Assembly: GCA_944391705.1 (NCBI GenBank)
Contig: CALXUN010000018.1
Coordinates: 1-32,285 of the forward strand
Origin: an uncultured Alphaproteobacteria bacterium
GTDB taxonomy: Bacteria; Pseudomonadota; Alphaproteobacteria; RF32; CAG-239
Direction of reading: 5' to 3'
DNA: 32,285 nucleotides
Positions within the stretch are counted from its first letter, which is position 1, and every line of letters starts with the position of its first letter. A program made the translations under genes and the position numbers. The notes beneath the pieces are model-generated. The model was not told the origin of the DNA. It ran no database searches and was given only the letters and a program-made list of their open reading frames with translations. Positions 1 through 32,285 of this stretch are shown here, piece after piece.

Positions 1-145
1 AATTGCAAAGAATATGAATAAAATAAGATTTACGCGTCATTCTAAACCGTTTTTTTTTTTGCAACTTTAAAGTAAGAGGAAAAAAGCCGCTGGTTGAGAA
101 GAATAGAACACAAAAATCGGTAAATCTTCACATATTTTAACTTTT

Positions 146-170
146 TGTCATGAAAGTGTTATGACACTTT
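146..170. repeat. Nested inverted repeats upstream of hpf
   Basis: TGTCAT (146-151) pairs with ATGACA (161-166), and the overlapping AAAGTG (153-158) pairs with CACTTT (165-170), so two alternative hairpins or dyads share bases. The element lies about 30 bases before a promoter-like sequence and could be an operator. This is inference from symmetry only; the rest of 1-289 holds no coding region that I can see. Confidence 0.35.
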
Positions 171-196
171 ATTCTAAAAACAATGGATAAAATCTA

Positions 197-225
197 TTGA
201 CTTTTGTGCAAAATAAGGTTGATAT
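197..225 (+). promoter_or_regulatory. Probable sigma-70-type promoter of hpf-ptsN
   Basis: TTGACT (197-202) is followed after 17 bases by TGATAT (220-225), inside a run that also reads GATATATTTT. The -35 is close to consensus and the -10 is imperfect. It would give a leader of about 55-60 bases before the hpf start at 290. Confidence 0.45.
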
Positions 226-289
226 ATTTTCCGAAGTGGAATAGAATAAAAACCTATTCAGGTATTAATTATATATACGAGGAAATATT

Positions 290-856
290 ATGAAAATTAC
301 ATTGACAGGTAAACAGGTTGATATTGGCGACAGACTGCGCAAGCATGTAGAAGAAAACATTGAAAACTCGGTAACAAAATACTTCAGCGCCCCTATCAGC
401 TGCTCGGTAGCTTTTTCCAAAGAAGGGGAAGATTTTAATGCAGAAGTTACCGTTCATCCTGCAAAGAACATGATTTTAAAAGGCACGGGTACTGCGGCCG
501 ATCCTTATTCGGCTTTTGACAATGCCAATGAACATATTGCAACCCGCCTGCGCCGTAATAAAAACAAATTAAATGATCATAAAAGTAAAATCGGCTTGGC
601 TGAGCTGGCATATCAGGCAGTTTTACCGTTACATGAAACGGAAGAAGAGCTTGATGTTGACGTTGATGCGCCGATTACGATTGCCGAAACAGATGCCAAT
701 ATTCCGGTATGTACGGTCAGCGAAGCCGTTATGTATATGGATTTGGCCAACGAGGGCGCTTTAATGTTCCGTAACAGTGCCAACAATCACATTAGCATGG
801 TTTACCGCCGTAAAGACGGAAACATCGGCTGGGTAGAACCAAAATCAGATAAATAG
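290..856 (+). CDS. hpf: Long-form ribosome hibernation promoting factor
   Basis: This 188-residue protein is a long HPF. Residues 1 to about 100 form the HPF/RaiA ribosome-binding domain (start MKITLTGKQVDIGDRLRKHV). After an acidic linker at about 115-130, residues 130-188 form the C-terminal dimerisation domain that long HPFs use to pair 70S ribosomes into inactive 100S particles. A Shine-Dalgarno sequence (GAGGAAA) lies just before the ATG. ptsN follows after 12 bases, so the two are co-transcribed. In most alphaproteobacteria rpoN sits directly upstream of this pair, but here the upstream 289 bases are non-coding. The family call is secure; the direct role in hibernation is taken from family knowledge. 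Confidence 0.95.
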   Translation: MKITLTGKQVDIGDRLRKHVEENIENSVTKYFSAPISCSVAFSKEGEDFNAEVTVHPAKNMILKGTGTAADPYSAFDNANEHIATRLRRNKNKLNDHKSKIGLAELAYQAVLPLHETEEELDVDVDAPITIAETDANIPVCTVSEAVMYMDLANEGALMFRNSANNHISMVYRRKDGNIGWVEPKSDK

Positions 857-868
857 GAATAAACGCTT

Positions 869-1312
869 ATGAAAATCTCTGAAATTCTATCGCTGAATAA
901 TGTGTTTGCCGAAGTTAAGGCAAATAATAAACGTCAGCTTTTGCAGGAATTATCTGAAAAAGCGGCCAAAGAAGTCGGGGTAGACGAGCGTACGGTTGCC
1001 GATTCTATCTGGGAGCGGGAAAATCTTGGCTCCACGGGTTATGGCAACGGTACGGCTTTCCCGCATGCCCGGATTGAAGGTTTGAACAAGGTAAGGGCTG
1101 TTTTTGCCAGATTAACGACGCCGATAGATTTTAATGCGGTTGACGGCAAGCCGGTTGATTTGATTTTTCTGCTGATTTCTCCGGAAAACAGCGGGGCAGA
1201 TCATTTGACGGCTTTGGCGGCTTTATCACGTATTTTGAAAAGTGAAGATATTTGTGAAAAGCTCCGTGGCGCCCGAAGCCGGGAAGAGATTTATGCAATT
1301 TTGAATAATTAA
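869..1312 (+). CDS. ptsN: Nitrogen-regulatory PTS enzyme IIA (EIIA-Ntr)
   Basis: The 147-residue product is a PTS EIIA type 2 domain. The phosphorylatable histidine is His66 in GNGTAFPHARI, the signature around the active site of PtsN. In the family it takes phosphate from the NPr/EI-Ntr relay and acts as a regulator (of potassium transport, stringent response or sigma-54-linked functions) rather than importing sugar. It is second in an operon with hpf and is followed directly by a strong intrinsic terminator, so the operon has just these two genes. No rpoN is present in the window, which is unusual for a ptsN neighbourhood. Confidence 0.95.
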   Translation: MKISEILSLNNVFAEVKANNKRQLLQELSEKAAKEVGVDERTVADSIWERENLGSTGYGNGTAFPHARIEGLNKVRAVFARLTTPIDFNAVDGKPVDLIFLLISPENSGADHLTALAALSRILKSEDICEKLRGARSREEIYAILNN

Positions 1313-1322
1313 AAAATTTATA

Positions 1323-1357
1323 AACAATCCCCGGATGTTTTCCGGGGATTGTTTTTA
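1323..1357 (+). terminator. Intrinsic terminator of hpf-ptsN
   Basis: A perfect 13-bp stem (1323-1335 with 1341-1353) with a 5-base loop and a T-run to 1357, starting 10 bases after the ptsN stop. Confidence 0.92.
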
Positions 1358-1506
1358 CGATAACCAAGCTGTCTACTTTGACAGCTCGCAGAAAAAAGAA
1401 AATCGTCCAATAACCGCTGTCATGCGTAAGTTAATTATTTCTCTTAACGCTAAGGTGAAATTTTTTTCTGAATAACTTTTTTACTGAGTTGATGACATTT
1501 TTCCCC

Positions 1507-1712
1507 TGTCACCCCTCCGACGCGCTTGCTATTTCCACCCTGTCACCCCTATGAGCGGGCATGCCTGCCGAATATTAGGAATCCAATTTGTTAATTTGCA
1601 AGGGAGCAGGTGACCGCGGCAAATGTTACAAATCAAGTGACCGCAGCGAGTTAACGAAATGTATGTAATACATTGAGATTACGAGCCAGAACGAACCTTG
1701 GTTCGAATCCCG
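1507..1712. repeat. Non-coding stretch with dispersed-repeat sequence
   Basis: The 1313-1774 gap has no gene. CTGTCACCCCT occurs at about 1506-1516 and again at 1540-1550. ACCCCTCCGACG (1511-1522), followed by CGCTT, recurs at 10474-10485 followed by TGCTT. GTGACCGC is repeated at 1610-1617 and 1637-1644. A perfect 7-bp dyad around three bases lies at 1658-1674 (AATGTAT/ATACATT). A 13-base tRNA T-arm-like sequence lies at 1701-1713. This composition resembles short interspersed repeats (REP-like) rather than a decayed gene. Confidence 0.45.
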
Positions 1713-1740
1713 CAAGATACTAAAATGTTATTTAATGTAC

Positions 1741-1768
1741 AAAAAAGCCCTCTCAAAAGAAAGGGCTT
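1741..1768 (-). terminator. Intrinsic terminator of tRNA-Arg(ACG)
   Basis: Read on the minus strand, a 10-bp stem (1759-1768 with 1745-1754, one wobble) around a 4-base loop is followed by a T-run. It lies six bases after the tRNA CCA end. Confidence 0.85.
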
Positions 1769-1774
1769 AGAAAA

Positions 1775-1851
1775 TGGCGCGCCCGGCGGGATTCGAACTC
1801 ACAACCTTCTGATCCGTAGTCAGATGCTCTATCCAATTGAGCTACGGGCGC
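1775..1851 (-). tRNA. tRNA-Arg(ACG)
   Basis: The minus strand folds into a full cloverleaf of 77 bases with CCA encoded (plus-strand TGG at 1775-1777). The acceptor stem is GCGCCCG with CGGGCGC, the anticodon stem is TCTGA/TCAGA around the loop CTACGGA giving anticodon ACG, and the T-loop is TTCGAAT. The A34 is expected to be edited to inosine, as is usual for this bacterial tRNA. It has its own promoter and terminator. Confidence 0.95.
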
Positions 1852-1865
1852 ATCAGATGTATGTG

Positions 1866-1894
1866 TTAATAATGCAATTTATTTTTATTTGCAA
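1866..1894 (-). promoter_or_regulatory. Promoter of tRNA-Arg(ACG)
   Basis: On the minus strand TTGCAA (1894-1889) is followed after exactly 17 bases by TATTAA (1871-1866). Initiation would fall about 8 bases before the tRNA 5' end at 1851. Confidence 0.65.
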
Positions 1895-1963
1895 GCATTA
1901 TTTTAGTTTCTGAGTAAAAAAAATAAAACCAACCTGTCGATATAACGTTTGACAGTTTTCTAT

Positions 1964-1992
1964 TTGACAAGTTTTTAGCGTTTTTTTATAAA
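1964..1992 (+). promoter_or_regulatory. Near-consensus promoter of small membrane protein gene
   Basis: TTGACA (1964-1969), a 17-base spacer and TATAAA (1987-1992). A second TTGACA lies at 1949-1954 within a 15-base imperfect tandem repeat. The predicted start site near 1999 leaves a leader of only about 15 bases without a clear ribosome binding site before the ATG at 2015. Confidence 0.7.
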
Positions 1993-2014
1993 CAGAAAAC
2001 TAAAATTTACGATT

Positions 2015-2317
2015 ATGGAAACAATTATTGCTTTGGTAATTATTTTAGGCGGTGCTGTTGCCGGTTATTATGCGTTGGTACAAAATAAAAGTGTGGCGCT
2101 CGGCATATTTATCATGTGCCATGTTCTTTTAGTTTTTGTACAACTGAACCTTTTTCCGCCGGCTTGTGCTTCTTTAACGGTAGACGGCATCAAAACCTAT
2201 GATTTGGGCGGTATTATTTCAAGATTTTTGAATTTCGGGTTTTCAATCATCTTTATGTGGATAGCAACCGGCCTTCTTGCAGGTGTTTATGAGTTAAAAA
2301 ACAGGTTTCGGCATTAA
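2015..2317 (+). CDS. Small membrane protein of unknown function
   Basis: The 100-residue product has three likely membrane segments: about residues 3-22, 27-50 (with a Cys-His pair) and 70-92. A short polar loop between the second and third carries two cysteines overall in CASLTVDGIKTYDLGG. I do not recognise the family. The gene is supported by a near-consensus promoter, an ATG at a matching distance, and a terminator that overlaps its stop codon (the TAA lies in the loop). There is no obvious Shine-Dalgarno sequence. It is convergent with glgP, and nothing links the two functionally. Confidence 0.65.
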   Translation: METIIALVIILGGAVAGYYALVQNKSVALGIFIMCHVLLVFVQLNLFPPACASLTVDGIKTYDLGGIISRFLNFGFSIIFMWIATGLLAGVYELKNRFRH

Positions 2318-2336
2318 GCCGGAACCTGTTTTTTTT
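2300..2336. terminator. Bidirectional terminator between membrane protein gene and glgP
   Basis: A 13-bp stem with one wobble (2300-2312 with 2318-2330) and a 5-base loop. It has a T-run on the plus strand (to 2336) and an A-run upstream (2296-2300) that serves as a T-run on the minus strand, so it can end both converging transcripts. Confidence 0.88.
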
Positions 2337-2351
2337 CATATATGGCTGTAA

Positions 2352-4817
2352 TCAGTCAACCGGTTTGATATGCCAGATTTTATCGGCATATTCCATAACC
2401 GCCCGGTCGCTTGAAAAATATCCGATTCTGGCCACATTCAGAATTGCTTTTTTATTCCATTCTTTTGTATTGAGATAATCGTGCTCAGCCTGATGGAGTG
2501 TGTTGTTAAAGTCTTCCAAATCAGCCAAAATGAAATAATAATCCCGGTTCAAAAGCTCTTCAAAGATTGGTTTAAAGAGCAGAACATGGTCTTTTTCGCA
2601 GAACATATTGGAATTTAGAGCATTTAAAATACGTTTGATATAATCGGACTTTTCATACAAGGCGCGCGGGTTGTATGATGAGCGCATGGCTTTTATCTGT
2701 TCGTCTTTCAAACCAAACAGATAAAAGTTGTCTTCGCCGACGGCTTCCCGAATTTCGATGTTGGCACCGTCATAAGTGCCGACGGTTAATGCACCGTTTA
2801 AGGCAAATTTCATATTACCGGTTCCGGAAGCCTCAAAACCGGCAGTGGAAACCTGCAGACTGATATCAGCGGCCGGAATCATTTTTTCGGCAAGGGAAAC
2901 CTTGTAATCCGGAATGAAGACAACCTTAATGGCATTATTAACTCTCGGGTCATTATTAACAATGTCTGCCACGTTGTTAATCAGTTTAATGATAAGTTTG
3001 GCAAAGGTATAAGATGGCGCTGCTTTACCGGCAAATATATAAGTTTTGTTACAAATCGGCCGGGCATTATCTTTTATGATTGCCAGATAGTCGCCGATAA
3101 CTTGTAAAATCGTCATCAGCTGACGCTTATATTCATGGATTCGTTTGGCATGGATAATGTAAACACTGTCAGCGTTAACCATAATGCCGGTGTTTTTAAA
3201 GATTTGATAAGCCAGTTTTTCTTTATTGGTCTTTTTGTTTTCGGCGAATTTTTTGATAAATTTATCATCATCAATAAACTGCTCAAGTTTTTCCAACTCT
3301 TCCAAATGCGTAATCCATTCTTTGCCGATTTTATCGGAAATCAAATCAGCCAGTGGCGTGTTGGCATGCAATAGCCAACGCCGTGGCGTAATACCGTTGG
3401 TGATGTTGATAAATTTCTCCGGCCACAGCTCATAAAACTCCGGCACCAAAGAAGTTTTAATTAACTCAGAGTGCAGCTTGGCCACGCCATTGACCGAAAA
3501 AGAGCCGACAATGGAAAGGTTGGCCATACGGATAATCTGGTTGTCGCCGTCACCGGAAACAATGGAAACTTTGGCCACTTTGGGAGAATCTGCCCCGAAT
3601 TTTGATTTGGCAAATTCCACAAACCGGTTGTTGATTTCATAAATAATCTGTAAATGCCGCGGCAGCATTTTGCCCAAAATTCTGGTCGGCCAGGTTTCTA
3701 AAGCTTCCGGCAGCAGGGTATGGTTGGTATAAGCAAAAATTTTGGTTGTGACATTCCAGGACGTATCCCAGTCCTGCCCGTACTGGTCAATAAGCAGACG
3801 CATCATTTCGGCAATGGCCAGCGCCGGGTGTGTATCATTGAGCTGGATGCAGACAAATTCCGGCATGCGGTCAAAATCATTGCATTTTTCCAAAAAGCGG
3901 CGGATGATATCCTGAATGGCGCAGGAAACGAAGAAATATTGCTGTGTCAGACGAAGCTCTTTGCCGGATTCGACGGCATCGGACGGATACAAAACTTTGG
4001 AGATGGTTTCTGTTTTGATTTTGTCTTTAACCGCCTCCATATAACCGCCTTCATTAAAGACGTTAATATCCAGTTCTTCGTCGGTTTTGGCTGAAAACAA
4101 TCTGAGATAGTTAACAGATTTTCCTTCATAGCCGACAATCGGAAAGTCATAAGGAACACCGTAAAGTGTCTGAGTGTTAATCCAGGTAAAATACGGTTTG
4201 CCGTCAGCACCCATATAACTTTCGACATTACCATATATAGGGATGGCAACTTTTCTGTCTTGGCGGGCAAACTGCCAGGGTGAATTTTCGCCAAGCCAGC
4301 TGTCGGCCTGTTCAATTTGCCAGCCGTCTTCAAATTTTTGTTTAAATAAACCGAACTGGTAGTTGATGCCATAGCCAAATCCGGCAATGCCCAAAGATGC
4401 CATTGAATCAAGATAACACGCGGCCAATCGCCCTAAACCGCCGTTACCCAGAGCCGGATCATATTCGGCATCAAAAATTTCCTGCATGGAAATATTCGGG
4501 AAACCGTCAATATGAATATCTTTAAGCAGATTAAATAATTCCAGGTTATGCAAATTATTTTCCAATGATTTACCGATAAGATATTCAATTGAAAGATAAT
4601 AAACCCTTTTGCTGCCGGCGGCATTGTAACGGTGAATGGTTTTATACATCCGGTCCATGGCAAATTCGCGAACGGCCAGGGCGATGGCTTCAAAAGCTTC
4701 CTCTTTGGTCAGTTCGCAGGTTCTTTTGCCGATAAAATATTTAATATAATGTTCAATTGAAAGTTTAAGTCTTGCTTTATCAATTTCGCTGATAGCTCTG
4801 GATTCTTCTTTTTTCAA
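2352..4817 (-). CDS. glgP: Glycogen/alpha-glucan phosphorylase
   Basis: The 821-residue protein matches the full length of family GT35 phosphorylases, which release glucose-1-phosphate from alpha-1,4-glucan with pyridoxal phosphate. The PLP lysine is Lys670 in EASGTGNMKF. The glucan/phosphate site is visible as KRIHEYKRQL, and GNGGLGRLAACYLDS marks the N-terminal half. The start is TTG at 4815-4817, chosen because AGGGGG (4825-4830) lies 7 bases upstream and no in-frame ATG competes. It is transcribed alone; no other glycogen genes (glgA, glgB, glgC) are in the window. The 184 bases to tolC hold both divergent promoters. Another name in databases is maltodextrin phosphorylase; sequence alone does not decide the substrate. 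Confidence 0.95.
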   Translation of the reverse strand: MKKEESRAISEIDKARLKLSIEHYIKYFIGKRTCELTKEEAFEAIALAVREFAMDRMYKTIHRYNAAGSKRVYYLSIEYLIGKSLENNLHNLELFNLLKDIHIDGFPNISMQEIFDAEYDPALGNGGLGRLAACYLDSMASLGIAGFGYGINYQFGLFKQKFEDGWQIEQADSWLGENSPWQFARQDRKVAIPIYGNVESYMGADGKPYFTWINTQTLYGVPYDFPIVGYEGKSVNYLRLFSAKTDEELDINVFNEGGYMEAVKDKIKTETISKVLYPSDAVESGKELRLTQQYFFVSCAIQDIIRRFLEKCNDFDRMPEFVCIQLNDTHPALAIAEMMRLLIDQYGQDWDTSWNVTTKIFAYTNHTLLPEALETWPTRILGKMLPRHLQIIYEINNRFVEFAKSKFGADSPKVAKVSIVSGDGDNQIIRMANLSIVGSFSVNGVAKLHSELIKTSLVPEFYELWPEKFINITNGITPRRWLLHANTPLADLISDKIGKEWITHLEELEKLEQFIDDDKFIKKFAENKKTNKEKLAYQIFKNTGIMVNADSVYIIHAKRIHEYKRQLMTILQVIGDYLAIIKDNARPICNKTYIFAGKAAPSYTFAKLIIKLINNVADIVNNDPRVNNAIKVVFIPDYKVSLAEKMIPAADISLQVSTAGFEASGTGNMKFALNGALTVGTYDGANIEIREAVGEDNFYLFGLKDEQIKAMRSSYNPRALYEKSDYIKRILNALNSNMFCEKDHVLLFKPIFEELLNRDYYFILADLEDFNNTLHQAEHDYLNTKEWNKKAILNVARIGYFSSDRAVMEYADKIWHIKPVD

Positions 4818-5001
4818 AATTTTTCCCCCTGTTTAAAATACCCAATTATCCAACTTGTATCACAAAATTGTTTGAAATTTGTTTAACGATATAAGATTAT
4901 TTTAATTAATTTGAAATATAACCTAATTAATAAGGGTTGAAAAACAAATAAAAATATTGAATAATCCCTCATAACAAACAAAATGAAGACAGGAAGAAAA
5001 A

Positions 5002-6357
5002 ATGAAAAAGACTTTTTTATTGACTTTATTGACGATAACGGCTTTGGCATCTCCGGCCGGCGCTGTTACAATTTTTGAGGCAATGGGCAGTGCTTATACC
5101 AACAACCCCACCTTGCAGGCGCAGCGGGCATACCTGCGTGCCGTGGATGAAAATGTGGCAATTGCCAAATCCGGTTTCCGCCCGACGATTGCTTTGGAAG
5201 GAAGTTATTCCGATTCGCATGTACATAATGATGTTCATCCGGTGACGACCGATGGTTATGACGAGTCTGTTTCCGCAGTTATCAGCCAGCCGATTTTTAA
5301 CGGTTTTTCAACCTGGAATTCGGTGAAAGCTGCCGATAATACGGTTAAAGCCGAACAAAGCAATTTATATAATGTGGAACAACAGATTTTATTAGAAGCA
5401 TCAACGGCTTATTTAAATGTTGTCCGTGATGAATCCATTGTTGAATTGCAGGTTAACAATGAAAAACTGTTAAAAAAACGTATGGAAGAAACCAAAGAAC
5501 GTTTTAACGTCGGCGAAGTGACGCGTACGGACGTTTCTCAAGCCGAGGCCCGTTATTCTCAGGCGCGCTCCGACCGTATTGCCGCTGAGGGGAATTTGGC
5601 AGCCTCCAAAGCTGTTTATATCCAGGTTATCGGTTCTGAACCGAATAACTTAGAAGAGCCGGTCGGTATTGCGGAAATGTTTCCGAAATCAATTGAAGAG
5701 GCCATCAGTTATGCCCGCGAACACAACTATGCTTTAAAAGCGGCCAAAAGCAGTCTGAATGCCCAGGTGTATACTGTTTCAGCCAACACCGGTGCTTTAC
5801 TGCCGCAGGTTAATTTTGAGGCTTCCGCTGTTCGTGGCCAGACCCGTGATTTGGAAACTCAAGATCCCGAAACCAACAGCTTTACCTGGGGGGTTAATAT
5901 GACGGTTCCGTTGTATGATGCCGGTGAAAATCGTGCCCGTATCCGCCAGAGCAAATACCAGAAATGGCAGGCTCAGGAAGCCGTATTGGAGGCTGAACGC
6001 GAAATGATGTCTTCCGTTTCCAGCAACTGGGAATATATGGTGTCAAACCAGGCCAAAATTGCTTCGGTTAAAGACCAGATTAAAGCTTATGCCATTGCTT
6101 TGGACGGTGTTCAGCAGGAAGAAGCCTTAGGCAACCGTACGGTTTTGGATGTTTTGGACGCTTATCAATATTTACTTAACTCCAATGTGGAAGAAGTTGA
6201 AGCCCGCCGCGACTATTATGTTTCCGGCATGCAGTTGCTGCTTTCCATGGGAAAACTGACGGCAAAAGATTTGAACCTGTCGGTCAATTTGTATGATGCC
6301 GAAAAATATTCCAAGGAAACGCGCGGCAAATGGCTGTCATTATCTGTTGATAAATAA
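5002..6357 (+). CDS. tolC: TolC-family outer membrane efflux/secretion channel
   Basis: The 451-residue protein has a signal peptide (residues 1 to about 21, ending SPAGA) and two repeated outer-membrane-factor halves with long helices, the TolC fold. NPTLQAQRAYLRAVDENV and the second-half FTWGVNMTVPLYDAGENRARI motif are typical of the alphaproteobacterial TolC type. As a trimer it would form the outer-membrane exit duct for drug efflux pumps or type I secretion; no partner pump is encoded nearby. An AGGAAG ribosome binding site precedes the ATG. It is followed after 48 bases by a PopZ-like gene and then valS, a known alphaproteobacterial order. Confidence 0.93.
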   Translation: MKKTFLLTLLTITALASPAGAVTIFEAMGSAYTNNPTLQAQRAYLRAVDENVAIAKSGFRPTIALEGSYSDSHVHNDVHPVTTDGYDESVSAVISQPIFNGFSTWNSVKAADNTVKAEQSNLYNVEQQILLEASTAYLNVVRDESIVELQVNNEKLLKKRMEETKERFNVGEVTRTDVSQAEARYSQARSDRIAAEGNLAASKAVYIQVIGSEPNNLEEPVGIAEMFPKSIEEAISYAREHNYALKAAKSSLNAQVYTVSANTGALLPQVNFEASAVRGQTRDLETQDPETNSFTWGVNMTVPLYDAGENRARIRQSKYQKWQAQEAVLEAEREMMSSVSSNWEYMVSNQAKIASVKDQIKAYAIALDGVQQEEALGNRTVLDVLDAYQYLLNSNVEEVEARRDYYVSGMQLLLSMGKLTAKDLNLSVNLYDAEKYSKETRGKWLSLSVDK

Positions 6358-6405
6358 AAAATATCTGCTATGATGCAAGCAGCAGATTAATAAACAGGGA
6401 AAGCC

Positions 6406-6729
6406 ATGGCTGACGAACAAGAAATGTCAATGGAAGAAATTCTGGCTTCAATCCGGAATATCTTATGGGATAAGGAGGTTGCCCAAAGCGCCTCCCGTTC
6501 CTGTATTCGTGACTATGCCAAAGAAAAAGAAGGCGATGTTTTTGAGTTAACCAAAGACATGCTGGTTAAAGGCTGGGCTTTGCCGTACGAATATTCCAAT
6601 TGGAATTTTGATGATGTTTCCGCTAAAATTTTGCATAAATATGCCGAACTTTTTGCCAAAGAAGAGGCCTTAAAATATGAAGAAGATACAAAAACATCTT
6701 CCCGAGTGCGGGTAAAGGAAGGTTCTTAA
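6406..6729 (+). CDS. Short DUF2497/PopZ-like protein
   Basis: The 107-residue product begins with MSMEEILASIRNIL (residues 7-20), the N-terminal helix typical of DUF2497/PopZ proteins, and has DVFELTKDML, resembling the middle motif of the family. In Caulobacter, PopZ forms polar hubs that anchor the chromosome and cell-cycle regulators. The usual C-terminal oligomerisation region (a leucine-rich stretch with REWLDANLP-like sequence) is not recognisable; instead residues 60-95 are aromatic and acidic. Position between tolC and valS fits the conserved place of this gene. It may be a divergent or shortened PopZ. Identity at the N-terminus is clear; equivalent function is uncertain. Confidence 0.65.
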   Translation: MADEQEMSMEEILASIRNILWDKEVAQSASRSCIRDYAKEKEGDVFELTKDMLVKGWALPYEYSNWNFDDVSAKILHKYAELFAKEEALKYEEDTKTSSRVRVKEGS

Positions 6730-6767
6730 AGCCCGGGTTTTAAGGTGAACCTTTCTTTATATTTTTT
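6714..6767 (+). terminator. Terminator-like hairpin after PopZ-like gene
   Basis: AAAGGAAGGTTC (6714-6725) pairs with 6747-6758 (12 bp, one wobble) around a 21-base loop containing CCCGGG. A run of six T lies at 6762-6767. The left arm overlaps the last codons of the gene. Confidence 0.6.
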
Positions 6768-6798
6768 ACCCTTGAAATATTTTATTTTGAGGGTTTTT
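6768..6798 (+). terminator. Second tandem hairpin with T-run before valS
   Basis: Arms 6768-6779 and 6783-6794 pair over 12 bp (two wobbles) with a 3-base loop and end in TTTTT (6794-6798). It sits 42 bases before the valS start, so either valS has its own promoter after it or the hairpin acts as an attenuator. Confidence 0.6.
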
Positions 6799-6839
6799 GT
6801 TTGAATTGCGAATATAAATTAAAAATAGGAAATAACAAT

Positions 6840-9479
6840 ATGTTGGAAAAAAATTATAATCCGAAAGATTTTGAAGAAAAAATTTATCAGGATTGGGAAC
6901 AATCGGGGGATTTTAAACCGGACATGCGTTCAAATAATGAAGCATTTTCAATTGTGATTCCGCCGCCGAACGTTACCGGTATTTTGCATATGGGCCATGC
7001 TTTGGATGAAACGCTGCAAGATATTTTAGTCCGTTATAATCGTATGCAGGGCAAAAAAGTTTTATGGCAGCCGGGTACGGATCATGCCGGCATTGCAACC
7101 CAGATGGTGGTTGAAAGAAATCTGGCAAAAGAGGGGCTGTCCCGTCATGATTTAGGCCGCGATAAGTTCATTGAAACCGTTTGGAAGTGGAAGGAACAAT
7201 CCGGCGGAACAATTTGTAAACAATTGCGACGCTTAGGCGCGTCATGCGACTGGAGCCGTGAGCGCTTTACCATGGATGAAGGATTAAGCCGTGCCGTTCG
7301 TAAAATTTTTGTATCACTTTATAAAGACGGCCTGATTTTTAAGGCTAAAAAACTGGTAAACTGGGATCCGAAACTGGGAACGGCCGTTTCTGATTTGGAA
7401 GTTATTCAAAAAGAAACCGTCGGTAAGATGTATTATTACAAATATCCGATTGAAGGAAAAGAGGAAGAATATATCCATATTGCCACCACCCGTCCGGAAA
7501 CCATGTTTGGTGATACGGCCGTGGCGGTTTCCAAAGAAAATGAGAAGTTAAAACATCTGATAGGCCAAAATTGTATTTTGCCGATTGTTAACCGTGTCAT
7601 TCCGATAATCGGCGATGAGCATGCTGATCCGGAAAAAGGAACCGGTGCAGTTAAAATTACCCCGGCGCATGACTTTAATGACTTTGAGGTTGGAAGGCGC
7701 CATAATCTGCCGATGATTAATATCTTAAACGAAGATGCAACCTTAAATGAAAATACGCCGTTTCCAGGTATGAGTACGCAGGAAGCCCGCCAAAAGACAA
7801 TCGAAAAGCTCACCGAACTCGGGCTGATGGAAAAAATTGAAGACCATCCGATGGTTATTCCTTATGGCGACCGTTCCGGTGTGGTGATTGAACCGTTAAT
7901 GACTGACCAGTGGTTTGTTGATGCGCCCAAACTTGCGATGGAGGCGATTCGCGTTGTTGAAGAAGGCAAAATGCAGTTTGTGCCGAAGTCTTATGAGAAA
8001 ACATATTTTGAATGGATGAGAAACATTCAGCCCTGGTGTATTTCCCGTCAGCTGTGGTGGGGACATCAGATGCCGATTTGGTACGGTTCGGATGGTGAAA
8101 TTTTTTGCGAGGAAACCGAAGAAGAAGCTTATAAACAAGCAGAAAAGCACTATGGCAAAAAAGTTGAATTAACGCGTGAAACAGATGTTTTGGATACGTG
8201 GTTTTCATCAGGCCTTTGGGCATTTTCGACCCTGGGTTGGCCGGAAGCAGGTGAATATCTCAAAACGTTTTACCCGACTTCAGTATTGGTTACCGGTTTT
8301 GACATCATCTTTTTCTGGGTTGCCCGCATGATGATGATGAGCATGTATGCCATGAAAGAAGTGCCGTTTAAAAAATGTTATATGCACGGGCTGGTCAGAG
8401 ATGAACAGGGCCGTAAAATGAGTAAATCAAAAGGCAATACGATTGACCCGATGGAAACAATCGAAAAATACGGGGCGGATGCTTTGCGCTTTTTTATGGC
8501 GGCGATGGAAACGCAAGGACGCGACATTAATGTGTCGGAAGCCCGTATCGCCGGATACCGCAATTTTGCTACAAAATTATGGAATGCCGCCCGTTTCTGT
8601 GAGATGAACGGTTGTGCTGAACCGGAAGGCTTTGATGCGCATGCGGTCAGGTCGGAGATTAATAAATGGATTGTAGCCAAAGCAGACATTGCGTCAGCAG
8701 AGGTTACGAAACACTTAAATGATTTCCGTTTTTCCGATGCCGCGAATGCGATTTATCAGTTTGTCTGGGGAACGTTTTGCGATTGGTATATTGAGCTGGT
8801 TAAACCGATTTTTTACGGCGATGATACACAGGCTGCTGCCGAAGCCAAAGCAACGGCTGCCTGGGTTTTGGATCGTATACTGATTGTTTTGCACCCGTTT
8901 ATGCCGTTTATCACCACCGAGTTGTGGAACAATCTGGCAAAGCGCAATGTTAAGCTGATTCATGCACCATGGCCGAAAGTTGAAAATGTTCAACCGGCAG
9001 CGCCGGCAATTGATTGGGCGATTGATTTAATCAGCACGATTCGTTCGCTCCGTTCGGAAATGAATTTACCGGCAGCGGCCAAACTGCACATATATTTAAA
9101 AGGCTTGTCAGAAGAGTCGAAACAATATCTGGCAGGTATGGAAAATTTGGTCTGTTCGCTGGCGCGCCTGGAAAAGATTGAGCTTTTTGCCGATAATCAG
9201 GAAATTACCAAAGATATGGTTCAAAGCGTTTTCAAAGAAGGCGTTTTACTGTTGCCGTTAAAAGGCGTGGTTGATTTTGCTGCCGAGCGGGAACGTTTAA
9301 ACAAAGAGCTGGAGAATTTAAACCGCAATTTGGAAAACTATGCCCGGAAGTTAAGCAATCAAAGCTTTATTGAACGTGCGCCGGCCAATATTGTGGCCGA
9401 AGAAAAACGCCGTCAGGCCGAAGCTTTGGAAAACAAAGCCAAAGTGGAGGAAGCCTTAGCCCGGATTGTCGGCCTTTAA
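6840..9479 (+). CDS. valS: Valyl-tRNA synthetase
   Basis: The 879-residue enzyme charges tRNA-Val. The class I catalytic signatures are present: the HIGH motif as HMGH at residues 50-53 (after PPPNVTG) and KMSKS at 526-530. The editing domain lies between them (TTRPETMFGDTAVAV), the anticodon-binding domain follows, and the C-terminal 60 residues are the coiled-coil arm typical of ValRS. The start at 6840 is preferred because AGGA lies 9 bases upstream and homology begins there; a longer frame from a TTG at 6801 would include hairpin sequence and a leader that looks non-coding. A strong terminator follows. Confidence 0.97.
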   Translation: MLEKNYNPKDFEEKIYQDWEQSGDFKPDMRSNNEAFSIVIPPPNVTGILHMGHALDETLQDILVRYNRMQGKKVLWQPGTDHAGIATQMVVERNLAKEGLSRHDLGRDKFIETVWKWKEQSGGTICKQLRRLGASCDWSRERFTMDEGLSRAVRKIFVSLYKDGLIFKAKKLVNWDPKLGTAVSDLEVIQKETVGKMYYYKYPIEGKEEEYIHIATTRPETMFGDTAVAVSKENEKLKHLIGQNCILPIVNRVIPIIGDEHADPEKGTGAVKITPAHDFNDFEVGRRHNLPMINILNEDATLNENTPFPGMSTQEARQKTIEKLTELGLMEKIEDHPMVIPYGDRSGVVIEPLMTDQWFVDAPKLAMEAIRVVEEGKMQFVPKSYEKTYFEWMRNIQPWCISRQLWWGHQMPIWYGSDGEIFCEETEEEAYKQAEKHYGKKVELTRETDVLDTWFSSGLWAFSTLGWPEAGEYLKTFYPTSVLVTGFDIIFFWVARMMMMSMYAMKEVPFKKCYMHGLVRDEQGRKMSKSKGNTIDPMETIEKYGADALRFFMAAMETQGRDINVSEARIAGYRNFATKLWNAARFCEMNGCAEPEGFDAHAVRSEINKWIVAKADIASAEVTKHLNDFRFSDAANAIYQFVWGTFCDWYIELVKPIFYGDDTQAAAEAKATAAWVLDRILIVLHPFMPFITTELWNNLAKRNVKLIHAPWPKVENVQPAAPAIDWAIDLISTIRSLRSEMNLPAAAKLHIYLKGLSEESKQYLAGMENLVCSLARLEKIELFADNQEITKDMVQSVFKEGVLLLPLKGVVDFAAERERLNKELENLNRNLENYARKLSNQSFIERAPANIVAEEKRRQAEALENKAKVEEALARIVGL

Positions 9480-9495
9480 GCATTATAAAAAACGC

Positions 9496-9525
9496 AAAAC
9501 GCCGGAATTTACTTTCCGGCGTTTT
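9496..9525 (+). terminator. Intrinsic terminator of valS
   Basis: A perfect 12-bp stem (9496-9507 with 9514-9525) whose right arm ends in TTTT. It begins 16 bases after the valS stop. Confidence 0.88.
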
Positions 9526-9608
9526 CTGTTGAACGGTTGTTCAAAGTTGTTGCAACTTAAATTAAAACTGTCATAGTTAAAGCAGATAATATTTAAGGAG
9601 AAAATCTG

Positions 9609-10250
9609 ATGAAAAAAATTTTGTTGTCATTAGTAGCTGTAAGCTTTTTAGCTGCCTGCGCCACAGACCCGTACACGGGTGAAAGCAAAGTTTCAAAAAC
9701 CGCCTGGGGAACAGGCATCGGAACAGCATTAGGCGCCGGTGTCGGTGCTTTGGTCGGTGGTGAAAAGGGAGCCTTAATCGGCGCCGGTGTCGGTGCGGCA
9801 ACCGGTGCGGCAACCGGCGGTTATATGGACATACAGGCCCGCAAACTCCGTCAGGAACTACAGGGAACCGGTGTCCAAGTGGCGCGCGACGGTGATAATA
9901 TCCGTTTGATTATGCCTAATGCCATTACCTTTAATACCAATGAAGCGGTTATCAAAAGCAGCGCAAACAGAGTGTTGGATTCGGTAGCTAAAGTTGCCGA
10001 TGAATATAACAAAACCACCTTGCAGGTTTTAGGTTATACCGACAGTACCGGTAATGATTCGATTAATATTCCGCTTTCGCAGCGCCGTGCAGTAGCGGTG
10101 GCGCAATATTTAGAGTTGCGGGGTGTTTCTGCCGGCCGTATCAGTGCAGCCGGTATGGGTGCTTCCAACCCGATTGCTTCCAACAGCACGGCGGCCGGAA
10201 GAGAGCAGAACCGCCGGGTGGAAATTTATTTGATTAATAATGCTCAATAA
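9609..10250 (+). CDS. OmpA-family lipoprotein with glycine zipper
   Basis: The 213-residue product has a lipoprotein signal with lipobox LAAC (Cys17). A glycine-zipper segment follows (about residues 34-72, repeats of GAGVGA type), then an OmpA-like peptidoglycan-binding domain at about 95-213 with GYTDSTGNDSINIPLSQRRA and the NRRVEIYL end. This is the YiaD-type arrangement: lipid-anchored in the outer membrane, with the C-terminal domain holding peptidoglycan. AAGGAG precedes the ATG at a good distance. It stands alone between two terminators. A 6-bp dyad (9544-9558, AAGTTG/CAACTT) lies in its leader and might be regulatory. Confidence 0.9.
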   Translation: MKKILLSLVAVSFLAACATDPYTGESKVSKTAWGTGIGTALGAGVGALVGGEKGALIGAGVGAATGAATGGYMDIQARKLRQELQGTGVQVARDGDNIRLIMPNAITFNTNEAVIKSSANRVLDSVAKVADEYNKTTLQVLGYTDSTGNDSINIPLSQRRAVAVAQYLELRGVSAGRISAAGMGASNPIASNSTAAGREQNRRVEIYLINNAQ

Positions 10251-10270
10251 AAAAATTGCCGTAGACCCTG

Positions 10271-10296
10271 AAGCCGCCTTATAAAGGCGGCTTTTA
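10271..10296 (+). terminator. Likely terminator of OmpA-type gene
   Basis: A perfect 10-bp GC-rich stem (10271-10280 with 10284-10293) around ATA, followed only by TTA, so the T-run is weak. Confidence 0.65.
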
Positions 10297-10473
10297 TGAT
10301 TTTGTATTTCTAAAACAAAACTGGAAATAAACCTGTTTTTTATCCGTTAATGCCAGTTGTTGTTCACAAATATCTGTTATTTGTGCAACAGTCATATTGG
10401 CAAAATTATATTGACTTTTGATAAGATTAATGTACTTTCCGCCGCCGATCTGATTACGTAAATAAATATAACA
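10294..10473 (-). pseudogene. Possible 3' remnant of a protein gene
   Basis: On the minus strand a frame of about 60 codons ends at a TAA (10294-10296). It reads like protein, with YLRNQIGGGKYINLIKSQ and then TVAQITDICEQQLALTDKK. It has no plausible start codon or ribosome binding site; going upstream, the frame runs straight into the repeat element at 10474. The simplest reading is the C-terminal end of a gene cut off at the repeat. I do not recognise the family, and chance cannot be excluded at this length. Confidence 0.35.
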
Positions 10474-10517
10474 ACCCCTCCGACGTGCTTTAGCACGGAG
10501 GATTAGGGGTCCAGAAA
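10474..10517. repeat. GC-rich interspersed repeat with stem-loop
   Basis: GTGC/GCAC around TTTA forms the tip, extended by CCTCC/GGAGG and an outer CC/GG. The first 17 bases match those at 1511-1527 with one substitution. The sequence is non-coding and richer in GC than its surroundings, which fits a REP-like element. Confidence 0.5.
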
Positions 10518-10540
10518 AACAAGGCTTGGGTGTTTGATTC

Positions 10541-10641
10541 GTGGATGCCTAATCCAAAACGCTCCGCGTTTTGAAGGCATGACGGGGAGGGTGGATGCCT
10601 TGCACTCACTCGTTCACATTCGTTCGCTCTTAAGGCATGAC
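10541..10641. repeat. Two tandem imperfect hairpin repeats
   Basis: Two units each begin with GTGGATGCCT and end with AAGGCATGAC: 10541-10583 and 10591-10641. In each, the ends pair (ATGCCT with AGGCAT). The first has an inner AAAACGC/GCGTTTT hairpin and the second a CACTCACTCGTTCACATTCG-type filler. Between them is GGGGAGG. The rest of the 10251-10772 gap shows no gene; short frames across these repeats lack start signals. Confidence 0.6.
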
Positions 10642-10741
10642 AGAAAAGAAAAAAGGAGATTCTTGGCCTGGAAAGCAAAGAACAATGTTATATTTTTGCA
10701 ATTTAAAGGGATAAAAAGGATGAATTTCCATAATTTGAAAT

Positions 10742-10769
10742 TAAAAATAAAGCCCCGGAAGAGGGCTTT
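10742..10769 (-). terminator. Terminator of SH3-domain protein gene
   Basis: On the minus strand AAAGCCC (10769-10763) pairs with GGGCTTT (10755-10749), followed by ATTTTT. It begins 4 bases after the stop codon. Confidence 0.8.
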
Positions 10770-10772
10770 GTT

Positions 10773-11276
10773 CTAATCAATGTTTTCATCTTCGTAAACG
10801 CCGAATAAAATGTTTTTCGGCACCCAGCCTTCAACGGTTCCAAACTGAATAAGGCAAAAAGCATTTCCTTTCCGGCATTTTTTTATTTCACCGATAACGC
10901 CGTCTTCAACCTTGGCAATAACTTTTGACTGATAATCATCTTCATTATAAATATTATTTTCACCCGGTGTCATAACTCTGACAAAGCGTCTTCCGGTCAG
11001 CATGGATTTGTGTACCCACGATTCGGAACCTTCCCAGTCCTTGATTTTGCGCCAAAGCCCGAATTCATTGATAATTTCCACCGGGGCGCCTTTTTGTTTA
11101 TAAACCCATTCAATCGGATATTTTGTATCCGGGCCCGAGCGCCCGTTAATCGTATTTGAACGCAAAGATACCATTCTCGGCAGCTGCAATCCGCTTTCAC
11201 TTGCATCCGTTTCCTGAGCGGTTGCCGCCGTCAAAGGCATAAGAAGAGAAATTATTATAGTTAATAATGTTTTCAT
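10773..11276 (-). CDS. Secreted SH3-domain protein (DUF1058-like)
   Basis: The 167-residue product has a signal peptide (residues 1 to about 20, ending ATAQ) followed by two bacterial SH3-like domains. The first (about 33-95) carries LPRMVSLRSNTINGRSGPDT and the W-rich WRKIKDWEGSESWVHKSML, close to a conserved alphaproteobacterial family. The second (about 98-165) ends in EGWVPKNILFGVY. Proteins of this type are thought to bind the cell wall in the periplasm, but no enzyme domain is present and the exact job is unknown. It is divergent from the M20 peptidase gene, with 75 bases between the start codons. Confidence 0.85.
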   Translation of the reverse strand: MKTLLTIIISLLMPLTAATAQETDASESGLQLPRMVSLRSNTINGRSGPDTKYPIEWVYKQKGAPVEIINEFGLWRKIKDWEGSESWVHKSMLTGRRFVRVMTPGENNIYNEDDYQSKVIAKVEDGVIGEIKKCRKGNAFCLIQFGTVEGWVPKNILFGVYEDENID

Positions 11277-11351
11277 TTTATTTCCCTTTTCATGATTTGT
11301 ATTATATTAAATATACCCTACCGCAAAGATGATAAAGAAAAGGTAAAAATT

Positions 11352-12473
11352 ATGGATTTAATGAAAACCGTGGAAGATTTAATCCGTTTTCGCACCGAAA
11401 CCGGAAATGAAATCGAAATTGAAAAATGTCTGAACTATCTTGAGCATAATCTGCAAGGAAGCGGCGCCATAGTTAAAATCTGCCGTTATGACGGCGTTTC
11501 GCCGGTGTTTTTTGCCGCCAATGTTATGGAAGATTATTTTGATGTGCTGGTGATAGGCCATATTGATGTGGTGCCGGCATCAGATGAAATGTTTGAGCCG
11601 CGTTATGAAAACGGAAAAATTTTTGGCCGCGGCACGCTTGACATGAAATCATTTGCAGCCGTGGCGCTTAACTCACTGCATTATGTTTTGGCACATAAAC
11701 TACCGATAAAGTTCGGCGTTATTCTTTCAACCGATGAAGAAAAAGGAAGCAAAAGCACTGAAGCCTTTTTAAAAAATCATCCGGATTTAAATGCTAAAAT
11801 CGTACTTGATAATGATGTCGGCGGCGATATCATGAAGATTGTGGCCCGCTGTAAAAATCCGGTTTTTGTGAAAATAACCGCCGAAGGCGAAGCGGCACAC
11901 GGTTCAACCCCTTGGGACGGGCGCGACGCCAATGAAAACTTATTTAAGACCTGGAAAAATATCCGCAAAATTTATCCGGCATTTTCAATGGATGAGGCCA
12001 AACCGGAAAACACCTGGATTGATACGGTTCATTTTGCCAAAATAGAAGGCGGCGAAGTTTCCAACGTCATAGCCTCTCATGCCGAAGCGTTGCTGGATTT
12101 CAGACTGATAGAAACGTCCAATGTGGAAGCTTTAAGCGCTAATCTTGATAAATGCATGGAAAAAGGCGTGTCTTATAAAGTGGTTTCAGCTTCCACGCCG
12201 GTAGTCATGAAAGAAAATAATCCGCATATCGTCGCTTATAAAAATTTTGCCGAAGATATTTTAGGCCATTCGCTGGAATTTGAGTATATCGGCGGTGCAA
12301 CCGATTCGCGTGAATTTGCCGTGCGCGGTGCAACGGTTATTATGCATTCGGGCAGCGGCGAGGGGATGCATGCTCCCGGCGAATATGCTGTTGTTGAGAG
12401 CATTAAACAGCTCGCCGACATTCAGATAAAATTTTTGGAAAAATTAGCCGGGGAAAAGAAAGACAATGAATAA
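11352..12473 (+). CDS. M20-family metallo-hydrolase (ArgE/DapE-like)
   Basis: The 373-residue protein is a zinc-dependent amidohydrolase/peptidase of family M20. The metal ligand His70 and nearby Asp72 lie in GHIDVVP, the bridging Asp97 in GRGTLDMKS, and the catalytic Glu129 with Glu130 in STDEEKGS. The dimerisation-domain histidine is in AAHGSTPWDGRD and the C-terminal ligand in MHAPGEYAVVE. Relatives include acetylornithine deacetylase and succinyl-diaminopimelate desuccinylase; substrate is not decided by sequence. The ATG at 11352 is chosen because AAAAGG lies 8 bases upstream; a longer frame starting at 11292 adds 20 residues that do not look like the family. It overlaps luxS by 8 bases, so they are co-translated. 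Confidence 0.88.
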   Translation: MDLMKTVEDLIRFRTETGNEIEIEKCLNYLEHNLQGSGAIVKICRYDGVSPVFFAANVMEDYFDVLVIGHIDVVPASDEMFEPRYENGKIFGRGTLDMKSFAAVALNSLHYVLAHKLPIKFGVILSTDEEKGSKSTEAFLKNHPDLNAKIVLDNDVGGDIMKIVARCKNPVFVKITAEGEAAHGSTPWDGRDANENLFKTWKNIRKIYPAFSMDEAKPENTWIDTVHFAKIEGGEVSNVIASHAEALLDFRLIETSNVEALSANLDKCMEKGVSYKVVSASTPVVMKENNPHIVAYKNFAEDILGHSLEFEYIGGATDSREFAVRGATVIMHSGSGEGMHAPGEYAVVESIKQLADIQIKFLEKLAGEKKDNE

Positions 12474-12945
12474 AATAGCCAGTTTTACAATCGATCACTT
12501 AAGGCTTTTGCCGGGTCTTTATGTATCCCGTGTTGATAGTTTTGAAAATGCTCAGGTGACCACTTTTGATATCCGCATGACCCGTCCTAATTTTGAACCG
12601 GTCATGAACACTGCCGAAATTCATACCCTTGAACACTTAGGCGCGACATTCTTACGCAATCATAAAAAGTGGGGAAACAAGATTGTCTATTTCGGGCCGA
12701 TGGGCTGCCGGACGGGGTTTTATCTGGTGGTTTCGGGAAAATATTCCTCAAAGGAAATTTTGCCGCTTGTAACCGAAATGTTTGAATTTATTAAAGATTA
12801 TCAGGGAGATATTCCGGGTGCTTCCGCTAAAGACTGCGGTAATTTCCGCGATATGAACCTGCCGATGGCCAAATACTGGGCTGAAAAATATTTACAAGAA
12901 GTCTTGGAAAATATCAGCCCGGAACATCTTGTTTATCCGGAGTAG
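12466..12945 (+). CDS. luxS: S-ribosylhomocysteine lyase (autoinducer-2 synthesis)
   Basis: The 159-residue protein is a complete LuxS. Its iron/zinc site is His53 and His57 in HTLEH plus Cys124 in AKDCGN, the catalytic cysteine is Cys81 in PMGCRTGFY, and the start KIASFTIDH is typical. It cleaves S-ribosylhomocysteine to homocysteine and DPD, the precursor of AI-2, as part of the activated methyl cycle. The sequence resembles Bacteroidetes/Firmicutes-type LuxS (VMNTAEIHTLEHLGATFLRN) more than the enterobacterial form. luxS is rare in alphaproteobacteria, so acquisition by transfer is likely. The partner nucleosidase (pfs/mtn) is not in the window. It overlaps the M20 gene and is 2 bases before tag. 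Confidence 0.96.
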   Translation: MNKIASFTIDHLRLLPGLYVSRVDSFENAQVTTFDIRMTRPNFEPVMNTAEIHTLEHLGATFLRNHKKWGNKIVYFGPMGCRTGFYLVVSGKYSSKEILPLVTEMFEFIKDYQGDIPGASAKDCGNFRDMNLPMAKYWAEKYLQEVLENISPEHLVYPE

Positions 12946-12947
12946 AA

Positions 12948-13493
12948 ATGTTAAAGCGTTGTGCCTGGGTTGAAAACCAACCGGAAATTTATATCCGCTA
13001 CCATGATGAAGAATGGGGCGTTGCCTGCCATGATGATAAGAAGTTGTTTGAACTTTTAATTTTAGAGATGTTTCAAACCGGGTTGTCCTGGCTGACGATT
13101 TTAAAAAAACGGGAAAATTTCCGGCAGGCTTTTGATGGTTTTTTAGTTGAAAAAGTAGCTGCTTATAAAGAAGATGATATCAACCGCCTGTTAAACAACG
13201 CCGGCATAATCCGTAACCGCGGCAAAATTGAAGCGGCTGTCAATAATGCCAAAATTTTTATTAAAATCCGTGAGGAATTTGGAACGTTTGACAAATATCT
13301 CTGGCATTTTACCGCTGGCAAAACCATCAAAGGCGACGGAAAAACCTTTCCGGCCCGTACGCCGCTTTCCGATAAAATTTCCAAAGACTTGAAAAAGCTC
13401 GGCATGAAATATACCGGCAGTGTTGTCATTTATTCTTATTTGCAGGCGGCGGGCATTGTTGATGATCATCAAGAGAATTGTTTTAAATATTGA
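12948..13493 (+). CDS. tag: DNA-3-methyladenine glycosylase I
   Basis: The 181-residue protein removes 3-methyladenine from alkylated DNA. The Tag zinc site is visible as Cys5 (KRCAW), His19 (YHDEEWG) and the C-terminal His174 and Cys178 (DDHQENC). The helix-hairpin-helix core lies at about residues 30-150, with the conserved FQTGLSWLTILKKRENFR. It starts 2 bases after luxS and ends a three-gene operon (M20 peptidase, luxS, tag) whose members share no obvious pathway. There is no distinct Shine-Dalgarno sequence, consistent with translational coupling. Confidence 0.95.
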   Translation: MLKRCAWVENQPEIYIRYHDEEWGVACHDDKKLFELLILEMFQTGLSWLTILKKRENFRQAFDGFLVEKVAAYKEDDINRLLNNAGIIRNRGKIEAAVNNAKIFIKIREEFGTFDKYLWHFTAGKTIKGDGKTFPARTPLSDKISKDLKKLGMKYTGSVVIYSYLQAAGIVDDHQENCFKY

Positions 13494-13532
13494 TAATGTC
13501 GAAAGTCAAGGTAATTTAAAAAAGGTATTAAA

Positions 13533-14435
13533 ATGAGAAAGTTATTATGGCTGATTTTTTTGGCTGCCGTTTGTTTTGTAACCGGAAGCGCGGTTTATAC
13601 CGGGTTTTATAAAAATTCACTGGATTATAAAATATCCCGCCTGCTGCAGGGAAAAGACGTTCATGCCGGCGTGGCGGTTGTTGAAGATGGCCGCTATTGG
13701 GCGGCCGGAAACATAAGGCAGCCTTTAATGAGCGTTTTTAAATTTTTTATTGCCCTGAAAGTCCTGGATAAAATTTATACGGATAAGACTGATTTGCAGA
13801 CAAAAATAACCGTGCAAAAAAACATGGTTGAAAAAACGCTTTACAGTCCGATGTTAAAAAAATACCGGCATTTTCCGGCCGGGATCAGCCTGGCAGAATT
13901 GTTGGAATATATGCTTGCCCAAAGCGATAACAATGCGGCCGATATTTTGCTTGAATATGCAGGCGGGGCCAAAGAAGTGGAAGAATACTTAAAAACCATC
14001 GGTTTTAAAGAGATTACCGTTACGGTTAACGAACGGGAGATGAATGCCGATATTGAAAAACAGCTGCTTAATAAAGCATATCCTTTAGATGTTGCCCGGG
14101 TTATGCAAAAAGCATTTGACGGGAACATTCTGCCCTCGTATCAAAAAGATTTTCTTAAACAGATGTTGCTAAAAACCACAACCGGCAATGATAAAATTAA
14201 GGCCGGATTACCGCCGCAAACGGTTGTCGGCCATAAAACCGGTTCATCTTCGCGCCGGGAAAACGGGGTCAAAATCGCAGACAACGATGCCGGTTTTGTC
14301 GTTCTTCCCGACGGGCGGAAATATTATATCGTTGTCATGCTCTCTGATTCAAAAATGTCAGATGAAGAAAATGCCGGTCTGATAGCCGGGATATCATCGG
14401 TTGTTTATGCACATTTGTTAAGCGGTGTAAAATAA
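13533..14435 (+). CDS. Class A beta-lactamase, subclass A2-like
   Basis: The 300-residue protein has all class A catalytic motifs: the SxxK pair Ser67 and Lys70 in SVFK, SDN at 131-133, the omega-loop Glu167 with Asn171 (EREMN), and KTG at 235-237. An N-terminal hydrophobic segment (about 4-22) is a signal peptide or anchor. The spacing and sequences MSVFKFFIALKVLDK, YSPML and AQSDNNAADILL resemble the CfxA/CblA/PER/VEB branch (A2), which is common in Bacteroidetes. It should hydrolyse beta-lactams in the periplasm; spectrum cannot be read from sequence. It stands between the tag operon and a converging protease gene only 6 bases away. Confidence 0.9.
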   Translation: MRKLLWLIFLAAVCFVTGSAVYTGFYKNSLDYKISRLLQGKDVHAGVAVVEDGRYWAAGNIRQPLMSVFKFFIALKVLDKIYTDKTDLQTKITVQKNMVEKTLYSPMLKKYRHFPAGISLAELLEYMLAQSDNNAADILLEYAGGAKEVEEYLKTIGFKEITVTVNEREMNADIEKQLLNKAYPLDVARVMQKAFDGNILPSYQKDFLKQMLLKTTTGNDKIKAGLPPQTVVGHKTGSSSRRENGVKIADNDAGFVVLPDGRKYYIVVMLSDSKMSDEENAGLIAGISSVVYAHLLSGVK

Positions 14436-14441
14436 AAAAAA

Positions 14442-15242
14442 TTAACGATTGCGGATGTTAAAATCGCGAATTAAAGCTTTCGCCAGACTGCGGCGGAAAA
14501 ACTTTTCCCCTTCCGTGATGCAATCCGGGCAAATCGGCGGTAAATCGTGCGCTTTAAAGATTAAACGGCGGCGGGTAATGTCGCTAAAATCGCCGTCCAA
14601 ACGCTGCTGCATAATACAGTTTTCATCGGCACAATGTGGACCGAGTTGTTCATAGGTATTGATTCTGCCTTCCCGGGTCAAGCCGATGGCATGTCCGAAT
14701 TCATGCATGACAACGGTTTTAAATCCTTCCTGATCGAAAACGCCGTCAGGCCTGATAAAACGTGCAGTGGAAACAATGGAAAAAGCATCTTCTTTACTAA
14801 CCCCTAGGCAAAAATTCAATAACCTGCCGTTGCTTTGGGTACCGTATAAATCGTGTTTGGTGAGCAAAATCTGAATTTGCGGGATTCTTTTGGCATAAGG
14901 GTCGCGTGATAAATTATCATAAAGCGAATCAATACTGATTTGTCCGTTTACTTTGATCTTTCTGTTGTTCAATTTTATGCCGGAAGCACGCCCGTCGCTT
15001 ATGGCTTGTTGTGCCGCCTGGCCGATGTACCAGTTTGTACTTTCATAGGCTTCAAGGAGAAGTTTTCCATCGCTGGCCGTGCGTAAATGTTCGCTTTCCC
15101 AATTGCCGAGGACGGTTATCGGATATGCTTCTTTGAATGCGGGAAAACAGGACATAACTTCCTCAATGGCTTCTTTTGCTATTGGCGCCACCGGTTCCAG
15201 CCCTTTTTCATGTGCAATGTAAATATCTTTAATTTTTATCAT
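14442..15242 (-). CDS. Archaemetzincin-like zinc protease
   Basis: The 266-residue protein carries the zinc-protease signature HEFGHAIGL at residues 180-188. It is followed by His203-Cys204, then Cys209 and Met211 (HCADENCIM), then CPDC at 238-241. This is the archaemetzincin (family M54) order HExxHxxG, HCxxxxCxM, CxxC. However, a stretch of about 14 residues sits between the HExxHxxG part and HC, and the spacing to CxxC is longer than usual. There is no signal peptide, so it is probably cytoplasmic. Residues 1-150 look like no family I can name. The substrate is unknown. The gene reads towards the beta-lactamase gene, with 6 bases between them. Confidence 0.7.
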   Translation of the reverse strand: MIKIKDIYIAHEKGLEPVAPIAKEAIEEVMSCFPAFKEAYPITVLGNWESEHLRTASDGKLLLEAYESTNWYIGQAAQQAISDGRASGIKLNNRKIKVNGQISIDSLYDNLSRDPYAKRIPQIQILLTKHDLYGTQSNGRLLNFCLGVSKEDAFSIVSTARFIRPDGVFDQEGFKTVVMHEFGHAIGLTREGRINTYEQLGPHCADENCIMQQRLDGDFSDITRRRLIFKAHDLPPICPDCITEGEKFFRRSLAKALIRDFNIRNR

Positions 15243-15311
15243 CGGTATTGTCTTTCCCTATAAAGCAAAGTATACCATAAATGTTATTTTTGTCAATAAA
15301 TGGGATAAAAA

Positions 15312-15344
15312 CAAAAAAGAGCGGCGTTAAAAAACGCACGCTCT
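15312..15344 (-). terminator. Terminator of the unknown gene at 15356
   Basis: On the minus strand AGAGCG and GCGTT pair with AACGC and CGCTCT around TTTT, with one bulged base, followed by a T-run. It begins 11 bases after the stop codon. Confidence 0.8.
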
Positions 15345-15355
15345 GAAATTTAAAT

Positions 15356-15733
15356 TCATTCTGTTAATTCTTCCAACACCTCAAACATCACTGCGATGTG
15401 ATGTTTGGTAGCAATCGTAACCACATGGCACATACCAGCTTCCGAAAGCGCTGAAAAATCATCAAATTCTTTTGATTTGACGAAATCTTCCAATTGCGTG
15501 TAGACCATCATCATCGCAAGTTTGTCGCGATAATGGCCTTTTTTCACCTGTTCCAAAGCCAAGATTATGCATCCGGCAATCTCATAGAGCTTAAATATGA
15601 GCATACCTGCACCGCTTATGCCGCATTGCCAGCCTTCACGGATATCATTGGCCCAACCGCTGCGGTATATGGTCAGGGCATTAATTGTTTCATCAATTTT
15701 TTCAGGTGTTGTAAGATACTTTTTGTTTTGCAT
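15356..15733 (-). CDS. Unknown protein, 125 residues
   Basis: I do not recognise this protein. It appears soluble or peripherally associated: no signal peptide, and a moderately hydrophobic helix at about residues 37-62 (GISGAGMLIFKLYEIAGCII). The C-terminal part is helical and rich in methionine. The start ATG has no clear Shine-Dalgarno sequence. A hairpin (AAAGAGGG 15753-15760 with CCCTCTTT 15778-15785) lies just upstream and could affect translation or termination. A dedicated terminator downstream supports that the gene is real. The rest of the stretch up to the tRNA promoter holds nothing that I can identify. Confidence 0.6.
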   Translation of the reverse strand: MQNKKYLTTPEKIDETINALTIYRSGWANDIREGWQCGISGAGMLIFKLYEIAGCIILALEQVKKGHYRDKLAMMMVYTQLEDFVKSKEFDDFSALSEAGMCHVVTIATKHHIAVMFEVLEELTE

Positions 15734-15944
15734 AAAAAAACTGGGTTTGTTTAAAGAGGGCTTAAGTTACTCCCGTTCCCTCTTTTGGTTAAAGGATAAA
15801 AAAATGCTTTAAGCAAAAGAGATGTTATAAAAAAAGCCTCCGGTGCAAACCCGAAAAATTTCCAATAATATCCAAAATACTTAAAACATACTTGTAATAT
15901 ACATATGTTTTTGTCTAAAAGCAAGTTTTTTTAGAAAAAATATG

Positions 15945-15971
15945 TTGCATTTTATTAAAATTGGTTATAAT
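15945..15971 (+). promoter_or_regulatory. Promoter of tRNA-Arg(CCT)
   Basis: A perfect -10 TATAAT (15966-15971) with TTGCAT (15945-15950) 15 bases upstream, which is a short spacer. Initiation would fall about 10 bases before the tRNA. Confidence 0.6.
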
Positions 15972-15988
15972 CCGAATATATCTTATTT

Positions 15989-16065
15989 GTCGGCGTAGCT
16001 CATCAGGATAGAGCAACAGTTTCCTAAACTGTGGGTAGTGGGTTCGAGTCCCGCCGCTGACGCCA
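15989..16065 (+). tRNA. tRNA-Arg(CCT)
   Basis: A 77-base cloverleaf with encoded CCA. The acceptor stem is GTCGGCG with CGCTGAC (one wobble), the anticodon stem ACAGT/ACTGT holds loop TTCCTAA giving anticodon CCT, and the T-arm is GTGGG TTCGAGT CCCGC. It reads the rare AGG codon. tRNA genes of this type are common integration sites, and its 3' end is duplicated at 16118-16133. Confidence 0.95.
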
Positions 16066-16072
16066 GTTGTAG

Positions 16073-16109
16073 TCTCCGCGAGTTTGAAATAATCCGCGGG
16101 GATTTTTTT
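16073..16109 (+). terminator. Terminator after tRNA-Arg(CCT)
   Basis: TCTCCGCG (16073-16080) pairs with CGCGGGGA (16095-16102), 8 bp with one wobble, followed by seven T. Confidence 0.85.
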
Positions 16110-16117
16110 GACTCCAG

Positions 16118-16133
16118 CCCGCCGCTGACGCCA
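16118..16133 (+). repeat. Direct repeat of the tRNA-Arg(CCT) 3' end
   Basis: CCCGCCGCTGACGCCA, identical to the last 16 bases of the tRNA (16050-16065), recurs 68 bases downstream. It includes the 3' T-stem strand, acceptor strand and CCA. No tRNA body precedes it. It looks like an attachment-site remnant or a tandem duplication of the tail. Confidence 0.8.
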
Positions 16134-16137
16134 ATTA

Positions 16138-16177
16138 AAACACCTGCGCACTGTTTCAAGCCCGTGGGTGTTTTTTT
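16138..16177 (+). terminator. Terminator after the duplicated tRNA tail
   Basis: An 11-bp stem with two wobbles (16138-16148 with 16163-16173), ending in a run of seven T (16171-16177). Its sequence differs from the terminator at 16073-16109. The rest to 16291 is AT-rich and non-coding. Confidence 0.8.
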
Positions 16178-16291
16178 AACAGCAGCGGAGATTTTTATTT
16201 AAAAAGGCTGCGGAAGATAAAAAAACATTAATGAAGCTTAAATTATTTTTTATTATAAATATATCATAAACAGTTTTTTAAGGAGAACATT

Positions 16292-17164
16292 ATGGAAAAC
16301 GGACGACAGCCCCTGATGGTCGGTATCGGCGAGCTTTTATGGGATGTTTTTTCCGACCATAAAAAAGCCGGCGGCGCCCCGATAAATTTTGTTTATCATG
16401 CGGCACAGCTTGGTGCCAAGGCGTATGCAATAAGCGCGGTCGGAAACGATGAAAACGGCGCCGAAATTTTAGCCGAACTCAAAAAGAGCGGTATAAACGG
16501 AATTATAGCCACCACAAATTTCCCGACCGGAACGGTCGAAGTTAAATTAAAAAACGGCATCCCGGATTATACAATTGTTGAAGATGTCGCCTGGGATCAT
16601 ATTCCGCTTGAGCCGGAAGCAGAAGAAATTTTAAGAAAAGCCGATGCCGTTTGTTACGGCACGTTGGCTTCCCGCCATGAAAACAGCCGGAAAAATATAT
16701 TAAAAATGTTCTCATTCGTTCAGCCGGAAGCAATAAGGCTTTATGACATTAATCTGCGCCAAAGTTATTATTCGGCCGGTTTGATTGATACGCTTTTAAC
16801 ACATGCCAATGTTTTTAAAATTAATATTGATGAAATGGCCGTGCTGCGTCCGCTGCTGGATTTGAAAGGAAGCGATGAAGAAGTCTGCCGCATTTTAATG
16901 AAACGTTACGGCTTAAAATATCTTATTTTTACTGCCGGTGAAAAATTCAGCCGCATATATTCCACAACGGAAACCTCTTATTTTGAAACGCCACAGGTCA
17001 AAGTAGCCGATACCGTCGGCGCCGGCGATTCATTTTCCGGTGCTTTTGTTTATGCTCTTTTGAGCGGAAAATCCCTGAAAGAAGCACACCACACGGCCGT
17101 AAATGTATCGGCTTTTGTCTGTACCAGGGAAGGTGCCTGGCCCAAGTATGATAAAACATTTTAA
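16292..17164 (+). CDS. PfkB-family sugar kinase, probable fructokinase
   Basis: The 290-residue protein is a ribokinase/PfkB-fold kinase. The N-terminal GIGELLWD and GGAPINF substrate-binding motifs fit fructokinases, and the second signature DTVGAGDSFSGAF (240-252) contains the catalytic base Asp246. It would phosphorylate fructose to fructose-6-phosphate. AAGGAGA precedes the ATG. It is followed by an MFS transporter gene 16 bases later, making a compact uptake-plus-activation pair like those in Bacteroides. Substrate choice among fructose and related sugars is inferred from motif and neighbour. Confidence 0.85.
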   Translation: MENGRQPLMVGIGELLWDVFSDHKKAGGAPINFVYHAAQLGAKAYAISAVGNDENGAEILAELKKSGINGIIATTNFPTGTVEVKLKNGIPDYTIVEDVAWDHIPLEPEAEEILRKADAVCYGTLASRHENSRKNILKMFSFVQPEAIRLYDINLRQSYYSAGLIDTLLTHANVFKINIDEMAVLRPLLDLKGSDEEVCRILMKRYGLKYLIFTAGEKFSRIYSTTETSYFETPQVKVADTVGAGDSFSGAFVYALLSGKSLKEAHHTAVNVSAFVCTREGAWPKYDKTF

Positions 17165-17180
17165 ATAAAGGAGAAAAGCA

Positions 17181-18347
17181 ATGGTAAAACAATCTCAAAA
17201 ATCAATGGTTGTCTGGCAGCTTGTTCCGGTCATGCTCGCTTTTTTTGCCATGGGGTTTGTGGATTCTGCCGGCATTGCCACCAATTATGTCAAAGCTGAT
17301 TTCGGATTGTCGGATACGGTTGCCAACTTGTTTGCCTCAATGGTTTTTTTCTGGTTCTTTTTAGCTTCAGTGCCGACCGGAATGCTGATGAACAAAATCG
17401 GACGGCATAAAACCGTTTTATGGAGTTTGGTCGTTACCTTGCTGGCCGTTATTTTGCCGCTGATAGATTACAACCTGCCGTTAATGGTTGTGTCTTTTTC
17501 GCTTTTAGGGATAGGCAACACCATGATGCAGGTGTCAATTAATCCGCTGTTGTCAAACATTGTCAGTAAAAAGCGCCTTTCAAGCGCCGTAACCTTTGGC
17601 CAGTTTGTCAAGGCGGTGGCAGCTTTTGCCGGTCCGCTTTTGGCAAGCTGGATGGCGGTAAAATTCGGCAACTGGCGGCTGTTGTATGTCATCTTTTTGG
17701 CCGAAGGCGCCGTTGCTCTTGTAAGCCTGTATTTTGATAAAATTCCCGAAGAAAAGCTGGAAGGGAAAACCGCCGGTTTCAAGCAAAGTTTTGCTTTGTT
17801 GGGCGATAAACTGGTCTTCCTTTCCTTTATGGCCGTTTTATGCCATGTCGGTATTGATGTCGGCACCAATGTGACGGCACCTAAAATTTTTATGGAAAAA
17901 CTTCCGGTTACATTGGAAACGGCGGCAATGGCCACCGGCGTTTATTTTCTTTTCCGGACTTTTGCCAGTCTGTTCGGGGCATATATCCTGGCCAAATATT
18001 CCAGCCGCCGCTTTTTCCTGATAAGTATGGTGATTTTGGCCACAGGTCTTGGCGGCCTGATTGTTTTTGACGATTTGAAAATGCTGTATGTCTGCATGGG
18101 ACTGATCGGCTTTGGCAATGCCAACGTTTTCCCGATTGTTTTTTCACAGGCGATGTTATCAAAACCTGATAAGAAAAACGAAGTTTCGGCCTTGATGATT
18201 ATGGGTATCTGCGGCGGCGCGGTTTTTCCGGTGTTGATGGGGGCAGCTTCCGATTTGCTCAAATCTCAGGATGGTGCCGTCATGATTATGGGCGTCTGCG
18301 TGGCTTATCTGTTGTTCATGACCGGAAAAATTAAAGACAAAGCCTGA
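17181..18347 (+). CDS. MFS sugar transporter (FHS/FucP-like)
   Basis: The 388-residue protein has about 12 hydrophobic segments and major-facilitator features, including MNKIGRHKT in the loop between segments 2 and 3. The N-terminal half contains GIGNTMMQVSINPL, like the fucose/glucose-galactose proton symporters. A strong AAAGGAG site lies before the ATG, and it is in an operon with the kinase, so import of the kinase's sugar (probably fructose) is likely. It ends 2 bases before an opposing small gene. Confidence 0.85.
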   Translation: MVKQSQKSMVVWQLVPVMLAFFAMGFVDSAGIATNYVKADFGLSDTVANLFASMVFFWFFLASVPTGMLMNKIGRHKTVLWSLVVTLLAVILPLIDYNLPLMVVSFSLLGIGNTMMQVSINPLLSNIVSKKRLSSAVTFGQFVKAVAAFAGPLLASWMAVKFGNWRLLYVIFLAEGAVALVSLYFDKIPEEKLEGKTAGFKQSFALLGDKLVFLSFMAVLCHVGIDVGTNVTAPKIFMEKLPVTLETAAMATGVYFLFRTFASLFGAYILAKYSSRRFFLISMVILATGLGGLIVFDDLKMLYVCMGLIGFGNANVFPIVFSQAMLSKPDKKNEVSALMIMGICGGAVFPVLMGAASDLLKSQDGAVMIMGVCVAYLLFMTGKIKDKA

Positions 18348-18349
18348 GT

Positions 18350-18601
18350 TTAAGGGCGGTATTCTTTGCAGGTCCGGTTGCCGGGAATCATGGCGCGGTC
18401 GCTGTCGGGGAGGTTGTCCATTTCCCCGAAATTATACATGCTGCAGTTAAATTCTTCCGCGTCATCCAGTCCGCCGTTTTTTATGTCAATAATCGTATCA
18501 TCGGACAAACCCGAAATGTGAAAGTCAGGCAGCGGCCTGTCTAAAATTTTTTTACGCCGGATGTTATGAATTTTTTTGTTTTTGATATCTTCCGTAATCA
18601 T
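18350..18601 (-). CDS. Small unknown protein, 83 residues
   Basis: I do not recognise this protein. It starts with a basic stretch (KNKKIHNIRRKK) and ends acidic and polar, with two cysteines. It has no membrane segment or signal. The ATG at 18599-18601 is chosen because AAGGAG lies 7 bases upstream; a longer frame from 18661 lacks such a site. It converges on the MFS gene with a 2-base gap and no visible terminator. Confidence 0.5.
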   Translation of the reverse strand: MITEDIKNKKIHNIRRKKILDRPLPDFHISGLSDDTIIDIKNGGLDDAEEFNCSMYNFGEMDNLPDSDRAMIPGNRTCKEYRP

Positions 18602-18734
18602 ACATGTTCTCCTTGAAAATTTACACAGATATATATGCGTTTTAAAAAAATTAAACGGCAATGGCGGATAATTATGCCTTTATTAAGCATTTCCCGCTAG
18701 AAAGAAAACATAAGTGTTAAAAAAGGAAATAAAA

Positions 18735-19070
18735 ATGTCTAAGAAAACCTGTTTTATGATTTTTGTTACCGCCGTAATAGCCTTAATTGCTGCCTATGTG
18801 TTAAGAGTTGGCGCAGTTACGTCACAGGCGGAAAATATTTTTGCCGCCATGCGCAGCCCGTATATAGCCGGAGCAGCGGTTGTTCTGGCACTGTTGTTAA
18901 ACAAACAAAAGCATTATTGGCTTATTATGCTCGGTTGCGCGGTTTTAACGGCAGTTCTCATTCAGCTTTTCATTGCCGGCGGCAGCCTGACGGTTTGGGG
19001 TATTGTTTATAAAACTGCTGCCTTTTTGGTATATGCCTATCTGGTAACTTTGATAAGATTTATGATATAA
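18735..19070 (+). CDS. Small multi-spanning membrane protein
   Basis: The 111-residue product has four likely membrane helices: about residues 6-25, 44-60, 66-88 and 90-110. The start ATG at 18735 has AAGGAAA upstream; an in-frame start 21 bases earlier is less well placed. I cannot name a family. A hairpin lies 9 bases after the stop. There are no informative neighbours. Confidence 0.6.
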   Translation: MSKKTCFMIFVTAVIALIAAYVLRVGAVTSQAENIFAAMRSPYIAGAAVVLALLLNKQKHYWLIMLGCAVLTAVLIQLFIAGGSLTVWGIVYKTAAFLVYAYLVTLIRFMI

Positions 19071-19079
19071 GTTATTGCA

Positions 19080-19110
19080 GGCACCGGCGCACGGTATGGC
19101 TGCCGGTGCC
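19080..19110. terminator. GC-rich hairpin between converging genes
   Basis: GGCACCGGC (19080-19088) pairs with GCCGGTGCC (19102-19110) over 9 bp. No T-run follows on either strand, so its role as a terminator is uncertain. Confidence 0.4.
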
Positions 19111-19121
19111 GTAATTGCCGG

Positions 19122-19472
19122 TTATGGCACCTTCGGGGCTTCCGTTTGAGAGGTTGGAGCCGTTTGAAGCGGGTTTTGTTCTTCCCCTTCCTCTTCTGCC
19201 TCAAGCTCCCCTTCTTCCGGTTCGTATTGTTTCTCGTCTATCAATTTCACCGAAAACCATTTCCCGTAGAAATATAACAGTTTTGCCATATCAAACCACG
19301 GCAGATTCCCCGTACGCTCTGATTTTTTTATCCGACATTCCGGTATTAATGTTGCCGCCGATACCTTCGAGGCTGATATCCGGTGTTTCGTCCGATAGTC
19401 ATGCATCCGGTGTAATAGTTGGACATTAAATGATTTTTTCACCACTTTCGCGTGGCAGCTTCTTTTGCTCAT
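19122..19472 (-). CDS. XRE-like helix-turn-helix protein with acidic tail
   Basis: The 116-residue product has a region at about residues 30-72 that fits the Cro/C1 (XRE) helix-turn-helix pattern: ISASKVSAATLIPECRIKK, then SERTGNLPWFDMAKLLYFYG. The last 35 residues are very acidic, with several Glu runs, then Pro/Thr. The start at 19472 is preferred because GGAG lies 9 bases upstream; an ATG 15 bases earlier lacks a site. A regulatory role is likely but the target is unknown. Recognition is by pattern only. Confidence 0.5.
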   Translation of the reverse strand: MSKRSCHAKVVKKSFNVQLLHRMHDYRTKHRISASKVSAATLIPECRIKKSERTGNLPWFDMAKLLYFYGKWFSVKLIDEKQYEPEEGELEAEEEGEEQNPLQTAPTSQTEAPKVP

Positions 19473-19504
19473 GTTTTTTAACTCCATCTTTGTTTATAAA
19501 ATTA

Positions 19505-19620
19505 AAACAAAACCGCTTTGAAAAACAAAGCGGAGGAGCCAAACAACTGCCTAACATCAGTCCCCGTTATTCGCGCCAAGGACTTATATCGGGAACTCCC
19601 CTTTTCAAGGAGTTTTTTAG
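19505..19620 (+). ncRNA. Candidate small RNA
   Basis: A perfect 8-bp hairpin CCGCTTTG/CAAAGCGG (19513-19533) is followed by a stretch with AGTCC/GGACT pairing. A terminator-like hairpin AACTCC/GGAGTT (19594-19614) then ends in six T (19613-19618). No plausible coding frame ends at this terminator, so a short untranslated RNA is a possible explanation. I cannot match it to 6S, 4.5S, tmRNA or RNase P, and no clear promoter is seen. The remaining bases to 19723 show nothing else. Confidence 0.3.
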
Positions 19621-19723
19621 TGAAGATGTCTTGTGGACACCACCGTCACACGACGGCAGTGCTTATATTAAAGAATTATGTGATTTTTGCAAGCAGTTTC
19701 TTTGCCGAAAATAAAACCTTAAA

Positions 19724-19755
19724 TAAAAAAATCCCCTCATCAGGTTGATGAGGGG
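19724..19755 (-). terminator. Terminator of lipoprotein gene
   Basis: On the minus strand a perfect 10-bp stem (19755-19746 with 19742-19733), a 3-base loop and then a T-run (plus-strand A/T-rich 19731-19724). Confidence 0.9.
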
Positions 19756-19777
19756 AAAACGGGTATCAAAAACGATC

Positions 19778-20791
19778 TTATTTTGCGGTTTGAGCCGCCG
19801 GTGCTTTTGCGGTTTCAGCCGCCGGAGCTTTTGCAGTTTCAGCCGCCGGTGCGGTCTGTTTGCCGTTTTCGGTTTCTTTTTTATTTCCGGTTTGAGTTTC
19901 TGCCGCGTCATCTTTTTTGGTTTCCGGTGCGGCTTTCTTCGGGGCTATCGGAAAAATCTGCACGCCGTTATAAGTTTCAACCTTGGCTTTGGAAGGCTTT
20001 TTGTTTTTTGCTTTGGCCGGTGCAGATGTCTGCTGGGCCGGCATATTCGGCGTAACTTTTGCTTTAATCGGTTTATTTTCGGCAGCAGATGTCAGAATTG
20101 GTGCCAGCGGATAAGCGTCCTTGGGCAGCCGCATCAGCATATAGCCGGAACCGCCGCCGTATGCCGGGCCGGACAAGCCGATAGAGTAATATCCGCCGAT
20201 ATAGCCGTAATCCAAATCAATATAGTCAATGGCAAACAGGGTTTTAATGGTGGTGTTGCCGATGGTTGTCATTTTGCAGCTGTAACCGGCATCTTCCATG
20301 ACAATGTTGCTGGCATTTTTTACATAGACGAGCGTTTCTGCCGGTTTGCATACCGGTGTCTGACCATTATAGGTAACGTTGTAGTTTAAAACCAGATTAA
20401 GCGACTTATTGCCCAAAGCTGCCGAAACGTCGGTAATTTTAACATCGTCAATATACATGTTAGCCGGTGTAACGCCGACGGTAATCGGAAGTGTTACATA
20501 ATTTTCCGTGCAGACATGGCTGGCAGCATCGGCAGCGCAGAGCAGGGCTTTGCTTTGCGTGTTATTGTCCAAAAGGTGCAAAAGGGAATTATAAATATAT
20601 TCTTTTGACATGGAAAGTTTTGCCGGGGCGCACTGTTTTGAACGGCAGACGACAACCGAACGCGGCAGGCTTATCTGCGGCTGCCAGACTTCTGCCCGCT
20701 GGCTGCCTGAATATCCCGGATTGCTGCTGCAGGAAACAATGGCGGCAAGAGCGCCGAAAGCCGATAAACTTAAACTGAATTTTTTCAACAC
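19778..20791 (-). CDS. Lipoprotein with Ala/Pro/Lys-rich repeat tail
   Basis: The 337-residue protein has a lipoprotein signal with lipobox IVSC (Cys21). The middle part (about 30-245) is beta-rich with cysteines, including RSVVVCRSKQC, and a glycine/tyrosine-rich stretch (DYGYIGGYYSIGLSGPAYGG). From about residue 255 to the end it is low-complexity Ala/Lys/Pro/Glu, finishing in two full and one partial copies of an 8-residue unit (AETAKAPA), encoded by 24-base repeats at about 19783-19850. The start is GTG at 20791, with GAGGG 7 bases upstream. I do not recognise the family; an envelope surface or wall-spanning role is inference. Confidence 0.7.
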   Translation of the reverse strand: MLKKFSLSLSAFGALAAIVSCSSNPGYSGSQRAEVWQPQISLPRSVVVCRSKQCAPAKLSMSKEYIYNSLLHLLDNNTQSKALLCAADAASHVCTENYVTLPITVGVTPANMYIDDVKITDVSAALGNKSLNLVLNYNVTYNGQTPVCKPAETLVYVKNASNIVMEDAGYSCKMTTIGNTTIKTLFAIDYIDLDYGYIGGYYSIGLSGPAYGGGSGYMLMRLPKDAYPLAPILTSAAENKPIKAKVTPNMPAQQTSAPAKAKNKKPSKAKVETYNGVQIFPIAPKKAAPETKKDDAAETQTGNKKETENGKQTAPAAETAKAPAAETAKAPAAQTAK

Positions 20792-20914
20792 GGTCAAACC
20801 CTCAATATTAAATCCTATAATGAAAAACTTAACGCAATAATATGAAAGAATCGTAAACAAAAATTTGGGTTGCGCAAATTTTATAAATCCTTATACTAAA
20901 GGAGGATTTTTAAA

Positions 20915-21397
20915 ATGAAAACAAGTTTTTTGACATTTGCCGTCTTTTTGCTGGTTTTTGATGCCAATGCTCAAAATGCCGTTAAGGTTGTAGACGGTGA
21001 CAGCCTGGAGATAAACGGCGCGTCGGTGCGTCTGGTCGGTATAGATTCGCCTGAATATCTGCAATTATGCGATGATGAAAGCGGTAATAAATATGAATGC
21101 GGACAACAAGCCTTGGAATATATGCAGGATATGGTGGCAGGATGTTTGGCCCGCAAAGAGGATATCCGGTGTGAAAAAAAGGGAACCGACCGCTATAAGC
21201 GCGATTTAAGTATCTGTTACTGCGGCGGGCTTAATCTTAATGAAGAAATGGTTAAAGCCGGCTGGGCCGTGACTTACCGTCATGAAATGTTTAAACCGGC
21301 CGAAGAAAAGGCAAAAAAGGCCAAAAGCGGAATTTGGCAGGGTCGTTTCATGCGTCCGGAACTGTACCGTGTTTTGAAAAGATATTCCAAAACGTAA
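20915..21397 (+). CDS. Secreted thermonuclease-family nuclease
   Basis: The 160-residue protein is a staphylococcal-nuclease-fold (SNase) enzyme. A signal peptide covers residues 1 to about 19 (ending DANA). Calcium-site and catalytic residues are visible: Asp27 and Asp29 (VDGDS), Arg39 (VRLVGID), Asp44, Glu47 and Arg96 (DRYKRDLS). Several cysteines suggest disulfides, fitting export. It probably degrades nucleic acid in the periplasm or outside. A strong AAAGGAGG site precedes the ATG. It is a single gene ahead of the ribosomal protein operon. Confidence 0.9.
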   Translation: MKTSFLTFAVFLLVFDANAQNAVKVVDGDSLEINGASVRLVGIDSPEYLQLCDDESGNKYECGQQALEYMQDMVAGCLARKEDIRCEKKGTDRYKRDLSICYCGGLNLNEEMVKAGWAVTYRHEMFKPAEEKAKKAKSGIWQGRFMRPELYRVLKRYSKT

Positions 21398-21427
21398 ATT
21401 TTTATTTAAAAATAACCGAAATTGTTG

Positions 21428-21455
21428 TTGACAGCTTTAAAAAGTTATGTATATT
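21428..21455 (+). promoter_or_regulatory. Promoter of rplU-rpmA
   Basis: TTGACA (21428-21433), a 16-base spacer and TATATT (21450-21455). The leader would be about 40 bases to the rplU ATG at 21503. Confidence 0.7.
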
Positions 21456-21502
21456 GCAAGTCAACGTTTTATGTTTAAATCAAAAAAATTAGGTGGAATA
21501 AA

Positions 21503-21805
21503 ATGTACGCAGTAATTAAAACAGGCGGAAAACAATATAAAGTGGCAGCGGGTGACGTTGTCAAAATTGAAAAAATCGCCGGTGAAGAAGGCAAAGAAGT
21601 AATTTTTAACGAGGTTTTGGCTTTGGGTGAAACTGTCGGTACGCCGTTTGTTTCCGGCGCCAGCGTTAAAGCAACGGTGTTAAAACAGGCCAAAGATGCT
21701 AAAGTTATTATCTTTAAGAAAAAAAGAAGACAAAACTATCGTCGTAAGAACGGCCACAGACAACAGGTTACACTGGTCAAAATTACCGACGTCTGTGAGA
21801 AATAA
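21503..21805 (+). CDS. rplU: 50S ribosomal protein L21
   Basis: The 100-residue product has the L21 start MYAVIKTGGKQYKV and the basic FKKKRRQNYRRKNGHRQ segment that contacts 23S rRNA. Length is normal. It is followed after 22 bases by rpmA, the universal pairing. Its own near-consensus promoter lies upstream. Confidence 0.98.
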   Translation: MYAVIKTGGKQYKVAAGDVVKIEKIAGEEGKEVIFNEVLALGETVGTPFVSGASVKATVLKQAKDAKVIIFKKKRRQNYRRKNGHRQQVTLVKITDVCEK

Positions 21806-21827
21806 TAAGTTTTAAGGAGATATAGAA

Positions 21828-22079
21828 ATGGCACATAAGAAATCAGGCGGTAGCTCATCCAACGGGCGCGATTCTATCGGACGTCGTTTGGGTGTTAAGA
21901 AGTTTGGTGGTGAAGCTGTTATTCCCGGCAACATTATCATCCGTCAGCGCGGCACGAAATATCATCCGGGTTCAAACGTTGATATGGGTAAAGATCATAC
22001 GATTTTTGCCGTTGCCGAAGGCAAGGTTGAATTCAAGAAAAAAGACGATAAGGTTTTCGTTTCCGTCGTCAGTGAATAG
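21828..22079 (+). CDS. rpmA: 50S ribosomal protein L27
   Basis: The 83-residue product begins [16 protein letters not shown], the unprocessed type whose N-terminus reaches the peptidyl transferase centre. GVKKFGGE and [12 protein letters not shown] are typical. AAGGAG precedes the ATG. A strong hairpin terminator follows, before obgE. Confidence 0.98.
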
Positions 22080-22098
22080 TCTTTAAGTTTTAAGGCGG

Positions 22099-22127
22099 AG
22101 GGGGTGAACGTTCACCCCCTTTATTTT
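22099..22127 (+). terminator. Terminator of rplU-rpmA
   Basis: A perfect palindrome AGGGGGTGAAC/GTTCACCCCCT (22099-22120), then TTATTTTT. It lies 51 bases before obgE and could allow partial read-through. Confidence 0.8.
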
Positions 22128-22138
22128 TCAAAGTTTGA

Positions 22139-23236
<1,098 letters not shown>

Positions 23237-23264
23237 AGCGCTAAAATTGAAGGAGCATGAAACC

Positions 23265-23606
23265 GTGGAAAATACCGGAGATAAAATTTTAAATATCATT
23301 AAAAACACGTTGGAAAACAATAAAGCGGAAGATATCATTGCCATTGATCTGAAAGGCAAAACTTCCATAGCCGATTATATGGTGGTTGCCAGCGGCACCT
23401 CGCAGCGCCATGTTGCCTCTTTGGCAGAAAAAGTCTGTGAGGAATTGAAGAAATCCGGATTTCAGGTTTCCATGGAAGGCGAGGAAAAAGCCGACTGGGT
23501 GTTAATTGATGCCTTTGATGTGATTGTCCATATTTTTAAGCCCGAAGTGCGGGAGTTTTATAATATTGAAAAAATGTGGCAGTCGGCAGCTGTTGCCAGA
23601 AAGTAA
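23265..23606 (+). CDS. rsfS: Ribosomal silencing factor RsfS
   Basis: The 113-residue protein (Iojap/RsfS family) binds L14 and blocks subunit joining. SIADYMVVASGTSQRHV and EGEEKADWVLIDAFDVIVHIF are the family core. The GTG at 23265 is chosen because AAGGAG lies about 9 bases upstream; a longer frame from a TTG at 23247 would put this site inside the gene. It follows obgE closely and ends in a strong terminator. nadD, often nearby in other species, is absent here. Confidence 0.95.
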   Translation: MENTGDKILNIIKNTLENNKAEDIIAIDLKGKTSIADYMVVASGTSQRHVASLAEKVCEELKKSGFQVSMEGEEKADWVLIDAFDVIVHIFKPEVREFYNIEKMWQSAAVARK

Positions 23607-23617
23607 ATTTATAAAAT

Positions 23618-23649
23618 AAAAAGCCTGATACCGCAGTATCAGGCTTTTT
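23618..23649. terminator. Bidirectional terminator between rsfS and mrp
   Basis: A perfect 14-bp stem (23618-23631 with 23636-23649) around CGCA, with A/T-runs built into both ends. It can stop transcription from rsfS and from mrp. Confidence 0.93.
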
Positions 23650-23689
23650 GATTGTTGCCGGTAAGTTAATCTAACATCAAGCGCTCAGA

Positions 23690-24679
23690 TTATTTTAACG
23701 CTTCAATAATTTTAGCGGCAATCTGCTCATAGGCTTTGGTGTGCGGACTTTCCGGTTCTGCCATCACAATCGGAGTACCGTTATCGGCATTTTCCCGGAT
23801 TTTAATATGCAGCGGAATTTCGCCCAGGAAAGTTTCGCCTAGTTTTCCGGCAGTTTCTTTCGCACCTTCATGGCCGAAAATGTCTGCCCGGTGGCCGCAC
23901 TTTTCACAAATATAATAGCTCATATTTTCAACGATTCCCAAAATCTTAACCCCGATTTTTTTGAACATGTTAACACCTTTGACGGCGTCAATTAAAGCAA
24001 TATCCTGCGGCGTGGAAACAATCACGATGCCGTCAAAATCAATCCGCTGCGAAAGCGTAATCTGAATATCACCGGTGCCGGGCGGCATATCAATAACCAT
24101 AATATCAATCTCCCCCCAGTCAGTTTCGGTTAAAAGCTGTTCAATGGCACCGCAGGCTTTGGCGCCACGCCAGATAAGAGGTGTGTTGCGGTCAATCAGC
24201 GAACCGATAGACATGGCCTCAATGCCGAAATTGCGAAACGGCTCAAATAATTTTCCGTCATAGGAAACCGGCGGCGTATTTTCAAAGCCGAGCATGGTTG
24301 GCAGCGACGGACCGTAAATGTCGGCATCAAAAAGGGCAACTTTTTTTCCGAGGTTGGCAAGTGCCAAGCCTAAATTGACCGCAGTGGTCGATTTTCCGAC
24401 CCCGCCTTTGCCCGAAGCCACGCCGATGATTTTTTTAACCCCGTTAATGCGCCACTTTTCAATTTCGGGGCCAAGACCGGTATTTTGGGAAGTCTGGCTG
24501 AAAATGACCGAAACCTTTTTAATGCCGTCCAAAGCGGAAAGTTCTGCTTTAAGTTGTTCGGCAAGAGCAGCCTGTTCGGGAATGTTTTTTAAGGTAACAA
24601 TCAGCCGTCCGTTAAAATTTTTAACGCTTTCGATATTTTCGGCGGCAAAATATTTTCTGACAATGTTTTCTTCGTTCAT
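23690..24679 (-). CDS. mrp: Mrp/ApbC iron-sulfur cluster carrier ATPase
   Basis: The 329-residue protein is a P-loop Mrp/NBP35 ATPase. An N-terminal DUF59-like domain (about 1-65) precedes the deviant Walker A GKGGVGKST at 90-98, and CxxC (Cys258, Cys261 in ICEKCGH) binds the cluster at the dimer interface. It loads [4Fe-4S] clusters onto apoproteins. The ATG at 24679 has GGAAGG 7 bases upstream; an in-frame TTG two codons earlier is less likely. It is divergent from hflK, a common alphaproteobacterial arrangement. Confidence 0.95.
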   Translation of the reverse strand: MNEENIVRKYFAAENIESVKNFNGRLIVTLKNIPEQAALAEQLKAELSALDGIKKVSVIFSQTSQNTGLGPEIEKWRINGVKKIIGVASGKGGVGKSTTAVNLGLALANLGKKVALFDADIYGPSLPTMLGFENTPPVSYDGKLFEPFRNFGIEAMSIGSLIDRNTPLIWRGAKACGAIEQLLTETDWGEIDIMVIDMPPGTGDIQITLSQRIDFDGIVIVSTPQDIALIDAVKGVNMFKKIGVKILGIVENMSYYICEKCGHRADIFGHEGAKETAGKLGETFLGEIPLHIKIRENADNGTPIVMAEPESPHTKAYEQIAAKIIEALK

Positions 24680-24812
24680 CTTCAAGCCTTCCGGTGTGGA
24701 TATTCTTGTTTGCGTAATTGTTTTTAAGATACATTTATATTATTTTATCAGAAGATGTAAATGCCTTTGTTATATATGCAAGGATAATTCAACTTTTTTT
24801 AAGGAAAAAAAT

Positions 24813-25877
24813 ATGGCACAGAAAAATAATCCCTGGGAAACAGATCTTCCGCCCGAAACACCGGATGCCGGTGGTGAAGCCGTCCGCCGCGCCAAGCCGG
24901 AACCGTTGCGTATTGCAAAATTTTCCGGTGTTAAAAATGATTTTAAATTTCCGGTCAAACTGGTTGCCGGCATTTTAGTTTTGTTGTGGCTGGCTTCCGG
25001 TTTTTACCAAATTCAGCCGAGTGACCAGGGCGTTATTTTGCGTTTTGGAAAATATGTTGATACCACGAGTGCCGGTTTGCATTATCATCTGCCGTATCCG
25101 GTTGAGAAAGTCATTAAGGTAAATGTAACCAAAGAACGCAGCATAAATTTGGGCGTAACCGAAACCGCCAATATTCCGGCACAATATTATAACAGCAACC
25201 AGTCCAGCGTTGCGCTTAATTCATTTACCGAAAGCCATATGCTGACCGGCGATGAAAATATCGTCGATATTAATCTGACGGTTGTCTGGCGCATTAAGGA
25301 TGCAAAAGATTACCTGTTTAATGTCCGCAGCCCCGATGTAACGGTCCGTGTGGCGGCACAATCGGTTTTGCGCGAAATCGTCGGCCAGTCCGAAATGCAG
25401 CCGATTATCACCGGTGACCGCGGCCTGGTGGAAGAACAGACCAAAGCCGAGCTGCAAAAAGTTTTGGATGATTTTGGTGCCGGTATTGTGATTGTCCGCG
25501 TCAAATTGCAAAAGGCCGATCCGCCGAAGCAGGTTGTTGATGCGTTTAATGAGGTTCAGCGCGCCAAAGCCGATATGGAAAGGTTTAAAAACGAAGCAGA
25601 AGCCTACCGGAATGAAGTTATTCCCAAGGCCAGGGGTGAGGCGGCTAAACGCTTGCAGGAAGCAGAAGCCTATAAAGAAGCCGTTGTTAATAAAGCCAAA
25701 GGTGATGCTAAGCGTTTTACCTCGGTTTATAATGCCTATAAACAGGGAAAAAAGGTAACCTCGCAGCGTATGTATCTGGAAGCTTTGGAAGATGTTTTGG
25801 CTAAATCCGAAACGGTTGTGATTGATCCGTCGGCCAAAGGGGCAAATGTCTTACCTGTATTACCGGTCAAAAAATAA
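24813..25877 (+). CDS. hflK: HflK, SPFH-domain regulator of FtsH
   Basis: The 354-residue protein has a proline/charge-rich cytoplasmic start, a membrane segment at about 46-65 (KLVAGILVLLWLASGFY), and then the SPFH/band 7 domain (QPSDQGVILRFGKYV to about 270) and a coiled-coil rich in Ala/Glu/Lys. With HflC it forms the cage around the FtsH protease in the inner membrane. The ATG at 24813 with AAGGAA upstream is chosen; a longer open frame extends back over mrp but is antisense to it. hflC follows after 14 bases. Confidence 0.95.
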   Translation: MAQKNNPWETDLPPETPDAGGEAVRRAKPEPLRIAKFSGVKNDFKFPVKLVAGILVLLWLASGFYQIQPSDQGVILRFGKYVDTTSAGLHYHLPYPVEKVIKVNVTKERSINLGVTETANIPAQYYNSNQSSVALNSFTESHMLTGDENIVDINLTVVWRIKDAKDYLFNVRSPDVTVRVAAQSVLREIVGQSEMQPIITGDRGLVEEQTKAELQKVLDDFGAGIVIVRVKLQKADPPKQVVDAFNEVQRAKADMERFKNEAEAYRNEVIPKARGEAAKRLQEAEAYKEAVVNKAKGDAKRFTSVYNAYKQGKKVTSQRMYLEALEDVLAKSETVVIDPSAKGANVLPVLPVKK

Positions 25878-25891
25878 GGGAGAATAAGTAA

Positions 25892-26758
25892 ATGAAAAAT
25901 AATGTTAGATATTCCGTCTTGATAATCCTTGCTGTCGTCATTATGACGCTGGCGGGTTCCCTTTATGTTGTGGACCAGACCGAACAGGTTATAGTTTTGC
26001 AGTTTGGCGAGCCGGTGCGTGTGGTTAAAGAGCCGGGTTTAAAAGCAAAAATTCCTTTTATCCAGAAGGTGGTTTTTTATGACAAGCGCCTGCTTAATCT
26101 GGATCCGCCGGGGCAGGAAATCGTTTTAAACGATAAAAAGCGCTTGGATGTTGACAGCTTTACCCGTTATCAGATTGTTGACCCGCTAAAATTTTACCAG
26201 ACTGTGCGTACGGAAATAATTGCCCGCAGCCGTCTGGAAGAAATTGTTAATTCTTCGGTCAGAAATGTTTTGGGCCGGGTAACGCTGCCGGAACTTTTAT
26301 CTGAGAAGCGTTCGGAAATTATGGCCGAAATGAGCAGTCTGGTTAAAAAAGATGCGGAGCAGATAGGCGTAAATGTTGCGGAAGTCCGGATTCGCCGGGC
26401 TGATTTGCCGCTTGAGGTGCTGCAGGCAATTAATGACCGGATGAAAGCCGAACGTGAGCGCGATGCACGTGAAGCGCGCGCCGAAGGGCGGCAGGCCGCA
26501 CAGCAGATTCGTTCAACGGCAGACAAAGAAAGCACCATCATTATAACCGAAGCCGAAAAACAGGCACAGATTATCCGGGGTGAAGGAGATCGTGAAGCAA
26601 CCGAAATCTGGAACAAAGCGGCCGGAGCCGATCCGGAATTCTATGCTTTCTATCGTTCTTTGGAAGCTTATCGAAAGTCTTTGGGAAAAGAAAACAATTC
26701 GTTTATTCTTTCGCCGGAATCCGAATTTTTCAAATATTTTAACGGGACTAAAGGTTAG
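25892..26758 (+). CDS. hflC: HflC, partner of HflK
   Basis: The 288-residue protein has one N-terminal membrane segment (about 8-27), then an SPFH domain starting VVDQTEQVIVLQFGEPV, and a long Ala/Arg/Glu-rich coiled coil at about 180-235. It pairs with HflK to modulate FtsH. AGAATAAGTAA before the ATG gives only a moderate ribosome binding site. It ends 2 bases before the protease gene. Confidence 0.96.
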   Translation: MKNNVRYSVLIILAVVIMTLAGSLYVVDQTEQVIVLQFGEPVRVVKEPGLKAKIPFIQKVVFYDKRLLNLDPPGQEIVLNDKKRLDVDSFTRYQIVDPLKFYQTVRTEIIARSRLEEIVNSSVRNVLGRVTLPELLSEKRSEIMAEMSSLVKKDAEQIGVNVAEVRIRRADLPLEVLQAINDRMKAERERDAREARAEGRQAAQQIRSTADKESTIIITEAEKQAQIIRGEGDREATEIWNKAAGADPEFYAFYRSLEAYRKSLGKENNSFILSPESEFFKYFNGTKG

Positions 26759-26760
26759 TT

Positions 26761-28080
26761 ATGTCTTTTAGAAATTTTCTTGCCGCCGGTTTGGCTGTTT
26801 TAAGCAATGCCTTTCCGGCTTTTGCCCAAAATTCCTTTGCACCGCTGGTTGAGCGGGTGATACCTTCTGTGGTTAATATTTCAACTGAACTGGAAAAGAC
26901 GGTCGATTCGCCGGGAGTGGCAAATGATTTGTTGTTTTCGGCAGACGGACGTGCTGCATTGGGTTCGGGTTTTATTATCAGTGAAGACGGTTATATTGCA
27001 ACCAATTATCATGTGATTGAAAAAGCAAGTAAAATTTCGGTTGTAACGGCAAACGGTGCTGTTTATGAAGCCGTTTTGACCGGTAGTGATACCAAAACCG
27101 ACATTGCCCTGGTTAAAATAGATACCAAAGAGAAACTGCAGCCGGTTGAGTTTGGGGATTCGGACAATATCCGCGTCGGCGACTGGATTTTGGCAGTCGG
27201 CAATCCGTTTGGATTGGGAAGCAGCGTTACGGCCGGGATTGTTTCTGCCAAGTCGCGGAATATAGAAGAGGGGCCCTATGATGACTATATCCAGACAGAC
27301 GCTTCCATTAACCAGGGAAATTCCGGCGGTCCGATGTTTGATATGGAAGGGAAAGTTGTCGGCATCAATACGGTTATATTTTCCAAAACAGGCAACAGTA
27401 CCGGTGTCGGTTTTGCCCTGCCTTCCAATCAGGCGGCATGGGTTATCGGGCAGCTGCGTGAAAAAGGTGAGGTCAAACGGCGCTGGCTGGGGCTGGAAAT
27501 CAAACCGGCCAAACTGGAAGACGGCCGGCAGGGGCTAAGCATAACGGCGGTAAAAGACAGTACTCTGGCACAAAAAAACAATTTACAGGCCGGTGACGTT
27601 ATTTTAAGTTATGACGGAATTACGGCAGCCTCAGGTAAAGACTTTTCTCTATATACATCAAAACTTCCGGCCGGACGGGATATCAGGCTTCAAATCTGGC
27701 GCGGTGGCGAAATTTTTAATTTGGATGTAAAGACAGTGCCGCTGCCGGAAAGTGATGTGCCGGACACAAAACAACCGGCAGAAGAAAATATTGAGCCTGA
27801 AAACAAATCCCTTCCGGGAACTTATTATGCCGGTTTGGGGCTGCGTTTGGATAATTTTCAGGTTGTTGACGTCGATATTAAAAGCGAAGCATCGCAAAAA
27901 GGGGTTAAAACCGGCGATGTGTTGCAAAAAGTTAACCATGCGCCGATATTCGTGATGGAAGAATTGAGCCGGCAAATTGAGGAGGCAGCTTTAAGCGGTG
28001 AACCGCTGCGGCTTGATTTTGCAAGCCCGGACGGTGAGGAATATTTTGTTGAATTGTTTGTTGCAAAAAAACAGGAATAA
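26761..28080 (+). CDS. degP: DegP/HtrA-family periplasmic serine protease
   Basis: The 439-residue protein has a signal peptide (1 to about 22, ending AFA) and an S1C protease domain with triad His84 (NYHVIEKA), Asp114 (TKTDIALVKI) and Ser188 (GNSGGP). Two PDZ domains follow: about 240-325 (LGLEIKPAKL start) and about 350-435. This is the DegP/DegQ/MucD layout for periplasmic protein quality control. The DUF2065 gene often found between hflC and degP in proteobacteria is absent. It is coupled to hflC and followed by holC after 5 bases. DegP versus DegQ naming is not decided. Confidence 0.93.
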   Translation: MSFRNFLAAGLAVLSNAFPAFAQNSFAPLVERVIPSVVNISTELEKTVDSPGVANDLLFSADGRAALGSGFIISEDGYIATNYHVIEKASKISVVTANGAVYEAVLTGSDTKTDIALVKIDTKEKLQPVEFGDSDNIRVGDWILAVGNPFGLGSSVTAGIVSAKSRNIEEGPYDDYIQTDASINQGNSGGPMFDMEGKVVGINTVIFSKTGNSTGVGFALPSNQAAWVIGQLREKGEVKRRWLGLEIKPAKLEDGRQGLSITAVKDSTLAQKNNLQAGDVILSYDGITAASGKDFSLYTSKLPAGRDIRLQIWRGGEIFNLDVKTVPLPESDVPDTKQPAEENIEPENKSLPGTYYAGLGLRLDNFQVVDVDIKSEASQKGVKTGDVLQKVNHAPIFVMEELSRQIEEAALSGEPLRLDFASPDGEEYFVELFVAKKQE

Positions 28081-28085
28081 CAGAT

Positions 28086-28535
28086 ATGAGCCGGATAGAT
28101 TTTTACCATTTGCAAAAGCAGAATTTGGAGGCTGTTCTCCCGAAGTTGTTGGAAAAAGCATATGCGTCCGGCAAGAAAATCAAGGTAAAAGTTGGCAACG
28201 AACTCCGGGTAGAGTTTTTAAATGCACTTTTGTGGACATATAATGATGAAAGCTTTTTGCCGCACGGCAGCAAAAAAGACGGCAGCGGAGAACTGCAGCC
28301 GATATGGTTTTCTGCCGATGATGATAATCCGAACGGGGCGGAAATGCTGTTTTTAACAGATGGTGCGCAGCCGCCGGATGATATCGGGAATTTTGAACGT
28401 GTCTTTAACGTTTTTGACGGCAACAATGCCGAAGCGGTTGATGCAGCGCGAAATTTATGGCGCCGGCTTAAAGCCGGGGGCGGTGAGCTTCACTACTGGC
28501 AGCAGGATGCCTCCGGTCGTTGGACGGAAAAATAA
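28086..28535 (+). CDS. holC: DNA polymerase III chi subunit
   Basis: The 149-residue protein matches HolC: DFYHLQKQNLEAVLPKLLEKAY at the start is the family opening, LLWTYNDESFLPHG the conserved centre, and the C-terminal WRRLKAGGGELHYWQQD the end typical of alphaproteobacterial chi. It links the clamp loader to single-strand binding protein. It is fifth bases downstream of degP, apparently in the same operon; its usual neighbour pepA is not here. Confidence 0.9.
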   Translation: MSRIDFYHLQKQNLEAVLPKLLEKAYASGKKIKVKVGNELRVEFLNALLWTYNDESFLPHGSKKDGSGELQPIWFSADDDNPNGAEMLFLTDGAQPPDDIGNFERVFNVFDGNNAEAVDAARNLWRRLKAGGGELHYWQQDASGRWTEK

Positions 28536-28637
28536 CCGGAAGCAAGGTTGACAACCGGGAAAAAAATCTTGCGAAAATATAAATAACATTATAGCTTAAC
28601 TTATAATTTGATAAAAAGGAACTTTAGGAGATTATTT

Positions 28638-29603
28638 ATGGCTGAAAATAAAGATATTGCCAACGCCAAACGGACAATTGACAAAGAAATAGAAGCTTTG
28701 AAATATATGGAAGCCGCACTGGATGAAAATTTAAGCAAGGCTTTGGATATGATGGAAAATTGCAAAGGCCGCATTGTTGTTACCGGTATGGGAAAATCCG
28801 GTCATGTCGGTCGCAAAATATCAGCAACTTTAGCCTCAACCGGCACACCGTCATTTTTCGTGCATCCGAGTGAAGCCAGCCACGGCGATTTGGGAATGTT
28901 GTCTACTGACGATGTTGTCATTGCTATTTCAAACAGTGGTGAAACGAAGGAACTTTCAGACATTTTGCTTTATTGCAAACGTTTCAATATTCCGCTGATT
29001 GCCATTACCAAAAATCCTAAAAGCGCCCTCGGGATAAACAGTGATTTGGTCTTAAAGCTCCCCGATGACGGCGAAGCTTGTCCTTTGGGGCTGGCACCGA
29101 CCTCTTCCACGACGGCCACAATGGTTATGGGAGATATCCTGGCCGTTGATATGATGGAACGCAAAGGCTTTTCGGAAACGGATTACAAGCAGCGTCATCC
29201 GGGTGGAAAACTGGGTGCTATTTTGCGCAAAGTTTCAGACTTAATGCACAGCGGTGAAGATATGCCGGTGGTTGATGAAGACACATCAATGCAGGAAGCT
29301 TTAATCGTGATGACCTCCAAGATGCTGGGTTGCGTTGGTGTAACGGATAAAAACGGTGATTTAATCGGCATGATAACGGATGGTGATTTAAGACGTTGGA
29401 TGTCACCGGAATTAATGACTCAAAAAGTTTCGGCGGTCATGACCAAAAATCCGAAGACAATTCGTCCGGATGCTTTGGCAATTGAAGCTTTGAAGACGAT
29501 GAATACGACCGGCCGCGGTATTACCAACCTGTTTGTGGTTGAAGGTAAAAAACCGATAGGGCTTATCCACATCCATGATTGCCTGCGGGCGGGAGTTGCT
29601 TAA
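28638..29603 (+). CDS. kdsD: Arabinose-5-phosphate isomerase (KdsD/KpsF)
   Basis: The 321-residue protein combines a SIS sugar-isomerase domain (about 35-170, TGMGKSGHVGRKISATLAST and SNSGETKE) with two CBS domains (about 205-321). It converts ribulose-5-phosphate to arabinose-5-phosphate, the first step to Kdo for lipopolysaccharide. The ATG at 28638 has AGGAG 8 bases upstream. It heads an LPS block with the LptC-LptA fusion and lptB; kdsC, often next to it in gammaproteobacteria, is not present. Confidence 0.95.
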   Translation: MAENKDIANAKRTIDKEIEALKYMEAALDENLSKALDMMENCKGRIVVTGMGKSGHVGRKISATLASTGTPSFFVHPSEASHGDLGMLSTDDVVIAISNSGETKELSDILLYCKRFNIPLIAITKNPKSALGINSDLVLKLPDDGEACPLGLAPTSSTTATMVMGDILAVDMMERKGFSETDYKQRHPGGKLGAILRKVSDLMHSGEDMPVVDEDTSMQEALIVMTSKMLGCVGVTDKNGDLIGMITDGDLRRWMSPELMTQKVSAVMTKNPKTIRPDALAIEALKTMNTTGRGITNLFVVEGKKPIGLIHIHDCLRAGVA

Positions 29604-29606
29604 AAC

Positions 29607-30782
29607 TTGGTTGATTTCCATAAAATTGACGCTTTTTTTAATGGGGAAACGGCTTTTGAAAATGAAAATCCGGTAAAATTGAGCCGTCGTGCCCGGGTTT
29701 TGCGCTGGGCAAAACTTTTGATGCCGTCGTTGGCCGCAGTTTTAATTGCACTTTTATTGCTGTTTCCTTCATTAAAAGACAACGATGTCGTAAACAGTCT
29801 GGATGTAACGCTGCCCAAGAAAGGCGAGCTTGAAAAGCTGCATATGGAACAGACGGAATTTTCCATTACTGATAAAGATAATAAAATCAGCACGTTTTTT
29901 GCCGACCAGGTTGATGAAACCAAAGCCGGATCCAAGCTGTTAAAAATTATCAATCCGGAAGGAAATATTCCGGCCGGGGATAACCGCTTTGTCAATATTG
30001 ATTCCGACATCGGCTATTATAATCAGGAAACACAGGTTATAGAACTGGAAGAAAACGTCGTTGCCGTCTATGATGAAGGAACGACGGCTGAGACGGAATA
30101 TGCCCGATATGATTTTAAAGCCAACTATGGCAACGGCAATCAACAAGTTTACGCCTATGGCGCATGGGGTAAACTTTGGGCGGAAGGTTTTAAGTATTAT
30201 CAAGAAAAAGAACTGATTGTTTTGACCGGTAAATCAAAAGTCAAAAATGAAGATAACACGCTTTGGGCGGACAAAGAAATCCGCTATTATCGGACGGAAA
30301 ACCGCTTGGAAGCGGAACAAAACGTCAAGGCGGTTAATCTTGAGAATACGATGTATGCTGATTTGATGAAAACTTTTTTTGTTGCCGGATCGCAAAAGGA
30401 AATTGAAAAAATAGAAGCCTACGGCAATGTTCGCATCATAGACGACGCTAATACAATATATGCCGATAAGATGATTGCTTTGATGCGGGCGGATAAGAAA
30501 AATACCATTGAAAAAATTGAAGCGTTTGATAACGTAAAGGTTGTTACCTCCGATGGTACAGCCAATGGTAATTACGGCCTATATTTTCCCGAAAAAAACG
30601 AGGTTGAACTGCGGCATAATGTCATCATCATACAAGACGGCAATGTTATTAAAGGTGATAAAGCCGTAACCAATTTAACCACATCGGTAAGTAAGGTTTT
30701 GGCAGATAAAACAAATAAGAAACGCGTCTCGGGCGTGATTACCGGCGCAACGGTCAAAGGTGAAAAACATGATGAAAAATAA
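29607..30782 (+). CDS. LptC-LptA fusion, LPS transport
   Basis: The 391-residue protein reads as two LPS-transport proteins in one chain. Residues 1-35 are cytoplasmic and basic, about 36-56 a membrane anchor (AKLLMPSLAAVLIALLLL), and up to about 200 an LptC-type periplasmic domain. From about 203 to 377 the sequence follows LptA/OstA: ADKEIRYYRTENRLEAEQNV, IEAYGNVRI, IEAFDNVKV, ELRHNVIIIQDGNVIKGDK and a final RVSGVI. No second signal peptide separates them. Separate LptC and LptA are each near half this size. It would tether a continuous beta-jellyroll bridge to the inner membrane. The start appears to be TTG at 29607 with a distant GGGAG; no better start precedes the anchor. It overlaps lptB. 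Confidence 0.8.
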   Translation: MVDFHKIDAFFNGETAFENENPVKLSRRARVLRWAKLLMPSLAAVLIALLLLFPSLKDNDVVNSLDVTLPKKGELEKLHMEQTEFSITDKDNKISTFFADQVDETKAGSKLLKIINPEGNIPAGDNRFVNIDSDIGYYNQETQVIELEENVVAVYDEGTTAETEYARYDFKANYGNGNQQVYAYGAWGKLWAEGFKYYQEKELIVLTGKSKVKNEDNTLWADKEIRYYRTENRLEAEQNVKAVNLENTMYADLMKTFFVAGSQKEIEKIEAYGNVRIIDDANTIYADKMIALMRADKKNTIEKIEAFDNVKVVTSDGTANGNYGLYFPEKNEVELRHNVIIIQDGNVIKGDKAVTNLTTSVSKVLADKTNKKRVSGVITGATVKGEKHDEK

Positions 30783-31509
30783 TTCAGAATCAATTTTAGA
30801 AATTTTTAACATCGGCAAAAAGTATAAAAATCGCGCGGTGTTAAAAAATGTTTCTCTACACGTCCGTCGTGGCGAGGCTGTCGGTTTGCTTGGTCCCAAC
30901 GGTGCCGGCAAAACCACCTGTTTTTATTGTGTGATCGGTTTGATTACGCCGGACTATGGTGATGTGCATATTAACGGCGAAGACATTACCAATATGCCGA
31001 TGTACCGCCGCGCTCGTATGGGGATCGGTTATTTGCCGCAGGAAGCTTCCATTTTCAGAAGTTTAAGCGTTGAAGATAACATTAAAGCGATTTTGGAAAT
31101 TGTGGAAGAAGATGAAAGCAAGCGTGAAAACACGTTGGAAGAATTGTTAAACGAGTTTTCTATTGCCCATTTAAGAAAATCTCCGGCGATTGCCTTGTCC
31201 GGCGGCGAGCGTCGCCGTTTGGAAATTGCCCGTGCGCTGGCCAGCAATCCGGATTTTATTTTGCTTGACGAACCGTTGGCCGGTATTGACCCGATTGCGG
31301 TGGGCGAGATTCGTTCTTTGGTGTCGCAGCTTAAAAATCGCGGTTTAGGCGTGTTGATTACCGACCACAATGTCCGTGAAACGTTGGATATTATTGACCG
31401 TGCTTATATTTTGCATGGCGGATCGGTTTTAATGGAAGGAACACCTAAAGAAATTGTTGCCAGCAAAGAAGTCCGCAAAGTCTATTTAGGCGATAATTTT
31501 TCCATGTAA
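30769..31509 (+). CDS. lptB: LPS export ABC transporter ATPase LptB
   Basis: The 246-residue protein is the ATPase that drives LPS extraction with LptF/LptG/LptC. Walker A GPNGAGKTT is at 42-50, the ABC signature LSGGE at 143-147, and Walker B FILLDEP at 163-169. GYLPQEASIFRSLSVEDNI is the typical LptB Q-loop region. The ATG at 30769 is favoured by AAAGG 8 bases upstream; it lies inside the end of the fusion gene (14-base overlap), so the two are translationally coupled. In most alphaproteobacteria rpoN would follow; here a pilin-like gene converges 17 bases away. Confidence 0.95.
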   Translation: MMKNNSESILEIFNIGKKYKNRAVLKNVSLHVRRGEAVGLLGPNGAGKTTCFYCVIGLITPDYGDVHINGEDITNMPMYRRARMGIGYLPQEASIFRSLSVEDNIKAILEIVEEDESKRENTLEELLNEFSIAHLRKSPAIALSGGERRRLEIARALASNPDFILLDEPLAGIDPIAVGEIRSLVSQLKNRGLGVLITDHNVRETLDIIDRAYILHGGSVLMEGTPKEIVASKEVRKVYLGDNFSM

Positions 31510-31526
31510 AATATGGAAAAGGAATT

Positions 31527-32162
31527 TTACTGCCACAAAATGTACAGTGTACATTGCTCTTCATCACAAATGTTACACAAGTTATCCAGATCATTTAAAC
31601 TCAAATTGCGCAGACATTTATTACCGTTGCCGCAATAATTATCACCGTATAAATGTCCGTGCATGGTAAGGTCTTCTGAATCTGTATAATGTTTGTATGT
31701 TTCCACCAACCATAAGTTTTGAGCGTTTTCTTTAGCGACATTAGTGATGTTGCGGCAAGTTTCAAGACCATCCGGAGATGGATAAAAAGTATAACGGATG
31801 CCGCCAAAGTCATTTTGAAAGCTTCCGTTTTGTGCATTGTTATAATAGATGGTTATACTATTGTTGAAAATATCACGCATATCGGTATTGCTGATATAAC
31901 GGATACCGTCGGGAATCAATCCCAGCTTTTTAAAAATAAGGTTGTAATATGTTGTTGTCCCTTTATTGTGTGGTAAATGGTCTTTGTATTGTAAACCATA
32001 ATTAATTAAAATATTTGCAGCTTCAGCTTGTTTGTTGAGCTTGTATTTCATCATGGCTTTGGAATAACCGGAAATGGCACCGACGCTCAAAACGCCGATA
32101 ATTGCTAAAACCCCCAACATCTCCACCATACTTCTACCGGAAGAAATTGCGTATAACGGCAC
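31527..32162 (-). CDS. Type IV pilin-like protein
   Basis: The product is a prepilin: a short leader ends in Gly before RSMVEMLGVLAIIGVLSVG, with Glu at +5 of the mature protein and a hydrophobic N-terminal helix. This is the class III signal cut by prepilin peptidase. With GTG at 32162 the leader is 9 residues (PLYAISSG after the start), and AAAAGGG lies 8 bases upstream, so I prefer this start, giving 211 residues. The same frame stays open upstream to the window edge, with a GTG at 32243, so a longer form cannot be excluded. The C-terminal part holds six cysteines. It likely belongs to a pilus or type II-like secretion pseudopilus; no assembly genes are in view. Confidence 0.8.
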   Translation of the reverse strand: MPLYAISSGRSMVEMLGVLAIIGVLSVGAISGYSKAMMKYKLNKQAEAANILINYGLQYKDHLPHNKGTTTYYNLIFKKLGLIPDGIRYISNTDMRDIFNNSITIYYNNAQNGSFQNDFGGIRYTFYPSPDGLETCRNITNVAKENAQNLWLVETYKHYTDSEDLTMHGHLYGDNYCGNGNKCLRNLSLNDLDNLCNICDEEQCTLYILWQ

Positions 32163-32285
32163 ATCTAAAGCCCTTTTACGCGAAGTCGGAAAATTCACGT
32201 ACGCCTTTTGTACGCTGGAATTTTTCTCCCCGCTAGAAAGCACTTTATCTGCACCATTCTCCGCAATTTCAGAATGTGCATGAGA

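Follow-up and report, generated by a model that had tools for sequence, protein, structure and literature searches.

In the Lpt system of E. coli, LptA binds LptC through its N-terminus and can be crosslinked to LptD at its C-terminus (PMC10094684, in the part available), and the LptA copy number of the bridge is described as unknown or debated in the available parts of four papers (PMC5575297, PMC7347655, PMC10094684, and PMC10863985). From AlphaFold2 models of the bridge, one LptA has been argued to be sufficient for ~15 nm (PMC10863985), and a stable LptA oligomer was found not to be strictly essential, monomeric LptA mutants being described (PMC5575297); in the LptC-LptA-LptD assemblies modelled or mutated in these two papers, as presented in the portions available, the proteins form a head-to-tail continuous jellyroll. 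The accessible portion of PMC8727689 contrasts Lpt with LetAB, in that Lpt bridges the membranes via small interacting proteins.

The window analysed here, a stretch of 32,285 nucleotides from an uncultured alphaproteobacterium, carries a fused lptC-lptA gene. The fused form resembles the Lpt systems of E. coli and of the relatives with separate lptC and lptA (split relatives) in its genes, its slot between kdsD and lptB, its jellyroll folds, and its partners LptB, LptD, LptE, LptF, and LptG, but it is one chain rather than two and the LptA signal peptide is gone, as are, in the window's genus, the N-terminal ~90 residues of LptA; fused relatives vary in length by module-sized steps, whereas split pairs are nearly constant. 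It shares the head-to-tail continuous jellyroll of the modelled and mutant assemblies, but those are of E. coli, whereas the fused form is a natural 1:1 version in one gene. It is like LetB (YebT) in that a single polypeptide forms a path across the periplasm, and unlike it in having no LetB family membership; it would, moreover, still require the LptF and LptD jellyrolls at its ends. The LetB fold consists of MCE rings unrelated to the Lpt jellyroll, and no MCE family is among the four Pfam matches of the fused protein at E ≤ 1.

A preliminary description of this DNA had proposed a single-chain LptC-LptA protein encoded in one uninterrupted frame, exactly where separate lptC and lptA would lie. 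Both points were confirmed: the 391-codon frame is intact from TTG to TAA, and the order kdsD-[lptCA]-lptB is supported by NCBIfam matches of the neighbors, the upstream product matching TIGR00393 at 305 bits but falling short of the equivalog cut-off for KdsD (351.6 against 505), and the downstream product matching LptB (TIGR04406) at 379 bits. The features of the locus are as follows:

28608..29603, + strand: kdsD (arabinose-5-phosphate isomerase), 3 bp upstream of the fused gene; start codon uncertain
29591-29595: putative ribosome-binding site GGGAG, plausible from reading the sequence upstream of the fused gene
29607..30782, + strand: fused lptC-lptA gene, 391 codons, TTG at 29607 and TAA at 30780-30782
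29685..29762, + strand: codons 27-52, sole transmembrane or anchor helix, LptC-type (model helix H27-52, pLDDT ~54-76; hydropathy 3.31)
29841..30248, + strand: codons 79-214, LptC beta-jellyroll (PF06835 residues 45-212; strands E79-88 to E210-214)
30246..30257, + strand: codons 214-217, seam, a two-residue turn between the final LptC strand and the first LptA-derived strand (strands E210-214 and E217-221)
30252..30743, + strand: codons 216-379, LptA-derived jellyroll that stops after the conserved R-V-S-G motif (PF03968 stretches; family LptA profile)
30402..30506, + strand: codons 266-300, 35-residue module (105 bp), repeated in the sister species L121 (tandem array and alignment)
30769..31509, + strand: lptB (LPS export ATPase), with its start ATG (30769 or 30772) overlapping the fused gene's stop

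The codon of the lptC or fused gene at family LptC profile position 1, perhaps not the true start in every row, is TTG at 45, GTG at 26, and ATG at 9 of 80 loci (the best 80 of 83), and in the examples shown a GGAG-type site lies directly upstream of it, within the last part of kdsD. LptC dosage may be set by a conserved weak start codon. Upstream of kdsD, the neighbors at 24318-28535 (+) include a trypsin-PDZ protease and HolC (both by Pfam) and two further proteins that we take to be HflK/HflC-like.

The N-terminal anchor and LptC-like domain of the preliminary description, and an LptA-family match in the C-terminal half, were recovered in the fused protein. Pfam LptC (PF06835) matches residues 45-212 at 46.9 bits (cut-off 21), and the LptD_N/LptA domain (PF03968) matches two stretches at 56.5 bits (cut-off 20.4), the best being 269-359. 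Among the NCBIfam models, LptC (TIGR04409) is above its cut-off (62.8 against 38), and the LptA equivalog cut-off (TIGR03002) is missed (50.8 against 71.7 bits), so the protein is not classed as a stand-alone LptA. Hydropathy over 12 residues peaks at 3.31 near the N-terminus and reaches at most 0.97 beyond residue 75, compared with peaks of 1.71-3.34 at the N-termini of split LptAs (n = 34); judged by hydropathy only, no second segment of signal-peptide strength was found in the window's protein, in agreement with the earlier reading. Hydropathy was rejected as a clean divider of fused and split forms, because in 20 fused proteins the values beyond residue 75 reach 1.97 (L072), above the weakest split N-terminus (L094, 1.71); the remaining 33 split N-termini are at 2.05 or higher.

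The C-terminal half had been described as a full LptA, and this proved wrong. In the window's genus, LptC appears from profile matches to be joined to approximately the C-terminal half of LptA, in which one module occurs in two copies. Aligned to a family LptA profile of 259 positions built from 28 split LptA sequences, the LptA part of the window's protein follows positions 109-186 and then 140-250; the second stretch scores 115.3 bits and ends in LptA's own conserved terminal motif, and a counterpart of the N-terminal ~90 residues of LptA, the part that docks on LptC, is absent. With sub-profiles of the N-terminal and middle modules (L050 left out of both), the segment at the seam scores 36.1 bits with the middle and 13.4 with the N-terminal module. 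Of the 10 fused proteins closest to the window (counting the window itself, with L120-L126, L128, and L139), 9 prefer the middle module, the exception, L126, being a near tie in the opposite direction. The N-terminal module scores higher at the seam in L150 and the L156-L180 group (genus g3), and in the L185-L199 group (g4) the seam is ambiguous because both modules mostly score low. All four proteins of a second fused lineage (L175, L177, L181, and L183) are fitted better by the N-terminal module: L175 follows profile positions 14-89 and then 140-252, and L183 retains 17-258. Another fused protein, L085, retains 22-253, which is nearly the whole of LptA.

A single-chain model of the fused protein, made with 29 related sequences and no templates, has a mean pLDDT of 82 and a pTM of 0.69, with blocks of 92-96 over residues 201-250. 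The modelled strands around the seam (203-207, 210-214, 217-221, and 224-228) lie in blocks with a pLDDT of 94-95, and in this model the final strand of LptC turns straight into the LptA-derived strands. In split relatives a short tail ends LptC and a signal-peptide-like stretch opens LptA, and neither was found at the seam. Foldseek comparison of the model with the PDB returned LptH/LptA (2r1a_A, TM 0.77 of the target), LptC (6mit_C, TM 0.66), and also LptD; whole-query TM is ≤0.34 among the Lpt matches listed, the solved LptA and LptC chains being less than half as long. A phmmer search of PDB sequences with the fused protein gave no match at E ≤ 10.

Codon comparisons indicate that purifying selection acts across the seam. 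Relative to L120 and L121, from which the window differs at dN 0.07-0.17, dN/dS is 0.03-0.10 in the segments for which it could be computed (five of six), junction codons included, and the 32 seam codons (200-231) give 0.10 against L120 and 0.06 against L121; against the more distant L122, the segments that could be computed (two of three) give 0.17 and 0.33. These ratios are rough, since several of the dS estimates approach saturation or exceed it.

The host genome (G000; 1.49 Mb, 37 contigs, 100% complete) has LptB, LptD, LptE, LptF, and LptG. Across it, PF03968 matches only the fused frame, in three stretches, and one 783-codon frame, which is LptD (Pfam, 163 bits) and adjoins one of two LptF/LptG-type genes (217 bits for this one); LptE is also present, at 29.5 bits (cut-off 23). 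A search for a separate lptA elsewhere in this genome, with PF03968 and with the family LptA profile, found none. The same profile, run at E ≤ 0.01 over 49 genomes of the family, found no separate lptA in any of the 19 that are fused, where it matched the fused frame and in some cases also an LptD-sized frame. A separate lptA in an assembly gap is conceivable for G000 but hardly for 19 fused genomes at once. A genome of genus g14 (G029, 99% complete) has no match to the fused protein, and in it the LptA profile matches an LptD-sized frame only, possibly because of an assembly gap.

To the question raised by the preliminary description of how related genomes are arranged, the answer is that the fusion recurs among near relatives. 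Among 80 named GTDB loci (the best 80 of 83 relatives), 32 are fused, 46 are split, and 2 are cut by contig ends (L173 and L188). Nearly all are labelled Alphaproteobacteria or proteobacteria, many from rumen or gut and one as Azospirillum sp. CAG:239; we take the group to be GTDB order RF32, family CAG-239. By genus, the fused genomes number 4/4 in g1, 4/4 in g3, 5/5 in g4, 2/2 in g5, 2/3 in g14, whose third genome is without the locus, and 2/4 in g11; three congeners carry the window's kdsD-lptCA-lptB arrangement. On a tree of KdsD plus LptB (80 rows; L152, L169, L173, L181, and L188 dropped), the fused or split label needs three changes, all three forced by starred branches, compared with ~25.7 in shuffles. 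A second, careful tree of 40 rows, comprising 10 fused and 10 split loci of the window's family together with class-level loci (L206 and L213 dropped), requires six changes, of which at least four are forced by starred branches, and in it several class-level rows sit on long branches, two of which meet. On this phylogenetic evidence the fusion arose several times within the Alphaproteobacteria, and the different breakpoints of L175, L183, and L085 relative to the window agree with separate origins.

In a class-wide sample, 118 of 134 genomes have an LptC match, and 16 have LptC frames of at least 339 codons (LptD-sized frames of 737-778 left aside); six of these are fused (the window, G087, G095, G101, G132, and G136) and 10 are split. 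Both domains are above the Pfam cut-off in L085, L210, and L214. L209 and L212 are weak class-level fusions, having LptC with Pfam LptA absent or below cut-off. In a sample of the phylum, 138 of 150 genomes match, 102 of them outside the class and with an LptC-type match apart from LptD, a count that excludes G235, an out-of-class genome matching solely in its LptD. None of these 102 is fused by a frame-length screen, which fusions shorter than 339 codons would escape, and the three with frames of at least 339 codons are all split; a fusion general across the phylum was rejected on this count. The long in-class frames of the phylum sample other than the window (G077, G298, G274, and G327) are also split. 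In the class sample, 5 of 18 genomes of ≤1.5 Mb are fused compared with 1 of 100 larger ones (Fisher p = 2.7e-4, uncorrected for kinship and with candidates picked by frame length), so a link between fusion and small genomes is a lead only.

Taken with the domain content and the position of the gene, the data make it very likely that one membrane-anchored periplasmic protein fills the roles of LptC and LptA together. The N-terminal jellyroll would dock to LptF and take LPS from LptB2FG, as LptC does; the last beta-strand of LptC would run into the LptA-type strands, replacing the noncovalent docking of LptC and LptA, and with these strands directly joined the greasy groove would form one continuous chain along which LPS is transported, the LptA-type C-terminal edge presumably docking on the N-terminal jellyroll of LptD. 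Given that E. coli LptA has its LptC-binding site at the N-terminus and its LptD crosslinks at the C-terminus, the fusion joins ends that normally dock. From the gene anatomy we infer that the bridge is covalently tethered and that LptC and LptA stand in a fixed 1:1 ratio, as a single chain implies that each bridge in the cell would hold exactly one LptC and one LptA-equivalent.

A different history would make the gene an extended LptC, in which LptA was lost, LptC grew rungs by duplicating its own modules, and the C-terminal half derives from LptC or OstA. This is very improbable in view of the match of the C-terminal ~110 residues to LptA profile positions 140-250, terminal motif included, of a gene that occupies exactly the lptC plus lptA slot, and of the nearly whole LptA kept by L085 and L183, even though LptC and LptA have homologous rungs that cross-match each other's profiles, tandem module duplication does occur in the gene of the sister species L121, and the window's first LptA-derived stretch is a poorer fit to the N-terminus of LptA than to its middle. 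The fusion might also be cleaved after export to give a normal LptC and a free LptA, but the seam, a turn of two residues, lies between strands modelled with high confidence and has no signal-peptide-like stretch, and a piece cut there would miss the N-terminal ~90 residues of LptA, the LptC-binding end in E. coli; cleavage is accordingly very improbable. The named fused relatives are apparently all metagenome assemblies, as an assembly or frameshift artefact would have it, but the arrangement is common to 33 assemblies (the 32 named loci among the best 80 of 83, plus the window), the fused loci cluster on the KdsD plus LptB tree rather than scattering as in shuffles, and dN/dS across the seam is 0.06-0.10 against the two nearest relatives, so that an artefact has a practically negligible chance of accounting for the gene.

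The length of the bridge was compared between fused and split forms as the span between two conserved motifs, EK in LptC and R-x-G in LptA (L158 and L169 dropped; L152 kept, although its lptA runs off the contig). In 44 split LptC plus LptA pairs the span is 357-370 residues (median 363), the LptA part being 219-232, and two split outgroups (362 and 364) and a further split member of the order (360) are alike. The span of 33 fused proteins ranges from 263 to 410 residues, in classes of 263 (6 proteins), 298 (the window), 305/308, 336/337, 347, 359, 372, 377/378, 401, and 410. The independent fusion L085 spans 364, the length that one LptC and one LptA have together in split relatives. Outside the 44, the split genome G015 (L050) has a 158-aa LptA, ~100 residues short, and an LptC plus LptA span of 261, close to the shortest fused class. 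Because one LptC plus one LptA (median 363) falls inside the fused range and one LptC plus two LptAs (median 588) falls outside, split relatives too would use one LptA per bridge.

KdsD plus LptB of the window and of its sister L121 share 93% identity, yet the bridges of the two differ by 74 residues. Inside the L121 gene lies a 105-bp tandem array of 2.2 copies with 94% matches, indicating that this fused length class was reached via tandem duplication of the module. The model of the L121 protein (mean pLDDT 82) has 15 strands after the seam compared with 11 in the window, counts that omit one 3-residue strand at each end, and each 35-39-residue module therefore adds two long strands. Tandem Repeats Finder reported arrays in 2 of 33 fused genes (the 105-bp module of L121 and an 18-bp unit in L185) and, among 46 split lptA genes, in 3, with units of 9-18 bp. 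Recent duplication was rejected as a general signature, the module array at the DNA level being found in one species only (L121); in the other fused genes we infer module duplication from lengths and alignment. The usual rise per strand is 4.8 Å, at which 74 residues correspond to ~2 nm and the full fused range to ~4 nm. For scale, one E. coli LptA is ~40 Å long (PMC10863985, available part).

A compensating change in LptD was rejected, because its N-domain is constant at 156-157 residues between alignment landmarks in all 24 genomes measured. Length change expressed as mean squared contrasts is 5083 in fused proteins (30 contrasts) and 20 in split ones (41 contrasts), but the medians are alike (2.2 and 2.1; rank test p = 0.58), and a steadily faster change in fused proteins was rejected, the means being driven by a few jumps. 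Fused genes mostly stand still and sometimes jump in length. We suggest, as a conjecture in which we place somewhat less than even trust, that fusion frees the Lpt bridge from a length constraint: split pairs stay near-fixed, and single chains gain or lose whole two-strand modules while LptD is unchanged, so that the chains would be natural rulers and one LptA-equivalent per bridge would be enough. If so, bridges within one genus differ by ~2 nm and those of the lineage span ~4 nm.

The Lpt system itself is known, and what appears to be new here, from gene content, is a natural single-chain LptC-LptA form of its bridge. No report of a natural LptC-LptA fusion is among the literature matches listed for LptC/LptA, a scope that stops short of most subscription papers and of InterPro architectures, and there is no mention of one in the available parts of PMC8727689, PMC10208570, PMC8407342, PMC8871954, PMC9938171, and PMC3688454; a database-level listing of the fusion may exist. 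A natural one-chain bridge in genomes where no other LptA was found would set the LptA number at one equivalent for these bacteria. The fused gene is also a single-gene version of the LptC-LptA docking event, and the fused bridges offer a series of known, different lengths for relating bridge length to periplasm width.

Several other proteins are encoded in the window. Convergent with lptB, the product of 31527-32243 (-) has the N-terminus RSMVEMLGVLAIIGVLSVGAISGYSKAM, which we take to be prepilin-like, and no Pfam match at E ≤ 0.001. At the same threshold Pfam gives no match for a 360-aa protein at 19778-20860 (-), lipoprotein-like by eye and with KAPAAETA-type repeats at its end, nor for a 266-aa protein at 14442-15242 (-) containing HEFGH, presumably a zinc-protease-type motif. 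The product of 13533-14435 (+) has a serine beta-lactamase-type domain (PF13354, 2.8e-39) and, by eye, an N-terminal hydrophobic segment.
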